DNA of 64,000 nucleotides. Origin: Antiquaquibacter soli. GTDB taxonomy: Bacteria; Actinomycetota; Actinomycetes; Actinomycetales; Microbacteriaceae. Both the position numbers and the translations under genes were made by a program. Within the stretch, counting starts at the first letter, position 1, and every line of letters starts with the position of its first letter. Positions 1 through 64,000 of the stretch are shown piece after piece. The notes beneath the pieces were generated by a model. It saw only the letters and a list, made by a program, of their open reading frames with translations, was not told the DNA's origin and searched no databases. The DNA is taken from NCBI RefSeq assembly GCF_030580675.1, contig NZ_JAUQUB010000001.1, positions 62,001-126,000 on the forward strand, read 5' to 3'.

Positions 1-589
1 GGGCCGTCACCTTGCGCGCGCCGCGGACCGGGATGCTCGTGAAGGGGCTCTGCTCGGCGGGGGCCGAGGGGGCGGGAGTGCTCCCTTCGCGAGCCTCAGG
101 GAGCGGGGTCGCGGTGCGCTTCGCGGCGAGCACGTCGAGGGCGAGGATGCGGCCTCCCGGGCCGGTACCCGTCACGGTGGAGAGGTCCACGCCGTTGCGC
201 TCGGCGACGATCGCGGCGCGGGGCGAGGCGTGGCCGCGGGATGCTCGGGGCGCGGGACCTGCGGGGGTGCTCCCTTCGAGTCCCTCGGGAAGCGCGGTCG
301 CCTCGGGAAGCGGGGTCGCCTCGGGAAGCGGGGCCGGCGGCGTCGCCTCGCCCGCCGCGCCGACGACGGCGATCGTGGCGTGCTCGGCGACGTCGTCGCC
401 GGGCTGGGCGGTGATGGCGAGCACGGTGCCGCTCGCGGGAGCCGGGACATCCACCGTCGCTTTCGCCGTCTCGAGAACGACAAGGGTGTCGCCCTCGGTG
501 ACGGCGTCCCCGACCGAGACGAGCCATTCGAGAACGACGGCGTCCTCCCCGGAGTTGCCGGTGGTCGGCACTCTCACGTCCGTGGCCAT
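1..589 (-). CDS. Dihydrolipoamide acyltransferase (E2) of a 2-oxoacid dehydrogenase complex, 3' end outside window
   Basis: E2 subunits carry acyl groups on a lipoyl arm between the E1 and E3 enzymes in cytoplasmic pyruvate, branched-chain-oxoacid or acetoin dehydrogenase complexes. The 196 visible residues start at an ATG preceded by a strong AGGAGG-type site. A lipoyl domain spans residues 1-76, with the lipoylated lysine K43 in ETAKATVDV. A Pro/Ala/Glu linker follows, then a peripheral-subunit-binding domain at about 130-165 with VTGTGPGGRI and LDVLAA. The catalytic acyltransferase domain lies off the window. The linker carries repeated LPEAT units. Which oxoacid is used cannot be told from this part. 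The gene is divergent from the SorC regulator, with a palindrome between them. Confidence 0.9.
   Translation of the reverse strand, partial: MATDVRVPTTGNSGEDAVVLEWLVSVGDAVTEGDTLVVLETAKATVDVPAPASGTVLAITAQPGDDVAEHATIAVVGAAGEATPPAPLPEATPLPEATALPEGLEGSTPAGPAPRASRGHASPRAAIVAERNGVDLSTVTGTGPGGRILALDVLAAKRTATPLPEAREGSTPAPSAPAEQSPFTSIPVRGARKVTA
285..334. repeat. Short in-frame tandem repeat in the E2 linker
   Basis: Three near-identical 15-18 nt units (CTTCCCGAGGCGACC on the coding strand) encode LPEATPLPEATALPEG in the flexible E2 linker. A degenerate copy, LPEAREGSTPAP, occurs further along and echoes LPEGLEGSTPAG. Such repeats expand and contract easily, and linker length tolerates this. Confidence 0.7.
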
Positions 590-604
590 GATCTCCTCCT
601 TCGC

Positions 605-635
605 GCTCATTCGAGCGTACTATGCTCGAACGAGC
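605..635. promoter_or_regulatory. Paired palindromic operator between E2 and the SorC regulator
   Basis: GCTCATTCGAGC (605-616) and GCTCGAACGAGC (624-635) form an interrupted palindrome around a 7-nt centre, with one mismatch over 12-bp arms. The 12-mers resemble the pair in front of the second SorC regulator (7453-7485), sharing GCTC and a G-A-G/T-C half. It lies in the divergent E2/regulator promoter region, so autoregulation by the SorC protein is the likely use. The site is seen in the sequence; its function is inferred. Confidence 0.6.
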
Positions 636-702
636 GCATCCTCACGCTACGCGGGAGCGCCGATCGCGTCAAGCTAGACTCGCCCCGACCGACAGGAGAC
701 CC

Positions 703-1653
703 GTGGCGCCCCTCGACCCCGCCCCGCGCACACCCGCCTGGGAGAGCGCGATCGTCGCGCGCCGGTACTACCTCGAGGGCAAGCAGAAGAACGAGATCGC
801 CGACGAGCTCGGCATCTCCCGGTTCAAGGTCGCGCGCCTTCTCGACGATGCCCTCGCCCAGGGCGTCGTGCGCATCGACGTCGCCCTCCCCGACGGGCTC
901 GACGTCGAGCTCGGGGACGCCCTCGCCGCGCGGTTCGGCATCCGTCGCGGCCACGTCGCGCTCGCGCAGGAGGGGGTGCCGACCACCGACCTGCTCGGGT
1001 CCGCCGCCGCCCGGCTCCTCACCGCGCGGCTGACGCGCGACGACGTGCTCGGCATCAGCTGGGGCTCCACCCTCACCGCCGTCGTCGACGCCGTGGACGA
1101 GCTCGCCGTGGGTGAAGTCGTCCAGCTCGTCGGCGGCGTCGCGAGCGCCGGCCTCGAGGTCAACGGCGTCGAGCTGCTTCGCCGAATCGCACGATCGGGC
1201 GGCGCGACGGTCAGGCCGCTCCACGCGCCGTTCCTCGTCGGCTCGGCCGACACGGCGCGACTCCTGCGCGACGACCCCAGCCTCGCCCCCACCATCGAGC
1301 GGTTCTCGGCGGTCACTGTCGCCCTCCTCGGCATCGGGTCGCTCTCCACCGGTCGCTCCGCGCTGTGGACCGAGCTGGATGCCCCGGCTCGCGCCGAGCT
1401 CACGCGACTCGGAGCGGTGGCCGACCTCGGCGGGAGCATCCTCGCCGCCGACGGGTCGATCGTCACCGCGGACGCCCTCGACCGGGTCATCGCGATCGAC
1501 GCCGAACGGCTCGCCGCCGTCGGGGAGGTCATCGCGGTCGCGGGAGGAGAGGGCAAGTCCGACGCGATCGCCGCCGCGCTGCGATCGGGCCTCGTGGACA
1601 CCCTCGTCACGGACTCCGCGACCGCCCGCGAACTGCTCGCCGACCCGGCCTAG
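703..1653 (+). CDS. SorC/DeoR-type sugar-binding transcriptional regulator
   Basis: This 316-residue protein has the SorC-family layout: an N-terminal helix-turn-helix at about 29-48 (NEIADELGISRFKVARLL), followed by a long NagB-like sugar-phosphate-binding domain with GISWGSTLTAV. Members sense phosphorylated sugars or polyols and control their catabolic operons. I chose the GTG at 703 because CAGGAGA lies just upstream; an ATG 81 bases earlier lacks such a site and would run through the palindrome. The gene is divergent from E2 and convergent with the kinase gene, whose stop is 16 bases away. It is similar to the protein at 7579, so the two are probably paralogues. Confidence 0.9.
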   Translation: MAPLDPAPRTPAWESAIVARRYYLEGKQKNEIADELGISRFKVARLLDDALAQGVVRIDVALPDGLDVELGDALAARFGIRRGHVALAQEGVPTTDLLGSAAARLLTARLTRDDVLGISWGSTLTAVVDAVDELAVGEVVQLVGGVASAGLEVNGVELLRRIARSGGATVRPLHAPFLVGSADTARLLRDDPSLAPTIERFSAVTVALLGIGSLSTGRSALWTELDAPARAELTRLGAVADLGGSILAADGSIVTADALDRVIAIDAERLAAVGEVIAVAGGEGKSDAIAAALRSGLVDTLVTDSATARELLADPA

Positions 1654-1669
1654 CCGGCCCGGCGCGGTC

Positions 1670-3136
1670 CTAGCGGTCGAGCCCCGTCCACGACGAGAGA
1701 GTCTCGTAGCGCTCGCGCGCCGCGGCTGCCCAGCCCGAGCCGCGCGGGGCATCCCGCTCCACGACCGGCGGCGCCCACGCGTCGCGCACGGCAGCCACCG
1801 ATCCGCCCTCGAGCACGGCGGCGGCCTGGATCGCCGCTCCGCGCGCCGTCGCCTCGGGCACGTCGCGGATCACGACCTCGGAGCCGAGGACGTCGGCGAG
1901 CAGCTGCCGATAGGCAGGTGACTTCGCGCCGCCGCCCATCACGAGCACCTCCCCATCGGCCCCGGCCCCCGCCGCGCGGATGCGCTCGTGACCGCGCACG
2001 AGGCCGAACAGCACGCCCTCGAATGCCGCCGCGGCGAGCTCCTCGCGAGTCGTCTCGTTCGAGAGCCCGCCGAGGATGCCCACGCCGCCGGGTCGATTCG
2101 GCGAGCGCTCGCCGTCGAAGTACGCCGACAGCACTGGTCGGCCGGGCCGGTCGGGCGCGGCGAGGGCGAGCGCGGCGAGCTCGTCGAGGCCGACACCGAG
2201 GAGCCGGGCGACCGTGTCGGTGACCTTCGTCGCGTTGAGGGTGCAGACGAGCGGGAGATAGCCACCGGTCACGTTCGAGACCCCGTTGACGTCTCCGGAA
2301 TCGTCGAAGACGGGGTCGGGAGTGGGCGTCAGCACGACGCCCGAGGTTCCGAGGCTGTAGGCGACCTCGCCGTCGCGCATCCCCAGGCCCGCCGCTCCAG
2401 CATGCTGATCGCCCGCTCCCGGGCCGATCACGACGTCGTCGCGCACACCGAGTTCGGCTGCCGCCGCGGGGGAGATGGGACCCGCCGCCTCGTCCGGCCC
2501 GAGCACGGTCGGCACCACTGCGGCCCAGTCGACTCGGTCGGAGACGAAGCGATCGAGGAGGTCGGTGCGCCAGCGCGACTCGTGGCTCGCGTAGTAGCCC
2601 GTGCCCGAGGCATCCGAACGGTCCGTCACGTGACGGCCCGACAGCCGCCACGTCAGGTAGTCGTGCGGAACCATGACGCGAGCGAGCCGGTCGAGCAGCT
2701 GCGGCTCGTGCTCCTGAACCCACGCGAGCTTCGTGATCGTGAATGCCGCGAGCGGCACCGAGCCGACCGCGCGCGTCCACGCCGCGGTGCCGAGCTCGGC
2801 GATGAGTAGGTCGGACTGGGGAGCGGACGTCGTGTCGTTCCACAGCTTGACAGGACGCAGGGGATGACCCGAGCCGTCGAGCATCACGAGGCCGTGGCAC
2901 TGGGCGGCGACGCTGATCGCGTCGACCTCGCGCGCGTCGAGGGAGGCGTCGCGCAGCGCCGCGCCGAACGCCGAGCGCAGGGCATCCCACCAGCTCTCCG
3001 CGTCCTGCTCCGACACCGGCGGAGTGGTGCGGGGATGCGGGGCGCGGCCCGACCCGAGCAGGGCGCCGCTGTCCGCATCGCGGAGCTCGACCGTGCAGGA
3101 CTGGGTGGAACTGTCGACGCCAGCGACGACGGCCAT
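1670..3136 (-). CDS. FGGY-family pentulose kinase (xylulokinase-like)
   Basis: It would phosphorylate a ketose, most simply D-xylulose to D-xylulose 5-phosphate. The 488 residues match the family length. The N-terminal phosphate-binding motif is GVDSSTQS (6-13); WND is at 99-101; the sugar/catalytic loop GAGDQHAGAAG comes in mid-protein and MGGGAKSPAYRQLLAD in the second domain. ATG at 3136 is preceded by GAGGAG. It is the last gene of the minus-strand run after transporter and isomerase, 25 bases below the SIS gene, so it likely acts on the imported sugar or its isomer. Exact substrate is uncertain because FGGY kinases switch specificity easily; xylB is the nearest label. Confidence 0.85.
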   Translation of the reverse strand: MAVVAGVDSSTQSCTVELRDADSGALLGSGRAPHPRTTPPVSEQDAESWWDALRSAFGAALRDASLDAREVDAISVAAQCHGLVMLDGSGHPLRPVKLWNDTTSAPQSDLLIAELGTAAWTRAVGSVPLAAFTITKLAWVQEHEPQLLDRLARVMVPHDYLTWRLSGRHVTDRSDASGTGYYASHESRWRTDLLDRFVSDRVDWAAVVPTVLGPDEAAGPISPAAAAELGVRDDVVIGPGAGDQHAGAAGLGMRDGEVAYSLGTSGVVLTPTPDPVFDDSGDVNGVSNVTGGYLPLVCTLNATKVTDTVARLLGVGLDELAALALAAPDRPGRPVLSAYFDGERSPNRPGGVGILGGLSNETTREELAAAAFEGVLFGLVRGHERIRAAGAGADGEVLVMGGGAKSPAYRQLLADVLGSEVVIRDVPEATARGAAIQAAAVLEGGSVAAVRDAWAPPVVERDAPRGSGWAAAARERYETLSSWTGLDR

Positions 3137-3161
3137 CGGGTACTCCTCTATATGCGGCGGT

Positions 3162-3788
3162 CTAGAGCGTCGGCAGCGACGTCGGAAGCTCGGTGATCTT
3201 GCCGACCGCTCCCGCCGGGTGCGTCTCGAGCACCTGGTCCCAACCGTAGTTCTTGCGCCGCATGAGCACGTAGGCGAGCGCGTCGCCCCACACCGCGGTG
3301 ACGAGCGTCGACCCCATCGCGATGACGCCGCCGGGATCGCCCCCGCCCTCCGTCGTGAGCACGACCGTGAGGTCCGCGCCGCCGCCGAACGTCGAGGCCG
3401 GCTCGGCGGTGAGGGCGATGACGGGCATCCCGCGCTTCTGCGCGAGCACCATGAGGTCGTTGATCTCCGCGGTCTCCCCGCCGCGGGAGATGCCGATGAG
3501 CACGTCGTTGCCGGCGAAGGCGCCCATCGTGCCGTGGAGGGCATCCATGGGATGCACGAACACCGACGGCGTGCCGCTCACGGAGAGCAGATGCGCCATC
3601 CGCCGCGCGATCGCCCCCGAGGTTCCGGAGCCGACGACGAAGACCTTGCCGGTGCACGCCTCGAGCAGCTCGACCGCGCGGTCGAACGTCTCGTCGAGCT
3701 GGTCGGCGACGGCGAGCACCCCGGCGGCCTCGCGGCGGACGGCCTCGCGGGCGGCTTCGAGGGTCGACGGCGAGTCGCTCTCCGGCAT
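3162..3788 (-). CDS. SIS-domain sugar-phosphate isomerase
   Basis: SIS domains bind phosphosugars and interconvert aldose and ketose phosphates. The 208-residue protein has the characteristic VVGSGTSGAIARRMAHLL, then FVHPMDALHG and GISRGGETAEIN, as in arabinose-5-phosphate isomerases and 6-phospho-3-hexuloisomerases. It lacks the CBS tail of KdsD-type enzymes. I chose ATG 3788 (AAAGGA nine bases upstream). ATG 3803 is an alternative that would overlap the ATPase stop as TGATG and add MKGTP. Placed between transporter ATPase and kinase, it probably isomerises the imported sugar after phosphorylation. The substrate is unknown. Confidence 0.8.
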   Translation of the reverse strand: MPESDSPSTLEAAREAVRREAAGVLAVADQLDETFDRAVELLEACTGKVFVVGSGTSGAIARRMAHLLSVSGTPSVFVHPMDALHGTMGAFAGNDVLIGISRGGETAEINDLMVLAQKRGMPVIALTAEPASTFGGGADLTVVLTTEGGGDPGGVIAMGSTLVTAVWGDALAYVLMRRKNYGWDQVLETHPAGAVGKITELPTSLPTL

Positions 3789-3802
3789 GGGTGTTCCTTT
3801 CA

Positions 3803-5335
3803 TCAGGCGGCGCTCCACGCGAGGGTGCGCAGGTCGTTGGGGGTGACGTCCGAGGCGTCGAGGACGTCGGGGGAGGTGGAGCCGTGGGCGAAGATCACGA
3901 TGTCGTCGGCGATCTCGCAGATCTCGTCCTCTTCGCTGGACACGACGATGACGGTGAGTCCCTCGTCGTGGGCGAGGCTCACGATCATCCGGTGGATCTG
4001 CGCCTTCACGCCGAGGTCGACGCCCTTCGTCGGCTCGTCGAGCAGCAGGATGCGGGGCTTCTGCGCGAGCGCGCGGGCGAGCAGCACCTTCTGCTGGTTG
4101 CCGCCCGACAAGCGGACGACGGGGCCGAGGCGGTCGCCGAGGACGGAGAGCTGGTCCATCCGCTCGACGGCCTCCTGACGCAGTCGTGCCCGCTGGAGGA
4201 AGCCCGCGCGAGTGAACCGTCCGACGACGGGGAGGGTGACGTTCGCCCCCGCGTCGAGGAGCGGCACGATCCCGTCCGTCTTGCGCTCCTCCGTGACGTA
4301 GACGATGCCCTGGGCGGCGGCGTGCGCGGGCGTGCGCGGCCGGAAGGCGGCGCCGCCGAGCTCGATCGAGCCGTCCAGCACCGGGTCGAGGCCGATCAGT
4401 GTGCGGAGGAACTCCGTGCGCCCCGAGCCCACGAGGCCGTAGAGGCCGAGGACGCGGCCGGCGCGCGCGTCGAGGGAAACGGATCGGAGAGCCCTCGTGC
4501 GAACGCCGACCGCGCGCAGTGCCGGCGCCGACTCGTCGGAGGCGGGAGGCGCGATTCGCTCGCGCGCCGGGGTGTGCTCCATCGCGTGGCCGGCGATCGC
4601 CTGGATGACGTCGTCGCGGCTCACCTCCGAGACGGCGGCGTCGATGCGGATGCGCCCGTCGACGAGAGCGACGATGCGGGATGCCACGGCGTAGAGCTCC
4701 TCGAGCTTGTGGTCGACGAGGACGATGCCGAAGCCCTGGGCGGCGAGCTCGCGAACCGTGCCGAGGAACCGCTCGACCTGGGCGCCCTCGAGGCTCGTGG
4801 TCGGCTCGTCGAGGAGGAGGAATCGGGCGCCGCGCCGGGTCGCGATGGCGACCTCCAGCAACTGGCGCGTGGCGACCGGGTAGTCGCGGACCTTGCGGTC
4901 GGGGTCCACGTCGAGGCCGAACGACTCGGTCAGCTCGCGGGTCTCCCGTCGCATGCGCGCCCGGTCGAGGATGCCGCCCTTGCGCAACTCGACGCCGAGG
5001 AAGGCGTTCTGCGCGACGGTGAGATTGGGCAGGAGCGAGAGCTCCTGGTACACGGTGGCGATGCCCGCCTCGTGCGCGTCGGCCGGGGAGGAGAACGACT
5101 GCTCCTCCCCGCCGACGAGGAGCTGACCGGCATCCTGCCGATGCGCTCCCGAGATGATCCGGAGAAGAGTGGACTTGCCCGCGCCGTTATGGCCGACGAG
5201 CCCCACCACCTCCCCGGGGCGGACGGCGACGGAGACCCCGCGCAGCACCGGGACGCCCGAGAAGCGCTTCTCGATGTCGCGCACCTCCAGTGCGCCCGAG
5301 TTCATGGCGGAATCCACCGTCGCCGTCCTCTCCAT
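3803..5335 (-). CDS. Sugar ABC transporter, double ATPase subunit (RbsA/XylG type)
   Basis: This 510-residue cytoplasmic protein contains two fused ABC ATPase domains, as usual for ribose/xylose/galactose importers. The first has Walker A GHNGAGKST near residue 50 and a degenerate signature (VATRQLLEVA). The second has a typical degenerate P-loop, GLVGSGRTE, and a good signature, LSGGNQQKV, with Walker B LLLDEPTKGVD. ATG 5335 follows the lipoprotein stop by two bases; an internal ATG at 5305 is possible. It energises the permease at 6395 together with the lipoprotein at 5338. Confidence 0.93.
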   Translation of the reverse strand: MERTATVDSAMNSGALEVRDIEKRFSGVPVLRGVSVAVRPGEVVGLVGHNGAGKSTLLRIISGAHRQDAGQLLVGGEEQSFSSPADAHEAGIATVYQELSLLPNLTVAQNAFLGVELRKGGILDRARMRRETRELTESFGLDVDPDRKVRDYPVATRQLLEVAIATRRGARFLLLDEPTTSLEGAQVERFLGTVRELAAQGFGIVLVDHKLEELYAVASRIVALVDGRIRIDAAVSEVSRDDVIQAIAGHAMEHTPARERIAPPASDESAPALRAVGVRTRALRSVSLDARAGRVLGLYGLVGSGRTEFLRTLIGLDPVLDGSIELGGAAFRPRTPAHAAAQGIVYVTEERKTDGIVPLLDAGANVTLPVVGRFTRAGFLQRARLRQEAVERMDQLSVLGDRLGPVVRLSGGNQQKVLLARALAQKPRILLLDEPTKGVDLGVKAQIHRMIVSLAHDEGLTVIVVSSEEDEICEIADDIVIFAHGSTSPDVLDASDVTPNDLRTLAWSAA

Positions 5336-5337
5336 GG

Positions 5338-6333
5338 TTAGCCGACCTCGCCCGGGGCGGGGGTCTCGCCGGTCACGAAGAGCTTGAGGGGGAGGAGGAC
5401 CTCCGCCTCGGGGGTGGCGCCGCCGAGCCATCCGGCGATCTCCTCGATCACCAGCTGGCCGTAGCGACCCGGCTCCTGCGCGACGCAACCCTTGTAGTTG
5501 CCCTGCAGCGGCTCCTCGGAGGCGCAGAAGCCGTACACCGACACGTTCGTGTTGCCGGCGAGCGCCTGGAGCGCGCCGTAGGTGGCCGGCCCGGTGCTCG
5601 CGAAGATCACGTTGATGTCGGGGTTGCCGGACAGGAGCTCCGTCGTGGCGGCGAGGCTGTCGTCGGGCTTGACGTTGCCGTCGACCTTCGCGACGACCGT
5701 CGCGTTGGCGTCGGAGGCGACGGTCTCCTCGAAGCCCTGGTCGCGCACGCGCGTCGGGACCTCGTCGGGCTCCGTCACGAAGCCGATCTTCAGGTCGGCG
5801 TCGGCGCCGAGGTCCGCGAGGACCTGCTCGGCCATCTGCGCGCCACCGGCGTAGTTGTCGGCACCGAGGTACTGCACGATGCTCGCGCCCTGCGCCTCGA
5901 GGGCGTCCGGGTCGACGGTGACGTTGACCGTGAACACGGGCACGCCCGCGTCGTTGGCCGCCTTGACGATGGCCGCGGCCGGCTCCGACTTGACGCCGTT
6001 GAGCGCGAGCGCGCACGGCTTCTTCTGGAGCATGGCCTGCACCTGCGAGAGCTGCGCGGCGTCGTCGTCGTTGGCGATCTGCACCTCGACCTCGAAGCCG
6101 TTGTCGGCGCCCGCGGTCTCGAAGCCCTCCTTCATGGCGACGTAGTACGGGTTGGTCAGGTTCGGCAGCGCGACCGCGATGTAGGGCGTGTCGCTGTCGC
6201 ACGCGGCCGGGCGGGGGATGCCGCCGTCGGCCGTGCCGGTGTCGGTGCCGGTGCCGGTGTCGACCGCGCCGCAGGCCGACAGGCCGAGGGCGAGGGCCGC
6301 AGCCGCGCCGGCGATGAGCATGCCTCTTCGCAT
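5338..6333 (-). CDS. Sugar ABC transporter substrate-binding lipoprotein (RbsB-like)
   Basis: The 331-residue protein starts with a signal peptide ending in the lipobox LSAC (lipid-modified Cys about residue 21), followed by a Thr/Gly-rich linker. The mature part has the type-1 periplasmic-binding fold of pentose/hexose binders: YIAVALPNLTNPYYVAMKEGFE, then YLGADNYAGGAQMAE and VIFASTGPATYGALQAL. It captures the sugar outside the membrane for the permease at 6395 and ATPase at 3803. TATTCCTCCT upstream, read on the minus strand, gives an AGGAGG-type ribosome site. Confidence 0.93.
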   Translation of the reverse strand: MRRGMLIAGAAAALALGLSACGAVDTGTGTDTGTADGGIPRPAACDSDTPYIAVALPNLTNPYYVAMKEGFETAGADNGFEVEVQIANDDDAAQLSQVQAMLQKKPCALALNGVKSEPAAAIVKAANDAGVPVFTVNVTVDPDALEAQGASIVQYLGADNYAGGAQMAEQVLADLGADADLKIGFVTEPDEVPTRVRDQGFEETVASDANATVVAKVDGNVKPDDSLAATTELLSGNPDINVIFASTGPATYGALQALAGNTNVSVYGFCASEEPLQGNYKGCVAQEPGRYGQLVIEEIAGWLGGATPEAEVLLPLKLFVTGETPAPGEVG

Positions 6334-6394
6334 GGTGTATTCCTCCTGGTGTTTCCTTGGTGTGGTGCTCGCGCGGCGGGTGCCGCGACGGGGG

Positions 6395-7387
6395 TCAGGC
6401 CTGGTCCGCGGGTGCGGCCTGCCTGCGCTTGACGAGCCGGGAGAGGAGCTCCCCCAGCGGGACGCGGCGGCGGTAGGTGTCGATGATGATGCCGCCGAGG
6501 ATGATGACGCCGATGACGAGGGGCTGCCAGTAGCTCTGCACGCCGACCACGTTCATGCCGTTGGAGACCGTGGCGATGAGCACGGCGCCGAGGAGGGCGC
6601 CGGGGATGGACCCGATGCCGCCGAACAGGCTCACCCCGCCGACGACCGCTGCCGCGATCGAGTAGAACAGCTCGTTCCCGGAGCCCGCGCTCGGGTAGCC
6701 GACCATGAGCCGGCTCGTGACGATGAGGCCGCCGAACGCCGCGCACATCCCGCTGATCGCGTAGACGAGCACGATCGTGCGCCCGATCGGGATGCCCGCG
6801 AGCCGGCTCGTCTCCTGGTTGCCGCCGACGGCGTAGATGTGGACGCCCGTGGGGGTCAGCCGCAGCACGATGGTGAAGACGATCGCGGCGACGGCGACGA
6901 GGAGCACGGGCATCGGGATCCCGAAGATCGAGCCGCGCCCGATGATCGCGAAGAACGGGTCCTTCACCGACACGGAGCTCGCGCCGGTGAGGATGAGCGG
7001 GATGCTCGCCGCGACGCCGAACGTCGCGAACGTCACGATGAACGGCGGGAGCTTGAGGAAGTGCACGAGCGAGCCGTTGACGGTGCCGACGAGGATGCCG
7101 ACCGCGATCGCGGCGAGGGCGGCGAGCCACCAGGGCGCCCCGACCGACATCGTGAGGGCCGCGATCATGCCGGTGAGTGCCACGTTCGATCCGGTCGAGA
7201 GGTCGATGCCGCCGGTGAGGAGCACGAACGTCTGGCCGAGCGCGAGGAAGGCGATGACGGCTCCGTTGAGCAGCAGGATCTGTGCGTTCTCGAGCGTGCG
7301 GAACGTCGGGGAGATGGCGCTCAGCACCAGTGCGACGATCACGACGACCGCAGCGATTCCCAGTTCCTCGGGTGTGCGCCTGCGCAT
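6395..7387 (-). CDS. Sugar ABC transporter permease (RbsC-like)
   Basis: This 330-residue membrane protein has 8-10 hydrophobic segments and the family signature [18 protein letters not shown], near residue 70, plus [13 protein letters not shown] and [19 protein letters not shown] near the C-terminus. It forms the channel of the ribose-type importer with the neighbouring lipoprotein and ATPase. ATG 7387 is chosen because AAGGAGG lies eight bases upstream; the longer frame to 7426 has no such site. It is the first gene of the minus-strand operon, divergent from the second SorC regulator across a palindrome-rich gap. Confidence 0.93.
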
Positions 7388-7452
7388 ACTCGGCTGCCTC
7401 CTTGCAGTGGTTCGGGGTCGGCTCACCGTCTCCGGCGGAGAACTTGTGTGCC

Positions 7453-7485
7453 GCTCATATGAGCGCGTATGCTGCTCATACGATC
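7453..7485. promoter_or_regulatory. Palindromic operator pair between transporter operon and second SorC regulator
   Basis: GCTCATATGAGC (7453-7464) is a perfect 12-bp palindrome. A second copy, GCTCATACGATC (7474-7485), starts 21 bp later, two helical turns, on the same face. Both share the GCTCAT half with the element at 605. Sitting in the divergent region between permease and regulator, they are the obvious SorC-protein binding sites controlling both directions. Confidence 0.65.
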
Positions 7486-7578
7486 AGATACTAGATCGAA
7501 TCATCCGCGACGCGCAACACCGTCGTGGTTCGGTACGATCGGGCGCGGGCCGGTGGGGCCCCGCGGAGAGGAACGACG

Positions 7579-8535
7579 ATGGCGACGGAACCGGCGCTCA
7601 GTGTGGCCGAGCGGTCGGCGCTCGTCGCCGTCGCGCGCCGCTTCTACCTCGAGGATCGCAGCAAGGTCGAGATCGCCGACGAGTTCGGCTACTCCCGCTT
7701 CAAGGTCGCCCGGATGCTCGAGCAGGCCCGTGCTCTCGGCGTCGTCACCATCACGCTCCACGACCAGGGCACGGTCATCCCGGAGCTCGCCCAGCGGCTC
7801 GTCGACGAGCTCGGACTCGCGGAGGCCGTCGTCGTCGAGAGCGACGGCAGCGAGGTCGTGGCCCGACAGCACGTCGCGGAGGCGGCGGCGGACGTCCTCA
7901 GCCGCACCCTGCGCGATGGCGAGGTGCTCGGCATGAGCTGGGGTCGCACGCTCAGCGCGATGACCGAGGCGCTGCCCTCCCTGCCGAGCGTGTCCGTCGT
8001 CCAGCTCACCGGCACGGTCGGCTCGAACTTCGAGCAGTCGCCGGTCGAGATCGTGCGCAAGGTCGCCCTCACCTCCGGTGGGTCGGCCTATCCGATCTTC
8101 GCGCCCATGGTCGTCGACAACGCGGCGACCGCGGCGGCCCTGCGTCAACAGCCCGACGTCGCCCAGGCCATCCGGATGTTCGGCGACGTGACGACCGCCG
8201 TGCTCGCGCTCGGCTCGTGGGACCCGGTGGAGTCGCAGCTCGCCGAGGCTATCCCGGATGCCCAGCGCGCCGACCTCCTCGGCCGGGGTGTCGTCGCCGA
8301 GGTCGCGGCGACCCTCATCGCGAGCGACGGATCGCTCGTCGCCCCCGACTTCGCCGACCAGTGCATCGCGATCGGGGCCGAGCAGATCCGAGCCATCCCG
8401 CGCGTCCTGCTCGTCGCGGCGGGCGAGCGCAAGGCGTCCGCGGCTCGAGCCGTGCTGCGGGCCGGCATGCTCAGCGGCATCGTGACCGACCGGGTACTCG
8501 CCGAGGCGCTCCTCGACGACTCGATCGACGGATGA
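7579..8535 (+). CDS. SorC/DeoR-type sugar-binding transcriptional regulator
   Basis: A 318-residue paralogue of the regulator at 703. It has a helix-turn-helix with VEIADEFGYSRFKVARML near residues 33-50, then a sugar-phosphate-binding domain with GMSWGRTLSAM and an ERKASAARAVLRAGML region near the C-terminus. ATG 7579 is preceded by GAGAGGAACGACG. The stop codon overlaps the start of the epimerase-like gene (ATGA). It is divergent from the transporter-isomerase-kinase operon and most likely represses it until a phosphorylated sugar intermediate accumulates. Confidence 0.9.
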   Translation: MATEPALSVAERSALVAVARRFYLEDRSKVEIADEFGYSRFKVARMLEQARALGVVTITLHDQGTVIPELAQRLVDELGLAEAVVVESDGSEVVARQHVAEAAADVLSRTLRDGEVLGMSWGRTLSAMTEALPSLPSVSVVQLTGTVGSNFEQSPVEIVRKVALTSGGSAYPIFAPMVVDNAATAAALRQQPDVAQAIRMFGDVTTAVLALGSWDPVESQLAEAIPDAQRADLLGRGVVAEVAATLIASDGSLVAPDFADQCIAIGAEQIRAIPRVLLVAAGERKASAARAVLRAGMLSGIVTDRVLAEALLDDSIDG

Positions 8536-9131
8536 TCGCCCCCCGCGTCAGCGCGTCGCTCTGGTCTGTCGCCCCCGAGTATCTCGAGCACGAGGCCCGT
8601 CGTCTGGCTGCCGCGGGGCTCGAGTCGTGGCACTGGGATCGGGCGGACGGGTCTCTCGGCCCCGCTGGCGGGTTCTCCGCTGCGCAAGCCCGGGCTCTCG
8701 CGGAGCTCACGGGCCTCGAGTCAGAGGCCCACCTCATGCTGCTCGACCCGCTCTCTGAGCTCGACGAGTGGCTCGACTTCTGTTCGATCGTCGTCGTCCA
8801 CGCGGCGTCGCCGGTCGCCGCGGAAGCCCTCGAGCGAGTCGCTGCCGCGGGGGTGCGGGGAGCCCTCGCCTTCTCGCCGCGCGATCCGCTCGGGATGCAT
8901 TCCGCCGACGGCATAGACGCGCTCGTGATGTCGGTGGAGCCGGGCCACGGGGGTTCGGCGTTCCTCCCGGGCGCGCTCGACCGAGTGCGCGAGCTCTCGA
9001 CGCGCCACGACGCGGTCGGCGTCGATGGCGGCGTCACCGCGGAGCGGGCTCGGGATGCCCGGGCTGCCGGGGCATCCTGGATCGTCTCGGGCACGGCGCT
9101 CCTCGCCGACCCGACCGCATTCCTCTCGTAG
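8532..9131 (+). CDS. Ribulose-phosphate 3-epimerase-like protein
   Basis: This 199-residue predicted TIM barrel is shorter and more divergent than normal ribulose-phosphate epimerases (about 220). It keeps the family's metal-site pattern: HWDRADG near residue 35 (H-x-D), a histidine in SEAHLML, VMSVEPGHGGSAFLPGAL matching the MSVNPGFGGQ loop, and VDGGVTAE carrying the last aspartate, followed by a GTALL phosphate loop. It likely epimerises a ketose phosphate at C3, either a pentulose or allulose 6-phosphate. The gene is ATGA-coupled to the SorC regulator. The activity is inferred; it could be a non-housekeeping paralogue dedicated to the imported sugar. Confidence 0.72.
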   Translation: MIAPRVSASLWSVAPEYLEHEARRLAAAGLESWHWDRADGSLGPAGGFSAAQARALAELTGLESEAHLMLLDPLSELDEWLDFCSIVVVHAASPVAAEALERVAAAGVRGALAFSPRDPLGMHSADGIDALVMSVEPGHGGSAFLPGALDRVRELSTRHDAVGVDGGVTAERARDARAAGASWIVSGTALLADPTAFLS

Positions 9132-9181
9132 TACCGTCCCGCTCCGGTCGGCGGGCGTGCGGCGCTGCAGCGCGGACCCAG

Positions 9182-9237
9182 TTGACAGCATCCTGCGCAC
9201 GTCCTAGTGTTCTTACTTGTATACAGATACGGATACA
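9182..9237 (+). promoter_or_regulatory. Sigma-70 promoter with GntR-type operator for the FAD-oxidase operon
   Basis: A -35 box TTGACA (9182-9187), a 17-bp spacer and a -10 box TAGTGT (9205-9210) are followed at once by ACTTGTATACA (9215-9225), six bases and GATACA (9232-9237). The predicted start site falls in the operator, so a bound repressor would block initiation. The same arrangement, with identical boxes, spacing and operator core, is present at 17107-17164. Seen directly; the regulator (probably the GntR protein at 13972) is inferred. Confidence 0.8.
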
Positions 9238-9295
9238 GGGTCAGCGGTGACCGGGACGGGCTCCGCACGGCCTCCCGAGCACCGACAGGAGACCA

Positions 9296-10780
9296 GTGAG
9301 CACGACATCGTCGGCCGGCGACGTGAGCGGGCGGAGCTACCTCCGCGGCCAGATCGCCCGGGAGCTCACCGCGGCGCTCGGCGCCGAGCACGTGAGCCAG
9401 AACCCCGCAGATCTCCAGGCCCAGGCGGCCGACTGGTCGTGGTACTCCAAGTACCTCGCCTTCAAGGGCCTCGAGCAGCCCGCGGCCGACTTCGCCGTGC
9501 GACCGGCGAACACCGCCGAGGTCGAGCGCGTCGTGCAGATCGCGAGCGACTACCGCATCCCGATCGTGACCCGCGGCGGCGGGTCCGGCACGCAGGGCGG
9601 CACGTTCGCCCCGTACGGCGGCATCTCCCTCGACCTCTCCCGCCTCACCGACATCGTCGAGATCGACGAGGACAGCCTCATCGTCACGACCGGCGCCGGG
9701 ATCGACGGCCCCACCCTCGAGAAGACCCTCAACGAGAAGGGCCTCACCCTCGCGCACTACCCCGGCTCGTACCACCTCGGTGCGACGATCGGCGGCTTCA
9801 TCGCCGCCCGCGGCTCGGGAGTCGTGTCGACCAAGTACGGCAAGGCCGAGAACCAGGTGCTCCAGCTCGAGGTCGTCGTCGCCCCCGGCAAGACCGTGAC
9901 CACCCTGCCCGTGCCGAGCCACGCCGCCGGGCCCGACCTCCTGCAGTCGTTCGTCGGCTCCGAGGGAACTCTCGGCGTCATCACGCAAGCGAGTCTGCGC
10001 GTGGACCCCCTGCCCGAGGCGCGCGGGTTCCTCTCCTTCAGCTTCCCCGACATCTTCGCCGGCATCGAGGCCGGCCGGCGCATCATGACGAGCCGACTGC
10101 GGCCCGCCGTCATCCGCCTCTACGACGAGGCCGACAGCTACAAGCTCCGCGACTGGGTGGGCACCCCGTTCACCGGCACCCTCATGGTCGTCATGTGCGA
10201 CGGGTCGCAGGAGCTCGTCGACTACGAGACTAAGGCCATCACCGCCGTCGTGGAGGGGGCGGGCGGAGCATCCCTCGGTCCCGACGTCGGCCAGACCTGG
10301 TGGGACGGCAAGTACGAGCCGTACGCGAAGGGCAAGCTGCCGCAGCCGCCGCTCATGTACGGCACCTTCGACCAGGTCGCCCGATTCCAGGACCTCCCGG
10401 CGATCTACCGCGCGAAGAAGAAGGTCATCGAGGAGCAGTTCGGCCAGTACGGCGCGCGCTACACGGCCCACCTCTCGCACTGGTACGACTGGGGCGCGAT
10501 GCTCTACGACCGCTTCTACGTGGACGAGCCGCCGGCCGACCCCGCGGAGGCCATGGACCTGCACGACCGGCTGTGGGACGCGGGCATCCTCGCCGGTCTC
10601 GAGAACCGGGCCGTGCTCAACGACCACCACGGCGTCGGAATCAAGCTCGGGCGCTTCATGCGCCCGCAGTACGGCACGGGGTTCGAGCTCATGCGCCAGC
10701 TGAAGGACGCGTGGGACCCCGACGGGATCATGAACCCCGGCAAGCTCGGATTCGGCCCGCCGCGCAACAGCGCGTGGTGA
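9296..10780 (+). CDS. FAD-binding oxidase (GlcD/alkylglycerone-phosphate-synthase-like)
   Basis: This 494-residue flavoprotein of the PCMH/VAO family binds FAD through an N-terminal domain with VTRGGGSGTQGG (about 95-106), HYPGSYHLGATIGGF and SEGTLGVITQASL. The C-terminal FAD-oxidase cap contains LNDHHGVGIK, resembling the HHGVG motif of alkylglycerone-phosphate synthases, and ends with DPDGIMNPGKLG as in glycolate/D-lactate oxidases. It probably oxidises a hydroxy acid or sugar-derived alcohol. GTG 9296 has ACAGGAGA in front. It is the first gene of an operon with epimerase, Tm-1-like and creatininase-family genes. The substrate is not known. Confidence 0.85.
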   Translation: MSTTSSAGDVSGRSYLRGQIARELTAALGAEHVSQNPADLQAQAADWSWYSKYLAFKGLEQPAADFAVRPANTAEVERVVQIASDYRIPIVTRGGGSGTQGGTFAPYGGISLDLSRLTDIVEIDEDSLIVTTGAGIDGPTLEKTLNEKGLTLAHYPGSYHLGATIGGFIAARGSGVVSTKYGKAENQVLQLEVVVAPGKTVTTLPVPSHAAGPDLLQSFVGSEGTLGVITQASLRVDPLPEARGFLSFSFPDIFAGIEAGRRIMTSRLRPAVIRLYDEADSYKLRDWVGTPFTGTLMVVMCDGSQELVDYETKAITAVVEGAGGASLGPDVGQTWWDGKYEPYAKGKLPQPPLMYGTFDQVARFQDLPAIYRAKKKVIEEQFGQYGARYTAHLSHWYDWGAMLYDRFYVDEPPADPAEAMDLHDRLWDAGILAGLENRAVLNDHHGVGIKLGRFMRPQYGTGFELMRQLKDAWDPDGIMNPGKLGFGPPRNSAW

Positions 10781-10863
10781 CCTCCCCCCATTCCCCATAA
10801 CTGAAAATCCCGCAACAATCGACAGAGAGGCACGATCTGTGCCCGACTCAAAGGAGAGTAGTG

Positions 10864-11769
10864 ATGCACCTGTCCATGCATAACTGGATGCGCGCAGAGC
10901 CGATCGAGACGACGATCGCGCGACTCGCGAAGTACGGCTACAAGTCGATCGAGATCTCGGGCGAACCCGAGAAGTACGACGCCAAGCACGTGCGCGGACT
11001 CCTCGACCACTACGGCCTCAACTGCTGGGGCTCCGTGACGCTCATGGTCGACGGCCGCAACATGCAGTCCGGCGACGAGGCCGTGCGGGCCGCTTCCGTG
11101 CAGTACGTGAAGGACTGCATCCAGCTCGTCCACGACCTCGACGGCAAGATCCTCACGCTCGTGCCCGGCACGGTCGGCAAGGTCGTCCCCGACTCGACGC
11201 CGGAGAACGAGTGGCAGTGGCTCGTGGATGGCACGAAGGAGGTCTACGAGTTCGCGGAGGCCAAGGGCGTGCGGGTCGGCATCGAGCCGCTCAACCGCTT
11301 CGAGTCCTACCTGATCACGCGCGCCGAGCAGGCGCTCGCGCTGTGCGACGCGGTGGGCCCCAACCTCGGTGTCGTACTGGATGCCTTCCACATCAACATC
11401 GAGGAGTCGAACCTCTACGACGCCATCCGCCTCGTCGGCAAGGACAAGCTCGTCGACGTGCACGTCGCGGACAACAACCGGATGCCCTGCGGCTACGGCG
11501 ACTACGACTGGACCGAGTTCGTGGGCGTCCTGAACGAGATCGGCTACGACGGAGCCCTCACGGCCGAGTTCGTCGCCCCTGTCGACCGCACCCCGGCGAA
11601 CAAGTACCCGAACGCGCTCGAGACCAACTTCGAGGGCCTCGACATCCCGCCGGAGCAGCTCAAGTTCATCATCGACCACGGTTCGTCGATCCTCACCGAG
11701 GAGTTCTACGACTGGCTGGTCAAGGTGAACAGCGAGACCCTCCTGCCGCTCATCGACGACAAGTGGTAG
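10864..11769 (+). CDS. Xylose-isomerase-like TIM-barrel sugar epimerase/isomerase
   Basis: This 301-residue AP-endonuclease-2/xylose-isomerase-like TIM barrel resembles tagatose/allulose 3-epimerases. Likely metal ligands are the Glu in GIEPLNRFESY, the Asp/His in LDAFHINIEE, the His in VDVHVADNNR and a Glu in TAEFVAP. ATG 10864 is preferred (AGGAG seven bases upstream); a GTG three bases earlier is too close to that site. It lies about 80 bases after the FAD oxidase. It may epimerise or eliminate from the ketosugar made by the oxidase. Family is clear, reaction is inferred. Confidence 0.85.
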   Translation: MHLSMHNWMRAEPIETTIARLAKYGYKSIEISGEPEKYDAKHVRGLLDHYGLNCWGSVTLMVDGRNMQSGDEAVRAASVQYVKDCIQLVHDLDGKILTLVPGTVGKVVPDSTPENEWQWLVDGTKEVYEFAEAKGVRVGIEPLNRFESYLITRAEQALALCDAVGPNLGVVLDAFHINIEESNLYDAIRLVGKDKLVDVHVADNNRMPCGYGDYDWTEFVGVLNEIGYDGALTAEFVAPVDRTPANKYPNALETNFEGLDIPPEQLKFIIDHGSSILTEEFYDWLVKVNSETLLPLIDDKW

Positions 11770-11781
11770 GCCGTTAGGCAC

Positions 11782-13011
11782 ATGGGCAAGGTAGTCCTCG
11801 TCGCGACGCTCGACACCAAGGGGCCGGAGGTCGCGTACTTGCGCGATCGCCTCAACGCCCTGGGCATCGAGACGCTCGTCGTGGACTCCGGGATCCTGGG
11901 CGAACCGGTGGGCATCGTCCCCGACGTGAGCCATGCCGAGCTGGCTGGGCGAGGCGGCATCACCCTCGCCCAGCTGCAGGCTTCCGGGACGCGTGGTCGC
12001 GCTGTGGAGACCATGCGCCGGCTGGTGCAGGACCTCGTGCGAGAGCTCTATGCGGATGGGCAGCTCGTGGGCGGCATCAGTGTGGGTGGCGTCGGCTCCG
12101 TGATGGGGGCCGCCGCCATCCAGGAGCTCCCCGTCGGGGTGCCCAAGATCGTGGTCGCACCGACCGCGTCGGGCCACCACGAGTTCGGCCCCTACGTGGG
12201 GCTCAAGGACGTCTTCGTCGTGCACTCGGTCGTCGACATCCTCGGCCTCAACCCGGTGATGACGACCGTCCTCGATAACGTCGCGGCCGCGATGGCCGGG
12301 ATGCTCGCGCACGGGCATCCGCTCACCCCGCCGCCGCCCGGGCGCAAGTACGTCGCAACGACCATGCTCGGAAACACCACGAAGGCGGTCGGAGCGCTCA
12401 AGGACCGCCTCGCCGAGGACGGCTTCGAGGCCGTCGTGTTCCACTCGAACGGCGTCGGCGGGCCCGCGATGGAGGAGCTCGCCGCCGAGGGCCAGTTCGT
12501 CGGCGTCGTCGACTACACGACGAACGAGATCAACGACCCGCTGGTCGGGGGCATCCACAACGGCGGTCCCGACCGCTTGCGCGTCGCCGGGCGGCTGGGG
12601 CTGCCGCAAGTGCTCGTGCCGGGATGCATCGACTTCTCGGTGTGGGCGGCGGGGAGCATCCCCGAGCACCTCCGCGACCGGCCGGTGTACGACCACAACC
12701 CGGAGTACACGCTCGTGCGGGCATCCCACGAGGAGAAGGCGACCATGGGGCGCATCTTCGCGGAGCGCGTCAACGAGTCGACCGGGCCGGTGCACATCGT
12801 CATGCCGCTCGGCGGCCTCTCCATCCCCGCGACCCCGGATGGCCCCTTCTGGGACCCCGAGGGCGACCAGCTGTTCCTCGCCGCACTGCGCGAGACCCTT
12901 CGCGACGACATCGTCGTCGAGACCACCGACCACCACATCAACGACCCCGACCTCGGGCGGCTCGTCGCCGACCGATTCCTGACCATCATCCGAATCAAGG
13001 AGCCAGCATGA
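11782..13011 (+). CDS. Tm-1-like ATP-binding protein, UPF0261 family
   Basis: A 409-residue member of UPF0261, related to the tomato Tm-1 N-terminal domain: VVLVATLDTKGPEVAYLRD at the N-terminus, GGISVGGVGSVMGAAAI and KIVVAPTASGHHEFGPYVG, VFHSNGVGGPAMEEL, and the C-terminal MPLGGLSIPATPDGPFWDPE. The family binds ATP, and its bacterial reaction is poorly known; it often sits in small-molecule catabolic clusters. Here it is twelve bases after the epimerase and its stop overlaps the start of the creatininase-family gene (ATGA), so the two are probably made together. Confidence 0.85.
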   Translation: MGKVVLVATLDTKGPEVAYLRDRLNALGIETLVVDSGILGEPVGIVPDVSHAELAGRGGITLAQLQASGTRGRAVETMRRLVQDLVRELYADGQLVGGISVGGVGSVMGAAAIQELPVGVPKIVVAPTASGHHEFGPYVGLKDVFVVHSVVDILGLNPVMTTVLDNVAAAMAGMLAHGHPLTPPPPGRKYVATTMLGNTTKAVGALKDRLAEDGFEAVVFHSNGVGGPAMEELAAEGQFVGVVDYTTNEINDPLVGGIHNGGPDRLRVAGRLGLPQVLVPGCIDFSVWAAGSIPEHLRDRPVYDHNPEYTLVRASHEEKATMGRIFAERVNESTGPVHIVMPLGGLSIPATPDGPFWDPEGDQLFLAALRETLRDDIVVETTDHHINDPDLGRLVADRFLTIIRIKEPA

Positions 13012-13922
13012 CCCGCCCCGAGCGAAGCATCGCCCGACTGACCACCGGCGACGAGGAGTTCCGCGCCAAGTTCCGCTCGTGGAACCACGCGTACCTCTCC
13101 TACGTCGACATCGAGGAGTACCTGAAGACGAAGGACACCATCCTCGTGCCGATGGCCTCGACCGAGCAGCACGGGCCGCACCTGCCGCTCTACACCGACA
13201 CGATCACGGCGATCGAGATCTCGGAGCGCATCTCCGAGCACATCGGCGTGCTGCACACCCCGCCGCTGTGGGCCGGCTACTCGCCGCAGCACATGTACGG
13301 CGTCGGGCAGGGCCGGGGTACCGTCACGCTGCGGGCATCCACCCTCCTCAACCTCATGAACGATGTCGCCCGCAGCCTCATCCACCACGGCTTCAACCGC
13401 ATCATCTTCATCAACGGGCACGGCTCGAACACGAAGGTCGTCGACCCGGTGCTGCGCAAGCTGCGCTACGAGACCGGGGCGCTCATCTCGTTCGTGAAGC
13501 CGTTCATGGAGCGCTACACCGGCATCCTCGAGGGGCTCATGGAGAACCCGCCGGAGGAGACCCCGGGCTGGCACTCGAGCGAGCTCGAGACCTCGCAGGA
13601 CATGGCGTGGAACCCCGACCTCGTCCGCATGGAGCGCGCCGTCGACACCCGCGCGCACACGCCGGCGTTCCTGCCCGACGCGTTCAAGAAGAACGACGGG
13701 ATGCCCGACACCGAGTTCGAGGGCTACCAGTACTTCACCTTCCCGATGGACCACCACGAGTTCGTCGAGAACGGCATCATCGGCAACCCGATGCGCGCCA
13801 CCGCGGAGAAGGGCGAGGAGGCGTTCCGGCGGTACTCGGAGCACGTCGCGCGAGGCATCCTCGAACTCGAGAAGGTGCCGGTCGAGGTGCACCACCGGGA
13901 GTTCGTCGACCGCACGATGTGA
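13008..13922 (+). CDS. Creatininase-family metal-dependent amidohydrolase
   Basis: Creatininase-family enzymes use two metals to open cyclic amides or cleave amide/formamide bonds; MftE and ArfB are relatives. The 304-residue protein keeps the metal motifs: PMASTEQHGPHLPLYTDT (about 47-64), IFINGHGSN in the middle and the acidic HSSELETSQ region. Its role here is unknown, because nothing else in the operon is a typical creatine, mycofactocin or flavin-synthesis gene. Its start overlaps the UPF0261 stop by four bases, and the GntR gene follows about 50 bases later. Confidence 0.83.
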   Translation: MTRPERSIARLTTGDEEFRAKFRSWNHAYLSYVDIEEYLKTKDTILVPMASTEQHGPHLPLYTDTITAIEISERISEHIGVLHTPPLWAGYSPQHMYGVGQGRGTVTLRASTLLNLMNDVARSLIHHGFNRIIFINGHGSNTKVVDPVLRKLRYETGALISFVKPFMERYTGILEGLMENPPEETPGWHSSELETSQDMAWNPDLVRMERAVDTRAHTPAFLPDAFKKNDGMPDTEFEGYQYFTFPMDHHEFVENGIIGNPMRATAEKGEEAFRRYSEHVARGILELEKVPVEVHHREFVDRTM

Positions 13923-13938
13923 GGCGCCGCGGGAGGCC

Positions 13939-13944
13939 TATAGT
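13939..13944 (+). promoter_or_regulatory. Possible -10 box for the GntR gene
   Basis: TATAGT lies 28 bases before the GntR start in an otherwise GC-rich gap. No convincing -35 box is visible. A four-codon ATG reading frame (13961-13975, MDAR then stop) lies between it and the GntR start and overlaps that start as ATGA; whether it is translated is unknown. Confidence 0.35.
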
Positions 13945-13971
13945 GGGGCAGGCACAAGGAATGGACGCACG

Positions 13972-14643
13972 ATGACGATCGAGGAAGCGGGCTCGCGGGT
14001 CGACACCGCGTACGAGTGGCTGCTCGCGGAGATCACGGCGTTCCGCATCCGGTCCGGTGCCCCGCTGTCGGAGAACCGCATCGCGAACCAGCTCGGCATC
14101 AGTCGCACTCCGGTGCGCGAGGCGCTGCAGCGGCTCGAGAAGGAGGGGCTCGTCAAGCGCACCGACAACGCGCGCTTCGCGGTCTCGCAGCTCACCATCC
14201 AGGAGGTCAACGACGCGTGCGATCTCCTCGAGGCCCTCGACACGTACGTGTGCCGCAAGGCGTCGAGCAAGCTCACGCCCGACGACATCGAGCTGCTGAA
14301 GGCGTCCGTCGCCGAGATGCAGCGCGCGGCGGCGGCGGATGACCGCAACTCCTGGTCGGCCGCCGACCTCGCGTTCCACCGCACCGTGAACACCATCGCG
14401 GGCAACCAGCTCGTCGCGGACACCGTCAAGGAGACGAGGCGCCGCATCCAGCGGTTCTGGATGCGCGCCGCCTCCCTCCAGTCGAGGCTGCAGGCCTGTT
14501 CGCAAGAGCACCTGGTGCTCGCGAACGCGATCATCGCCCAGGACTACGAGGCGATCGAGCCGGCCGTGAAGGAGCACATCGGCCACATGCGGCAGCGTAT
14601 GGTCGAGATGCTCGAGACCGCGGCGGCCCTGCTGGGCGATTGA
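13972..14643 (+). CDS. GntR-family regulator with FCD domain
   Basis: The 223-residue protein has a winged helix (LGISRTPVREALQRLEKEGLV at about 42-62) and an all-helical FCD ligand domain with the Asp/His metal pattern (DLAFHRTV; later QEHLVLANAI and AVKEHIGHM). FCD regulators usually repress sugar-acid or organic-acid genes and bind short palindromes with a central GTnnAC-like core. The matching palindrome CTTGTATACAAG and its relative lie in the promoters at 9182 and 17107, so it is the likely controller of both the upstream operon and the LIV-type transporter. Confidence 0.9.
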   Translation: MTIEEAGSRVDTAYEWLLAEITAFRIRSGAPLSENRIANQLGISRTPVREALQRLEKEGLVKRTDNARFAVSQLTIQEVNDACDLLEALDTYVCRKASSKLTPDDIELLKASVAEMQRAAAADDRNSWSAADLAFHRTVNTIAGNQLVADTVKETRRRIQRFWMRAASLQSRLQACSQEHLVLANAIIAQDYEAIEPAVKEHIGHMRQRMVEMLETAAALLGD

Positions 14644-14651
14644 CTGCTGAA

Positions 14652-14675
14652 GCGAAGCCCATTTCTGGGCTTCGC
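14652..14675 (+). terminator. Hairpin after the GntR gene
   Basis: Perfect 9-bp stem (GCGAAGCCC / GGGCTTCGC) with a 6-nt loop, nine bases after the GntR stop. No U-run follows, which is common in high-GC actinobacteria. It is probably a terminator of the plus-strand operon. Confidence 0.6.
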
Positions 14676-14686
14676 CGGAGTCAATC

Positions 14687-14711
14687 GCCGACGCCCGTCC
14701 CGGGCGTCGGC
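14687..14711. terminator. Second hairpin between convergent genes
   Basis: Perfect 11-bp stem GCCGACGCCCG / CGGGCGTCGGC with a 3-nt loop, between the two converging transcription units. It may terminate in either direction. Confidence 0.55.
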
Positions 14712-14738
14712 TAGGAGATACCCCCGGTCGCCCTCTCT

Positions 14739-14800
14739 GCCGAGTGTTCCGATTTGGTCGGTAAGCGAGGCCTTATAGCGACCAAATCGGAACACTCGGC
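14739..14800. repeat. Perfect 22-bp inverted repeat (18-nt spacer) between convergent genes
   Basis: Arms 14739-14760 and 14779-14800 are exact reverse complements. Each arm reads GCCGAGTGTTCCGATTTGGT then CG towards the centre. The arms are AT-richer than the surroundings. The element is the third hairpin in this gap and resembles other long inverted repeats in the window whose outer ends read CGAGTGT. It could be a bidirectional terminator or a small mobile repeat. Confidence 0.85.
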
Positions 14801-14824
14801 GATTCGAGCGGCGCGTGCGCCGCG

Positions 14825-15832
14825 TCAGTCCTTCGAGGCGAACGCGTCGTCGAACGAGCCGGTCGGCACGGTCCACAGGAGCGAGCGCACGTAGGCGAGT
14901 CCGGCGGGCGCGCCCTCGAGGCGGTCCATGCCGGCGTCCTCCCACTCGACCGAGATCGGGCCGGTGTAGCCGATCGAGTTGAGGGCGCGGATGCTGTCCT
15001 CCCACGGCACATCGCCGCGACCGGTGGACACGAAGTCCCAGCCGCGGCGGGGGTCGGCCCACGCGCGGTGCGAGCCGAGCACACCGTTGCGGCCGTTGCC
15101 CATCCGCATACGGGTGTCCTTGCAGTCGACGTGGTAGATCCGGTCGGCGAAGTCGAGGATGAACGCGACGGGGTCGAGGCCCTGCCACACCATGTGCGAC
15201 GGGTCCCAGTTGAGGCCGAAGGCCTCGCGGTGGTCGATCGCCTCGAGCGTCTTCACGGTGGTCCAGTAGTCGTAGGCGATCTCCGACGGGTGCACCTCGT
15301 GGGCGAAGCGCACGCCCTCGGAGTCGAAGACGTCGAGGATAGGGTTCCAGCGGTTGGCGAAGTCCTCGTAGCCGGCGTCGATGACGTCCTGGCCGACCGG
15401 CGGGAACATGGCGACGTACTGCCAGATCTTCGAGCCGGTGAACCCGACGACGGTGTCGACGCCGAGTTTGCGCGCGGTGATCGCGGTCTTCTTCATCTCC
15501 TCCGCGGCGCGCTGGCGCACGCCCTCGGCGTCGCCGTCGCCCCACACCTTCGCGCCGACGATCGCCTGGTGGCGGAAGTCGATCGGGTCATCGCACACGG
15601 CCTGGCCCTTGAGGTGGTTGGAGATGGCGTAGAGCTTGAGCCCGTACTTGTCGAGCAGGTCGAGGCGCGACTTCGCGTAGTCGTCGTCCTCGGCCGCGCG
15701 CCACACGTCGAGGTGGTCGCCCCAGCAGGCGAGCTCGAGGCCGTCGTAGCCCCACTCGCTCGCGAGCCGGGCCACCTCCTCGAGGGGAAGGTCGGCCCAC
15801 TGGCCGGTGAAGAGGGTCACGGGATGCGTCAT
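14825..15832 (-). CDS. Xylose-isomerase-like TIM-barrel sugar isomerase/epimerase
   Basis: A 335-residue member of the AP-endonuclease-2/xylose-isomerase-like barrel family. Recognisable metal-site segments are [33 protein letters not shown] and [11 protein letters not shown], following the usual E-D-H-E order. ATG 15832 is chosen because GAGAAGGAGCAGCA precedes it; the longer open frame runs into the upstream gene. It follows the Gfo/Idh dehydrogenase by 49 bases, the standard pairing in which a dehydrogenase makes a ketosugar and the barrel enzyme epimerises or cleaves it. The substrate is unknown. Confidence 0.86.
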
Positions 15833-15881
15833 TGCTGCTCCTTCTCGAGAGGGGTGGGACTTTTGTCGAAGATCGTCATAA

Positions 15882-17057
15882 CTACTCTGCCACGCGAACG
15901 GCCTGGCTGCTCCTGCGAGATGACTCCTCGATCGCGGCGAGCACGCGCTGAACGCGCAGCCCGTCGGCGAACGAGGGGCTCGAGGGGGTGTCATCCCGGA
16001 TCGAATTCAGGAACTCCGCGAACTGGTGCACGAACGTGTGCTCCCAGCCGATGATGTGGCCGTCCGGCCACCACGCCCCCACCCACGGGTGGTCGGCCTC
16101 GGTGACGAGGATGCGGCGGAAGCCCTGCTCCCCGGCGCCGTCCGCGCCGTCGAAGAACCAGAGCTCGTTGAGGTTCTCCAGGTCGAAGCGGATGCTCCCG
16201 CGCTCGCCGTACACCTCGAGGGTCATCGCGTTCTTGCAGCCGAGCGCGAGGCGGGTCACCTCGAGCTGCACGACGGCTCCCCCGGAGAGGTGCGCGGTGC
16301 CCCAAGCCGCGTCATCCACGGTCACCTTCTCGAGCGCGCCGCCCCCGGTGCCCTTGATGCCACCGTCGCCCGAGTCGCCGCCCGGGCGCTCGCCGATGAA
16401 GGTCGTCACTCCGCCCGAGACGGCGTCGATGCTCTCCCCGGTGACGTGCTGCACGAGGTCGGCGATGTGCGAGCCGAGGTCGCCGAGCGCGCCCGAGCCC
16501 GCGGTCTCCCGGCGGAGCCGCCAGCTCATCGGCGTCGCGGGGTCGTTGAGCCAGTCCTGCAGGTACGAGGCGCGCACGTGGTGGAGCGGGCCGAGCCGGC
16601 CGTCGGCGACGAGTCGACGCGCGACCTCGATCGCGGGGACGCGCCGGTAGTTGAAGTTCACGATCGCGTGCTGGCCGCGGGCTGAGGCCGCCTCGAAGGC
16701 GGCGAGCATCCGCTCCGCCTCCTCCACGGAGTTGGCGATCGGCTTCTCGACGACGACGTGCTTTCCGGCCTCGAGGGCGGCGATCGCGATCTCGGCGTGC
16801 ATGTTGCCGGGGGCGCAGACGTCGATGATGTCGATGTCGTCGCGCTGGATGACCTCGCGCCAGTCTGTCGCGGACTCGGCCCACCCGAACCGGGCGGCGG
16901 CCGCCGCGACGTGCTCGGCGTTGCGCCCGACGAGCACCGCCTGCTCGACGGGCGGCACGTCGAAGTAGGCGGCGACGTTGCGCCAGGCCTGGGAGTGGGC
17001 CTTGCCCATGAATGCGTAGCCGATCGCGGCCACGCGCAGTGTCTTGTACGACGCCAT
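15882..17057 (-). CDS. Gfo/Idh/MocA-family NAD(P)-dependent sugar dehydrogenase
   Basis: 391 residues. The Rossmann motif is [17 protein letters not shown] (about 9-25), the catalytic/cofactor segment is [12 protein letters not shown] (EKP about 100), and the substrate domain contains [21 protein letters not shown] and [15 protein letters not shown], with the conserved His. These features resemble, from memory of the family, levoglucosan- and ketoglycoside-forming dehydrogenases, but only the family is secure. It would oxidise a sugar ring hydroxyl, often C3. ATG 17057 follows GAAGGGACGACG. It is divergent from the LIV-type transporter across a regulated promoter region. Confidence 0.88.
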
Positions 17058-17106
17058 CGTCGTCCCTTCGCTCCGTTGCGTCCAGGTGGTGAATGCTCAT
17101 CGCTTG

Positions 17107-17164
17107 TTGACAGCGGGAGAACTCGCCCTTAGTGTACAACTACTTGTATACAAGCCGGGATACA
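17107..17164 (+). promoter_or_regulatory. Sigma-70 promoter with GntR-type operator for the LIV-type transporter operon
   Basis: TTGACA (17107-17112), 17-bp spacer, TAGTGT (17130-17135), then ACTTGTATACA (17142-17152), six bases and GATACA (17159-17164). The core here is a perfect 12-bp palindrome, CTTGTATACAAG. -35, -10, spacer length, operator core and the six-base gap to GATACA all repeat the 9182 promoter, while the sequence between them differs. It also lies upstream of the divergent Gfo/Idh gene. Confidence 0.82.
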
Positions 17165-17215
17165 TTTTAGAATCCCGAAACGAATGGAAGACCACAACGT
17201 CGTGAGTCAGGTGAC

Positions 17216-18079
17216 ATGGACCAGTTTCTCCTCATCGCGCTGAACGGGCTGACGCTCGCCGGGGTGTACTTCCTCGTGGCCAGCGGCCTCACCCTCATCT
17301 TCGGGCTCATGCGCGTCATCACCATGGCGCACGGCACGAGCTACCTGCTCGGCGGCTACCTCGGCTACGTCATCGCGCGCGAGACCGGCAACTGGTTCCT
17401 CGGGGCGATCGGGGGAGCCATCCTCGTCGGGCTCCTCGGCCTCCTCATCCACCAGGTGCTCATCCGGCGCTTCCAGGACGACGACATGCGCGTCGCCCTC
17501 ATCACGCTCGGGGTGAGCCTCATCGGCACCGACCTCATGCTCGCGGTGTTCGGCGGCACCGCCACCCAGGTGCCCGTGCCCGGAGACGTGCAGGTGGCGT
17601 CGGTGAGCATCCCCTTCATCGGTCCTTACCCGCTCCTGCGCCTCCTCGTGCTGCTCATCGCGGTCGTCGTCGGCGTCGCCCTCACCCTCTTCATCACGCG
17701 CACCCGGTTCGGCTCGGTCGTTCGAGCGGGCGTCGACGACAGTCAGATGACCGCGGCGACGGGCGTCAACGTGCGGGTGGTCTTCGCGATCATCTTCGTG
17801 CTCGGCTCGGCGCTCGCCGGCCTCGCCGGGGTTGTCGGCGGAACGCTCTTCCCGCTGCTGCCCGGCCAGGACGGCGTGTACCTCCTCTACTCCCTCGTCG
17901 TCGTGATCGTCGGCGGGATGGGATCCATCACCGGAGCGGCGATCGGCGCGGTGCTCGTCGGACTCGTGAGCCAGTTCTCGCTCGTCTACGCGCCGACGTA
18001 CTCGCTCGTGCTGACGTTCGCGCTCATGGTCGTCGTGCTCGCCGTCCGTCCGCAGGGAATCATGGGGAGGGCGGTATGA
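17216..18079 (+). CDS. Branched-chain-amino-acid-type ABC transporter permease (LivH-like)
   Basis: A 287-residue inner-membrane protein with eight or so hydrophobic helices. LivH-type features are NGLTLAGVYFLVASGLTLIFGLMRV at the N-terminus, with the HGTSYLLGGYLG segment, and GVVGGTLFPLLPGQDGV plus GGMGSITGAAIGAVLVG later. It forms the translocation path with the LivM-like protein, whose gene overlaps its stop (ATGA). Despite the family name, such transporters in catabolic clusters often carry sugars, amides or aromatic compounds; neighbours here suggest a carbohydrate-related solute. Confidence 0.92.
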   Translation: MDQFLLIALNGLTLAGVYFLVASGLTLIFGLMRVITMAHGTSYLLGGYLGYVIARETGNWFLGAIGGAILVGLLGLLIHQVLIRRFQDDDMRVALITLGVSLIGTDLMLAVFGGTATQVPVPGDVQVASVSIPFIGPYPLLRLLVLLIAVVVGVALTLFITRTRFGSVVRAGVDDSQMTAATGVNVRVVFAIIFVLGSALAGLAGVVGGTLFPLLPGQDGVYLLYSLVVVIVGGMGSITGAAIGAVLVGLVSQFSLVYAPTYSLVLTFALMVVVLAVRPQGIMGRAV

Positions 18080-19143
18080 GCGAGCTCTTCGCACCGAAGC
18101 GCACGGGCGTCGCCCGGTGGCTGCCGTGGGCGCTCGGGGGAGCGGTCATCCTCGTCGCCGTTCTCTTCCCGTTCCTCGTCGACCGGCCGCGGTTCTGGCT
18201 GCCCAACATCGGGGTGCGCACGATCTGGCTCGGCATCATCGCGATGAGCCTCGTGTTCCTCAACCGCTACGTGGGGCTGCTCTCGCTCGCCCAGGTGACC
18301 GTCGCGGGCGTCTCCGCCTACGGCGTCGGCGTCATGATGGTGACGTTCGAGCAGCCGTTCGTACTCGCCGCCCTCGTGGGGCTCGTCGCGGGAACCCTCG
18401 CCGGCTTCCTCATCGCCCTCATCGCCGCCCGCACCAAGGCGATCTACTTCCTCATGATCACCCTCGCGATCGGTCAGGTCTTCTACTCCTGGGCGTCGCA
18501 GGCCATCGAGGTCACGAACGCCCGCCGCGGTCTCGCTCCCGTGCTCAAGCCCGATTTCGGGTTCCTCAACCTCAACGACATCACGTCGTTCTACTACTTC
18601 GTGCTCGTCATCGGCATCCTCTGCTACGTGCTGTGCCGGTACGCGGCGAGCTCGACGTTCGGGCTCACCCTGCAAGGGGTCCGCGACAGCCCCGACCGGA
18701 TGCGCGCGCTCGGGTACAACGTGAACGCGTACCGCATCGCCGCCACCACGTTCGCCGCGTTCATCGCGTCCGTCGGCGGAATCGTGCTCGTGCTCGACCG
18801 CGCCCAGGTGGACCCCGACGTCGTGAGTCTCGGCTCCACCCTCGACGTCCTCGTCGTCGCGGTCATCGGCGGCGTCGGCTCCCTCGGCGGGGTATTCGCG
18901 GGAGCGCTCGTGCTCACGCTCCTGTCGAACTTCGCCCAGAACCTCACCGACCGGTACATGACCCTCACCGGCCTGGTGTTCATCATCGTCCTGCTGTTCG
19001 CGCCCGCGGGTCTCGCGGGAATCGGCAAGCAGGTGAAGGGGCTCATCGCCCGGCGCCGCACCCCGCGCCACGATGCCCCGCAGCAAGACCCGTCGGCTGA
19101 CCAGTCGGCGGAGCATGCAATCACGGAAGGAAAGCAGCAATGA
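18076..19143 (+). CDS. Branched-chain-amino-acid-type ABC transporter permease (LivM-like)
   Basis: 355 residues with a hydrophobic core of about nine helices. LivM features are FLNRYVGLLSLAQVTVAGVSAYGVG near residue 57, LGYNVNAYRIAATTFAAFIASVGG and GGVGSLGGVFAGALVLTLL. The C-terminal 30 residues are a hydrophilic Gln/Asp tail. It is coupled by overlaps to both neighbours: ATGA with the LivH-like gene, and its stop overlaps the first of two adjacent ATG codons of the binding-protein gene. It is the second membrane subunit of the importer. Confidence 0.92.
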   Translation: MSELFAPKRTGVARWLPWALGGAVILVAVLFPFLVDRPRFWLPNIGVRTIWLGIIAMSLVFLNRYVGLLSLAQVTVAGVSAYGVGVMMVTFEQPFVLAALVGLVAGTLAGFLIALIAARTKAIYFLMITLAIGQVFYSWASQAIEVTNARRGLAPVLKPDFGFLNLNDITSFYYFVLVIGILCYVLCRYAASSTFGLTLQGVRDSPDRMRALGYNVNAYRIAATTFAAFIASVGGIVLVLDRAQVDPDVVSLGSTLDVLVVAVIGGVGSLGGVFAGALVLTLLSNFAQNLTDRYMTLTGLVFIIVLLFAPAGLAGIGKQVKGLIARRRTPRHDAPQQDPSADQSAEHAITEGKQQ

Positions 19144-20399
19144 TGCTGAACAAGAAGGGCCTGGCCGCAGCAGTGGCCGCCGGAGCATCCGTGCTCCTGC
19201 TCGCGACGGGTTGTACCGCGGGCGGTGGCGAGGGTGGCGGCGACGTCATCAAGATCGGCGTCATGGCCACGAGCGAGGGCAACCTCGCGTTCGGAATGGG
19301 CGAGGCGAAGGCCGCGATCGAGGCCGCGATGGCACCGTACGGCGGAACCGCCGACGGCGGCGAGGTCGCGGGCAAGACGCTCGAGATCATCTACGCGGGA
19401 ACCGACGGCACGACCGCCTCGGCCCAGACCCAGGTGAAGAAGCTCGTCGAGAACGACGGCGTCGACATCGTCTTCGGCCCGGTCTCCGGCGACGAGGGCG
19501 AGACCGTCGTGCAGTACGCGCTCACCGTCCCCGAGGTCACGTTCGTCAACGGCTCCGCGAGCCCCGTCGGCATGACGCTCGAGGGCGCGGAGAACTTCTT
19601 CCGCTTCCACGGCGACTCCGCCATGTGGATGGGCGGCCTCGGCACCTACGCCGTGGAGGAGAAGGGCTACGACAGCGTGTACCTCCTCGCCGAGGACTAC
19701 TCGTTCCCGTATGACAACGCGGGCGGCTTCTTCAGCGAGTTCTGCGCGGCCGGCGGCTCGATCTCGGGCGCCTCGTGGGTGCCCGTCGGCACCACCGACT
19801 ACGCGACGATCATCTCGCAGATCCCCGCCGACACCGATGCGGTGTACGTGGGCCTCGGTGGCGCGGACGCCGCGAGCTTCCTGTCGCAGGCCGTGACCAA
19901 CGGTGTGGCCAAGCCGCTCATCGGCGGCTCGATCGCCGTCGACACCACCGCCCTCTCCGGCGATGCGAACATCGCGTCTGCCGCGATCGGCACCATCACC
20001 GGTGGACCCGTCCCCGGTGCCGGATACGACAACCCGGTCTGGGCCGAGTTCGTCGACGCGTACCTCGCGGCCCCCTCGGCCGAGTTCCCGTCGCCGTCGA
20101 TCTTCTCGATCCTCTACTACAACTCGTTCGAGTCGCTCCTCCTCGGCCTCGAGGCCGTCGACGGCGACCTGAGCGACGGTCACGCCGCGTTCCGCGAGGC
20201 GCTCGGCTCGCTCGAGTGGGACAGCCCCACTGGTCCGATCTCGATGGACGAGAACCGCCAGGCGATCGTCGACAACTTCCTCATCGAGGTCGCCGAGGGC
20301 GAGGACGGCTCGCTCGTCCAGCAGAACATCTCGGAGGCCACCGGCGTCAAGCAGGGCACGACGGTCTACGACCGCTTCGAGAGCTGCGACGACCTGTAG
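19140..20399 (+). CDS. ABC transporter substrate-binding lipoprotein (LivJ/K-like)
   Basis: 419 residues. The signal peptide ends at a lipobox, LLATGC (Cys about 25), followed by a Gly-rich linker. The mature protein has the leucine-binding-protein fold: IKIGVMATSEGNLAFGMGEAKAAIEAA, GVDIVFGPVSGDEGETV and YDSVYLLAEDYSFPYDNAGGFF. It captures the solute for the LivHM-like permeases. Starts at 19140 or 19143 are equally possible. A strong hairpin after the stop probably lets this gene be expressed more than the two ATPase genes downstream. Confidence 0.92.
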   Translation: MMLNKKGLAAAVAAGASVLLLATGCTAGGGEGGGDVIKIGVMATSEGNLAFGMGEAKAAIEAAMAPYGGTADGGEVAGKTLEIIYAGTDGTTASAQTQVKKLVENDGVDIVFGPVSGDEGETVVQYALTVPEVTFVNGSASPVGMTLEGAENFFRFHGDSAMWMGGLGTYAVEEKGYDSVYLLAEDYSFPYDNAGGFFSEFCAAGGSISGASWVPVGTTDYATIISQIPADTDAVYVGLGGADAASFLSQAVTNGVAKPLIGGSIAVDTTALSGDANIASAAIGTITGGPVPGAGYDNPVWAEFVDAYLAAPSAEFPSPSIFSILYYNSFESLLLGLEAVDGDLSDGHAAFREALGSLEWDSPTGPISMDENRQAIVDNFLIEVAEGEDGSLVQQNISEATGVKQGTTVYDRFESCDDL

Positions 20400-20408
20400 C
20401 ACCCACCC

Positions 20409-20442
20409 GGTCCCCGGTCGGGCTTCGGCCCGGCCGGGGACC
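20409..20442 (+). terminator. Intra-operon hairpin after the binding-protein gene
   Basis: A 15-bp stem with one mismatch (GGTCCCCGGTCGGGC / GCCCGGCCGGGGACC) closed by a TTCG tetraloop. It lies between the binding protein and the ATPase gene and so may attenuate transcription or protect upstream mRNA ends, giving excess binding protein. Confidence 0.7.
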
Positions 20443-20469
20443 ATCCCCCACTCTTCGGAAGGACCCAGG

Positions 20470-21228
20470 ATGCCCGAGCTCGCGCTCCGCGTCGACGACG
20501 TGTCGAAGCACTTCGGCGGCCTCAAGGCGATGCGCCACGTCAGCCTCACCCTCGAGGCGGGCGAGCGCATCAGCGTCATCGGCACGAACGGCGCCGGCAA
20601 GTCCACGCTGTTCAACTGCATCGCGGGAACCTTCCCCGTGTCATCCGGCACCATCGAGCTGTTCGGCGAGAACGTGACCCGCACGTCGGCCGCCCAGCGC
20701 GCTCGCCGCGGGCTCGCCCGCACCTTCCAGACGTCGCGGCTGTTCGAGCAGCTCACCGCCGCGGAGAACGTCTTCATCGCGCTCGGAGGAAACGAGTTCC
20801 GCGGCGGGCTGCTGCGGCACTTCCGCCGCGACACCGCGCGCTGGGACCGGGTCGCGCGGCTCCTCGACCGCGTCGGCCTCGACGGCCGCGGCCCCCAGCC
20901 GGTGGCCGACCTCTCGCACGGCGAGCAGCGCCAGCTCGAACTCGCGATGGCGCTCGCACTCGAGCCGAAGCTGCTCATGCTCGACGAGCCCGCGGCCGGG
21001 TTCTCGCCGGCGGAACGGGCATCCCTCGTCACCCTGCTGCGCGAACTGCCGCAGGAGATCAGCCTGCTGCTCATCGAGCACGACATGGACATCGCGCTCG
21101 CTGTCGCGAGCCGCGTCATCGTGATGCACGACGGCGAGAAGATCCTCGAGGGCACGCCCGACGAGATCCGCGCGAGCGAGCGGGTCCGTGAGATCTACCT
21201 GGGAGGCTCCATTGACCACGCCGCCTGA
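20470..21228 (+). CDS. Branched-chain-amino-acid-type ABC transporter ATPase (LivG-like)
   Basis: 252 residues with Walker A GTNGAGKST (about 38-46), Q-loop TFQTSRLFEQLTAAEN, signature LSHGEQRQLELA and Walker B LLMLDEPAAGFSP, followed by LLLIEHDMD. The A-Q-F-E-type LivG spacing and the C-terminal EGTPDEIRASERVREIYLG tail are typical. With the LivF-like subunit it powers import. ATG 20470 follows GGAAGGACCCAGG. Confidence 0.93.
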   Translation: MPELALRVDDVSKHFGGLKAMRHVSLTLEAGERISVIGTNGAGKSTLFNCIAGTFPVSSGTIELFGENVTRTSAAQRARRGLARTFQTSRLFEQLTAAENVFIALGGNEFRGGLLRHFRRDTARWDRVARLLDRVGLDGRGPQPVADLSHGEQRQLELAMALALEPKLLMLDEPAAGFSPAERASLVTLLRELPQEISLLLIEHDMDIALAVASRVIVMHDGEKILEGTPDEIRASERVREIYLGGSIDHAA

Positions 21229-21925
21229 GACCTCCTTCGAGGTCAGCGACCTCAACGTGTACTACGGGCACGTCCATGTGCTGCAGGATGTCTCGTTCCG
21301 CATGGGCACCGAGCCGCTCGGCATGGTGGGGCGCAACGGCATGGGCAAGTCGACCCTCGTCAAGGCGATCGCGGGGTTCATCCCGGTGCGCAGCGGATCG
21401 ATCTCGTTCGAGGGCCGCGACCTCGCCAACAAGCAGCCGTACCAGATCACCCGGGCGGGCATCGCGCACGTGCCGCAGGGGCGCCGCATCTTCCCGTCGC
21501 TCACGGTGCACGAGCACCTCACGATGGTCGGTGCGCGCAAGTCGGACCGCTGGACGGTTCCCGCGATCTACGACCTCTTCCCGCGGCTCGCCGAGCGCAA
21601 GCGCAATGGCGGGGCGGAGCTCTCCGGAGGGGAGCAGCAGATGCTCGCGATCGGGCGCGCGCTGCTGTCGAACCCGCGGCTGCTCGTCATGGACGAGCCC
21701 TCCGAGGGACTCGCCCCGGCGGTCGTCGATCACCTCGCGGAGGTTCTGCGCGGCGTCGTCTCGGAGGGGCAGGCGGTGCTGCTCATCGAGCAGAACCTGC
21801 GCTTCGCGACCGAGCTGTGCGACCGCATCCTCGTCATGGTCAACGGCCGGATCGCCGCCGATCTGCCCGCCTCCGAGATCGCCGGCGACGCCGAGGTGCA
21901 GAACAAGTACCTCGGTGTCGTGTAG
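21212..21925 (+). CDS. Branched-chain-amino-acid-type ABC transporter ATPase (LivF-like)
   Basis: 237 residues; Walker A GRNGMGKST, HVPQGRRIFPSLTVHEHL (the LivF Q-loop), signature LSGGEQQMLAIGRAL, Walker B LLVMDEPSEGLAP and LIEQNLRFA. I chose the unusual TTG start at 21212, since GGGAGG lies five bases upstream and the protein then begins TTPPETSFEVSDLNVYYG. It overlaps the LivG-like gene by 17 bases. The ATG at 21188 would add residues not expected in the family and has no ribosome site. Confidence 0.9.
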   Translation: MTTPPETSFEVSDLNVYYGHVHVLQDVSFRMGTEPLGMVGRNGMGKSTLVKAIAGFIPVRSGSISFEGRDLANKQPYQITRAGIAHVPQGRRIFPSLTVHEHLTMVGARKSDRWTVPAIYDLFPRLAERKRNGGAELSGGEQQMLAIGRALLSNPRLLVMDEPSEGLAPAVVDHLAEVLRGVVSEGQAVLLIEQNLRFATELCDRILVMVNGRIAADLPASEIAGDAEVQNKYLGVV

Positions 21926-21937
21926 CGGACCCGGCCA

Positions 21938-22012
21938 ACCCCGTTTCTCAGGAATATGCTCGCGCCGAGTGCACTATGTCGTCAGTGGCCGCATATTCCT
22001 GAGAAACGGGGT
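21938..22012. repeat. Perfect 22-bp inverted repeat (31-nt spacer)
   Basis: Arms ACCCCGTTTCTCAGGAATAT plus GC (21938-21959) and the exact reverse complement (21991-22012). It starts 13 bases after the LivF-like stop and ends 30 before the SDR start, between two genes on the same strand. It is probably the terminator of the transporter operon, but arms this long and AT-rich are unusual. Arm length is the same as in the repeat at 14739, and its spacer contains GCCGAGTGC. Confidence 0.85.
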
Positions 22013-22030
22013 GGACGGGGCGCACTGGGC

Positions 22031-22036
22031 TAGCGT
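22031..22036 (+). promoter_or_regulatory. Likely -10 box of a leaderless SDR transcript
   Basis: TAGCGT ends six bases before the SDR ATG, so the predicted transcription start coincides with the A of the start codon. There is no ribosome-binding site before this ATG. Leaderless mRNAs are common in actinobacteria. Confidence 0.45.
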
Positions 22037-22042
22037 GACCCC

Positions 22043-22798
22043 ATGACCTCGCCGTTCGACCTCACCGGTTCACTCGCCGTCGTGACCGGGGCCAGCCGCG
22101 GCATCGGGGCAGGGATCGCCCTCGGGCTCGCGGAGGCCGGTGCCGACGTCGTGGGCGTCGCGCGCGGGTCGCAGGATGCCACGGCCGCGGCCGTCCGCGA
22201 GGCGGGTCGGGACTACACGGCTCTCGCCGCCGACCTCTCCAGCCCCGACGGCGTACGGGGGCTCGTCGCATCCCTCGACGCGCTCGACCGGCCGATCGAC
22301 ATCCTTGTCAACAACGCCGGGATCGCCGAGCGCAACCCCGCCGAGCACCATACCGACGAGCAGTGGGCCGCCGTGCTCGACGTGAACCTCACCGCCCCCT
22401 TCGTGCTCGCGCGCGAGCTGGGAGCCCGGATGCTCGACCGCGGCTCGGGCCGCATCGTGTTCCTCGGCTCGATGATGACGTGGCAGGGCGGCCGCGACGT
22501 CGTGAGCTACACCGCCTCGAAGTCGGCGGTGGCGGGTCTCGTGCACGCGCTCGCGAACGAGTGGGCGGGCCGCGGGGTCGGCGTCAACGCGATCGCGCCG
22601 GGCTACATCGAGACCGAGCTCACGTCGGCGACGCACGGCGACCCCGCTCGCCGGGCCGCGTTCGAGGCGCGCATCCCGGCGGGGCGATGGGGGAGTGCGG
22701 CGGACGTCGCCGGGGCGGTCGTCTTCCTCGCCTCGCCCGCCGCCGCGTACGTGCACGGCGTCGTGCTGCCGGTCGACGGCGGCTGGCTCGTGCGGTAG
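22043..22798 (+). CDS. Short-chain dehydrogenase (KduD/gluconate-dehydrogenase-like)
   Basis: 251-residue classical SDR: cofactor motif TGASRGIG (15-22), NNAG (90-93), catalytic Ser143, Tyr156 and Lys160 (YTASK), and the C-terminal VVLPVDGGWLVR. The start FDLTGSLAVVTG and RIPAGRWGSAADVAGAVVFLAS segment are typical of 2-deoxy-gluconate/gluconate-type dehydrogenases. It likely reduces or oxidises a sugar acid or ketosugar produced by the nearby Gfo/Idh and barrel enzymes. Substrate is inferred only from context. Confidence 0.87.
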   Translation: MTSPFDLTGSLAVVTGASRGIGAGIALGLAEAGADVVGVARGSQDATAAAVREAGRDYTALAADLSSPDGVRGLVASLDALDRPIDILVNNAGIAERNPAEHHTDEQWAAVLDVNLTAPFVLARELGARMLDRGSGRIVFLGSMMTWQGGRDVVSYTASKSAVAGLVHALANEWAGRGVGVNAIAPGYIETELTSATHGDPARRAAFEARIPAGRWGSAADVAGAVVFLASPAAAYVHGVVLPVDGGWLVR

Positions 22799-22825
22799 CA
22801 CCCGTTCGTGCGGTAGCGCCGGCCC

Positions 22826-23899
22826 CTACCGCGCGAGCTGCGCCACGATCGACACCGCCGTCGGCGTGATGTCGACGCGCGCCCGCGCGAACGCCGCGCC
22901 GAGCACGGCCCGGTAGGCGGGGGCCCGGAGACCCGAGGTGTCGAGCGCGGCGGAGAGCTCGATCGTGGCGGGCGGCCCGGGACGGGCCACGGCGCCCACG
23001 CTGTTCTCGATGAGCGAGTCATCCGCTCGCAGTTCCGCGATGATCGCGCCGAGCGCGCGACGCTGGTCGGCGGTGAGCGAATCGACGATGGTGCGGTCGC
23101 CCTCGAAGCGGTCCACCGCGTCGGAGAGCCACGAGCGGGAGGCATCCCGCAGCATCTGCTGGCGCAACCCCGCCGCGAGGCCGCGAGCGCGGGCCGCGTC
23201 GACGGGCGTGAGACTGTCCGCCTCGAGGAGGGACTCGAGGAAGGGGCCGACTCGGTAGTCGACGAAGTCCTGCCGCACGCGCTGCACCTCGACCGCGGCG
23301 GCGAGGTCCGATGGGGGGACCAGCTGGTGGTCGCGCTGCCACCGCGACAGTCGCGTGACGAGCACGCGGGAGAAGCCCGCGGTGCCGGCGCCGATGGCGA
23401 CGATCGGGGTGACCGCGCGGGTCACCTGCTGCGCGGCGTCCGCCGGCGCGAGAGCGCCGAGGTGCAGGAACGTAATGATGCCCACCCCGACCGCGACGAC
23501 GAACGAGACGATGAGCACCTCGCGGTAGGGCCGGAACGACCCGCTGAGGAACAGGATGATCGCGATGCAGACGGGCGCCCACGTGCCGGCCTGCGCGACC
23601 CCGTCGGGCCGGCTCGCGGCATCGAGCGCGGCGGCGAGGAGCAGTGTCGCGAAGACGAGCGCGTGCCGCACCGGACCGAACGGGAAGTACTGCGGGTCGG
23701 CGGCGATGATCGCCTGGATGAGGGCGCCCGTGAACACGATGAGCGCGGCGGACTGCAACGCGGCGGAGGAGATGTCGCCCTGATGGGCCCACAGCATCAG
23801 GGCGGCGACGACCGCGGTGACCACGCACGTCGCGAGCAGGAAGTACCGCGCGGTGAGCCCGCCGAGCGGGTCGAGCGTCTGAGGGGTCGGCCGGCTCAC
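22826..23899 (-). CDS. Membrane protein of unknown function coupled to a sensor kinase
   Basis: 357 residues. The first half has about five hydrophobic segments (for example YFLLATCVVTAVVAALMLWA and WAPVCIAIILFLSGSF). The second half is soluble and helical, with DFVDYRVGPFLESLLEADS and a Leu/Ala-rich C-terminal domain. I do not recognise a named domain. The GTG start at 23899 overlaps the kinase stop (GTGA), so the two are made together. It may be a modulator of the kinase or a second degenerate sensor-like protein: the layout (membrane half, helical linker, C-terminal domain) parallels the kinase, but no ATP-binding motifs are visible. Confidence 0.7.
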   Translation of the reverse strand: MSRPTPQTLDPLGGLTARYFLLATCVVTAVVAALMLWAHQGDISSAALQSAALIVFTGALIQAIIAADPQYFPFGPVRHALVFATLLLAAALDAASRPDGVAQAGTWAPVCIAIILFLSGSFRPYREVLIVSFVVAVGVGIITFLHLGALAPADAAQQVTRAVTPIVAIGAGTAGFSRVLVTRLSRWQRDHQLVPPSDLAAAVEVQRVRQDFVDYRVGPFLESLLEADSLTPVDAARARGLAAGLRQQMLRDASRSWLSDAVDRFEGDRTIVDSLTADQRRALGAIIAELRADDSLIENSVGAVARPGPPATIELSAALDTSGLRAPAYRAVLGAAFARARVDITPTAVSIVAQLAR

Positions 23900-25044
23900 G
23901 AGTCGCCCCCCTCGCCGAGCGGTACGGTGAGCAGCACCGAGGTGCCAGCGTCCGGGCTCGAGAGGATGCGGGCGGTGCCGCCGACCGCCTCGAGCGACCC
24001 GCGGATCGACTCGCGGAAGCCGAAGCGGTCCGCGGGGATGTCGGCCTCCGAGAAGCCGACGCCCTCGTCGACGACGGTGGCGACGACAGATGCCCCGCTC
24101 GCGATCAGCGAGAGCTCGGCCGACTCGACCCCGGCATGCTTGCGCACGTTCACGAGGGCCTGATCGATCGCCTGCAGGAGGGCGGCCCGCGGCGCCGCGT
24201 CCAGTGAGTCGAGCACCCCGGTCTCGCCCGTGACCTCCACGTGCAGGCCGAGCGCGCGCTCCCGCTCGAGCACCGCGTCGAGCGCGCGGCTCGGCCTCGA
24301 CACGTACGACTCGGCGTCATCGGGGCCGCGCACCGCCGCCAGGCTCTCGCGGATGCTCGCCCTCGCCGACTCGGACAGCGGCCCGGGCGGGCTCATCCCG
24401 AGGGCGACGAGGTCGCTCAGCACGGTGTCGTGGACGAGGGCTCGGGAGCGCAGCTCGAAGGCCCGGCGCTGCGAGGCGGCGAGGTCGGCGCGAGCCGCGG
24501 CATCCAGCCGGTCGGCGGCGGAGCGCCCGCGACGGCGGGTCTCGTTGAGGAAGCCGTAGTACACCGCGACCACGAGCGCGATGAGGGCGGGGGCGAGCTC
24601 GACCGCGTGACCGGGAGCGAGGGCGGTGAGCACTGCCTGGCCGACGAGGTAGGCGACGATCGTCCCGGCGGCGCCCGTCCAGCGATCGGCGATGCCGCCG
24701 AGCGCCGTGATGCCGACGAGCGCGGCGACCTTCGGGAACCACGTGGCCTCGTTCACGGAGAGGCCGAGCCCGAGCATCCCGACCGCGACGCCGCCGACCG
24801 CGATGACGGCGGCTCCGAACCACACCGCGAACCCTCGCCACACGCGCACGACGACGAGGAGGCCGATGAGGACGGCCGTTGCGGTCAGTCCGAGGACGGG
24901 GGCGGCGAGCCCCCCGAGTACGGCATTCGTCACGAGGGTCGAGGCTCCGCCGACCAGGAACACGACCGCGACCCAGAACGACGCGACCGCGAGACCGAAT
25001 CGTGTCGTCGCGGCGGCCTCCTCGGCCGGGTACACCCAGGTCAC
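23896..25044 (-). CDS. Sensor histidine kinase (orphan, HisKA_3-like)
   Basis: 382 residues: about six N-terminal membrane segments with little extracellular loop, a dimerisation helix with RALVHDTVLSDLVALG (H is the likely phosphoacceptor), and a HATPase_c domain with QAIDQALVNVRKHAG (N-box), DEGVGFSEADIP (G1) and SPDAGTSVLLTVPLG (G2). It resembles NarL-partner kinases. No response regulator gene lies on either side, which is odd for this class. GTG 25044 is weakly supported. It is coupled to the membrane protein at 22826. Confidence 0.8.
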   Translation of the reverse strand: MTWVYPAEEAAATTRFGLAVASFWVAVVFLVGGASTLVTNAVLGGLAAPVLGLTATAVLIGLLVVVRVWRGFAVWFGAAVIAVGGVAVGMLGLGLSVNEATWFPKVAALVGITALGGIADRWTGAAGTIVAYLVGQAVLTALAPGHAVELAPALIALVVAVYYGFLNETRRRGRSAADRLDAAARADLAASQRRAFELRSRALVHDTVLSDLVALGMSPPGPLSESARASIRESLAAVRGPDDAESYVSRPSRALDAVLERERALGLHVEVTGETGVLDSLDAAPRAALLQAIDQALVNVRKHAGVESAELSLIASGASVVATVVDEGVGFSEADIPADRFGFRESIRGSLEAVGGTARILSSPDAGTSVLLTVPLGEGGDS

Positions 25045-25081
25045 GTGCCCACGTTATCGAAGCGCGGGCCGCGACGGCGAG

Positions 25082-25163
25082 ACTCGCGCGGCGCCCCACC
25101 ACGAGCGCCGCGCGAGTGCCCTGCTCCCGGCGCTCGAGGCCCCACCACGAGCCTCGAGCGCCG
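25082..25163. repeat. Two tandem 13-bp hairpins with the same 10-nt loop
   Basis: Hairpin one has arms ACTCGCGCGGCGC (25082-25094) and GCGCCGCGCGAGT (25105-25117). Hairpin two has arms CGGCGCTCGAGGC (25128-25140) and GCCTCGAGCGCCG (25151-25163). Both are perfect, both enclose CCCACCACGA, and ten bases separate them. Arms differ while loops are identical. The pair fills the gap between the oxidase stop and the kinase start on the minus strand and probably terminates the oxidase transcript. Confidence 0.85.
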
Positions 25164-25169
25164 AGCCCG

Positions 25170-26402
25170 TCAACCCCTCGGGATGAGGCGCTGAAGCTGC
25201 GTGACGTGCTTCGGCTCGAGCTCCTCGACGGAGGAGACCTCGAGGAGCTTCATCGTGCGCACGATCTGGTCGGACAGGATCTGGATGGTGCGGTCGACTC
25301 CCGCGCGCCCGCCGGCCATGAGGCCGTAGAGGTACGCCCGGCCGATGAGGGTGAACTTCGCGCCGAGAGCGAGGGACGCCACGATGTCGGCACCGTTCAT
25401 GATGCCCGTGTCGACCCACACCTCCGTGTCCTTGCCGACCTCCTTGACAACCTGCGGGAGCAGGTGGAACGGGATCGGCGCGCGGTCGAGCTGGCGTCCG
25501 CCGTGGTTGGAGAGCAGGATGCCGTCGACCCCGAGATCGGCGAGCCGCTTCGAGTCCTCGACGTTCTGAACCCCCTTGATGACGATCTTGCCGGGCCACA
25601 TGCCGCGGATGACGCCCAAGTCGTCGAAGTTGATCGACGGGTCCATCGCCGAGTCGAGCAGTTCACCGACCGTGCCGCCGGTCGACGACAGCGACGCGAA
25701 CTCGAGCTTCGGCGTCGTCAGGAAGTCGAACCACCACCACGGCCTCGGGATCGCGTTGATGATCGTGCCGGCGGTGAGCTGCGGCGGGATCGAGAATCCG
25801 TTGCGCTTGTCGCGCAGTCGCGCTCCCGCGACGGGGGTGTCGACCGTGAACATGAGCGTGTCGAAGCCCGCGGCGGCGGCCCGCTCGACGAGCCCGTAGG
25901 AGATCTCGCGCTGCCGCATCACGTACAGCTGGAACCAGTTGCGCCCGGTCGGGTTGGCCGCCTTGACGTCTTCGATGCTCGTCGTGCCGAGCGTCGACAG
26001 GGTGAACGGGATGCCCGCCGCCCCCGCCGCCCCGGCCCCGGCGATCTCGCCCTCGGTCTGCATGAGCCGCGTGAACCCCGTCGGCGCGATGCCGAAGGGG
26101 AGCGCGGAAGTGCCGCCGAGCACGGTCGTCGTGGTGTCGACGGTCGAGACATCCCGCAGGATCGACGGGTGGAACTCGATGTCCTCGAACGCCTGGCGGG
26201 CGCGGGCGAGCGAGAGCTCTCCCTCGGCGGCTCCGTCGGTGTAGTCGAACGCCGCCTTCGGCGTGCGGCGCTTCGCGATGTCCTTGAGGTCGTAGATCGT
26301 GAGGGCGGCATCCAGCCGGCGCTTCTTCGCGTTGAGCGTCGGCTTCTTGAACTTCATGAGTTCGAAGAGCTCGACGGGGTTCGGGAGCCGTCGCTTAACC
26401 AT
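25170..26402 (-). CDS. lldD: FMN-dependent L-lactate dehydrogenase / alpha-hydroxyacid oxidase
   Basis: 410-residue FMN enzyme oxidising L-lactate (or a related L-2-hydroxy acid) to pyruvate at the membrane face. It has the family core: [73 protein letters not shown] and the active-site [10 protein letters not shown] with FMN-phosphate motif [15 protein letters not shown] 26402 lies inside the end of the regulator gene (8-base overlap). In the window, both rhamnose routes can end in L-lactate, so this enzyme would feed it to pyruvate. Confidence 0.9.
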
Positions 26403-27033
26403 GGTGTCCTTCGAGGTGGGAGAGGAGGGCGTCGCGCGCCCCGGCGATGTGGGATCGGGTGAGGGCTGCCGCGGCATCGGCATCGCCCGCGGTGATGGCG
26501 TCGAGGATGCGCTGGTGCTGGGCGGCGACCTCGGCGGACGTGAGCAGCTGCGCGGCCTGCACCTGCCCGATGCACAGCTCGACCTCGCCCATGAGGAGGT
26601 CGTGCAGCCGCGCGAGGCGCGGACTCGGCTGCCCGGCGACAAGGGCGCGGTGGAAGCGGATGTCGGCGTCGGCGAAGTCGTGGGTGGCGGCGAGCTCGCG
26701 GTGGGCGGCGAGGGCTTCCGCGGGGATCGTGCCGGAGGTCGCGAGCGCGGCCATCGCGGCGGACTCGAGCACGGCGCGGTTGTCGAAGAGGTCGGCGACG
26801 TCGTCGCGGGTGAGCTCGGGAACGCGGGCGGCCCGGTGGGCCTCGCGCCGCAGAAGACCGTCGGCGACGAGTCGCTCGATGGCGATCTTCGCGGTGGGCC
26901 GGGCGACCCCGAAGCGCACGGCGACCGCCGACTCGGTGAGCGTCTCGCCCGGCGCGATGGACTGGCTCAGGATGCTCGCCCGCAACTCGTCGGCGATGGC
27001 GTCGGGGAGCACGACGGGGGTGTCGAGGGACAC
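26395..27033 (-). CDS. GntR-family FCD regulator, LldR-like
   Basis: 212 residues: winged helix with [25 protein letters not shown] and an FCD domain with [12 protein letters not shown] and [13 protein letters not shown], carrying the Asp/His metal positions. GTG 27033 is preceded by AAGGAG. It overlaps and precedes the lldD-type gene, the usual arrangement for a lactate-responsive LldR. A site of the form TnGTnnnACnA lies in its own promoter (27079-27089). Note the recognition helix has ARPTAKIA rather than the usual SRTPVREA. Confidence 0.88.
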
Positions 27034-27062
27034 GGGTACTCCTTCCGCGCTGAGGGGATTGC

Positions 27063-27090
27063 TAGACAATATAGCAGATTGTCTAACAAT
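27063..27090. promoter_or_regulatory. Inverted-repeat operator before the LldR-like gene
   Basis: TAGACAAT (27063-27070) and ATTGTCTA (27078-27085) are perfect inverted arms around seven bases. Overlapping the right arm, TTGTCTAACAA (27079-27089) fits the TnGTnnnACnA consensus of FadR/LldR-type regulators. AT-rich against its surroundings and 30-45 bases before the GTG, it probably overlaps the promoter and mediates autorepression. Confidence 0.7.
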
Positions 27091-27135
27091 CGAGTAGGGA
27101 GTCGCCGCCGCCTCTTCTTCCCGCCAAGCCCGCCT

Positions 27136-27224
27136 CCTTCCGAAAAGACGGAGATCGCCCCTCCCCGGTGGCTCGTTCCGCCGCGCATCCCTCCGCACTG
27201 CGGGAACTCCGTCTTTTCGGAAGG
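27136..27224. repeat. 18-bp inverted repeat with 53-nt spacer
   Basis: CCTTCCGAAAAGACGGAG (27136-27153) and its exact reverse complement (27207-27224) lie between the IclR stop and the LldR-like promoter, both minus-strand genes. The A-run in one arm and T-run in the other give U-tracts in both transcripts. It may be a terminator for the IclR operon reading towards lldR, or a small repeat element. Confidence 0.75.
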
Positions 27225-27238
27225 GGATTCGAGGGTTA

Positions 27239-27302
27239 CGGGGGATGCGGGGGATGCGGGGCGCGGGCGGGATGCGGGGGGCCGGGGCGCGGGCGGATGC
27301 GG
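27239..27302. repeat. G-rich short tandem repeats next to the IclR stop
   Basis: Four copies of GGATGCGG (27243, 27252, 27270, 27295) and two of GCGCGGGCGG (27261, 27287) in about 60 bases, with at least five G-runs of three or more on the plus strand. It could form a G-quadruplex or arise from slippage. No gene was seen in it. Confidence 0.7.
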
Positions 27303-27311
27303 AGGTGCGCG

Positions 27312-28076
27312 CTAGCCCAGGTGCCGCGCGACCGCCGCGCGGATGAGCGGCACGTCCGCGACGAGCGAGTCGAGCCCGCGGCGGTACGCGAGCGCGCTCA
27401 CCGAGATCGCGCCCCGGTGCCCGGCGGGGGATGTCACGGCGAGCGCCACGCAGTTGACGCCGAGCTCGTTCTCCTGGTCGTCCAGGCCGAAGCCGCGCTC
27501 GCGGGAGAGCGAGATCTCGTCGAGGAGCGCCGCGCGGTCGGTGATGGTGTGGTCGGTGAAGGCGGCGAGCGGCTCGCTGCCGAGCACGGCATCGAGGTCG
27601 GCGGTCGTGCGCACGAAGTCGCTCAGCAGGAGCTTGCCGACCGCGGTGGAGTAGGCGGGGTTGCGTCCGCCGATCGTCGAGGTGAGCCGCACGGCGCCCG
27701 ACGGCGGGTCCACCTTCGCGCGGTACACGACGTGCGCGCCGTCGAGCACCGCGTAGTGGGCGGTCTCGCCGAAGACCTCCGCGAGCTCGCGCAGGAGGGG
27801 TTCGATGCGCGCGGTCTCGGGACGGGCATCCTGGAACCGGAAGGCCAACCTCAGGAACTCGTCGCCGAGCTCGTAGACGCCCCGGGCGGTCTGGTGGGCG
27901 AGTCCGGCCTTGCGCAGCGAGGCGAGCGCCCGGTGCACCGTCGGCTTCGACCCGTGCACGCGGCGCGCGAGCTCGTCGAGCGAGATGCCCTCGGGATGCT
28001 CGGCGAGCTCGGTCAGCACGGCGAGCACTCGCTCCGACCCGACGAGCCGCTCGGGGTCGCCCGCCGTCGCGCTCAC
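27312..28076 (-). CDS. IclR-family transcriptional regulator
   Basis: 254 residues: N-terminal winged helix (ISLDELARRVHGSKPTVHRALASLRKAGL, about 31-59) and an IclR effector domain with HVVYRAKVDPPSGAVRL, AYSTAVGKLLL, ERGFGLDDQENELGVNCVA and the Cys/Val pocket. These regulators sense small organic or sugar acids. GTG 28076 overlaps the stop of the alcohol dehydrogenase gene (GTGA). As the last gene of the FAH-ADH-IclR operon, it likely controls this operon and the divergent dehydratase operon from the gap at 29946-30070. Confidence 0.9.
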   Translation of the reverse strand: MSATAGDPERLVGSERVLAVLTELAEHPEGISLDELARRVHGSKPTVHRALASLRKAGLAHQTARGVYELGDEFLRLAFRFQDARPETARIEPLLRELAEVFGETAHYAVLDGAHVVYRAKVDPPSGAVRLTSTIGGRNPAYSTAVGKLLLSDFVRTTADLDAVLGSEPLAAFTDHTITDRAALLDEISLSRERGFGLDDQENELGVNCVALAVTSPAGHRGAISVSALAYRRGLDSLVADVPLIRAAVARHLG

Positions 28077-29092
28077 GGCAGCCTCGGATCGACGTGCACC
28101 TTGGGGCCGGGGCCGGCATCCGCGCCGCGCTCGCCGGCGAGTCGGGATGCGACGTCCCCGAGCCCGACGACCTCGGCCACGATCGCCTCGGGCCGAACCG
28201 CGCCGGTCGCGTAGCCGTCGATCGCCCCGGGCAGGCCGGGGGAGGCGGAGAGGATGCCTACGGCCGTGACGTCCTTGAGGGCGAGGTCCCGGGTGTCGAC
28301 GTGGCTGGGGGTGCCCGAGAGCCCGATGTACACGACCCGGCCGCCGGGGTCGACGAGCTGGGCGGCGAGGTGCGGCGCGCGGGCATCGGATGTCGCGTCG
28401 ATGACGGCGTCGTAGTGCACGCCCTCGAGCGAGCCGAGCGAATCGATGGTGCGCGTGACGGGCACGCCGAGCGATTCGGCGAGCTCGAGCGACTCCGGTC
28501 GCACCCCCGCGACCTCGACCTCGAAGCCGCGCGCGAGGGCGAACTGGGCGGCGAGAAGGCCGATCGTCCCCGAGCCGAGCACGAGCAGCCGACCTCCCTC
28601 GCCGGCAGCCATCACGGCGCGCAGCGAGTTGCCGCCCGGCTCGACGAGGGCGGCGGCCGTCACGGACACCGAGTCGGGGATCGCGTGGGCGAAGCGCTGC
28701 GGGATGAGCATCCGCTCGGCGAGCGCTCCCGGCCAGCCGTCCTGGATGCCCACCTCGAAGCGGTCGGGGCACACGTGGTGCTTCCCCGCGAGGCAGAACC
28801 GGCAGTGCCCGCAGCCGAGCATGGTGTCGCCGGTGATGCGGCGACCGAGCCAGGACTCGTCCGTTCCGGCGCCGAGGCCGACGACCGTTCCGGTCCATTC
28901 GTGCCCGAGACGGATCGGGAAGTGCGTGAGGCCCTGCTCGAGGTAGGCCATCTCGCCCGTGTAGAACTCGACGTCGGTACCGCAGATGCCGACGCGCTCG
29001 ACCTCGACGAGGAGGTCGCCGTCGCCGGGCTCCGGCTCGGGGACCTCCTGCACGGAGGCCTCCCGCGGTGCCGTGACGACGAACGCGCGCAC
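28073..29092 (-). CDS. Zinc-dependent alcohol/polyol dehydrogenase
   Basis: 339-residue medium-chain dehydrogenase. Catalytic zinc ligands fit GICGTD (Cys37), GHEWTG and the downstream Glu. The structural zinc loop is CGHCRFCLAGKHHVC. NAD-binding motif is LGSGTIGLLAAQFAL. The resemblance is to threonine/sorbitol/sugar dehydrogenases. In this cluster it would oxidise a sugar or sugar-acid hydroxyl; which step is uncertain. The GTG start lies one base after the FAH hydrolase stop. Confidence 0.87.
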   Translation of the reverse strand: MRAFVVTAPREASVQEVPEPEPGDGDLLVEVERVGICGTDVEFYTGEMAYLEQGLTHFPIRLGHEWTGTVVGLGAGTDESWLGRRITGDTMLGCGHCRFCLAGKHHVCPDRFEVGIQDGWPGALAERMLIPQRFAHAIPDSVSVTAAALVEPGGNSLRAVMAAGEGGRLLVLGSGTIGLLAAQFALARGFEVEVAGVRPESLELAESLGVPVTRTIDSLGSLEGVHYDAVIDATSDARAPHLAAQLVDPGGRVVYIGLSGTPSHVDTRDLALKDVTAVGILSASPGLPGAIDGYATGAVRPEAIVAEVVGLGDVASRLAGERGADAGPGPKVHVDPRLP

Positions 29093-29093
29093 G

Positions 29094-29945
29094 TCAGCCG
29101 CCGTAGGGGAGCACGCGCTGGCGCTGCGAGCCGAGCTTCTGGATGCCGAGCTCGAGCACCTCGCCGCCGTGCAGGTACTGGGGCGGGTTCATGCCCATGC
29201 CCACTCCCGGGGGCGTGCCCGTGTTGATGAGGTCGCCCGGCTCGAGGGCCATGAACTGGCTGAGGTAATGGACGATGAAGGCGGGGCTGAAGACCATGGT
29301 GGCGGTCGACCCGGTCTGGCGGCGAACGCCGTCGACGTCGAGGAACATGTCGAGGGCGAGCACGTCGCCGACCTCGTCGGGGGTGACGAGCCAGGGGCCG
29401 GCCGGGTTGAACGTCGGAGCCGACTTGCCCTTCGACCACTGCCCCTTGCGCTCGATCTGCCACTCGCGCTCGCTGAGGTCGTTGGTGACGACGTAGCCGG
29501 CGATGGCGGCCTCGGCGGCGGCTTCGTCGGCCAGGTAGCTCGCGGGCGAGCCGATGACGATGCCGAGCTCGACCTCCCAGTCGGTCTTGACGGAGCCCTT
29601 CGGCACGATCACGTCGTCGTTCGGGCCCTGCAGGGTGTTCGGCGACTTGGTGAAGAGAATGGGCTCGCTCGGCACCTCCATGCCGCTCTCGGCGGCGTGG
29701 TCGGAGTAGTTGAGCCCGATGCAGAGGATCTGGTGGGGTCGCGCGAACGGCGCTCCGATGCGCTGGTCGCCGATCGGCTGCGGCGTGCGGCCGGCGACGA
29801 TCGCGGGGAGCTCGGCGATGCGGCCCGAGGCGAAGAAGGCCCCGTCGAAGTCGGGAACGACGTCCGAGACATCCACGTAGGTGTCGTCGTCGACGAGAAC
29901 GGCGGGCTTCTCGGAACCGATCGGTCCCAGGCGGATCAGGCGCAT
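29094..29945 (-). CDS. Fumarylacetoacetate-hydrolase-family protein (diketo-acid hydrolase)
   Basis: 283 residues with the FAH fold: ILCIGLNYSDHAAESGMEVP, LFTKSPNTLQGPND, the metal-binding VDWE-type segment KTDWEVELGIVIG (E-x-E) and the Asp in VTNDLSERE, ending LINTGTPPGVGMGM. Homologues cleave C-C bonds in 2,4-diketo acids; in non-phosphorylative L-fucose/L-rhamnose degradation one hydrolyses 2,4-diketo-3-deoxy-L-fuconate/rhamnonate to pyruvate and L-lactate. ATG 29945 is chosen to start at MRLIRLG. It is first in its operon and divergent from a dehydratase, matching that pathway. Confidence 0.88.
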   Translation of the reverse strand: MRLIRLGPIGSEKPAVLVDDDTYVDVSDVVPDFDGAFFASGRIAELPAIVAGRTPQPIGDQRIGAPFARPHQILCIGLNYSDHAAESGMEVPSEPILFTKSPNTLQGPNDDVIVPKGSVKTDWEVELGIVIGSPASYLADEAAAEAAIAGYVVTNDLSEREWQIERKGQWSKGKSAPTFNPAGPWLVTPDEVGDVLALDMFLDVDGVRRQTGSTATMVFSPAFIVHYLSQFMALEPGDLINTGTPPGVGMGMNPPQYLHGGEVLELGIQKLGSQRQRVLPYGG

Positions 29946-30004
29946 GTGTGTCTTTCGGTTCGCGGGTTGCGGTGACCGCAATCGGATGCCGCGGTCGGCC
30001 CGAT

Positions 30005-30057
30005 TGTGCCATAATTCAGAATATCAGCACAACGTTTCAATAGTTGGAATTATTAGG
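30005..30057. promoter_or_regulatory. AT-rich divergent promoter region of the sugar-acid operons
   Basis: This stretch, AT-rich against its surroundings, separates the FAH operon (minus) from the dehydratase operon (plus). TTCAATAGTTGGAA (30036-30049) is an imperfect palindrome and CAAC/GTTG arms (30030-30033 and 30043-30046) frame it. It may bind the IclR protein. I cannot assign -35/-10 boxes with confidence. Confidence 0.45.
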
Positions 30058-30070
30058 CGAGAGGGCGATC

Positions 30071-31792
30071 ATGGTCGATCACCTGCGCAGCGCGGACTGG
30101 TATGCCGGCAGCGACCGCAACGCGTACATCCACCGTGCCTGGATGCGACGCGGCACCCCCGACTCGGCCCTCGACGGCTCTCGCCCGCAGATCGCTATCG
30201 CGAACACGGCGAGCGACCTCACCCCGTGCAACAAGCACCTCGACCAGGTGGCCGAATCGGTCAAGGCCGGCATCTGGGAGGCCGGCGGGGTTCCCCTCAA
30301 CCTTCCCGTCGTCTCGATCGGCGAGACCCAGGTCAAGCCGACCGCGATGCTCTGGCGCAACATGGCCGCGATGGCGATCGAGGAGATGCTGCGCGCCAAC
30401 CCGATCGACGGCGTCGTGCTCCTCGGCGGTTGCGACAAGACCATCCCCGCCCTGCTCATGGCGGCGGCCTCCGTCGACCTCCCCGCGGTCGTGGTTCCCG
30501 GGGGGCCCATGCTCACCGGTCACTTCCGCGGCGAAGCGCTCGGCTGCGGAACGGATGTCTGGCGCCTCTCCGAGGAGGTGCGGGCCGGCACCATCACCAA
30601 CGGCCAGTTCCGCGAGTCCGAGGGCTCCATGATCCGCAGCGCCGGGCACTGCAACACGATGGGCACGGCGTCGACGATGGCGGTCGTCGCCGAAGCGCTC
30701 GGGATGACCATCCCCGGGTCATCCGGAATCCCCGCTCCCGACGCCCGCCTGCTCTCCGGAGCCCACGCCGCGGGTCGGCTCGCCGTCGACCTGGTCGCCG
30801 CGGGCCGGACACCGAGCCAGGTCATGACGCGCGAGAGCTTCCTCAACGCGATCGTCGCCGTCGCCGCCACAGGCGGCTCGACCAACTCGGTCGTGCACCT
30901 CCTCGCGATCGCCGGCCGACTCGGGGTCGACCTCTCCCTCGACGACTTCGACGGTGCCGGCTCGCACGTGCCGCTGCTCGTGAACCTGCTGCCCTCGGGC
31001 GAGTACCTCATGGACGACCTGTACCGGGCGGGGGGCATCCTCGCGGCGCTCGCCGGAGTGCGCGACCTGCTCTCGCCCGAGCCCATCACGGTCACCGGTC
31101 GACCCCTCGTCGAGTACCTCGACGACCGGCCGGTCTACGACGACACGGTCATCCGGCCGCGCGAGACGCCGCTCATGCTCGACGCCGGCATCGCCGTACT
31201 GCGAGGCAACCTCGCGCCGAGCGGCGCGATCATCAAGCCGGCCGCCGCCTCGCCCGAGCTCCTCACCCACCGCGGCCGGGCCGTCGTGTTCGAGTCGATC
31301 GAAGACTTCCGCGCCCGCATCGACCTGCCCGACCTCGACGTCGACGAGAACTCCGTGCTCGTACTGCGCGGGTGCGGACCGCGGGGCTACCCGGGCATGC
31401 CCGAGGTCGGCAACATGCCCCTGCCGGCGAAGCTCCTCGAGCGCGGCGTGCGCGATATGGTGCGGATCTCGGATGCCCGCATGTCGGGCACCGCGTACGG
31501 CACCGTCGTGCTCCACGCCGCCCCCGAGGCCGCCGCCGGCGGACCGCTCTCGCTCGTGCGCACCGGCGACTGGATCGAGCTCGACGTGCCGGGCCGCCGC
31601 CTCCACCTCGACGTGCCCGACGAGGAGCTCGCCGCCCGCACGCCCAGCGAGGCGAGCGCGGCCGCCTACGCCGCCCCTGCCCGCGGGTGGACGAAGCTCT
31701 ACGTCGATCACGTCATGCAGGCCGACACGGGCGCCGACCTCGACTTCCTCGTCGGATCGAGCGGGAGCGGGGTGGCGCGTGAGTCGCACTGA
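30071..31792 (+). CDS. IlvD/Edd-family sugar-acid dehydratase
   Basis: 573 residues. The three Fe-S cysteines are Cys53 (SDLTPCNKH), Cys121 (GGCDKTIPA) and Cys194 (GHCNTMGTAS), as in pentonate/sugar-acid dehydratases such as L-arabinonate and D-xylonate dehydratases. It would remove water from an aldonate to give a 2-keto-3-deoxy sugar acid. ATG 30071 follows GAGAGGGCGATC; an upstream ATG at 30044 lies in the promoter region. It is the first gene of an operon with an FAD/Fe-S dehydrogenase and two SDRs. The substrate, perhaps L-fuconate or L-rhamnonate, is inferred. Confidence 0.88.
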   Translation: MVDHLRSADWYAGSDRNAYIHRAWMRRGTPDSALDGSRPQIAIANTASDLTPCNKHLDQVAESVKAGIWEAGGVPLNLPVVSIGETQVKPTAMLWRNMAAMAIEEMLRANPIDGVVLLGGCDKTIPALLMAAASVDLPAVVVPGGPMLTGHFRGEALGCGTDVWRLSEEVRAGTITNGQFRESEGSMIRSAGHCNTMGTASTMAVVAEALGMTIPGSSGIPAPDARLLSGAHAAGRLAVDLVAAGRTPSQVMTRESFLNAIVAVAATGGSTNSVVHLLAIAGRLGVDLSLDDFDGAGSHVPLLVNLLPSGEYLMDDLYRAGGILAALAGVRDLLSPEPITVTGRPLVEYLDDRPVYDDTVIRPRETPLMLDAGIAVLRGNLAPSGAIIKPAAASPELLTHRGRAVVFESIEDFRARIDLPDLDVDENSVLVLRGCGPRGYPGMPEVGNMPLPAKLLERGVRDMVRISDARMSGTAYGTVVLHAAPEAAAGGPLSLVRTGDWIELDVPGRRLHLDVPDEELAARTPSEASAAAYAAPARGWTKLYVDHVMQADTGADLDFLVGSSGSGVARESH

Positions 31793-34613
31793 CATCGCGC
31801 CGACCGATGCGCTCGGGGCGAGCATCCGGTCGGCGACCGCCGCGACCGTCTCGACCACCGCGTTCGACCGCGTCACCGCGGCGGTCGACGCGTCGCACTA
31901 CCTCCTCACGCCGCGCGCCGTCGTCACGCCGAAGTCGGTCGAGGAGGTCGCGGAGCTCTTCTCGTTCGCGACGGTGACGGGGGAGGCGCTCACCTTCCGC
32001 TCGGGTGGCACGAGCCTCTCCGGTCAGGCGAGCTCCGGGGGCATCCTCGTCGATACCCGGTCGGAGTTCCGGGGCATCCGCGTGCTCGACGGCGGCGAGC
32101 GCGTCGAAGTCGAGCCGGGCGTCACGGTGCGCGCCGTCAACGCGCGGCTGCTGCGGCACAAGCGCAAGCTCGGCCCCGACCCGGCGAGCGAGATCGCCTG
32201 CACCATCGGCGGCGTCATCGCCAACAACTCGAGCGGCATGGCGTGCGGCACCGAGCAGAACACCTACCGCACGCTCGAGTCCGCCGTCATCGTGCTGCCG
32301 AGCGGAACCGTCGTCGACACCGCGGCACCGGATGCCGACGATGCCCTGCGTGCTCGCGAGCCCGGGCTGTACGACACCCTCCTCGACCTGCGCGAGCGGC
32401 TGCTCGCCGATCCGGCGCTGCGCGAGACCGTCGAGCGCCAGTTCTCCATCAAGAACACGATGGGCTACGGCCTCAACTCCCTCGTCGACTTCGAGCGACC
32501 CGTCGACATGCTCCTGCATCTGCTCGTCGGCAGTGAGGGCACGCTCGGCTTCGTCGCCCGGGCGACGTTCCGCACGGTACCGCTGCAGCCCGCAGTCGCG
32601 ACGGCACTGCTCCTCTTCGAATCGCTTCGGGCGGCGACCGACTCCCTCGTCGAGCTCGTCGCGTCCGGCGCGGCGACGATCGAGCTGCTGGATGCCGCGT
32701 CCCTGCGCGTCGCCCAGGCCGACCCGTCGTCCGTCGGAGCCCTCCCCGAACTGGAGGTCGTCGACCACGCGGCCCTGCTCGTCGAGTACCAGGCCGCCTC
32801 CGTCGTCGAGCTGGATGCCCTCGCCGCCGGTGCGCGCACCCTCTTCGCCCGGCTGCCGGTCGTCGGCACCCCCGAGCTCACCTCGGATGCCCGCATCCGC
32901 GCCGCCCTCTGGCACCTGCGCAAGGGGCTCTTCGCCGCGGTCGCGGGGGCGCGGCCGAGCGGCACGACGGCGCTCCTCGAAGACATTGCCGTACCGGTCG
33001 CCCGCCTCGCCGACACGTGCGCGGGGCTTCAGGCGCTCTTCGCGACGCACGGCTACGGCGACGCCGTCATCTTCGGCCACGCGAAGGACGGCAACGTCCA
33101 CTTCCTCCTCAACGAGCGCTTCGACGACCCGGCCTCCCTCCAGCGCTACATCGCCTTCACCGACGACATGGTCGACCTCGTGCTCGCCGCCGGCGGCACC
33201 CTCAAGGCCGAGCACGGCACGGGCCGCATCATGGCGCCGTTCGTGCGCCGCCAGTACGGTGACGATCTCTTCGCCATGATGGTCGAGCTCAAGCGGGCCT
33301 TCGATCCCGCGGGGATCCTCAGTCCCGGCATCGTCGTGAGCGACGACCCGGGCATCCATCTCCAGCACCTCAAGTCGACGCCGACCGTCGAGGCGGAGGT
33401 CGACCGCTGCGTCGAGTGCGGCTACTGCGAGCCGGTGTGCCCGTCGAAGGACCTCACGGTCACGCCGCGGCAGCGGATCGTCGTGCGGCGTGCGATCGCC
33501 GACGCCGTTGCCCGCGGCGACCTCGACCTCGCGCGCGAGCTCGAGCGCCAAAGCGCCTACGAGGTCGAGCAGACGTGCGCGGTCGACGGCATGTGCGCGA
33601 CCGCGTGCCCGGTGTTCATCAACACGGGCGACCTCGTGCGGCGCCTGCGCGCCGAGTCGGTCGCGAAGCCCGTCGCGGCCGCGTGGACGGCGGCGGGCCG
33701 GCACTGGGATGCCACGACGCGCCTCGCCTCGACCGCGCTGTCCGTCGTGCCCGCCGTCGCCCCCCTCGTGCCCCTGCCCAATCGCGCGGCGCGCGCCGTG
33801 CTCGGGGCGGACACCGTGCCCGAGTGGTCGCGCGACCTGCCGCGCGGTGGGGCGCGGCGCCGGGCCGGTGTCACCGGCGCCCCCGAGATCGTGTACTTCG
33901 CCGCGTGCGTCGGCACCATGTTCGGCCCCGCCGAGGGCGGTGAGGGGGTCGCGGTCGCGTTCGAGTCGCTACTCGTCAAGGCCGGTATCGGGGCCGTGCG
34001 GCCCGAAGGCGTCGGCGACCTGTGCTGCGGCACACCGTGGAAATCGAAGGGCATCACCGAGGGCTACGCCGAGATGGTCGACCGCACCGTCGCATCGCTC
34101 TGGGAGGCCTCGCGCCACGGCGAGCTGCCCGTCGTGTGCGACAACTCGTCGTGCTCGGAGGGGCTCGTGCACGCCCTCGAGAAGGCGGTCGCGTCCGACG
34201 ACCGGTACTCCGGGCTGCGCATCCTCGACGCGGTCGACTTCGCCGCGGAGCACCTCCTGCCCGTGCTCGACGTGTCGCCCGTCGTGGGGCGGCTGGCCGT
34301 GCATCCCACGTGCTCGTCCACGCGCGCCGGGTCCAACCCGCACCTCATGGCCGTCGCCGGCGCCGTCGCGACCGAGGCAGTCGTGCCCGACGACTGGGGC
34401 TGCTGCGCCTTCGCCGGTGACCGCGGGATGCTGCATCCCGAGCTCACCGCGAGCGCGACCGCTCGCGAGGCCGAAGCCGTCCGCGCCGGGCACTTCGACG
34501 CGCACGCCTCGTGCAACCGCACGTGCGAGATCGGCATGACCCGCGCCACCGGCGCCCCCTACCAGCACGTGCTCGAGCTGCTCGATGCCGCGTCATCCCC
34601 GAAGGAGAACTGA
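31779..34613 (+). CDS. FAD/Fe-S D-lactate dehydrogenase-like protein (GlcD-GlcF fusion)
   Basis: A 944-residue fusion. The N-terminal FAD domain has FRSGGTSLSGQASSGGIL, IGGVIANNSSGMACG and SEGTLGFVARATF, and a cap with VIFGHAKDGNVHFLL. The iron-sulphur part has two cluster motifs, CVECGYCEPVCPS and CAVDGMCATACP, followed by two CCG-type domains (DLCCGTPWKSKG; WGCCAFAGDRG). The family oxidises D-lactate or D-2-hydroxy acids and passes electrons to quinone at the membrane. The GTG start at 31779 overlaps the dehydratase by 14 bases. In this pathway it may clear a D-2-hydroxy acid, but the exact substrate is unknown. Confidence 0.88.
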   Translation: MSRTDIAPTDALGASIRSATAATVSTTAFDRVTAAVDASHYLLTPRAVVTPKSVEEVAELFSFATVTGEALTFRSGGTSLSGQASSGGILVDTRSEFRGIRVLDGGERVEVEPGVTVRAVNARLLRHKRKLGPDPASEIACTIGGVIANNSSGMACGTEQNTYRTLESAVIVLPSGTVVDTAAPDADDALRAREPGLYDTLLDLRERLLADPALRETVERQFSIKNTMGYGLNSLVDFERPVDMLLHLLVGSEGTLGFVARATFRTVPLQPAVATALLLFESLRAATDSLVELVASGAATIELLDAASLRVAQADPSSVGALPELEVVDHAALLVEYQAASVVELDALAAGARTLFARLPVVGTPELTSDARIRAALWHLRKGLFAAVAGARPSGTTALLEDIAVPVARLADTCAGLQALFATHGYGDAVIFGHAKDGNVHFLLNERFDDPASLQRYIAFTDDMVDLVLAAGGTLKAEHGTGRIMAPFVRRQYGDDLFAMMVELKRAFDPAGILSPGIVVSDDPGIHLQHLKSTPTVEAEVDRCVECGYCEPVCPSKDLTVTPRQRIVVRRAIADAVARGDLDLARELERQSAYEVEQTCAVDGMCATACPVFINTGDLVRRLRAESVAKPVAAAWTAAGRHWDATTRLASTALSVVPAVAPLVPLPNRAARAVLGADTVPEWSRDLPRGGARRRAGVTGAPEIVYFAACVGTMFGPAEGGEGVAVAFESLLVKAGIGAVRPEGVGDLCCGTPWKSKGITEGYAEMVDRTVASLWEASRHGELPVVCDNSSCSEGLVHALEKAVASDDRYSGLRILDAVDFAAEHLLPVLDVSPVVGRLAVHPTCSSTRAGSNPHLMAVAGAVATEAVVPDDWGCCAFAGDRGMLHPELTASATAREAEAVRAGHFDAHASCNRTCEIGMTRATGAPYQHVLELLDAASSPKEN

Positions 34614-35288
34614 ATGAGAAGAGCGATCGTCACCGGAGGAGAGTCCGGCCTCGGCGCCGCGACCGTGACCCGGCTGCGCGCGGACGGGGTCGAGGTGATC
34701 TCGTTCGACCTCGGCGGCTCGCCGGACTTCGTCGTCGACGTGAGCGACTCCACCGCCGTCAACCTCGCCGTCGCCGAGGTCGGGCCCGTCGACATCCTCG
34801 TCAACAGCGCGGGCATCGTCGGGCCGAACAAGCCGCTGTGGGAGGCGACGGATGCCGAGTTCCAGAAGACCTTCGACGTCAACGTCAACGGCACGTTCCA
34901 CTTGTGCCGGGCCGTCATCCCCACCATGATCGACCGCGGCTGGGGCCGCATCGTCAACATCGCCTCGATGGCGGGCAAGGACGGCAACCCCAACCTCGGC
35001 GCCTACTCGGCCACCAAGGCGGCCGTCATCGGCATGACGAAGTCGCTCGGCAAGGAACTCGCCACCACCGGCGTGCTCATCAACGCGATCGCCCCCGCCG
35101 TCATCAACACCGAGATGAACGCGACCACCTCGCCGGAGGTGCTCGCCCACATCACGAGCCTCATCCCCATGAAGCGCGTCGGGCAGCCGTCGGAGGTGGC
35201 TGCTCTCATCAGCTGGCTGTGCTCCGACGAGCTGAGCTTCTCGACGGGCGCGGTGTACGACATCTCCGGCGGACGGGCGACGTACTGA
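34614..35288 (+). CDS. Short-chain dehydrogenase 1 of the sugar-acid operon
   Basis: 224-residue SDR: TGGESGLGAAT at the N-terminus, NSAG, catalytic Ser in NIASMAGK and YSATK. The ATG follows the previous stop with no gap. The NSAGIVGPN and DVNVNGTFHLCRA segments are typical of sugar-oxidising SDRs. In the deoxysugar pathway it could be the sugar dehydrogenase (first step) or the 2-keto-3-deoxy acid dehydrogenase; its partner at 35288 could take the other step. Confidence 0.88.
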   Translation: MRRAIVTGGESGLGAATVTRLRADGVEVISFDLGGSPDFVVDVSDSTAVNLAVAEVGPVDILVNSAGIVGPNKPLWEATDAEFQKTFDVNVNGTFHLCRAVIPTMIDRGWGRIVNIASMAGKDGNPNLGAYSATKAAVIGMTKSLGKELATTGVLINAIAPAVINTEMNATTSPEVLAHITSLIPMKRVGQPSEVAALISWLCSDELSFSTGAVYDISGGRATY

Positions 35289-36004
35289 TGACCGACTTCA
35301 CTGGACTCGTCGCAATCGTCACCGGCGGCGCCTCGGGAATCGGCGCGGCGACCGTGGCACTGCTGAACTCGCGCGGAGCGACCGCGGTCTCCCTCGACCG
35401 GGTGGGCGGAGACATCGACTGCGACGTGACGGATGACGCGGCCGTCGCCTCCGCCGTGGAGCAGGTCGTGGCGCAGTACGGGCGCCTCGACATCCTGATC
35501 AACAACGCCGGCATCGGCGCCGTCGGCACCATCGAGGACAACGACCTCGACGAGTGGCGCCGCGTGTTCGACGTGAACCTCTACGGCGCGGTGCGGCTCT
35601 CGCGCGCGGCGCTGCCGCACCTGCGGCTCTCGCCGTCGGCCGCGATCGTCAACACCGGCTCGATCGTCGCGGGCACCGGCCTCGTCAAGCGCGCCGCGTA
35701 CTCCGCCTCGAAAGGCGCGGTCGAGTCCCTCACCCGCGCGATGGCCGCCGACCTCATCGCCGACCGGGTGCGCGTCAACGCCGTCTCGCCCGGCACCGCG
35801 GACACCCCGTGGGTGCAGCGCCTCCTCGCCCAGGCGGACGACCCGGATGCCGCACTCCAGGCCCTCGTCGCCCGCCAGCCCATCGGCCGCCTCGTCGCCC
35901 CCGAGGAGATCGCCCACGCCGTGTGCTACCTCGCGAGCCCGCTCTCCGGCTCGACGACCGGCACCGTGCTGGCCGTCGACGGAGGGGTGCACTCCCTGCG
36001 GTGA
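35288..36004 (+). CDS. Short-chain dehydrogenase 2 of the sugar-acid operon
   Basis: 238-residue SDR with TGGASGIGAAT, NNAGIGAVG, Ser in NTGSIVAGTG, YSASK and the C-terminal AVDGGVHSLR. Its short acidic DVTDDAAVASAV region and LDRVGGDIDCDVTD cofactor segment (Asp after strand two) indicate NAD preference. It resembles 2-keto-3-deoxy-L-fuconate dehydrogenases, which would make the diketo acid cut by the FAH protein at 29094. Its start overlaps the preceding stop by one base (TGATG). Confidence 0.88.
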   Translation: MTDFTGLVAIVTGGASGIGAATVALLNSRGATAVSLDRVGGDIDCDVTDDAAVASAVEQVVAQYGRLDILINNAGIGAVGTIEDNDLDEWRRVFDVNLYGAVRLSRAALPHLRLSPSAAIVNTGSIVAGTGLVKRAAYSASKGAVESLTRAMAADLIADRVRVNAVSPGTADTPWVQRLLAQADDPDAALQALVARQPIGRLVAPEEIAHAVCYLASPLSGSTTGTVLAVDGGVHSLR

Positions 36005-36009
36005 GGCTA

Positions 36010-36043
36010 GCGCGCCGCGCCGCGCCGCCGCCGCGCGGCGCGC
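36010..36043. terminator. GC-only hairpin after the SDR operon
   Basis: Perfect 11-bp arms GCGCGCCGCGC (36010-36020) and GCGCGGCGCGC (36033-36043), six bases after the SDR stop and abutting the longer inverted repeat that follows. It likely helps terminate the plus-strand operon. Confidence 0.55.
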
Positions 36044-36100
36044 GAGTGTGAGGTTGTGGCGGGTCATCCCGGTGCCGCACCCGCAACACCGTCACACTCG
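36043..36100. repeat. 22-nt-arm inverted repeat, CGAGTGTGAGG family, copy 1
   Basis: Left arm 36043-36064 (CGAGTGTGAGGTTGTGGCGG then GT) and right arm 36079-36100 pair with three mismatches around a 14-nt spacer. It lies between convergent genes (SDR and rhamnulokinase). A second copy at 40375-40432 has the same arm length, spacer length and almost the same left arm, so this is a dispersed repeat. Confidence 0.85.
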
Positions 36101-36114
36101 GCGTCGGCACCCGG

Positions 36115-37509
36115 CTAGCGGGGCAGGTACCGCCGCGGGGAGAACGCCGCCGCCACGAGCGAGCGCAGCGACTCGAGCGACCCCGACGCGAGGCCGAGCG
36201 CTCGCGCCTGGACGAGCACGTTGCCGATCGCGGTCGCCTCGACGGGCCCGGCGAGCACGGGCAGTCCGGAGCGGTCGGCGGTGAGCTGGCACAGGAGCTC
36301 GTTCTGGGAACCGCCGCCCACGAGGTGGATGACCGAGACATCCTTGCCGCTCAGCTCCGAGGCGGTGCGCACGGCGTCCGCGAAGGCGACCGCCAGGCTC
36401 TCGACGATGGAGCGCACCATCTCGACCTCGCTCGCGGGCGGCTGGATGCCCCGTTCCCGGAACCACGTCGCGATGCGGTCGGGCATGTCGCCCGGCGCGA
36501 GGAACGCGGGGTCGTTCGCGTCGAACACCGGCACGCTCCCGGAGACGGATGCCGCGGCCGCGAGCAGCTCGGGCAGGTCGTCCCGACCCCACGCGCGCAG
36601 CGACTCCGACAGCAGCCACAGCCCCATGACGTTGTGCAGGAACCGCACGCGGCCGTCGACGCCGCCCTCGTTGGTGAAGTTCGCCGCGCGGCTCGCCTCG
36701 GTGAGCACCGGATGCTCGAGCTCGACGCCCACGAGCCCCCAGGTCCCGCACGAGATGTAGGCGAAGTCGTCGGTTGCCGCGGGCACGGCCACCACGGCCG
36801 AGGCGGTGTCGTGCGACCCGACTGCCGTCACGGAGAGCTCCGCACCGATCTCAAGGGCGACCTCGGGCAGGAGGGGGCCGAGCGAGGTGCCGGGGTCGAC
36901 GAGCGTGGGGAAGATCGAACGGGGGAGCCCCAGTCGCTCGATGAGTGCGTCATCCCACAGCCCGCTCGTCACCGAGAGCAGTCCGGTCGTCGACGCGTTG
37001 GTGCGCTCCGCGAAGGCGCGGCCGGTGAGCCAGTAGCCGAACAGGTCGGGGATGAGCAGGAAGGCGTCCGCGTCGAGCGACTCCTCCGCCGAGAACTGGA
37101 AGAGAGTGTTGAACGGCAGGTGCTGCAGCCCGTTCGCGGCGTACAGCTCGGCCGGGGACACCAGCGAGTGCACGCGCTCCACGGCCGCGAGGTTGCGGTC
37201 GTCCCGGTAGTGGAACGGCTCGCCGAGCATCCGCCCGTCCTTGATGAGCGCGTAGTCGACCGCCCACGAGTCGACTCCGATGCTGGCGACGGATGGCTCC
37301 TCCCGCACGGCCGCGGCGAGCCCGGCCATCACGTGCCCGCGCAGGGCCTCGATGTCCCAGTGCAGCCCGTCGGCGCGGTGCACGGGGCCGTTGGGGAACC
37401 GGGCGACGGGCCGCACGCTCAGCTCGTTGTGGCCGACGTGGCCGAGCATCACGCGGCCGCTCGTCGCCCCGAGGTCGACGGCGGCGACGAAGCCCGTGCC
37501 GCGGCTCAT
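36115..37509 (-). CDS. rhaB: Rhamnulokinase
   Basis: 464-residue FGGY kinase phosphorylating L-rhamnulose to L-rhamnulose 1-phosphate. It starts AAVDLGATSGRVMLGHVG, with SIGVDSWAVDYAL, FHYRDDRN, HLPFNTLFQF, and the catalytic GSHDTASAV; later FAYISCGTWGLVGVE and HLVGGGSQNELLCQLTADR. These are diagnostic of rhamnulokinases. The start overlaps the stop of the aldolase gene (ATGA), so RhaB and the aldolase are co-translated. Confidence 0.93.
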   Translation of the reverse strand: MSRGTGFVAAVDLGATSGRVMLGHVGHNELSVRPVARFPNGPVHRADGLHWDIEALRGHVMAGLAAAVREEPSVASIGVDSWAVDYALIKDGRMLGEPFHYRDDRNLAAVERVHSLVSPAELYAANGLQHLPFNTLFQFSAEESLDADAFLLIPDLFGYWLTGRAFAERTNASTTGLLSVTSGLWDDALIERLGLPRSIFPTLVDPGTSLGPLLPEVALEIGAELSVTAVGSHDTASAVVAVPAATDDFAYISCGTWGLVGVELEHPVLTEASRAANFTNEGGVDGRVRFLHNVMGLWLLSESLRAWGRDDLPELLAAAASVSGSVPVFDANDPAFLAPGDMPDRIATWFRERGIQPPASEVEMVRSIVESLAVAFADAVRTASELSGKDVSVIHLVGGGSQNELLCQLTADRSGLPVLAGPVEATAIGNVLVQARALGLASGSLESLRSLVAAAFSPRRYLPR

Positions 37510-39542
37510 CGCAGGAACGCCGCCGCGACGCCCGCGTCGACGGGGATGTGGAGCCCGGTCGTGTGCGACAGGTCGGGGCCGGTGAGCACCGAGACGGCGT
37601 TGGCGACGTTCTCCGGCAGCACCTCGCGCTTGAGGATGGTGCGCTGCGCGTAGAACTTGCCGAGGTCCTCCTCGGGGATGCCGTACGTCTTCGCGCGGTT
37701 CGCGCCCCAGCCGGCGGCGAAGATGCCGGAGCCGCGCACGACGCCGTCGGGGTTGATGCCGTTGACCTTGACGCCGTGCTCGCCGAGCTCGACCGCGAGC
37801 AGTCGCACCTGGTGGGCCTGGTCGGCCTTCGTCGCCGAGTAGGCGATGTTGTTGGGGCCGGCGAACACGGAGTTCTTGGAGGAGATGTAGATGACGTCGC
37901 CGCCCATGCCCTGCTCGATGAGGATCGGCGCGGTCGCCTTCGAGACGAGGAAGGAGCCCTTCGCCATGATGTCGTGCTGGAAGTCCCAGTCGGCTTCGGT
38001 CGTCTCGAGGAGCGGCTTGGAGAGCGACACACCCGCATTGTTGACGACGATGTCGATGCCGCCGAACGCGAGCACCGCATCGTGCACCATCTTCTCGATC
38101 GCGGCTGCATCGGTGACGTTGACCTGCAGGCCCACGGCGACGTCGGTGTTCCCGATCTCGGCTGCCGCCTCCTGCGCCTTGGCGAGGTCGAGGTCGGCGA
38201 TGACGACGCACGCGCCGTCGGCGGCGAGGCGGGTCGCGATGGCCTTGCCGATTCCGGATGCGGCTCCCGTGACGAGGGCCACGCGCGTGGCGTGCGACTT
38301 CGGCTTAGGCAGGCGCTGGAGCTTCGCCTCCTCGAGCGCCCAGTACTCGATGCGGAACTTCTCGGCGTCGGAGATCGGCGCGTAGGTGGAGATCGACTCG
38401 GCCCCGCGCATCACGTTGATGGCGTTGATGTAGAACTCGCCCGCGACGCGCGCCGTCTGCTTGTTCGCGCCGTAGCTGAACATGCCCACGCCGGGCACGA
38501 GCACGATGAGCGGGTCGGCGCCGCGCATGGCCGGCGAGTCGGCTGTGGCGTGCTTCTCGTAGTACTTCGTGTAGTCCTTGCGGTACTCCTCGTGCAGCTG
38601 CTTGAGGCGCGCGATGGAGTCCTCGACGGATGCTCCTGCCGGGAGGTCCAGCAGCATCGGCTTGACCTTCGTGCGCAGGAAGTGGTCGGGGCAGCTCGTG
38701 CCGAGCGCGGCGAGCTTGGGCGCGTTCGCGGAGGCGAGGAAGTCGAGCACGACCTGGTCGTCGGTGAAGTGCCCGACCATCGGGCGGTCGTGGGAGGCGA
38801 TGCCGCGAATGGTGGCGGCGAGGGCGGCGGCCTTCGCGCGGCGCTCGGCGACGGGGAGGGCGAGGTTCTTCTTGACCTCCCGGCCGAACGGGTTCTTCTT
38901 GCCCTTGGCGGCGATGTAGTCCTCGGCCGTCGTGATGATCCAGAGGCTGTTCTTCTCGGCCTCCTTGCTCGTGTCACCCCATGCGGTGATGCCGTGGCCG
39001 CCGAGGATGCAGCCGATCGCGTTCGGGTTCGCCTCCTTGATCGCGGCGATGTCGAGTCCGAGCTGGAAGCCGGGGCGGCGCCACGGCACCCACACGACCT
39101 TGTCGCCGAAGATCTTCTTGGTGAGCTTCTCGCCGTCCTTGGCGGTGGCGATCGCGATGCCGGAGTCGGGGTGCAGGTGGTCGACGTGCTTGGCGTTCAC
39201 GAGGCCGTGCATCGCTGTGTCGATCGAGGGGGCGGCGCCGCCCTTGCCGTGTAGCGCGTAGTCGAACGCGGCGACCATCTCGTCTTCTCGCTCGACGCCG
39301 GGGTAGACGTCGACGAGGGCGCGCATCCGATCCATCCGCAGCACGGCGAGGCCGGACTCGGTGAGGGTGCCGAGGTCGCCGCCGGAGCCCTTGACCCACA
39401 GCAGCTCGATCTCCTCGCCGGTGACGGGGTCTGTCGCGAGTCCCTTCGCGGACGTGTTGCCGCCCGCGTAGTTGGTGACGCGCGGGTCGGAGCCCAAACG
39501 GTTGGAGCGGGCGATGAGGTCTGCGGCGGCGGAGTCAGCCAT
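37506..39542 (-). CDS. rhaEW: Bifunctional rhamnulose-1-phosphate aldolase / lactaldehyde dehydrogenase
   Basis: 678-residue fusion. Residues about 1-390 form a class II aldolase/adducin-like domain with NYAGGNTSAKG, KGSGGDLGTL, KHVDHLHPDSG (metal His pair) and GGHGITAWGD. Residues about 420-678 are an SDR domain with TGAASGIGKAI, NNAGVSLSK, YISSKNS and YSATK. It splits rhamnulose 1-phosphate into dihydroxyacetone phosphate and L-lactaldehyde and oxidises the latter to L-lactate, as in Bacillus/actinobacterial RhaEW. L-lactate could be used by the LldD-type enzyme at 25170. It is first in the rhaEW-rhaB operon, behind a strong palindrome. Confidence 0.92.
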   Translation of the reverse strand: MADSAAADLIARSNRLGSDPRVTNYAGGNTSAKGLATDPVTGEEIELLWVKGSGGDLGTLTESGLAVLRMDRMRALVDVYPGVEREDEMVAAFDYALHGKGGAAPSIDTAMHGLVNAKHVDHLHPDSGIAIATAKDGEKLTKKIFGDKVVWVPWRRPGFQLGLDIAAIKEANPNAIGCILGGHGITAWGDTSKEAEKNSLWIITTAEDYIAAKGKKNPFGREVKKNLALPVAERRAKAAALAATIRGIASHDRPMVGHFTDDQVVLDFLASANAPKLAALGTSCPDHFLRTKVKPMLLDLPAGASVEDSIARLKQLHEEYRKDYTKYYEKHATADSPAMRGADPLIVLVPGVGMFSYGANKQTARVAGEFYINAINVMRGAESISTYAPISDAEKFRIEYWALEEAKLQRLPKPKSHATRVALVTGAASGIGKAIATRLAADGACVVIADLDLAKAQEAAAEIGNTDVAVGLQVNVTDAAAIEKMVHDAVLAFGGIDIVVNNAGVSLSKPLLETTEADWDFQHDIMAKGSFLVSKATAPILIEQGMGGDVIYISSKNSVFAGPNNIAYSATKADQAHQVRLLAVELGEHGVKVNGINPDGVVRGSGIFAAGWGANRAKTYGIPEEDLGKFYAQRTILKREVLPENVANAVSVLTGPDLSHTTGLHIPVDAGVAAAFLR

Positions 39543-39554
39543 GGGGGAAGCCTT

Positions 39555-39588
39555 TGTTAGATTCTGTTAAGTCTTGCAGAATCTAACA
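39555..39588. promoter_or_regulatory. Perfect 12-bp inverted-repeat operator before the rhamnulose aldolase gene
   Basis: TGTTAGATTCTG (39555-39566) and CAGAATCTAACA (39577-39588) flank ten bases in the 50-base gap between the DeoR stop and the aldolase start. The AAAGG ribosome site of the aldolase lies next to it. The DeoR protein encoded immediately upstream is the likely ligand, making the operon rhamnose-inducible. Confidence 0.75.
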
Positions 39589-39591
39589 TCC

Positions 39592-40341
39592 CTAGAGGAT
39601 CTCGACAAGGTCGCGGTAGGGGTCGAGACGGTCGTCGCGGGGGTCGAGCTCGGTGACGAGCACATCGATCTCACTCCAGCCGAGGGCGCGCGCGAGCACC
39701 TGCTGCCCGAGCTTGGAGGCATCCGCGAGCAGCACGGTCTCGTCGGCGCGGCTCGCGAACGTCGCCTTGACGCTCGCCTCGTCGAGACTCACCTCGCTCA
39801 TGCCGAACTCGGGATGCACCGCGCTCGCCGACGTGAAGAAGCGCGAGTAGCTCATGCTCGCCGCGACGAGCTCGGCGGTGGGCCCGACGAGACTGCCGGT
39901 GCGTTCCTCGAGCTCCCCGCCGACGACGATCGAGCGCACGCCCGGGCGGCGGCGGGCCACCGCGGCGTTGTCGATCGAGTTCGTGGCGACGACGAGGTGC
40001 TGAGCGCTCAGGAGCGAGATCAGGGCACCGGAGGTCGTGGAGGCGTCGAAGGCGGCAGCCCCCTCGACGGGCAGCAGCGCGGCGGCCTTCCGGGCGATGG
40101 CGGCCTTCGCGGCCGAGCGCGTCGCGGCCCGCTCCCCGAACGCGCGCGGGAGCACCGGGGCGATCGCGCCGCCTCGCACGCGGCGCAGCAGTCCCTCGGC
40201 ATCCATGTCCTGGATGTCGCGCCGCACGGTCATCACCGACACGTCGAGCTCGGCCGCCGCCGACTCGAGCCGGATCGCGCCGTCGCGCTCGAGGATCTCG
40301 AGCAGTCGCGAGCGCCGGTTGGCGGGCAGCGGGGTGGACAT
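39592..40341 (-). CDS. DeoR-family regulator of the rhamnose genes
   Basis: 249 residues: DeoR helix-turn-helix RLLEILERDGAIRLESAAAELDVSVMTVRRDIQ (about 10-43) with the LLRRVRGGAI wing, then a sugar-phosphate domain with AAFDASTTSGALISLL, VGGELEERTGSLVGP and the conserved LADASKLGQQ. ATG 40341 is chosen; the open frame extends upstream into an intergenic repeat. It lies directly before rhaEW-rhaB on the same strand, so it most likely represses them until rhamnulose 1-phosphate or dihydroxyacetone phosphate appears. Confidence 0.9.
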   Translation of the reverse strand: MSTPLPANRRSRLLEILERDGAIRLESAAAELDVSVMTVRRDIQDMDAEGLLRRVRGGAIAPVLPRAFGERAATRSAAKAAIARKAAALLPVEGAAAFDASTTSGALISLLSAQHLVVATNSIDNAAVARRRPGVRSIVVGGELEERTGSLVGPTAELVAASMSYSRFFTSASAVHPEFGMSEVSLDEASVKATFASRADETVLLADASKLGQQVLARALGWSEIDVLVTELDPRDDRLDPYRDLVEIL

Positions 40342-40374
40342 GGGTTCAGGGTACGGGGTCGGTGCTCTCCTCGC

Positions 40375-40432
40375 CGAGTGTGAGGTTGTGGTGGGTAACG
40401 GGGTGCCCTCACCCGCCACACCATCACACTCG
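40375..40432. repeat. 22-nt-arm inverted repeat, CGAGTGTGAGG family, copy 2
   Basis: Left arm 40375-40396 and right arm 40411-40432 pair with three mismatches around a 14-nt spacer. The left arm differs from copy 1 (36043) by one base. This copy lies upstream of both flanking genes (DeoR minus, PadR plus), so a simple terminator role is unlikely here. Confidence 0.85.
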
Positions 40433-40455
40433 CAGAACTAGCCACTTGCGCTCGC

Positions 40456-40501
40456 GGTATTCAGCGTTACTATGTACTAGTAGTCAGTGACGCTGAATAC
40501 C
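40456..40501. promoter_or_regulatory. Perfect 12-bp inverted repeat before the PadR gene
   Basis: GGTATTCAGCGT (40456-40467) and ACGCTGAATACC (40490-40501) with 22 bases between. A smaller palindrome, TACTA-TGTAC-TAGTA (40468-40482), lies inside. It sits 28 bases before the PadR start and is the likely autoregulatory operator, probably overlapping the promoter. Confidence 0.7.
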
Positions 40502-40529
40502 AGCGACACTCAGTAGTGGAAGGATGCCG

Positions 40530-40859
40530 ATGCCCAAGCAGATCACCGAGATGCTCAAGGGAACCCTGGAGGGCATCGTGCTCGCGATCCTCGCCGGTCG
40601 CGCCGCGTACGGGTACGAGATCACGACGTGGCTGCGCGAGCAGGGGTTCTCCGACATCGCCGAGGGCACGATCTATGCGCTCCTCGTGCGCATCGAGCAG
40701 CGCGGACTCGTCGACGTCGAGAAGGTGCCCTCCGAGAAGGGGCCTCCGCGCAAGGTGTACTCGCTCAACGCCGCCGGCCGCGAGTACCTCGACGAGTTCT
40801 GGAACAACTGGGGCTTCCTCTCCGAGCGACTGGAACAGCTCCGCAAGGAAGGACAGTGA
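40530..40859 (+). CDS. PadR-family transcriptional regulator
   Basis: 109 residues with the PadR winged helix: KGTLEGIVLAILAGRAAYGYEITTWLREQGF, then IAEGTIYALLVRIEQRGLVDVEK and GPPRKVYSLNAAGREYLDEF. PadR proteins typically repress efflux or stress genes and release DNA on binding a drug or phenolic. ATG 40530 is preferred since AAGGA is six bases upstream; an ATG six bases earlier abuts that site. It heads an operon with two DUF1048 genes and a DrrAB-like ABC exporter. Confidence 0.9.
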   Translation: MPKQITEMLKGTLEGIVLAILAGRAAYGYEITTWLREQGFSDIAEGTIYALLVRIEQRGLVDVEKVPSEKGPPRKVYSLNAAGREYLDEFWNNWGFLSERLEQLRKEGQ

Positions 40860-40860
40860 C

Positions 40861-41220
40861 ATGTGGATCGAAAAGCTGACAGGCGACCTCGGCGACAAGA
40901 AGCGCTACCGCGAGTACAAGCGTCGGGTGAAGGCCCTGCCGACCGGGTACCGGGAAGCGGCTGCCGCCCTCGAGCGGTACGTCATGTACCTCGGCCCGAG
41001 CGACGACGGCCCGACGCTCATCGCGATGCTCGACGACCTCGCCGAGCTCATGGAGCGCAGCGCGGCCGACGACCTCGCCATCCGCGATCTCGTGGGGGAT
41101 GACCCCGTCGAGTTCGCCGAGGCCTTCATGGCCAACTACGGAGGCGGCAGCTGGATCCGTAAGGAGCGCGACCGGCTCGCCGCATCCATCACCGAAGCGA
41201 TCAAGAAGAAGGGGGAGTGA
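40861..41220 (+). CDS. DUF1048 protein, copy 1
   Basis: 119 residues starting MWIEKLTGDLGDKKRYREYK, with a predominantly helical predicted fold. DUF1048 proteins commonly occur beside PadR regulators and ABC exporters; function is unknown. This copy shares its N-terminal MWIEK-TG, the LP-Y-AA-ALERY block, the -LVGDDP-EFA segment and the KERDRLA end with the next gene, so they are a tandem duplication. It starts right after the PadR stop. Confidence 0.8.
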   Translation: MWIEKLTGDLGDKKRYREYKRRVKALPTGYREAAAALERYVMYLGPSDDGPTLIAMLDDLAELMERSAADDLAIRDLVGDDPVEFAEAFMANYGGGSWIRKERDRLAASITEAIKKKGE

Positions 41221-41222
41221 CC

Positions 41223-41579
41223 ATGTGGATCGAGAAGATCACCGGATCGCTCGAGCAGAAGAAGCAGTACAAGCAGTTGCGGGGGCGCCTCGAGGCACTG
41301 CCGGAGCCGTACCTCGCGGCGGCGAAGGCCGTCGAGCGGTACCTCACCGTCAACGGCGGCATCGTCGACGGCACCGCGCTCGTCACGATGTTCGGCGACT
41401 TCGTCGAACTCTGGGAGCGGGCGGCTGCCGACGGCACTCCCGTGCGGTCCATCGTCGGGGACGACCCGTCGTCGTTCGCGGACGACTTCGCCCGCGCCTA
41501 CTCCGGCCACCAGTGGGTCGACAAGGAACGCGAGCGACTCGCCCGCGCAATCGACGACGCCGAGGGAGGAGCACGATGA
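41223..41579 (+). CDS. DUF1048 protein, copy 2
   Basis: 118 residues starting MWIEKITGSLEQKKQYKQLR, with ALPEPYLAAAKAVERYL, SIVGDDPSSFADDFARAY and WVDKERERLARAI. It is a diverged paralogue of the preceding gene, likely forming a heteromer or acting redundantly. A GTG six bases earlier is a possible start. Its stop overlaps the ABC ATPase start (ATGA). No enzymatic motif is visible. Confidence 0.8.
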   Translation: MWIEKITGSLEQKKQYKQLRGRLEALPEPYLAAAKAVERYLTVNGGIVDGTALVTMFGDFVELWERAAADGTPVRSIVGDDPSSFADDFARAYSGHQWVDKERERLARAIDDAEGGAR

Positions 41580-42346
41580 CCGCCGCACTCCAGGTCGCCG
41601 GCCTGCGCAAGTCGTACGGCGCGCTCGAGGTGCTCACCGGCGTCGACTTCGAGGTCGAGCGCGGCAGCATCTTCGCTCTGCTCGGCTCCAACGGGGCCGG
41701 CAAGACGACGGTGGTGCGCATCCTCTCGACCTTGCTTCGACCGGATGCCGGCACTGCCGTCGTCGACGGCCACGACGTCACTGCGCACCCCGCCGCTGTG
41801 CGGGAGTCGATCAGCCTCACCGGCCAGTTCGCCGCCGTCGACGAGCGGCTCAGCGGCCGGGAGAACCTCGAGCTCATCGCTCGGCTGCGCCACCAGAAGG
41901 ATCCGCGGCAGATCGCCGACGCACTCCTCGAGCGCTTCTCGCTCACCGAGGCGGGCGGTCGCAAGGCCGCCACCTACTCGGGCGGGATGCGGCGGCGCCT
42001 CGACATCGCCATGAGCCTCATCGGCGATCCGAAGGTGGTCTTCCTCGACGAGCCGACGACGGGTCTCGACCCGCAGGCGCGCGTGGAGGTGTGGGATGCC
42101 GTGCGCGAGCTCGCGGCGAACGGCACGACCGTGCTCCTGACGACGCAGTACCTCGAGGAGGCCGAGCAGCTCGCCGACCGAATCGCCATCCTCCACCGGG
42201 GGCGCATCATCGCGAACGGCACCCTCGCGGAGCTCAAGACACTGCTGCCCGCGGCGACCGTCGAGTACGTCGAGAAGCAGCCCACCCTCGAGGAGGTGTT
42301 CTTCGCGATCGTCGGGGAGGACGCCCCCGTGACCCAGGAGGCCTGA
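41576..42346 (+). CDS. ABC exporter ATPase (DrrA-like)
   Basis: 256 residues: Walker A GSNGAGKTT (about 38-46), SLTGQFAAVDERLSGRENL (the typical DrrA Q-loop), signature YSGGMRRRLDIAMSL and Walker B VVFLDEPTTGLDPQ. It is shorter than daunorubicin-type DrrA proteins, lacking most of their C-terminal extension. It would energise the permease encoded four bases downstream, exporting a drug-like compound under PadR control. Confidence 0.9.
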   Translation: MTAALQVAGLRKSYGALEVLTGVDFEVERGSIFALLGSNGAGKTTVVRILSTLLRPDAGTAVVDGHDVTAHPAAVRESISLTGQFAAVDERLSGRENLELIARLRHQKDPRQIADALLERFSLTEAGGRKAATYSGGMRRRLDIAMSLIGDPKVVFLDEPTTGLDPQARVEVWDAVRELAANGTTVLLTTQYLEEAEQLADRIAILHRGRIIANGTLAELKTLLPAATVEYVEKQPTLEEVFFAIVGEDAPVTQEA

Positions 42347-42349
42347 CCC

Positions 42350-43123
42350 ATGACCACGCACGCTCTCGGCGACACCGCCGTTCTCACCCGCCGCTCGCTC
42401 ACCCACATCCTGCGCAGCCCCGACACGATCATCACGACCGCGATCATGCCGATCGCGTTCCTGCTGCTGTTCGTGTTCGTGTTCGGCGGCGCCATCGACA
42501 CCGGGGCGGGAGTCGGTGAGGGCAACTATGCGACGTACCTGCTGCCGGGCATCCTGCTCATCACGGTCGCGTCGGGGGTCGCCTACACGTCGTACCGGCT
42601 CTTCCTCGATCTGCAGGGCGGCATCGTCGAGCGGTTCCAGTCCATGCCGATCGCCCGGTCGTCGGTGCTGTGGGCGCATGTGCTCACCTCGCTCGTCGCG
42701 AACCTCGTCTCGCTCGTGCTCGTCGTCGGCATCGCCCTCGCCATCGGGTTCCGGTCGGGAGCGGGCGTCGGGGCGTGGCTCGCGGTGACGGGCATCCTCG
42801 TGCTCTTCACGCTCGCGCTCACCTGGCTCGCGGTGCTCGCGGGACTCACGGCGAAGTCGGTCGACGGGGCGAGCGCGTTCAGCTACCCGCTCATCTTCCT
42901 GCCGTTCCTGTCGTCGGCCTTCGTGCCGACCGAGTCGATGCCGGGACCGGTGCGGTGGTTCGCCGAGAATCAGCCGGTGACGTCGATCGTCAACTCCATC
43001 CGAGCGCTCCTGGAGCAGCGGCCGGTGGGCGCGGAGCTGTGGATCGCGCTCGCGTGGTGCACGGGCATCCTCGTCGTCGCCGCCGCGCTCGCGATCACCG
43101 TCTACCGGCGCCGGATGCGCTGA
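42350..43123 (+). CDS. ABC exporter permease (DrrB-like, ABC-2 type)
   Basis: 257 residues with six hydrophobic segments (for example TAIMPIAFLLLFVFVFGGAI and AWLAVTGILVLFTLALTWLA) and the ABC-2 motif region VERFQSMPIARSSVLWAHVLTS, plus SYPLIFLPFLSSAFVPTESMPG and QPVTSIVNSIRALL near the end. It forms the membrane part of the exporter. No dedicated substrate genes are close; the module may have been inserted into the rhamnose region. Confidence 0.9.
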   Translation: MTTHALGDTAVLTRRSLTHILRSPDTIITTAIMPIAFLLLFVFVFGGAIDTGAGVGEGNYATYLLPGILLITVASGVAYTSYRLFLDLQGGIVERFQSMPIARSSVLWAHVLTSLVANLVSLVLVVGIALAIGFRSGAGVGAWLAVTGILVLFTLALTWLAVLAGLTAKSVDGASAFSYPLIFLPFLSSAFVPTESMPGPVRWFAENQPVTSIVNSIRALLEQRPVGAELWIALAWCTGILVVAAALAITVYRRRMR

Positions 43124-43145
43124 GCCGCCGTCCCGGACGCCCGGC

Positions 43146-44579
43146 TCACACCAGCCGGAACTCCACCCCCAGCAGGCTCGCCGCCGCCTTGTAGTCGGCC
43201 GCGCGGTGCCCGACCCCGAGCGCCCAGTGGTGGCCGACGCCGGTCTGCGACCAGTCGTCCACCCACTCGCCCGGGTCCCTCCCGAAGTCGACACGCGACG
43301 TCGTGTTGCCGATCTCGAGCAGGGGCCCGGGCACGACCGTGCCCTCGGAGGCGATGAAGACGAGGGAGCCGTCGCGGTCCTGGCCGAGGCCGAGGAGCGT
43401 CACCGGGCCGGCCTTCACATCGAACTCGACCGAGACCCCCCAGCCGCGCTTGCCGTGGTAGACCCCGAGGCCGCGCAGCAGGGGCTGCCGCGCCGACACG
43501 GCGAGGTGCGCCGGCCCGTCGTGACCCATCTCGACGACGTCGTCCTCGAAGTTGAGCGCCTGGATCTCGGTGAACGACCCGCCCGCCCCCACCGATTGCG
43601 CGACGAGCTGGGCGACCGTGGTGCGCAGCTCGTACTCGCCGGCGGCGGGAATGCCGCGCGCCGTCAGCAGCGACGCCCCCAGGATCATCCCCGCCCCGAG
43701 CCGCTCGTGCTGCTCACCGTCGAGGCCGCGGTGGTAGTACGCGAGCGTGTCGAGGTCGAAGTCCTCCACGAGCCGGTCGAGGGCGACGGAGACCGTGGCG
43801 CCCCACGCGAAGTCCTCGTCGACGACGGATGCGTCGAGCTCGAAGATCTCGCGGGCGAGGTCCATGCGGGCGCGCACCTCCGCATCGGTGACCTTCTCGC
43901 CGCGCTGGCGCAGGTCGTCGAACTCGAGCACCTCGACGTGCGAGCCGAACGTCGTCGGCAGGAGAGTGAGGTCGGTCGAGACATCCAGCATCCCCGGGTA
44001 GAGGTGGCCCATGAGCCCGTGCCGGGCGTGGCGCAAGCGGGCGCGAACCCCGGCCGCCCGTACCCACTGGCCGATGCGCTCCCACGCGGAATCCTGCCGC
44101 AGCCACCCCGAGACGGAACGGAACGGGATGCCCGACCGCCGGAACACGTTGCCGATCTCCGGGATCGAGCACTGACCGCAGTACGCGAGCCACTCGCCCG
44201 TGCCGAACACCGCGTGGTCCATCTTCGTCGTCGGCTGCAGGTCGATCACGAGCACCGGCACGCCCGCGCGCTGCGCGATCGGCAGCACCATCGACGAGGT
44301 GAGGTAGGTCGTGATGAACATCACGATGAGGTCGCAGTCGGCCTGGCGGAGGCGCTCGGCGGCGACGGCTGCCTCGGGGGCGTCGGAGACGAACCCGACG
44401 TCGGTGACCGAGGCATCCATCTGCTGGAAGCGTTCGACGACGTAGGCGGTCGACTCCTTCAGCTGGGGGAGCAGCTGCGGGAACTGCGGCCAGTACGCGC
44501 CGAGCCCCCCGGCGACGAGGCCGATGCGGGTCTGGCGCCGCTCGAACGGCGCGAGGAGGGTCGAGAGTGAATCGGACAT
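43146..44579 (-). CDS. L-arabinose/L-fucose isomerase-like protein
   Basis: 477-residue protein of the AraA/FucI-like superfamily: RIGLVAGGLGAYWPQFPQ, VMFITTYLTSSMVLPIAQRAGVPVLVIDLQPT, GHLYPGMLDVSTDLT, and DFAWGATVSVALDRLVEDFDLDTLAYYHRG, with later Glu/His residues suitable as metal ligands (FTEIQALNFEDDVVEMGHDG). The family interconverts aldoses and ketoses. Its substrate here is unknown; it may be a 6-deoxysugar. It lies on the same strand, about 170 bases after the rhamnose isomerase gene, behind a row of hairpins. Confidence 0.82.
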   Translation of the reverse strand: MSDSLSTLLAPFERRQTRIGLVAGGLGAYWPQFPQLLPQLKESTAYVVERFQQMDASVTDVGFVSDAPEAAVAAERLRQADCDLIVMFITTYLTSSMVLPIAQRAGVPVLVIDLQPTTKMDHAVFGTGEWLAYCGQCSIPEIGNVFRRSGIPFRSVSGWLRQDSAWERIGQWVRAAGVRARLRHARHGLMGHLYPGMLDVSTDLTLLPTTFGSHVEVLEFDDLRQRGEKVTDAEVRARMDLAREIFELDASVVDEDFAWGATVSVALDRLVEDFDLDTLAYYHRGLDGEQHERLGAGMILGASLLTARGIPAAGEYELRTTVAQLVAQSVGAGGSFTEIQALNFEDDVVEMGHDGPAHLAVSARQPLLRGLGVYHGKRGWGVSVEFDVKAGPVTLLGLGQDRDGSLVFIASEGTVVPGPLLEIGNTTSRVDFGRDPGEWVDDWSQTGVGHHWALGVGHRAADYKAAASLLGVEFRLV

Positions 44580-44646
44580 GACGGAACGGTCCCTTGATCG
44601 GGCCGCGTGCGCCGTCGCGACGGTGGTACTGAGTGGATGTGGATTC

Positions 44647-44748
44647 CGGGGGCGACGCTATCACGCCGCCCCCGAACCCTCGAGTGGCTGCCGAGGGTGC
44701 GACGCTGTGGCGTCGCTAGAGCGTGGAGACCGACAGCGATGCTGTCGG
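44647..44748. terminator. Row of four hairpins between rhamnose isomerase and the isomerase-like gene
   Basis: In order: CGGGGGCG/CGCCCCCG (44647-44654, 44667-44674), ACCCTCG/CGAGGGT (44676-44682, 44692-44698), GCGACGC/GCGTCGC (44699-44705, 44710-44716) and CCGACAGC/GCTGTCGG (44730-44737, 44741-44748). All are perfect. The last two lie within 50 bases of the rhaI stop and are the likely terminator on the minus strand; the others may affect the promoter of the downstream gene. Confidence 0.7.
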
Positions 44749-44750
44749 CC

Positions 44751-45920
44751 TCACGCTCCCCAGCCCGCCTGCTGGCCGCCGACGCGGTCCGCCGCGATCT
44801 GCGCCTGGTAGCCGGATGCCGCGTACGCCGCCATCGGGTCGGCGGGGAGGCCGCGCGACTCGCGCCAACCCGCGAGAGCCGGGCGCACGTCGGTGTAGAA
44901 CGCGTCCATGAGCACGGCGTTGGCGGTGAGCACGTCGCCGGCCTTCTCGGCGGCGAGCAGGGCATCCCGGTCGACGAGGAGGGCGCGGGCCGTCATCTCC
45001 TGCACGTTGAGCACGGAGCGGATCTGGCCCGGGATCTTGTCCTCGACGTTGTGGCACTGGTCGAGCATGAACGCCACGTCGGAGTCGCTGCCGTAGCCGC
45101 CACCCCGCACCACCTCGAAGATGATGCGGAACAGCTGGAACGGGTCGGCCGCGCCGACGATGAGGTCGTCGTCGGCGTAGAAGCGCGAGTTGAAGTCGAA
45201 CGAGCCGAGCTTGCCGAGGCGCAGCAGCTGCATGACGATGAACTCGATGTTCGTGCCGGGGGCGTGGTGGCCGGTGTCGAGGCACACGGTGGCGCGCTCG
45301 CCGAGGGCGCTCACCTGGGCGTAGCTCGTGCCCCAGTCCGGAACGTCGGTGTGGTAGAACGCGGGCTCGAAGAACTTGTACTCGAGCACGAGCCGCTGGT
45401 TCTCGCCGATGCGCTCGTAGATCGTCGCGAGCGACTCCGCGAGCCGGTCCTGGCGGCCGCGGAGGTCGCCCTGACCGGGGTAGTTGGTGCCGTCGGCGAG
45501 CCAGATCTTGAGGTCTCGCGACCCGGTCGCGTTCATGATGTCGATGCACTCGAAGTGGTGGTCGATCGCCTTCTGGCGCACCGCCTTGTCGACGTGCGTG
45601 AGCGAGCCGAACTTGTAGATGTCGTCCTGGAAGGTGTTCGAGTTGATCGTGCCGAGCTTCACGCCCTTGTCCTGCGCGAAGGCGGAGAGCGCGGCGTAGT
45701 CATCGACCTTGTCCCACGGGATGTGCAGGGCGACCGTCGGCGCGAGCCCGGTGAGCTCGTTCACCTTCGCGGCATCCGTGATCTTCTCCTCCACGGTGCG
45801 GGGCGTGCCGGGCGTCGCGAATACCTTGAAGCGCGTGCCGGAGTTGCCGAACGCCCACGAGGGCAGCTCGATGGCCTGCCCCTCGAGGAGCGGGGCGATG
45901 GACTCGAATGAGTGGGTCAC
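44751..45920 (-). CDS. rhaI: L-rhamnose isomerase
   Basis: 389-residue TIM-barrel isomerase of the Pseudomonas/actinobacterial L-rhamnose isomerase type, converting L-rhamnose to L-rhamnulose. Metal-site segments are VLEYKFFEPAFYHTDVPDWG, VCLDTGHHAPGTN and FDFNSRFYADDDL; AFGNSGTRFKVF is near the N-terminus and GTINSNTFQDDIYKFGS is also present. The GTG start overlaps the mutarotase stop (GTGA) and follows AAAGGAAAACCA. It supplies substrate to rhamnulokinase encoded 8 kb away. Confidence 0.92.
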   Translation of the reverse strand: MTHSFESIAPLLEGQAIELPSWAFGNSGTRFKVFATPGTPRTVEEKITDAAKVNELTGLAPTVALHIPWDKVDDYAALSAFAQDKGVKLGTINSNTFQDDIYKFGSLTHVDKAVRQKAIDHHFECIDIMNATGSRDLKIWLADGTNYPGQGDLRGRQDRLAESLATIYERIGENQRLVLEYKFFEPAFYHTDVPDWGTSYAQVSALGERATVCLDTGHHAPGTNIEFIVMQLLRLGKLGSFDFNSRFYADDDLIVGAADPFQLFRIIFEVVRGGGYGSDSDVAFMLDQCHNVEDKIPGQIRSVLNVQEMTARALLVDRDALLAAEKAGDVLTANAVLMDAFYTDVRPALAGWRESRGLPADPMAAYAASGYQAQIAADRVGGQQAGWGA

Positions 45921-46258
45921 TGGTTTTCCTTTGCTAGCTGATCTTCGAGGTTGAAGACCTCGTCGAGGGTCTGGGCGTTCTGGTCGGGGCGACCGTCGAG
46001 CGCCACGAAGAAGTCGGACATGGCGGCCTCCCACGCGGCAGTGCGCGGGTCGGCGGCGAGCGCCGCCTGGGATGCCCGGTCGTCGTCGGTCTCGTAGTAG
46101 CCGATGAGCAGCCCGTCCTCGCGGAGGAACAGCGAGTAGTTGCGGCGGCCGGAGTTGGCGATGGCCTGGAGCATCTCGGGCCACACGGCGGCGTGCGCCT
46201 CGCGGTACTCGGCGATGCGATCCGGCTTCACGTGAAGCTGGAAGCAGACACGGTGCAT
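45917..46258 (-). CDS. rhaM: L-rhamnose mutarotase
   Basis: 113-residue RhaM/RhaU protein: MHRVCFQLHVKPDRIAEYRE, HAAVWPEMLQAIANSGRRNYS (with the conserved His) and LIGYYETDD, WEAAMSDFF. It interconverts the anomers of L-rhamnose so that the isomerase receives its preferred form. It heads the rhaM-rhaI operon, with LacI-type operator sequences directly upstream. Confidence 0.93.
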   Translation of the reverse strand: MHRVCFQLHVKPDRIAEYREAHAAVWPEMLQAIANSGRRNYSLFLREDGLLIGYYETDDDRASQAALAADPRTAAWEAAMSDFFVALDGRPDQNAQTLDEVFNLEDQLAKENQ

Positions 46259-46269
46259 GTCGTTCCCCG

Positions 46270-46296
46270 TTGAATCGATGCGTTGAATCGTTTTAA
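46270..46296. promoter_or_regulatory. LacI-type operator before the rhamnose mutarotase gene
   Basis: TTGAATCGTTTTAA (46283-46296) fits the LacI-family pattern TTnAAnCGnTTnAA exactly. TTGAATCGATG (46270) repeats its left half 13 bases away. The site lies 12-38 bases before the rhaM start. No LacI-family gene is in the window, so the regulator must be elsewhere. Confidence 0.6.
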
Positions 46297-46360
46297 GTGC
46301 GGGGACAGCCTACGACGGCAGGGCGCGAGGGCGCAAGCGAGGAGGTGCGCCGGTGCCGAT

Positions 46361-46376
46361 CCGCCGCTTTCGGCGG
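46361..46376 (-). terminator. Small hairpin downstream of the GH2 gene
   Basis: CCGCCG-CTTT-CGGCGG, a perfect 6-bp stem with T-rich loop about 65 bases after the GH2 stop on the minus strand. A second inverted pair, GGCGGGCT/AGCCCGCC (46419-46426, 46445-46452), includes the stop codon region. Probable terminator of the TetR-GH2 operon. Confidence 0.45.
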
Positions 46377-46442
46377 AATCCGCACGCCGAGGCGCTTGGA
46401 TCGCGCCGAAAAGCGCGGGGCGGGCTTCCGGCGGGGACGAGC

Positions 46443-48812
46443 TCAGCCCGCCGTGATCGTCGTCACGGCGGGCTCGAGCCCTTCCGCGGTCGCGGTGACC
46501 GTGATCGCGCCGGCAGCGGTCGGGCGGATGACCGCGAGCGCGCGACCCTCGAACGTGGTCGCTGTCGCGCTTAGGTACGACTCGGTCGTGTCGGGGCGTG
46601 CGCTGCCGAAGCCGAGCAGCTCGCCGGGACCGTCGACCGCGACCGACACGAGGCGGTCGACCCGCGGGTCGAGTACGTCGCCCGCGTGCAGCTCGATCGT
46701 CACGAAGGCGAGGTCGTCGTCGGAGGCCCGGATGCCCGCCCGGTCCGCCACGGCGACGAGCTGAGCATCCCCGTCCGCGGTAGCGAGCGCCCAGCGCTCG
46801 CCGGTGCGAGTCACTGCTTCGAGCCGCCCGGGGCGCCACGGCACGACGAATCTCGCGCGGAACCGCTCCGTCACCGCCGTCCCGAGCGACACCCCGTCGA
46901 GGAGGAGTTCGACGGCGTCGGCCGAGGTGTACACCTCGACCTCGAGGGGGGTGCCGAGCGGAGCATCCCACGTCCAGGAGGCGAGGGAGTCGGTCCACGA
47001 CCAGGGCCCTGCGAGGGGAACGCCCGGGGCGGGTCGGGTGACGGCGATGTAGGGCTCGGCGCGCAGTCCGAACACGATCTCCCGGAAGTACGACACGGGC
47101 CGCCGGTACCCGGTGATGTCGAGGTCGCCGCACCACGCGAGCTGCCAGGGGTACGGGCCGGAGGTGTCGAAGGCACCCGGCACTTCTGCGTGGTCGACGC
47201 GGCCGATCCCTGCTTCGCCGAGGTAGTCCCAGCCGGTCCAGGTGAAGTCGCCGACGACGTGCGGGTGGTCGAGCACGAGCTGCCAGTTGCGGTCGATGCG
47301 GGTGGGGAAGGTCTCGGTGCCGATCATCACGCGGTTCGGGAATGCTGTGGCATCCGTCGCGTACCGGCTGTCGCCGTAGTTGAAGCCGGCCGCGTCCACC
47401 GCCGCGAAGCTCTCCTCAGTGCGGTCGGTGACGAGGTTGGAGCCGATGAGGTCGGTCATAACGTCGCCCATGTCGGCCATCGCGGTGTTGACGTCGGCGC
47501 CACCGGCCATCGGCGGCAGCTCGCGCAGCACCGAGACGAGCCCGTTGATGCTGTTGGTGGTGAACCGTGTCGGGTCGAGCTCGTGGAGCTTTTCGGCGAG
47601 CAGCCGCCCCATCCGCGACCCGTGCGGCCGACCGGTCTCGGGGATCTCGTTGCCGATCGAGTAGAACACCACGGAGGGGTGGTTGATGTCTTTTGCGACC
47701 ATCGATTCGAGGTCGCGCTCCCACCACTCCGGGAAGGCGAGCGAGTAGTCGAACGGCGACTTCGACTCGGCCCACATGTCGAAGGACTCGTCCATGACGA
47801 GCATCCCGAGCCGGTCGCAGGCGTCGAGGAGCTCGACCGAGAGCGGGTTGTGGGCGCTGCGGATGGCGGTGAAGCCGGCGTCGCGCAGCAGCTCGACGCG
47901 CCGCTCCTCGGCGCGGGCGATCGACCGCGCTCCGATCACGCCGTTGTCGTGGTGGATGCACGCGCCCCGCAGTTTCACGGTGCGCCCGTTGAGGCGCAGC
48001 CCGTGCTTCGCGTCGAGCTGCAGCGAGCGGATGCCGAACGCGACCGACTCGGAGTCGGCGGCCGCAGTATCGGCGCCCACCGTGACCGTCGCCCGGTACA
48101 GCGTCGGCGAGTCGATGTCCCAGCGCTGTGGCGACTGGAGCCAGATCCGGGAGCGCACGACCCCGTGCTCGCCGGACAGCAGGGTGACGGGCATCCGGTC
48201 GCGGCCGACCTCGGCGCCGTCGGGTCCGGTGAGCACCACGGTCACGACGGGCGTCGCGGTGCGCAGCGAGTCGTTGGCGACGGTGACGGCGACCGCGACG
48301 AGGGCTCCCTCATCGTCGAGCTCGGGCGTGGTGACGACGACGCCGTCGCGCGCGACGTGCACGAGCGGCGACGACAGCAGGGCGACGGAGCGGTGGATGC
48401 CCAGGCCCGAGTACCACCGCGAGTCGCGGTGCGACCGCGCCTCCACCCGCACCTCAACTACCCCGTCGGCGCCCACGAACGGGTCGAGCCGGACCGCGAA
48501 CCGCGAGTAGCCCCCCGGGCTCTGGCCGGCGAAGGAGTCGTTCACGAAGACCATCGCGTCGCGGTAGACGCCGTCGAAGACGAGCTCGTTCACGGTGTCG
48601 GGCTCGAGCTGCAGGGCGCGCGAGTACTCGACCGCGCCTCCGGCGAAGTAGGCGCCGTGCGCGCCGGACGGCGCGTCGGCGGAGCGGGGCATCCCGAGCA
48701 TGGCGTCGTGGGGGAGGCGCACGGGGGTCGGCTCGGCGGCGCCGGAGAGGCCGTCGAACAGGCCGCGCTTGGGTCCGACGGTCCAGCCGTCGTGGAGCGG
48801 GGTGCGCTTCAT
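46443..48812 (-). CDS. Glycoside hydrolase family 2 (beta-galactosidase/glucuronidase-like)
   Basis: 789 residues in the GH2 plan: sugar-binding domain (1-150), immunoglobulin-like domain (150-265), TIM barrel (265-590) and C-terminal beta domains. Catalytic acid/base is Glu389 in SIGNEIPETG, nucleophile Glu500 in MIGTETFP. KLRGACIHHDNGVIGA and IRSAHNPLSVELLDACD are typical. There is no signal peptide, so it acts in the cytoplasm. It likely removes galactose, glucuronic acid or another sugar from imported oligosaccharides. ATG 48812 lies two bases after the TetR stop. Confidence 0.9.
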   Translation of the reverse strand: MKRTPLHDGWTVGPKRGLFDGLSGAAEPTPVRLPHDAMLGMPRSADAPSGAHGAYFAGGAVEYSRALQLEPDTVNELVFDGVYRDAMVFVNDSFAGQSPGGYSRFAVRLDPFVGADGVVEVRVEARSHRDSRWYSGLGIHRSVALLSSPLVHVARDGVVVTTPELDDEGALVAVAVTVANDSLRTATPVVTVVLTGPDGAEVGRDRMPVTLLSGEHGVVRSRIWLQSPQRWDIDSPTLYRATVTVGADTAAADSESVAFGIRSLQLDAKHGLRLNGRTVKLRGACIHHDNGVIGARSIARAEERRVELLRDAGFTAIRSAHNPLSVELLDACDRLGMLVMDESFDMWAESKSPFDYSLAFPEWWERDLESMVAKDINHPSVVFYSIGNEIPETGRPHGSRMGRLLAEKLHELDPTRFTTNSINGLVSVLRELPPMAGGADVNTAMADMGDVMTDLIGSNLVTDRTEESFAAVDAAGFNYGDSRYATDATAFPNRVMIGTETFPTRIDRNWQLVLDHPHVVGDFTWTGWDYLGEAGIGRVDHAEVPGAFDTSGPYPWQLAWCGDLDITGYRRPVSYFREIVFGLRAEPYIAVTRPAPGVPLAGPWSWTDSLASWTWDAPLGTPLEVEVYTSADAVELLLDGVSLGTAVTERFRARFVVPWRPGRLEAVTRTGERWALATADGDAQLVAVADRAGIRASDDDLAFVTIELHAGDVLDPRVDRLVSVAVDGPGELLGFGSARPDTTESYLSATATTFEGRALAVIRPTAAGAITVTATAEGLEPAVTTITAG

Positions 48813-48814
48813 CG

Positions 48815-49432
48815 TCAGAACGGCTCGGTCGCGACGGCGGAGAGGAACCCGCGGATGTCCTCGACCATGTCGACGGAGTCGCGGTTGAGCAGCCACTGCA
48901 CCTGGAGGCCGTCCATGAGCGCGATGAGTGCGCGGCTTGCCGCGGCCGGGTTGATGCCGGGGCGCAGCTGCCCCCGCTGCTCCATGTCGGTGAACGCCCC
49001 CGTGATCGACGAGGTGGTGTCCTGGTAGCGGTCGACGAAGAACGCGTGGGCGGGATGATCGGGCGAGGTCGCCTCGGCGGAGAGGATGCAGTAGAGCTCG
49101 ACGACCCCGGGGATGGTGGAGTTGTAGCGCACCAGCTCGATGAGGTCGGTGAGCGTCTTGCGGCCCGGTCCGCTGAAGTCGATCATGTCGCGCGCGTGGT
49201 CGTCGCGGCGTTCGAGCACGGCGGCGAGGAGGGCGCTCTTGTTCTGAAAGTGGTGCAGGAGCCCGGCTTCGCTCATGCCGACCTTGAGGGCGACGTCGCG
49301 CAGCGAGCCGGCCCGATAGCCGGATTGGGCGAACACCTCGAGGGCGGCTTCGAGGATGAGGCCGCGCTTCTCCTCGCTCTTCGCGTACGGTCCGCGCTTG
49401 CCTCGGGGGCGCGCGGTCTCGTCGATCGTCAC
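48815..49432 (-). CDS. TetR-family transcriptional regulator
   Basis: 205 residues: helix-turn-helix EAALEVFAQSGYRAGSLRDVALKVGMSEAGLLHHFQNK at about 27-64 and an all-helical ligand domain. A basic tail (ARPRGKRGPYAKSEEKR) precedes it. GTG 49432 follows CAGGAGTAATC. It shares a divergent promoter gap with the transporter-glycosidase operon, where a CTAGTG-GT-CACTAG palindrome lies, and is transcribed with GH2. It is presumably relieved by a sugar or glycoside ligand. Confidence 0.9.
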   Translation of the reverse strand: MTIDETARPRGKRGPYAKSEEKRGLILEAALEVFAQSGYRAGSLRDVALKVGMSEAGLLHHFQNKSALLAAVLERRDDHARDMIDFSGPGRKTLTDLIELVRYNSTIPGVVELYCILSAEATSPDHPAHAFFVDRYQDTTSSITGAFTDMEQRGQLRPGINPAAASRALIALMDGLQVQWLLNRDSVDMVEDIRGFLSAVATEPF

Positions 49433-49501
49433 GATTACTCCTGAGCTCTTACGGGTCTGCACTGACCTTATCCACCGGCTCGATCACTACTGTGTCATCC
49501 T

Positions 49502-49544
49502 CGAAAACAAAAATCTAGTGGTCACTAGGTTTTCGTGCTAGCGT
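49502..49544 (+). promoter_or_regulatory. TetR operator and likely promoter of the transporter-glycosidase operon
   Basis: CTAGTG-GT-CACTAG (49515-49528) is a palindrome, flanked by inverted CGAAAAC (49502-49508) and GTTTTCG (49529-49535). A candidate -10 TAGCGT (49539-49544) sits downstream, so the palindrome would overlap the -35 region (weak). The AT-rich stretch lies between TetR and the binding-protein gene. Confidence 0.6.
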
Positions 49545-49598
49545 CTCCACCCACGGCGGCTCACCGAGGAGTCGCCCTGAATCCGAAAGGGACCAAAG

Positions 49599-51116
49599 AT
49601 GTTCCGTTGGAAGGCCACAGCAGCCGTCGTGGCAGCCGCAGCGCTCGCGCTGACCGGCTGCGCGGCAGGGGACTCCGGTTCCGAAGGGTCGAGCACGCTC
49701 ACCCTCGGCGCCGTCTTCGCCCCCACCACGTTCGACCCGTCCGGCGCGGAGTGGGGCAACCGCGCCCCCTACTACCAGGCCGTCTACGACACCCTCCTCC
49801 TCGCGACCCCCGAGGGCACCATCGAGCCGTTCCTCGCGAGCGACTGGTCGTACAACGACGACAACACCGTCCTCACCCTGACCATCCGCGACGACGTCGA
49901 GTTCACCGACGGCACCAAGCTCACCGCCGATGTCGTCAAGCAGAACCTCGAGCGCTTCCAGACGGGCACCTCGCCCGACGCGGGCTACCTCTCCGGGATC
50001 ACGAGCATCGAGGCACCGGATGACACGACCGTCGTCATCACCCTCGGAGCCCCCGACCCCGCGCTCCTCAACTACTTCACCCGCGACCCCGGTCTCATCG
50101 GCAGCCCGGCGCAGTTCGACAGCGCCGACGCCGCGACCGACCCGATCGGCTCCGGCCCGTACATCCTGGACACGGCCACGACGGTGACGGGCACGAGCTA
50201 CGTGTACACCGCGAACCCGGACTACTGGAACCCCGACCTCCAGCACTACGACAAGCTCGTCATCAACGTGCTCGCCGACCCGACCGCCGCGCTCAACGCG
50301 ATCAAGGCGGGCGAGGCGAACGGCGTCAAGCTCGCGAGCAACGACAACCTCGCCGAGGTCGAGGGCGCCGGCTGGACCATCAACGCCAACGAGCTCGACT
50401 TCCAGGGCATGCTGCTGCTCGACCGCGCGGGAACGCAGAACCCGGCGCTCGCCGACGTCCGCGTGCGCCAGGCGATCAACTTCGCCTTCGACCGCGAGGG
50501 GATGCTGCAGGCCCTCCAGCTCGGCAACGGAACCGTGACCACGCAGGTCTTCCCGACCTCCAGCGCCGGCTACGACCCCGAGCTCGACTCGTACTACACG
50601 TACGACCCGGAGAAGGCGAAGGAGTTGCTCGCCGACGCGGGCTACGCGGACGGCCTCACCATCCAGATGCCGACCGTGTCGCTCCTGGGCGCCGCGACCT
50701 ACACCCTCATCGAGCAGCAGCTCGCCGAGGTGGGCATCACGGTGGAGGGCGTCGAGACCCCGGCAGAGAACTTCATCGCCGACCTCCTCGCGCCGAAGTA
50801 CCCGGCGTCGTTCATGGCTCTCGAGCAGAACCCGGACTGGCAGCTCATCCAGTTCATGATCGCGCCGACGGCCGTCTTCAACCCGTTCAAGTACGAGGAC
50901 CCCGAGGTTGACGCCCTCATCCAGAAGATCCAGTTCGGCGACGAGGCCACCCAGGCCGAGGGCGCTGCTGAGCTGAACAAGTACATCGTCGAGCAGGCGT
51001 GGTTCGCTCCCTTCTACCGGGTGCAGGGCAGCGTCGCGACGGACGCGAACACGACGGTCGAGATGCTCCCGACCAACGCGTACCCGGCGATCTACGACTT
51101 CCAGCCCAAGGGCTAG
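49599..51116 (+). CDS. Family 5 (oligopeptide/oligosaccharide) ABC binding lipoprotein
   Basis: 505 residues: signal peptide with lipobox LTGC (Cys21), then the extracellular solute-binding family 5 fold: TLTLGAVFAPTTFDPS, YYQAVYDTLLLATPEG, WSYNDDNTVLTLTIRDDVEFTDGTKLTADVVKQNLERF and LADVRVRQAINFAFDREGML. Such proteins bind peptides, but some in sugar loci bind oligosaccharides (xyloglucan, beta-glucoside types). With five carbohydrate-active genes downstream, a glycoside ligand is likely. A hairpin after the stop may raise its level over the downstream genes. Confidence 0.92.
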   Translation: MFRWKATAAVVAAAALALTGCAAGDSGSEGSSTLTLGAVFAPTTFDPSGAEWGNRAPYYQAVYDTLLLATPEGTIEPFLASDWSYNDDNTVLTLTIRDDVEFTDGTKLTADVVKQNLERFQTGTSPDAGYLSGITSIEAPDDTTVVITLGAPDPALLNYFTRDPGLIGSPAQFDSADAATDPIGSGPYILDTATTVTGTSYVYTANPDYWNPDLQHYDKLVINVLADPTAALNAIKAGEANGVKLASNDNLAEVEGAGWTINANELDFQGMLLLDRAGTQNPALADVRVRQAINFAFDREGMLQALQLGNGTVTTQVFPTSSAGYDPELDSYYTYDPEKAKELLADAGYADGLTIQMPTVSLLGAATYTLIEQQLAEVGITVEGVETPAENFIADLLAPKYPASFMALEQNPDWQLIQFMIAPTAVFNPFKYEDPEVDALIQKIQFGDEATQAEGAAELNKYIVEQAWFAPFYRVQGSVATDANTTVEMLPTNAYPAIYDFQPKG

Positions 51117-51124
51117 TCGGATTC

Positions 51125-51165
51125 GGGATGCCCGGTCGCGCCTCACGCGGCCGACCGGGCATCCC
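51125..51165 (+). terminator. Intra-operon hairpin after the binding-protein gene
   Basis: Perfect 14-bp stem GGGATGCCCGGTCG / CGACCGGGCATCCC with a 13-nt loop, eight bases after the binding-protein stop and before the permease gene. It matches the placement of the hairpin at 20409. Probable attenuator or mRNA stabiliser. Confidence 0.7.
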
Positions 51166-51203
51166 ACCCCCACCTCCTCGACCCTCACACCACAGGGACG
51201 CTC

Positions 51204-52145
51204 ATGCTCCAGTTCATCCTTCGACGCCTGCTGTCGGGTGTCGTGCTCGTCTTCGTCATCACCGTCGTGGCGTTCTCCCTTCTCTACGCGGGAGGCGGCG
51301 ACATCGCCCGCCGCATCCTCGGCCAGAACGCCACCCAGGACATCGTCGACCGCAAGGCCGCCGAGCTCGGCCTCACCCGCCCCCTGTGGGAGCAGTACGG
51401 CGACTGGTTCAGCCACGCCGTCACCGGCGACTTCGGCCGCTCCTGGTTCACCGGCCAGCTCGTCATGAACGGCGTCTCCAGCCGACTGGCCGTCACCCTC
51501 TCCATCGTCATCGGCGCGACCCTCCTCGCCGCCATCGTCTCCGTCTTCCTCGGGGTGCTCGCCGCCGTCCGGGGCGGCGCCGTCGACCGGGTCGTCCAGG
51601 TCGGCTCGGTACTGGGGTTCGCGATCCCCGGCTTCCTCATCGCCCTCGGCCTCGTCATCGTCTTCGCCATCAACCTCAAGTGGTTCAAGGCGACCGGGTA
51701 CATCCCGATCACGACCTCGTTCGCAGGCTGGCTCACCTCGGTGACCCTGCCGATCATCGCCCTCTCGATCGGCGTCATCGCGACCGTCGCCCAGCAGGTG
51801 CGCGGCTCGGTGATCGACGCGCTCGAGCGCGACTACGTGCGCACCCTGCGCAGCCGCGGGCTCAGCATGCGCCGCGTCGTCGCCAAGCACGTGCTCCGCA
51901 ACGCGGGCGGCCCCGCTCTCGCGGTGCTCGCCGTCCAGTTCGTCGGCCTGCTCTCCGGGGCGGTCATCGTCGAGCAGATCTTCGCCCTCCCCGGCCTCGG
52001 GCAGATGGCCGTGCAGGCCACGAGCTCCGCCGACATCCCCATCGTCATGGGCCTCGTCACCGTCATGGCGGTCATCGTCGTGATCGTCAACCTGGCCATC
52101 GACCTCGCGCAGGCCGCGCTCAACCCGAAGGTGAGGCTCTCATGA
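51204..52145 (+). CDS. Oligopeptide-type ABC transporter permease (DppB-like)
   Basis: 313-residue membrane protein with six hydrophobic helices. DppB signatures: LQFILRRLLSGVVLVFVITVVAFSLL, the GDFGRSWFTGQLV loop, and the EAA motif region IDALERDYVRTLRSRGLSMRRVVAKHVLRNA, with VIVEQIFALPGLGQM. ATG 51204 follows ACAGGGACGCTC. It overlaps the next gene by four bases (ATGA). Confidence 0.92.
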   Translation: MLQFILRRLLSGVVLVFVITVVAFSLLYAGGGDIARRILGQNATQDIVDRKAAELGLTRPLWEQYGDWFSHAVTGDFGRSWFTGQLVMNGVSSRLAVTLSIVIGATLLAAIVSVFLGVLAAVRGGAVDRVVQVGSVLGFAIPGFLIALGLVIVFAINLKWFKATGYIPITTSFAGWLTSVTLPIIALSIGVIATVAQQVRGSVIDALERDYVRTLRSRGLSMRRVVAKHVLRNAGGPALAVLAVQFVGLLSGAVIVEQIFALPGLGQMAVQATSSADIPIVMGLVTVMAVIVVIVNLAIDLAQAALNPKVRLS

Positions 52146-53925
52146 CCGAGCTCACGACCCCGATCGCGCCGGCGGCGGCGCGCGTCTCGCTCCTGCGCCG
52201 ACTCCTGCGCAACCCTGTGGGCGTCGTCTCGCTCGCGTTCCTCGCGATCGTCGGCCTCGTCGCGGTCATCGGCAGTGCTCTTGCGCCGTACGACCCGAAC
52301 CTCGCATCCCTGCAACTCGTGCTCGCGCCACCGAGCCCGGACCACATTCTCGGCGCCGACAGCGCCGGTCGAGACGTGCTCTCGCGGCTGCTCGCGGCCA
52401 CCCAGATCTCGATCGCCGCGGCTCTCCTCGGCCTCGTCGTCGCGCTCGTCGTCGGCGTGACCGCGGGCCTCATCGCGGGCTATTACGGCGGTTGGTTCGA
52501 CCAGGTCTCGTCGTGGTTCACGGGACTGGTCATGGCGCTGCCCGGCATCGTCGTGCTGCTCGCCGCCCGCGCGGTCGTCGGCCCGTCGGTCTGGTACTCG
52601 ATGCTCATCTTCGGCGTGCTGCTGTCGCCCGCGTACTTCCGGCTCGTCTACGCGGCGGTCACGGCGGTGAAGAACGAGCTGTACGTGGATGCGGCGCGCG
52701 TCTCGGGTCTCAGCGACCTGCGGATCATCGCGCGACACATCCTCTCCGTCGTGCGGGCGCCCGTCATCATCCAGTCGGCGATCATCGCGGGAATCGCGAT
52801 CGCGATCCAGTCCGGGCTCGAGTTCCTCGGCCTCGGCGACATGTCGGTGCCGACGTGGGGTTCGATGCTCAACGACGGCTTCTCCAACATCTACAAGGCG
52901 CCGCTGCTCATGCTGTGGCCGTCGCTCGCGATCGGCCTCACCTGCATGGCGCTCGTGCTGCTCGCCAACGCGATGCGCGACGAGCTCGAGCGCTCGGTGC
53001 GGCCGGTCGGCCGCCGTCGCCGTCGGGCAGCTGCGGTGGTCGCCGAGGAGCGGCCCGCCGTCGTGGTTCACGCGGATGACGCGAAGACCCGCACCGGGGA
53101 GGTCCTGCTCTCGGTCCGCGACCTCGTCGTCGGCTACGACAAGCCCGACGGCAGCCTCACTCGCGTGGTGCGCGGCGTCTCCCTCGACATCCGTCGCGGC
53201 GAGGTGCACGGCCTCATCGGCGAGTCCGGTTCCGGCAAGACCCAGACCGCCTTCGCCGTGCTCGGCCTGCTGCCCGCGGGCGGCCGGGTCGTCTCCGGCT
53301 CGATCGGCTTCGACGGGCTCGAGCTCGCCGGTGCGGGCGAGAAGGTGTACCGCGGCGTGCGCGGCTCGCGCATCGCCTATGTCCCCCAGGAGCCGATGTC
53401 GAACCTCGACGGCGCCTTCACGATCGGCAGCCAGCTCGTCGAGCCCATGCGGCTGACGCTCGGCATCTCGAAGGCCGAAGCGAAGGAGCGCGCACTCGGT
53501 CTTCTCGAGCGGGTGGGCATCCCGAACCCGAAGCGCACGTTCGCGGCGTACCCGCACGAGATCTCGGGCGGGATGGCCCAGCGCGTGCTCATCGCCGGTG
53601 CCGTGTCGTGCGACCCGGAGCTGCTCATCGCCGACGAGCCCACGACGGCCCTTGACGTCACCGTGCAGGCGGAGGTGCTCGACCTCGTGCGCGACCTGCA
53701 GGAGGAGCGCCAGATGGGCCTGCTGCTGGTCACCCACAACTTCGGCGTCGTCGCCGACCTGTGCGACCGGGTCTCGGTCATGCAGTCGGGCCTCATCGTC
53801 GAGACCGGCCCCGTGCGGTCGATCTTCGCGCACGCGGAGCATCCGTACACGCAGTCCCTGCTCGACGCGATCCTCGAGGACGGCCCCGCGCGGGGCGCCC
53901 TCGCCGGCACCCCGGAGGTGGCCCG

Positions 53926-53929
<4 letters not shown>
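52142..53929 (+). CDS. Fused DppC-like permease and DppD-like ATPase
   Basis: 595 residues. Residues about 1-290 form a DppC-like permease: LGADSAGRDVLSRLL, VDAARVSGLSDLRIIARHIL (EAA motif) and SGLEFLGLGDMSVPTWGSML. After an Arg/Ala linker, residues about 315-595 are an ATPase with Walker A GESGSGKTQ, IAYVPQEPMSNLD, signature ISGGMAQRVLIAGA and Walker B LLIADEPTTALD, and the family tail HPYTQSLLDAI. Such permease-ATPase fusions occur in actinobacterial dipeptide-type transporters. It joins the separate ATPase at 53926, which overlaps its stop. Confidence 0.92.
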
Positions 53930-54800
<871 letters not shown>

Positions 54801-54804
<4 letters not shown>

Positions 54805-57227
54805 CCCCCGCACCCGCCCCCCTGCAGGAGCTGCTCGCGCAGCTCACCCTCGAGGAGAAGGTGCAGCTCGTCACGGGCCGCGACTTCTGGACGACCGTGC
54901 CGATCGAGAAGATCGGGCTGCGCTCGATGGTGCTCTCCGACGGCCCCGCCGGGGTTCGCGGCCCCGTGTGGGACGAGCGCGACCCCTCCCTCAACCTGCC
55001 GAACGCGACCTCCCTGGCCGCATCGTGGGATGCAGCACTCGCGTACCGCTACGGCGGCGTCTCGGCCTCCGAGGCCCGCCGCAAGGGCGTCGACGTCGTG
55101 CTCGGCCCGACGATCAACCTGCACCGCTCGCCGTTCGGCGGTCGCACCTTCGAGGCCTTCAGCGAGGACCCGGAGCTCACCGCCGTGCTCGGCGCCGCCT
55201 ACGTGCGGGGACTTCAGGACAACGGCGTCGCGGCGACCCCGAAGCACTATGTCGCCAACGACTCGGAGACCGACCGTTTCACCGTCGATGTCGAGCTCGA
55301 CGACCGCGCCCTGCGCGAGCTGTACCTGCTGCCGTTCGAGCGCGCCGTCGTCGAGGCCCGCACGTGGGCGATCATGAGCTCGTATAACTCGGTGCACGGC
55401 GTGACCCTCACCGAGAACGAGCTGCTCGAGAGTCCTCTTAACAGCGAGTGGGGTTTCGACGGCGTCGTCGTGAGCGACTGGACCGCCGTGCGCAGCGTCG
55501 CCGCAGCGTCCGCGTCGCAGGACCTCGCGATGCCCGGTCCGGACGGGGCGTGGGGGGATGCCCTCCTCGCCGCCATCCGCGACGGCCGCGTCGCCGAAGC
55601 GGACCTCGACCGCAAGGTGCTGCGCCTGCTCGCCCTCGCCGCGCGGGTCGGTGCGCTCGCGGGCTACTCAGCGGTCGAGCCCGCCCCCGTCGACGGTGTC
55701 GCGTTCGCGCGCGAGGCCGCGATCGAGGGGTCGGTGCTCCTGAAGAACGCGGGCGAGCTGCCGTGGGATGCCTCGGCTCTCTCCCGAGTGGCGGTGATCG
55801 GGCACAACGCCCGCGACGCCCGCACCCAGGGTGGTGGCTCGGCGACGGTCATCCCGGAGCACGTCGTCTCGCCGCTCGAAGCGGTCCGTGCCGCCCTTCC
55901 GGGTGCGCGCGTCGATTACGCGGTGGGCGCCGTCGTGCAGGAGGGGTTGTCGGAGCTCCCGCTCGAGCAGCTTGTCAACCCGGTGACGGGAGAGCCGGGC
56001 ATCCGCGTCTCCTTCCTCGACGCCGACGGCATCGAGCTCTTCGCGGAGGACCGTCGCGCGACCGCCCTCGTGTGGTTCGGCGGCGACGCCCCGATCGCCC
56101 GATCGAGCGCGCTGCGCCTCTCGACCACGTACACGCCTGCCGAGTCGGAGCGCGTGCGCCTCGGCTTCGCGAGCGCGAAGCCCGGCAAGGTGTGGGTCGA
56201 CGGCGAGCTGATCGTCGACGAGTCGCCCGTGGTCGACGGCACCGATCTCGGCGCCGCGTTCCTCAATCCGCCGGCCGCGACGGCCGCCGTCGACACGGTC
56301 GCCGGTACCCCGATCGAGCTCGTCGTCGAGTTCGCCCTCGGGTCGACGGGCGGCGCCCTTGACAACGCCCTGAGTGTCACCGTGGGCCTCGCCCCCGACA
56401 ACTCCGACCCGGACTTGCTTCTGCGCGAGGCCGCCGAGGCGGCATCGGCGGCGGACGTCGCGATCGTCGTCGTCGGCACGAACTCGCGTGTCGAGTCCGA
56501 GGGCTTCGACCGCTCCGACCTCGACCTGCCCGGCCGTCAGGACGAGCTCGTGCGCGCCGTCGCGGCGGCGAACCCGCGCACGATCGTCGTGGTCAACTCG
56601 GGCGCTCCCGTACTCCTGCCCTGGCGTGACGAGGTGGCCGCGATCGTCCTCGGCCACTTCGGCGGACAGGAGTTCGGCTCGGCGATCGCCGACGTGGTGT
56701 TCGGCGTCGCCGAGCCCGGCGGCCGGCTCACGACTTCGTGGCCGGCCGCCCTCGCCGACGTGCCCGTTCTCGATGTAACCCCCCAGGACGGTGTCCTGCG
56801 CTACGAGGAGGGCATCCACATCGGCTACCGCGCGTGGCTGCGCACGGATGCCGAACCGGCGTTCCCGTTCGGTGCGGGCACCGGGTACACGACATGGGAG
56901 CTCGGCTCCGCCACCGCGGCGGGGGCGGACGGCGGATTCGTCGTCACGGTACCGGTCGCCAACACCGGCGGCCGAGCCGGCAAGCAGGTCGTGCAGGTGT
57001 ACGCCGAGCGCGGCGAGTCCGCGGTCGAGCGCCCGGTGCGCTGGCTCGTCGGCTTCGCGGTCGTGCGTGCCGGAGCCGGAGAGTCCGTCGAGGCGAGCAT
57101 CCCGGTCACCGCGCGCTCGCTCTCGTACTGGGCCGACGGCTGGACGCTCGAGCCGGGGGAGTACACCCTGCGGGTCGGAACGTCCGTCGTCGACCTGCCG
57201 CAGTCGGTGACCGTCCGGGTGGACTGA
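54801..57227 (+). CDS. Glycoside hydrolase family 3 with PA14 insert
   Basis: 808 residues. The N-terminal barrel has TPKHYVANDSETDR (KHY, about 148) and the nucleophile Asp226 in VVVSDWTAVRS. A C-terminal alpha/beta domain has VAIVVVGTNSRVESEGFDRSDL and GAPVLLPW. About 380-510 is a PA14-like insert (LVWFGGDAPIARSSALRLST and VRLGFASAKPGKVWVDGELI), followed later by a fibronectin-III-like domain. PA14 GH3 enzymes are mostly beta-glucosidases. There is no signal peptide, so it works on imported glycosides. Starts at ATGA overlap. Confidence 0.92.
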
Positions 57228-58336
57228 TGAGCGTGCACGGTTACGCCGACCCGCGCCTCGAGCCGGTCCTCCAGCGGCTCGAGGCGGCGCTCGCCGCCGA
57301 CCCGGAGTACTCGTTCCAGGCTGCGGCGTACCGCCATGGCGACCGGGTGCTCGACGTGTGGGGCGGCCCCTCCCTCGGCGAGCACTCGGTGATCGTGCCG
57401 TTCTCGGTCACGAAGAACACGATCGGGCTCGTCGCGGGTCTGCTCGTGCAGCGCGGCGAGCTCGACCTCGATGAGCGCGTCGCCGCCTACTGGCCCGAGT
57501 TCGCCGCGAAGGGCAAGCAGGATGTCACCGTGCGCCAGCTCCTCTCGCACCAGGCCGGCCTGCCTCAGGCCAGCCCGGCGCTGTCGTGGGACGAGCTCCT
57601 CGACCCGCAGGTGGCGGCGGCCCGCCTCGCCGACACGACGCCGCTGTGGCACCCCGGCAGCGCTTTCGGCTACCACGCGGTCACGATCGGCACGCTCGCG
57701 TCGGAGCTCGTCTTCCGCATCACCGGGCTCACGCTGCAGCAGTACTACGAGCGCGAGATCCGCGCCCCGCGGGGCATCGACTTCTATCTGGGGCTCCCGG
57801 ATGCCGAGGCCTCGCGCCGCGCGACGGTGCTGCCGATCATCCCGCCCGCCGTCCTGCCTCCGCCCGAGTTCTGGTCGGTGCTCGGCCCGGTGGTGTGGAC
57901 GCACGCGGGGCCCCCGATGGATACCGCGAACGATCCGAAGTCGTGGCGGTTCGGGCATCCCTCGACGTCGGGCACCGGCTCGGCGCGCGGTCTCGCCCGG
58001 CTGTTCGCGTCGGCGGTGACGGGGCTCGAGGGACAGGCGCCGTTCCTCACGGCCGAGACGGTCGCGATGATCGGGCAGCAGCAGGTGCGCGGCTACGACG
58101 AGGTGCTCGGCCAGCCGCACCGGGCGCACGCGATCGTGTTCCAGAAGCCGACCCCGGCGCTCGCGTTCGGCGGTCCGCGGGCGTTCGGCCACGACGGCGC
58201 GCAGGGCTGCCTCGCGGTCGTCGACCCCGACTCCGGCCTCGCGTTCGCGTACACCGTCGCCCGCGGGCCGTGGCCGGGTGGTGCCGATCCGCGCGCGCTG
58301 GCACTGGCGACCGACATCCCCCGACTGCTGGACTAG
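57227..58336 (+). CDS. Serine-beta-lactamase-fold hydrolase (EstB-like)
   Basis: 369 residues with the class C beta-lactamase/esterase motifs: Ser60 and Lys63 in SVTKNT, LLSHQAGLPQ, the Tyr of FGYHAVTIGTLASE, and HDGAQGCLAVVDP near the end. No signal peptide is visible, so it acts in the cytoplasm, probably as an esterase removing acyl groups from imported glycosides. It is not a resistance enzyme by context. TGATG overlap with the GH3 stop. Confidence 0.85.
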   Translation: MSVHGYADPRLEPVLQRLEAALAADPEYSFQAAAYRHGDRVLDVWGGPSLGEHSVIVPFSVTKNTIGLVAGLLVQRGELDLDERVAAYWPEFAAKGKQDVTVRQLLSHQAGLPQASPALSWDELLDPQVAAARLADTTPLWHPGSAFGYHAVTIGTLASELVFRITGLTLQQYYEREIRAPRGIDFYLGLPDAEASRRATVLPIIPPAVLPPPEFWSVLGPVVWTHAGPPMDTANDPKSWRFGHPSTSGTGSARGLARLFASAVTGLEGQAPFLTAETVAMIGQQQVRGYDEVLGQPHRAHAIVFQKPTPALAFGGPRAFGHDGAQGCLAVVDPDSGLAFAYTVARGPWPGGADPRALALATDIPRLLD

Positions 58337-58350
58337 ACCGCGGAAGAACG

Positions 58351-59835
58351 ATGACGTACCCCAACCCCCTGATCCCGGGCTTCAACCCCGACCCGAGCGT
58401 CGTGCGCGTCGGCGACGACTTCTACCTCGCGACGAGCACGTTCGAGTACCTGCCGGGCATCCCGATCTACCATTCCCGCGACTTCGTGGAGTGGACGCAC
58501 ATCGGCAACGTCGCCACCCGGCCCGGCCAGCTCGGGGTCGAGAACGTGCCGACGGCGGGCGGCGCATGGGCGCCGACGATCCGGCACCGCGACGGTGTTT
58601 TCCACCTCGTCGTGACCGACGCATTCGGTCGCGGCACACTGCACTTCACCGCCACCGATCCGGCGGGCCCGTGGAGCGACGGCGTCGTGCTCGACGGCAT
58701 CGACGGCATCGACCCGGACCTCGCGTGGAGCGAGGATGGCACGGCCTACATCACCTACTCGGGGCTCGGCGTGAACCCCGCGCTCCCCACCTTCATGAGC
58801 CATCGCGGGATGCTGCAGGCCCGTGTCGACCTCGACTCGGGCCGCGCGCTCGAGGAGCCGCGCACCGTGTGGTCGGGCGTCGGCGGCAAGTTCCCGGAGG
58901 CGCCGCACCTCTACCGCATCGGCGAGTGGTGGTACCTCGTGATCGCCGAGGGCGGCACGGAGCGCGGGCACAGCGTGAGCGTCGCCCGCTCGTCGAGCCC
59001 CGAGGGCCCGTTCGAGCCGGCGCCCGGCACGCCGCTGCTCACGGCGCGCGGCACGGATCGCCCCGTCCAGAACACCGGCCACGGCGACCTCGTTCTCGGC
59101 CCGGACGGGCAGTGGCTCCTCGTGCTGCTCGGTGTCCGGCCCCGGTCGATGACGCAGGCGTTCTCGGCGCTCGGTCGCGAGACGTTCGTGACGACGCTCG
59201 AGTGGCGGGACGGCTGGCCGGTGTTCGAGCCGGTGCAGCTGAACCCACGGCCCGCGAGCGGGTACCGCGAGGGGTTCGCGTCCGGCCTCGGCCCGGAGTG
59301 GGTCGCGGTGCGGCGGCAGCCGGAGTCCGTCGGGTCGGTGACCGGCGGAGCTCTCGTGCTGCGGGCGGACGGGTCATCCCTGTCCGACCCGGCGCCCGCC
59401 TTCCTCGGCCGCCGCCAGCAGCACCAGACCGCCGCGGTGACGGCTCGGGTGTCGGCGACGGACGGGGTCGGCGGGCTCGCCGTGCGCTACGACGAGCGCT
59501 TCCACTACTCGATCGTCGTGGGCGGCGGTCGCATCGTCGCTTGGGCGTGCATCTCGGGCTTCGAGCGCGTCGAAGAGCTGGCGTTCGACGGCGGCTCGGT
59601 CGAGCTCGAGCTGTCGAGCGCGCCGCCGCAGGGCGACCCCTTCGAGAACCCGACCTCCGACCTCGTGACCCTCGCGGCCCGTATCGGCGGAGAGCGCCGC
59701 GTACTGCTCGAGGTCGACGGCCGCTACCTCTCCTCCGAGGTCGCGGAGTCGTTCACCGGTCGCGTCGTCGGCGTGGTCGCCCTCGAGGGCGAGGTCTCCG
59801 TGGACTGGTTCGCGTACGAAGGGTCGAACGAATGA
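58351..59835 (+). CDS. Glycoside hydrolase family 43 (xylosidase/arabinofuranosidase-like)
   Basis: 494 residues: a five-bladed propeller with general base Asp14 in GFNPDPSVVRVGDDFYLATST, Asp121 in GIDPDLAW and general acid Glu183 in KFPEAPHLY, then a GH43-C2-type beta-sandwich (PRPASGYREGFASG and LRADGSSLSDPAPAFLGRRQQH). This subfamily trims xylose or arabinose from oligosaccharides in the cytoplasm. ATG 58351 follows GGAAGAACG. It is close to, but does not overlap, the preceding gene. Confidence 0.9.
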   Translation: MTYPNPLIPGFNPDPSVVRVGDDFYLATSTFEYLPGIPIYHSRDFVEWTHIGNVATRPGQLGVENVPTAGGAWAPTIRHRDGVFHLVVTDAFGRGTLHFTATDPAGPWSDGVVLDGIDGIDPDLAWSEDGTAYITYSGLGVNPALPTFMSHRGMLQARVDLDSGRALEEPRTVWSGVGGKFPEAPHLYRIGEWWYLVIAEGGTERGHSVSVARSSSPEGPFEPAPGTPLLTARGTDRPVQNTGHGDLVLGPDGQWLLVLLGVRPRSMTQAFSALGRETFVTTLEWRDGWPVFEPVQLNPRPASGYREGFASGLGPEWVAVRRQPESVGSVTGGALVLRADGSSLSDPAPAFLGRRQQHQTAAVTARVSATDGVGGLAVRYDERFHYSIVVGGGRIVAWACISGFERVEELAFDGGSVELELSSAPPQGDPFENPTSDLVTLAARIGGERRVLLEVDGRYLSSEVAESFTGRVVGVVALEGEVSVDWFAYEGSNE

Positions 59836-62609
59836 GCACCATCTCCCGCTTCCGCGCCGAGCTGCGCGAGGACTCGCCGATCGTCGCGACGGCGACCCCG
59901 CGGCTGACGTGGTCGGTCGCCACCGACGAGAGCGACTGGATGCAGTCCTCCGCCGAAGTGCGCTCGGGCGACGAGTCCGTCGTGCTCGACGGCCCCGAGA
60001 GCGTGCTCGTCGAGTGGCCGTTCGCGCCGCTCGACCCGGGGGAGCGCCGCACCGTGTCGGTGCGGGCCGTCGCGGCATCCGGCACTGTCACGGAGTGGAG
60101 CGAGCCCCTCGAGATCGTCGCGGGCTTCCTCGCCGAGGGAGCGTGGCGCGCCCAGCCGATCGGCTTCGCCGCGCCGGCCGCCCCCGCCCAGCCGGCGCTG
60201 CTGCGCACCGCGTTCTCCGTCGACCGCGAGGTGTCGCGCGCGACCCTGTACTACTCCGCCCTCGGCGTGATCGACGCCGAACTCAACGGCACCGCGGTCG
60301 ACGACGGCGTGCTGGCCCCCGGCTGGACGAGCTACCGCGACCGCCTCGTGCACGAGACGACGGATGTCACGGCTCTCGTCACCCCCGGCGAGAACGTGCT
60401 CGGCCTGAGACTGGCCGGCGCCTGGTACACCGAGCAGTACGGCTTCTTCGAGTTCGCGTCGCGCGTGTACGGGGACCAGCCCGCGGCGCTCGCGCAGCTC
60501 GAGCTGGAGTTCGCGGACGGCAGCCGCGAGACGATCGTCACGGACGGCTCCTGGCGCGCATCCGTCGAGGCGCTCAGCGCGAGCAGCCTCTACGACGGCG
60601 AGGCGTACGACGCCCGGCTCGAGCAGCGCGGCTGGTCGGCGCCCGGGTTCGACGACTCGGTGTGGGCCCCGGTCGCAGTCGCCGAGGTCGACGCCCCCAC
60701 CCCGGAGGCGCGCATCGCCGAGCCGGTGCGCCGCATCGACGAACTGCCGGTAGTGGAGGTGCTCTCGAGCCCGAGCGGCAAGCTCGTGCTGGACTTCGGC
60801 CAGAACCTCGTCGGCCGACTGCGCGTGCGCGTCACCGGCCCGGCGGGCACCGAGCTCACGCTCCGCCACGCGGAGGTGCTCGAGCACGGCGAGCTCGCCC
60901 TGCGCCCGTTGCGCCGCGCCGCCGCGACCGACCGCTACATCCTCCGCGGCGACCCCGCAGGGGAGGAGTGGGAGCCGCGGTTCACCTTCCACGGCTTCCG
61001 GTACGCGCAGATCGACGGGTGGCCCGGCGAGTTCGACGCGAGCGCGGTCACGGCGGTCGTGCTGCACAGCGACCTGCGCCGGACCGGGTGGTTCGAGTCA
61101 TCCGAGCCGCTTCTGAACCGGCTGCACGAGAACGTCGTGTGGGGCATGCGCGGCAACTTCCTGTCGATCCCGACGGACTGCCCGCAGCGCGATGAGCGGC
61201 TCGGCTGGACGGGCGACATCCAGGTATTCACGCCCACCGCGAGCTTCCTCTACGACTGCGACGGGTTCCTCACGTCGTGGCTGCGCGACCTCGCTCTCGA
61301 GCAGTCGCGCGCCGGGGGAGTGACCCCGCTCGTGGTGCCGTCGGTGCTGTCGGCGTTCGGCGGCGCGACGGCGGCGTGGGGGGACGCCACGACCGTCGTG
61401 CCGTGGGTGCTGCACGAGCGCTTCGGCGACCGCGGGGTGCTGCGCGACCAATACAACTCGATGCGCGCGTGGGCCGACGTGCTGCTCGCGGAGAGCCGCG
61501 GCACCGGGCTGTGGGCGGGCACCTTCCAGCTCGGCGACTGGCTCGACCCGGCCGCCCCGCCGGACAAGCCGCAGCAGGCGCGCACCCACTCCGACATCGT
61601 CGCGAGCGCGTACCTCGCCCGGAGCCTGCGCATCGTCGCGGACACCGCGGTGCTCCTCGGGCACGACGACGACGCCCGGCGCTACGGCGAGCACGCCGAG
61701 CACGCCCGCGCAGCGTTCGTCGCCGAGTACGTGACGCCCGCCGGTCGCATGATGTCCGACGCGCAGACCGCCTACGCCCTCGCCCTCCAGTTCGACCTCG
61801 TCACCGACCCCGACCAGCGCGCGGCGCTCGCGGGGCGGCTCGCCGAGATCGTCCGCGAGGACGGCTACCGCATCGGCACCGGCTTCGCCGGAACTCCGCT
61901 CGTCGCCGACGCGCTCGCCGCGAGCGGGCGCACGGATGCCGCGGGCCGCCTGCTCCTCCAGACCGAGAACCCGTCGTGGCTCTACCCGGTGACGATGGGC
62001 GCCACGACGGTGTGGGAGCGCTGGGACTCGCTCCTGCCCGACGGCTCGGTCAACCCGGGCGAGATGACGAGCTTCAACCACTACGCGCTCGGCGCGATCG
62101 CCGACTGGATGCACCGCACCGTCGCCGGACTCGGTCCCGACGCCCCCGGCTACCGTCGCCTCCGCATCGCACCCCGCCCGCTGCGTCAGCTCGGGTGGGC
62201 GAGCGCGAGCCACGAGACCCCGTACGGTCTCGCGTCGGTGTCGTGGACTCGGGATGGCTCGACCGTCTCCGTCGTCGCGGTGGTGCCGCCGAACACCACC
62301 GCCGTGGTGGATCTGCCCGGACATCCGATCACCGAAGTCGGGTCGGGCGAGCACCGATTCTCGTTCGAGGAGGCGCCCGCGCCCGAGCGCAGCTCGCCGC
62401 TCGGCCTGGACTCGTCGGTCGCGGCGATCATCGACGACGAGCGGGCGTACCACGCCGTCGTCGACGCCATCGCCGCGATCGACCCTGACCGCGCCGCGAC
62501 GTTCCGCACCGAGACGGTGTGGGCCGAGCGCCGCACCCTGCGCCAATCGCTCATCTTCACCCCGCCCGCCGTGTTCGAGAGCATCGAGCGCGCCCTCGCC
62601 GATCTCTAG
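59832..62609 (+). CDS. Alpha-L-rhamnosidase, glycoside hydrolase family 78
   Basis: 925 residues in the GH78 order: beta domains, (alpha/alpha)6 barrel, C-terminal beta domain. Catalytic acid region DCPQRDERLGWTGD begins at residue 449; the general base is Glu729 in TTVWERWDS. GSWRASVEAL and GEAYDARLEQRGW mark the N-terminal domain, and SFNHYALGAIADWM the barrel end. It releases L-rhamnose, which the rhaM, rhaI, rhaB and rhaEW genes then use. No signal peptide. The C-terminal 90 residues (after IITDDERAYH-like segment) are extra and helical. ATGA overlap with GH43. Confidence 0.94.
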   Translation: MSTISRFRAELREDSPIVATATPRLTWSVATDESDWMQSSAEVRSGDESVVLDGPESVLVEWPFAPLDPGERRTVSVRAVAASGTVTEWSEPLEIVAGFLAEGAWRAQPIGFAAPAAPAQPALLRTAFSVDREVSRATLYYSALGVIDAELNGTAVDDGVLAPGWTSYRDRLVHETTDVTALVTPGENVLGLRLAGAWYTEQYGFFEFASRVYGDQPAALAQLELEFADGSRETIVTDGSWRASVEALSASSLYDGEAYDARLEQRGWSAPGFDDSVWAPVAVAEVDAPTPEARIAEPVRRIDELPVVEVLSSPSGKLVLDFGQNLVGRLRVRVTGPAGTELTLRHAEVLEHGELALRPLRRAAATDRYILRGDPAGEEWEPRFTFHGFRYAQIDGWPGEFDASAVTAVVLHSDLRRTGWFESSEPLLNRLHENVVWGMRGNFLSIPTDCPQRDERLGWTGDIQVFTPTASFLYDCDGFLTSWLRDLALEQSRAGGVTPLVVPSVLSAFGGATAAWGDATTVVPWVLHERFGDRGVLRDQYNSMRAWADVLLAESRGTGLWAGTFQLGDWLDPAAPPDKPQQARTHSDIVASAYLARSLRIVADTAVLLGHDDDARRYGEHAEHARAAFVAEYVTPAGRMMSDAQTAYALALQFDLVTDPDQRAALAGRLAEIVREDGYRIGTGFAGTPLVADALAASGRTDAAGRLLLQTENPSWLYPVTMGATTVWERWDSLLPDGSVNPGEMTSFNHYALGAIADWMHRTVAGLGPDAPGYRRLRIAPRPLRQLGWASASHETPYGLASVSWTRDGSTVSVVAVVPPNTTAVVDLPGHPITEVGSGEHRFSFEEAPAPERSSPLGLDSSVAAIIDDERAYHAVVDAIAAIDPDRAATFRTETVWAERRTLRQSLIFTPPAVFESIERALADL

Positions 62610-62616
62610 GAAAGCC

Positions 62617-64000
62617 ATGTTCGACCGCAGCTCCACCCTCACCGCCGCCCTCGCCTCGAGCGAGGCCCGCGCCGTGCTCGACCGCCACCTGCCGGGCGTC
62701 GTCTCGTCGCCGATGCTCGCGCAGCTCGGGTCGCTGCGCCTCGGCCAACTGCTCATGATGAACCCGGCGACGCGCGACGACGAGTCGCTCGCCGACGCCC
62801 TATGGGCGGAGCTCGCCGAGGTGACCGACGGGGAAGAGCCGCGCGTCTACGGCGCGGCCATCGCCCCCAACCCCGGGTACGAGGCGTCCGGCGCCCCGAA
62901 GGCGACCGTGTCGCTGCCCGGCCCGACCCCGCGGTGGGGCGTCGTCGAGGTGGTGCTGGATGGCCCGAGCCACGGCAACCCCTTCGTCGAGGTCGAGCTC
63001 TCGGCCGTGTTCCACCACGGCGACCGGTCGCTCGAGGTCGGCGGGTTCTACGACGGCGACGGCCGCTACCTGCTGCGGCTGCTCGCGGAGGACGAGGGGG
63101 AGTGGTCGTTCGAGACGCGCTCGACCGCGGCATCCCTCGACGGACTGTCCGGCACGGTGACGGTGACCGCCCCGGCGGCCGGGTCGCACGGGCCGGTGCG
63201 GGTCGACGGCTTCCACTTCGCCCACGCCGACGGAACGCGCCACCGCCCGCTCGGCACGACCGCCTACGCGTGGACGCACCAGGGCGACGCCCTCGAGGAG
63301 CGCACCCTCGCCGCGCTCGCCGACTCGCCGTTCACGAAGATCCGCATGTGTGTCTTCCCGAAGTCGTACCTCTACAACCAGAACGAGCCGGAGCGCTTCC
63401 CCTTCCCGGGCTCCCTCGCCGACGGCTGGGACGTCGAGCGCTTCGATACCGAGTACTACCGTCACCTCGAGCAGCGCATCCGGCAGCTCGGCGAGCTCGG
63501 CATCGAGGCCGACCTCATCCTCTTCCACCCCTACGACCGCTGGGGGTTCGCCGACCTGGGGGCGGCGGTGGACGACCGCTACCTCTCTTATACAGTTCGG
63601 CGGCTGTCGGCCTTCGCGAACGTGTGGTGGTCGATGGCCAACGAGTACGACCTCATGTGGGCGAAGTCGGTGGATGACTGGGAGCGGCTCGCCGCGGTCG
63701 TCGGCGCGAACGACCCGCACGGGCACCTCAACTCGATCCACAACTGCCTCGCCTTCTACGACTACTCGAAGCCGTGGATCACCCACGCGAGCACGCAGCG
63801 CATCGACGTGTACCGCACTGCCGAGAACACGGATGCCTGGCGCGAGCAGTGGGGCAAGCCCGTCGTCATCGACGAGTGCGCGTACGAGGGCGACATCGAC
63901 CAGGGCTGGGGCAACGTCACGGGCGAGGAGCTCGTGCGCCGGTTCTGGGAGGGCGCCGTTCGCGGCGGCTACGTCGGCCACGGCGAGACGTACCTCAACG
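62617..64000 (+). CDS. DUF5060/DUF4038 glycoside-hydrolase-like protein, 3' end outside window
   Basis: 461 residues are visible. After a helical N-terminal 70 residues, a DUF5060 beta-sandwich (WGVVEVVLDGPSHGNPF) leads to a DUF4038-type TIM barrel: YAWTHQGDALEERTLAALAD, KIRMCVFPKSYLYNQNEPE, LFHPYDRWGF, and the likely catalytic Glu pair in WWSMANEYDLM and VVIDECAYEG. These suggest a retaining clan-A hydrolase, substrate unknown. AAAGCC precedes the ATG and the gene follows GH78 by 7 bases. The run TCT TAT ACA GTT near 63588 uses codons rare in this genome. Confidence 0.85.
   Translation, partial: MFDRSSTLTAALASSEARAVLDRHLPGVVSSPMLAQLGSLRLGQLLMMNPATRDDESLADALWAELAEVTDGEEPRVYGAAIAPNPGYEASGAPKATVSLPGPTPRWGVVEVVLDGPSHGNPFVEVELSAVFHHGDRSLEVGGFYDGDGRYLLRLLAEDEGEWSFETRSTAASLDGLSGTVTVTAPAAGSHGPVRVDGFHFAHADGTRHRPLGTTAYAWTHQGDALEERTLAALADSPFTKIRMCVFPKSYLYNQNEPERFPFPGSLADGWDVERFDTEYYRHLEQRIRQLGELGIEADLILFHPYDRWGFADLGAAVDDRYLSYTVRRLSAFANVWWSMANEYDLMWAKSVDDWERLAAVVGANDPHGHLNSIHNCLAFYDYSKPWITHASTQRIDVYRTAENTDAWREQWGKPVVIDECAYEGDIDQGWGNVTGEELVRRFWEGAVRGGYVGHGETYLN

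Follow-up and report, generated by a model that had tools for sequence, protein, structure and literature searches.

The window, by which we mean the whole stretch of 64,000 nucleotides analysed here, carries a long palindrome between two convergent genes, and this raises the question of what kind of element it is and why its two arms remain complementary. A sequence-only reading had described a perfect 22-bp inverted repeat, the third hairpin between the two genes, and both descriptions were borne out: the arms at 14739-14760 and 14779-14800 are fully complementary over 22 nt, and the other two stems lie at 14652-14675 and 14687-14711. In a repeat search, the arms extended to 25 nt at 96% with a spacer of 12 nt. 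The heptamer CGAGTGT occurs exactly 6 times in the window, every time as an end of one of 3 palindromes that share an identical outer spacing of 58 bp. The palindromes were delimited from their sequence, the putative half-sites from sequence together with the operator geometry of AbiEi and Rv2827c, and the neighbouring genes were named by eye. The features are as follows.

14741..14798, no strand: 58-bp palindromic element of subfamily A, TTCCGATTTGGTCG type, a solo copy between convergent genes; outer G-C/C-G pairs lengthen it to 14739-14800
14741..14763, + strand: left arm, putative 23-bp half-site for one AbiEi-like monomer
14776..14798, - strand: right arm, putative inverted 23-bp half-site, 12 bp from the left arm
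36043..36100, no strand: second window copy, subfamily B, GAGGTTGTGGCGGGT, 58 bp
40375..40432, no strand: third window copy, subfamily B, 58 bp
13972..14643, + strand: left neighbour, 223-aa ORF resembling a GntR-type regulator
14825..15994, - strand: right neighbour, ORF resembling a sugar isomerase/epimerase-like TIM barrel; the true start is perhaps internal

The window also holds other inverted repeats. The hairpins at 14648-14712 are of a different kind from the 58-bp palindrome and have no U-tract; look-alikes at two places of the genome (C8:88721-88815 and C1:804666-804726) keep the CCATTTCTGG loop unchanged with an altered stem (GAAGCCC/GGGCTTC versus GAAGGCC/GGCCTTC). A 23-nt inverted repeat at 40456-40501, 83% complementary, lies directly 5′ of an ORF starting near 40516-40530 and is operator-like, and long inverted repeats with wide loops at 21930-22020 and 27136-27224 (30 nt at 90% and 21 nt at 95%) fall outside the palindrome family. 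A known RNA family at 13900-15400 was rejected, the 3 sub-threshold Rfam matches being taken as chance, as was a DNA uptake signal, given that single heptamers show no excess (6 in the window, every one inside a palindrome, against an expectation of 12).

We searched the whole window genome (G000; 3.22 Mb, 14 contigs) for CGAGTGT-N30..60-ACACTCG and obtained 19 copies, compared with 0 for the reversed control pattern, so that repeats with these ends exceed expectation genome-wide, the point on which the sequence-only reading had staked its family. Seventeen of these copies measure 58 bp and 2 measure 57 bp, the latter being one of subfamily B and one of subfamily C. Allowing up to 2 mismatches at N44 gave 28 places, namely 17 known ones, 3 palindromic ones with one mismatch and 8 with two mismatches that are not palindromic, and the reversed control also yields 8. 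The family in this genome therefore has 22 members, 19 with perfect CGAGTGT ends and 3 with one end mismatch. A covariance model built on the 19 copies was then searched over 27 genomes of the genus, one per species; it matched in 9 of them, always at full length and always at 57 or 58 bp (22 places in G000, 21 in G009, 10 each in G003 and G002, 6 in G022, 4 in G024, 2 in G016 and 1 in G019, plus 2 doubtful, low-scoring places in G026 that were omitted from the composition and flank counts, leaving 76 pooled copies). In the pooled copies, CGAG, arm G17 and arm G20 are the most conserved bases, the conserved end CGAG is paired with CTCG, and 124 of 152 arms have a C three bases beyond the palindrome end. 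Mismatches are frequent at arm positions 13-14, and pairing weakens past position 22. In G022, a tandemly duplicated stretch of about 167 bp (L063:2049-2272) contains two palindromes and lies between citrate synthase-like and dapD-like genes.

The interiors vary by species yet stay paired, with TTCCGA in G000 and G009, TGCCA in 8 of the 10 places of G003 and GCAGTT in most of those of G002. These data confirm one family with constant ends, varying interiors and conserved pairing, as had been suggested from the window copy. The further suggestion of coevolving arms holds in part. If maintenance as a hairpin were the sole cause, partner arms should match each other far better than they match other arms; the excess over random re-pairing is slight in G000 (19.2 vs 18.2 matches of 22) and G009 (19.1 vs 18.4), larger in G003 (19.2 vs 16.2) and not clear in G002. 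Since re-paired arms within G000 or within G009 match nearly as well, most of the pairing comes from both arms being the same half-site, and the arm data favour a single half-site present twice, the pair being copied together to some extent. What stands of the suggestion is the larger change between species and subfamilies, which tracks the sequence of the nuclease gene that the palindromes flank.

That gene, here called AbiEi-Vsr, was bracketed by two palindromes in 3 loci, and in 3 more a palindrome lay beside a homologue. We collected named homologues by scanning GTDB genomes with two peptide patterns and kept the best 80 of 117 loci, which belong to Microbacteriaceae, Micrococcaceae, Dermacoccaceae and unplaced actinobacteria. 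Bracketing was scored without reference to any known palindrome sequence. Palindromes 48-69 bp long in which 16 or more of the 20 outer positions pair were counted as upstream if they fell between -260 and +60 relative to the match start, and as downstream if they fell between -60 and +260 relative to the match end; the thresholds were set by eye before the control was run. Among the best 80 of 117 homologues, a palindrome was found upstream of 58, downstream of 56 and on both sides of 44, compared with 5, 11 and 1, respectively, of 89 other ORFs of the same loci in the same scan (both sides, 44/80 vs 1/89; Fisher p = 3e-17) and with a background of 0.037 per 320 bp elsewhere in the homologue loci. 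For 10 of these 80 genes, neither flank held a palindrome that passed the threshold. Similar counts were obtained for 27 gene loci of the genus (upstream 17, downstream 18, both 15) and for 29 gene loci of a phylum sample (upstream 19, downstream 12, both 12; neither, 10).

The two brackets of one gene also resemble each other. The median number of identical positions between the upstream and downstream arms of a gene is 24 of 29, compared with 13 between genes, and a gene's own partner palindrome was the best or tied-best match in 38 of 45 cases. Arm similarity tracks protein identity (rho = 0.40, Mantel p = 0.001), a correlation to which vertical descent alone could contribute in part. Pairs of palindromes about 1 kb apart had given the idea of a gene cassette with varied cargo, which was rejected, as the AbiEi-Vsr gene is common to only some pairs; other close pairs (L004, L029 and L032) bracket unrelated genes and may reflect chance clustering or local spread. 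One AbiEi-Vsr gene of the window genome lies at C1:188977-189858. Three other AbiEi-Vsr genes of the window genome (L263, L264 and L265) each have their own distinct palindromes on both sides, and at least 5 versions coexist there. No gene bracketed by B-type arms was seen among the copies checked in this genome, so that the copies at 36043-36100 and 40375-40432 are possibly orphans; in S. metalliresistens (G002, L074) a gene is bracketed by arms similar to type B. For the AAAGTGCCG subtype, likewise, no matching gene was present among the copies checked in the window genome.

To characterise the protein, which has about 295 residues, we modelled it with AlphaFold2 on 51 homologues (mean pLDDT 95.8). 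The predicted fold joins a complete AbiEi antitoxin to a nuclease of the Vsr/I-Bth0305I type. When the model was compared with known structures by VIA-align, residues 1-188 matched AbiEi (6y8q; Z 12.0, rmsd 5.9, 175 aligned) and residues 1-198 matched Rv2827c (1zel; Z 9.4, rmsd 3.9, 181 aligned), and the winged-helix plus AbiEi C-terminal domain fold typical of the AbiEi family is thus present in the predicted model over residues 1-198. The C-terminal part matched I-Bth0305I (3r3p; residues 193-296, Z 13.2, rmsd 2.3, 95 aligned), Vsr (1cw0; residues 191-295, Z 10.7, rmsd 2.2, 98 aligned) and NGO0050 (3hrl; Z 12.9). The same 3r3p was the top Foldseek match (E = 0.004) and was matched by HMM comparison (E = 1e-4). 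Pfam places a DUF559/MTES_1575 nuclease domain at the C-terminus and AbiEi matches N-terminal of DUF559, the PADLOC AbiEi models match 3 of 4 proteins (E below 0.003), and an NCBIfam sequence search with the protein returned no family. In a 51-row alignment (51 of the 80 named loci; five with odd ORFs or partial matches, plus others, were omitted) E196, D229, H246 and D255 are invariant, in what we take to be the order expected of the EDxHD motif.

In the phylum sample, 111 of 396 genomes had a match to the protein and, with six proteins as query, the gene was found in 15 of the 27 genus genomes, among which are all 9 genomes with palindromes matched by the covariance model. A search using 14 further palindromes as query added genomes with solo copies; by that search or the covariance model, 12 of the 15 gene-bearing genomes and 0 of the 12 gene-less ones have solo palindromes (Fisher p = 4e-5), a match to which shared descent of the gene-less species may have contributed. 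A 6.7-kb phage record from human faeces, which carries no annotation, encodes a homologue with 29% identity over 93% (MT837503.1:5019-5966). Carriage by phages or plasmids was considered and rejected, just this 1 phage record and 3 Arthrobacter plasmid records, all with weak homologues, having been found.

Occupied and unoccupied versions of the same locus were compared across the genus. DGK and pheA are adjacent in all 27 genomes, and in 7 of them (G000, G003, G006, G009, G016, G022 and G024) a palindrome-gene-palindrome unit lies between the two, with 1083-1176 bp between the stops. In 18 genomes the two stops overlap or lie no more than 91 bp from each other; the gap is 176 bp in G020, where there is an apparent single leftover arm, and 706 bp in G019, where it does not contain the AbiEi-Vsr gene. 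In a protein tree of 46 rows (25 genus loci, 10 added later and 11 of the 80 named loci), the seven DGK-pheA proteins nearly cluster (2 changes; 0 of 500 shuffles as low). A G002 protein from another locus falls among them with weak support (89/36), G002 having no gene at pheA-DGK. Because the seven proteins lie nearly together, the simplest history from these sequences would be one insertion followed by descent, while the flanking palindromes changed in each lineage.

Solo palindromes show the same kind of presence and absence. At the window site, both relatives that retain the convergent gene pair (13972..14643 and 14825..15994), G022 and G017, are without the palindrome. Next to tRNA-Arg(CCT) (L025:7423-7602) a palindrome stands at the same place in G000, G009 and G003, each with the interior of its own species. 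At the tRNA-Phe cluster (L029:8797-8948) palindromes are present in G009 and G003 and none in G000, G019, G016, G006, G022 and G002; the sequence beyond the tRNA is not homologous, and this is therefore no clean unoccupied site. Between glmM and coaA (named by eye, as are the next two genes), a Micrococcales bacterium (L110) carries the gene and G009 a solo palindrome; between gltA and dapD, a Herbiconiux bin (L135) carries the gene and G022 two palindromes in tandem. The palindromes at these two places are of different subfamilies and hence give no support for shared descent. In the shared-site alignments, site C, whose flanks align poorly, was omitted, and the flanks of site B align on one side only.

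Together, the repeat family and its fixed length, the bracketing of a gene by matching palindromes and the presence or absence at shared loci, taken with the predicted fold, are best read as recognition sites of a nuclease-driven selfish element that would resemble REPIN-RAYT with an unrelated enzyme. The palindrome itself is probably a double recognition site, consisting of two inverted half-sites of about 23 bp, about 12 bp apart, for the AbiEi-Vsr nucleases that the same palindromes bracket. According to PMC7319586, AbiEi occupies a pair of inverted 23-bp repeats with 3 bp between them, and Rv2827c binds pairs 13 bp apart. The Rv2827c site would span 23+13+23 = 59 bp compared with 57/58 bp here, an agreement of geometry alone. 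As proteins of this family bind paired 23-bp inverted repeats, binding of the two arms as double-stranded DNA by the AbiEi-like parts of two monomers would fix the total length at 57-58 bp and would make both arms follow the specificity of the protein. The EDxHD/Vsr-type domain could then nick or cut at or near the site, and repair or recombination between palindromes would copy or lose palindrome-gene-palindrome units. A break in a palindrome would leave two arms matching the outer palindromes of a unit, so that repair could copy the unit in, and recombination between the two outer palindromes of a unit would leave one solo copy, such as that in the window. Tentatively, and short of calling it probable, we propose the whole to be a selfish element without a Y1 transposase, in which the free-standing AbiEi-Vsr gene and the scattered 58-bp double half-sites spread and are homogenised together through nuclease breaks and copying, with the specificity of the enzyme and all genomic sites changing in concert.

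Each part of this proposal has a known counterpart. According to PMC3116915, REPINs are similarly inverted pairs of short units scattered between genes, with several subfamilies per genome, each beside one nuclease or transposase gene. Their enzyme is a Y1 HUH transposase and not AbiEi-Vsr. The present palindromes have no unpaired GTAG or CGTC tag, their conserved end CGAG being paired with CTCG and having a C three bases outside it, they are fixed at 57/58 bp, and they would be recognised more simply, as double-stranded half-sites. The repeat works like a REPIN yet lacks two defining features of REPIN-RAYT, the Y1 transposase and the GTAG/CGTC tag. The GTAG- and CGTC-tagged REPs (PMC3733652) are also extragenic palindromes often downstream of genes, with other ends, another length and another gene family. 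The type IV antitoxins AbiEi and Rv2827c share the predicted two-domain fold and the geometry of paired inverted 23-bp repeats (PMC7319586); the protein here differs in its C-terminal nuclease domain, and its repeats flank the gene upstream and downstream and are also dispersed through the genome. With I-Bth0305I (an EDxHD homing endonuclease) and Vsr, residues 190-297 share the fold and the conserved E, D, H and D, while in our case the nuclease is fused to an AbiEi module and its gene stands free between palindromes instead of being intron-borne.

Other explanations account for some of these observations. The protein might mainly be a regulator, the palindromes being operators for autoregulation and a regulon and the nuclease domain serving something else; AbiEi and Rv2827c do repress their own promoters through such repeats (PMC7319586), and a palindrome lies upstream of 58 of the best 80 of 117 genes. 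We nevertheless regard this as unlikely, given the second palindrome downstream of 56 of the same 80 and the fact that most of the 78 places in the genus are not at promoters (29 convergent, 35 tandem and 11 divergent by a crude gene caller). By the same gene caller the palindromes are frequently close behind stop codons and, having a strong stem (-44.5 kcal/mol as RNA), they could have spread as bidirectional terminators without a U-tract or as mRNA-stabilising hairpins. The terminator idea of the sequence-only reading fared poorly, with TTTT within 15 nt in 0 of 152 flanks of 76 copies and no site in a terminator scan of 14500-15000, and the constant 57/58-bp length, the systematic mismatches at arm positions 13-14 and the tie to one gene family also speak against a role of this kind, which seems to us quite improbable.

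The dispersed inverted units, their several subfamilies and the unoccupied sites would also suit REPIN-like elements mobilised by a Y1 transposase, or miniature derivatives of a conventional transposon, with the nuclease gene as a passenger. However, a Y1 transposase (PF01797) matched in 0 of the 27 genus genomes, compared with 5 of 14 control genomes, and was rejected as the mobiliser; moreover, the palindrome sequence goes along with the nuclease gene, and we hold this origin to be very improbable. Least credible is a role in defence, akin to restriction, with the palindromes marking or protecting host DNA: the PADLOC matches and the predicted nuclease fold would fit, but at most a few tens of sites per genome would mark little DNA. 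The reading that we prefer is that of recognition sites of a nuclease-driven selfish element.

No earlier description of such palindromes with DUF559/AbiEi-Vsr nuclease genes was found in the open-access literature, although one may exist elsewhere, and as far as that literature goes, the palindromes flanking these genes in many actinobacteria look like an undescribed kind of selfish DNA element. Until now such palindromes could readily pass for terminators. If our reading is true, scattered extragenic palindromes of actinobacteria would have a second origin, independent of REPIN-RAYT, in a nuclease whose fold is unrelated and whose gene is flanked by its own sites, and a large group of genes named merely DUF559 or AbiEi-like would gain a function. 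It would also provide dozens of natural protein-site pairs for deciphering the DNA code of AbiEi-type domains, and a second system for testing how an enzyme and its many scattered sites change specificity jointly.

Follow-up and report, generated by a model that had tools for sequence, protein, structure and literature searches.

The two adjacent hairpins directly downstream of an lldD-like gene in Antiquaquibacter soli probably represent a tandem copy of a cis-acting RNA hairpin motif in the 3' untranslated regions (3' UTRs) of Microbacteriaceae, the loop of which would be read by a putative trans-acting factor. We assign this reading a probability of roughly 60%. The motif has the form of a 10-16 bp stem enclosing a loop of 8-11 nt with the consensus YYGUGGUGGK, and its distance from the preceding stop codon ranges from a few to about 50 nt, with the G-rich loop on the strand of the mRNA. 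Hairpins in bacterial 3' UTRs are usually regarded as generic terminators, the loops of which are unimportant. A loop that is constant across genera and genes, on stems that drift with compensation, provides a directly testable case, among actinobacteria, of a 3' RNA signal that is read out.

The hairpin pair downstream of lldD

The window, i.e. the whole stretch of 64,000 nt that was analysed, contains the following features, given in the direction of lldD transcription:

25170..26402, minus strand: gene for an LldD-like FMN-dependent 2-hydroxy-acid (L-lactate) dehydrogenase (ORF; stop codon 25170-25172)
25128..25163, minus strand: hairpin 1, the first past the lldD stop on the sense strand, CGGCGCTCGAGGC-TCGTGGTGGG-GCCTCGAGCGCCG
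25141..25150, minus strand: loop of hairpin 1, UCGUGGUGGG, with the conserved core GUGGUGG
25118..25127, minus strand: spacer of 10 nt separating the hairpins
25082..25117, minus strand: hairpin 2, ACTCGCGCGGCGC-TCGTGGTGGG-GCGCCGCGCGAGT
25095..25104, minus strand: loop of hairpin 2, UCGUGGUGGG, the same as that of hairpin 1
23896..25044, minus strand: gene for a sensor histidine kinase (MacS family by a weak NCBIfam match), not consistently found next to the hairpins

The arms at 25082-25094/25105-25117 and those at 25128-25140/25151-25163 each form 13 bp with 100% complementarity, and both stems enclose the same 10-nt loop, which reads CCCACCACGA on the plus strand and UCGUGGUGGG in RNA from the minus strand. 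This is exactly what the sequence-only reading had described, namely twin 13-bp stems with different arms and the same 10-nt loop, ten bases apart. Its statement that the pair did not arise by recent duplication holds for the two window hairpins, the arms of which are unrelated, and it had also placed the pair correctly between lldD and the kinase gene: hairpin 1 follows the lldD stop codon after 6 nt and the kinase gene starts at 25044, 37 nt past hairpin 2. The best NCBIfam match of the LldD-like protein is the L-lactate dehydrogenase PRK11197, with an E value of 3e-87 that is accompanied by a score under the curated cut-off. The protein clearly belongs to the FMN-dependent L-lactate dehydrogenase family, for which the name LldD serves as a label. 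Orthologues in Microbacteriaceae share 75-91% identity, and the nearest named loci are those of Salinibacterium/Rhodoglobus (87-91%).

The decamer CCCACCACGA occurs in exactly two exact copies in the window, both of which are the hairpin loops. The genome contains 42 copies; among the 30 that were inspected, the two window copies have 13-bp stems and the remaining ones have stems of at most 2 bp. A first-order Markov model of the window yields 0.2 stems per 64 kb with a length of at least 13 bp and a loop of up to 14 nt. Moreover, folding of a 92-nt minus-strand stretch as RNA yielded -76.3 kcal/mol with a z score of -7.3. Both hairpins are also recognised by covariance models of the motif. 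Hairpin 1 scores 50.0 bits with model R1 and 43.8 bits with model R3 (E 1.6e-6), and hairpin 2 scores 50.5 bits (E 1e-7) with model R2, which was built without either window hairpin. A simple scan revealed neither a U-tract at the window hairpins nor a promoter-like site for a plus-strand transcript.

Stem covariation and loop conservation

The covariance analysis that the sequence-only reading had proposed was performed with a model of ten sites, which included neither of the window's lldD hairpins. In this alignment, 92% of the stem cells are paired and 12 of the 13 base pairs vary on both sides, giving a covariation score of 0.83 as compared to 0.22 for shuffled alignments and no more than 0.24 when the pairings were slid. 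An enlarged set of 31 sites yielded the same picture (95% paired; covariation 0.89 versus 0.19 shuffled). The loop follows the pattern [TCG][TC]GTGGTGG[GTC] in the 31 sites, with G-T-G-G in all of them and T-G-G next in 30, an invariance that is partly built in because the models and searches select for the loop. The core hardly varies across dozens of sites and the stems change with compensation, so that the comparative data fit well with selection on pairing as well as on the loop sequence, as the sequence-only reading had suggested. The recognised structure that it also proposed, with a protein or an RNA as reader, is putative.

The earlier reading left the relevant strand unstated. Among 87 distinct hairpins, the stem cells on the GUGG strand contain 48 G-U pairs versus 17 A-C mismatches, although the relatives are not independent and the set holds some non-members; in a smaller, model-fitted set the ratio is 12 to 5. 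The excess of G-U over A-C favours the GUGG strand as RNA. Together with the orientation of the genes, it points to the minus strand as the relevant RNA strand in the window, with the loop UCGUGGUGGG.

Association of the hairpin with lldD

Related genomes do carry hairpins with this loop, on the existence of which the sequence-only reading had staked its claim. In 12 of the 26 genomes of the same genus, the lldD stop codon is directly followed by a hairpin with a [CT]GTGGTGG core, and matches at E<=0.01 were found in all 26 genomes of the genus g75. The next gene beyond the lldD hairpin varies within the genus of A. soli: it encodes an MFS transporter in several genomes, the kinase in two and other products elsewhere. 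The hairpin thus travels with lldD, and since it accompanies lldD whichever gene comes next, the neighbouring kinase is probably irrelevant to the hairpins. Presence at lldD is patchy, at about half of the genus, and the hairpin must therefore be dispensable.

GTGGTGG is by far the commonest loop 7-mer in 118 lldD 3' regions, where it was found at 29 loci. Elsewhere in the family (Microbacterium, Agreia, Leifsonia) and in Actinomyces, most lldD genes have no strong 3' hairpin, or hairpins with unrelated loops. On the LldD tree the hairpin trait is clustered, with 13 changes as compared to 23.4 after shuffling and none of 500 shuffles as low, whereby the positives L083 and L141 were scored on the sequence GTGG[TC]GG alone. 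At least eight changes are forced on this tree, which indicates repeated gain or loss of the hairpin.

Two further observations were made at lldD genes. Three loci (L069, L118 and L274) have 3' hairpins with the related loops TCTGGTGGTAGGG, TCGTGGGGT and GCTGTGGCGGTA, which are possibly derived forms of the motif. Furthermore, a fragment of a second lldD gene with an in-frame TGA (G023:C1:273218-273543) is apparently a decaying copy.

Distribution in the Microbacteriaceae

A search of 398 genomes of the family with the third model (R3) identified 52 places at E<=0.001, distributed over 39 genomes from 17 of the 85 genera. Nineteen of these places lie directly 3' of lldD, as judged by blast or a shared C-terminus, in at least eight genera of Microbacteriaceae; about 0.02 would be expected if the places fell randomly on some 3000 genes. 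In g75, the sites follow a succinate-semialdehyde dehydrogenase (SSADH)-like gene in 24 genomes, lldD in about 17, a second aldehyde dehydrogenase (ALDH) gene in seven, an acyl-CoA oxidase (ACOX) gene in four and a permease-like gene in one. All of them are in sense orientation and mostly lie within 50 nt past the stop codon. The gene groups of g75 have wholly different stems (tccgccgccgggcg, gggccccgtcgcgagg, gcgggccggtcc and cgcgacgcgccgtcg) and a constant loop. For the SSADH sites, 24 distinct sequences from 24 species could be compared: arm identity is 0.90-0.93, loop-core identity is 1.00 and flank identity is 0.30-0.33, of which the loop value is partly a product of site choice and the flank value, which is near random identity, is not. 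Tandem twins like those of the window are also present 3' of SSADH in G385 and G802, and a short U/C-rich tail (UCUCUUC; TCTCTTC in DNA) is located beyond the hairpins of many relatives.

An automatic count of orientations (30 sense, 18 antisense, 20 both) is unreliable, as several genes in sense orientation were overlooked by the filter for genes, and sites of doubtful orientation were read individually. Matches inside coding frames (L218, L234, L224 and L260) were discarded. In the genome of A. soli, strong hairpins number about 44 per 464 kb, and their other loops are unrelated to GTGGTGG. From this density and the frequency of YGTGGTGG, it can be estimated that about 0.15 terminators per genome carry a GTGGTGG loop by chance. 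Matches found in a single genome were therefore not counted as members, and those next to genes for an FAH hydrolase, a proline racemase, a Zn-ADH, YebC, a beta-helix protein, a sugar-binding protein and an SDR were left out; such isolated matches may be chance terminators. A spread of the motif to other families of the order was also considered and rejected: the matches there are for the most part palindromic terminators of an ordinary kind and of greater length, which contain ccGTGGTgg or a similar sequence.

Other hairpins were encountered during the survey. In nine genomes of g59 (L225-L227, L231, L263-L266 and L271), a conserved hairpin ttcccgcggcggcg-CTGTGGTGGT-cgccgccgcgggag, which in some species shows compensatory changes, occupies a divergent gap. 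It is located 130-250 nt ahead of a gene that appears ATP-grasp-like by eye, and not at a 3' site; an NCBIfam search with the product of this gene gave no match. Moreover, the genome of A. soli contains two identical 47-nt palindromes, cactcatgagtaaagccccgc-CGCGT-gcggggctttactcatgagtg, at L189:2947-2993 and 3126-3172, 179 nt apart.

Proposed function and alternative explanations

The motif probably is a transcript-end or terminator hairpin with a loop that is read by a putative trans factor. Transcription of lldD-, SSADH-, ALDH- and ACOX-type genes would run through the hairpin, which would form or protect the 3' end of the message. The single-stranded GUGGUGG could then be contacted by a sequence-specific trans factor, either an RNA-binding protein or an RNA bearing CCACCAC, and this factor would control a few catabolic messages together, at the level of their stability or expression. 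The patchy presence at lldD, the missing U-tract at the window hairpins and the g59 hairpins outside 3' ends speak against this reading. More tentatively, the Microbacteriaceae may possess a post-transcriptional regulon in which GUGGUGG loops at message 3' ends are read by a protein or sRNA; the messages would be those for the oxidation of lactate, semialdehydes/aldehydes and acyl-CoA, and carbon catabolism would thereby be coordinated from the 3' UTR. Hairpins with the loops UCGUGGUGGG and CUGUGGUGGU are ready baits when compared with scrambled loops, and lldD, SSADH, ALDH and ACOX form the target set.

Two candidate partners of the loop were rejected. Pairing with the 5' region of lldD is no different between genes with the hairpin (mean duplex energy -14.3 kcal/mol) and those without it (-14.0 kcal/mol), and no special complement of the loop was found in the lldD 5' region. 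The 6C sRNA has loops of the type CCCCCC/ATTCCCCCCAAT, which do not match GUGGUGG well. Hairpins in the opposite orientation, with the loop CCACCACGG on the gene strand, were observed at L171:1500-1532, L297 (G064:C113:10398), L298 (G354:C14:66585) and, in the genome of A. soli, L299 (C1:1474773). Three of them are located directly past genes for ABC-transporter substrate-binding proteins. These loops, which show complementarity to GUGGUGG, may represent either partners or chance occurrences.

A cap that is kept for stability only would permit many loops, and yet one loop sits on unrelated stems of different genes within g75. Moreover, unrelated loops are found on the remaining strong hairpins of the genome and on most other lldD terminators of the family. 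These findings make it less likely than the reading above, though still plausible, that the hairpins are intrinsic terminators of the usual high-GC type that were inherited together with their genes, with a loop that is kept for capping or folding and read by nothing, even though the sites are just past stop codons and many have U/C-rich tails (TCTCTTC). Transcription can be terminated by clustered hairpins (PMC8355165), which agrees with the terminator explanation, and the chance terminators estimated above could account for the single-genome matches.

An element acting at the DNA level, be it a protein-bound cruciform or single-strand hairpin or a REP-like mobile palindrome, would account for strong palindromes, patchy presence and tandem copies. 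A perfect 19-bp stem with the loop TCGTGGTGGGC at L220:1493-1542 (G016:C2:229988), located within an apparently intact frame that is AlkA-like by eye, also speaks for it; this is an odd place for a palindrome, which is possibly an insertion. However, the recurrent sites are consistently sense and tightly spaced past stop codons, the G-U bias is confined to one strand, the stems of the copies are unrelated, unlike those of transposed repeats, and the genome of A. soli lacks multi-copy dispersal, so that a DNA element is quite improbable. The least probable explanation is a plus-strand small RNA, carrying two C-rich loops CCCACCACGA and pairing with G-rich targets: the twin hairpins with identical loops mimic the anatomy of 6C RNA and the genome has a 6C-like RNA with two CCCCCC loops elsewhere, but most relatives carry one hairpin instead of two, the motif keeps to lldD and SSADH 3' ends, the G-U bias favours the opposite strand, the simple scan detected no promoter-like site and the 6C loops are unlike CCCACCACGA.

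Comparison with known systems

Rfam 15 contains no family that matches the window at the gathering cut-off. In the open-access literature no description of such a motif was found, and a search for GUGGUGG hairpin loops led to eukaryotic miRNA papers only. The intrinsic terminators of high-GC actinobacteria resemble the motif in that a GC-rich hairpin is located near the 3' end of the gene, shortly past the stop codon, often with a U/C-rich tail. Unlike these terminators, the motif has a loop that is near invariant across genera and genes, and the window copies have no U-tract.

The 6C RNA (RF01066) is also an actinobacterial pair of hairpins with the same loop on different stems. However, it is a separate sRNA with loops of CCCCCC (runs of at least six C), and the hairpin region gave no match to RF01066 at E values up to 10, so that the window hairpins were not assigned to this family. 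A 6C-like RNA with two CCCCCC loops is present at G000:C1:459598-459671 (L254; 41 bits with RF01066, which is under the gathering score), and 6C-like loci exist in ten other members of the genus, among which L255 is devoid of the loops.

The targets of ANTAR proteins are dual stem-loops with hexanucleotide loops that contain A1 and G4 (PMC8164766). Like the window pair, they are actinobacterial twin hairpins with conserved loop residues, changing stems and a linker (2-25 nt), and being read by a protein is a feature of the ANTAR targets (PMC8164766). In contrast, the loops of the motif comprise 8-11 nt with no A in the core, and most sites have a single hairpin. Moreover, ANTAR targets are linked to the gene downstream or the gene containing them, whereas the motif follows its gene. 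An ANTAR-target RNA was rejected, as the window loop UCGUGGUGGG has 10 nt and a core without A.

REP/BIME palindromes occur in many dispersed copies with a shared stem, whereas the motif has few copies per genome and stems that are not shared. The hairpins bound by CsrA/RsmE have in common with the motif a G-rich sequence in the loop and several sites per regulon. They differ by the GGA in the loop, which is absent from the core GUGGUGG, and by their position at the ribosome-binding site instead of the 3' UTR, and a CsrA/Rsm target was rejected as well. The animal histone 3' stem-loop is a 3'-end hairpin that is bound by a dedicated protein and controls a set of genes; it serves as an analogy of working principle only, as organism, structural details and protein are unrelated to the motif. 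Filed under none of these kinds, the motif would, by analogy, function most like a 3'-end hairpin that is read by a factor.
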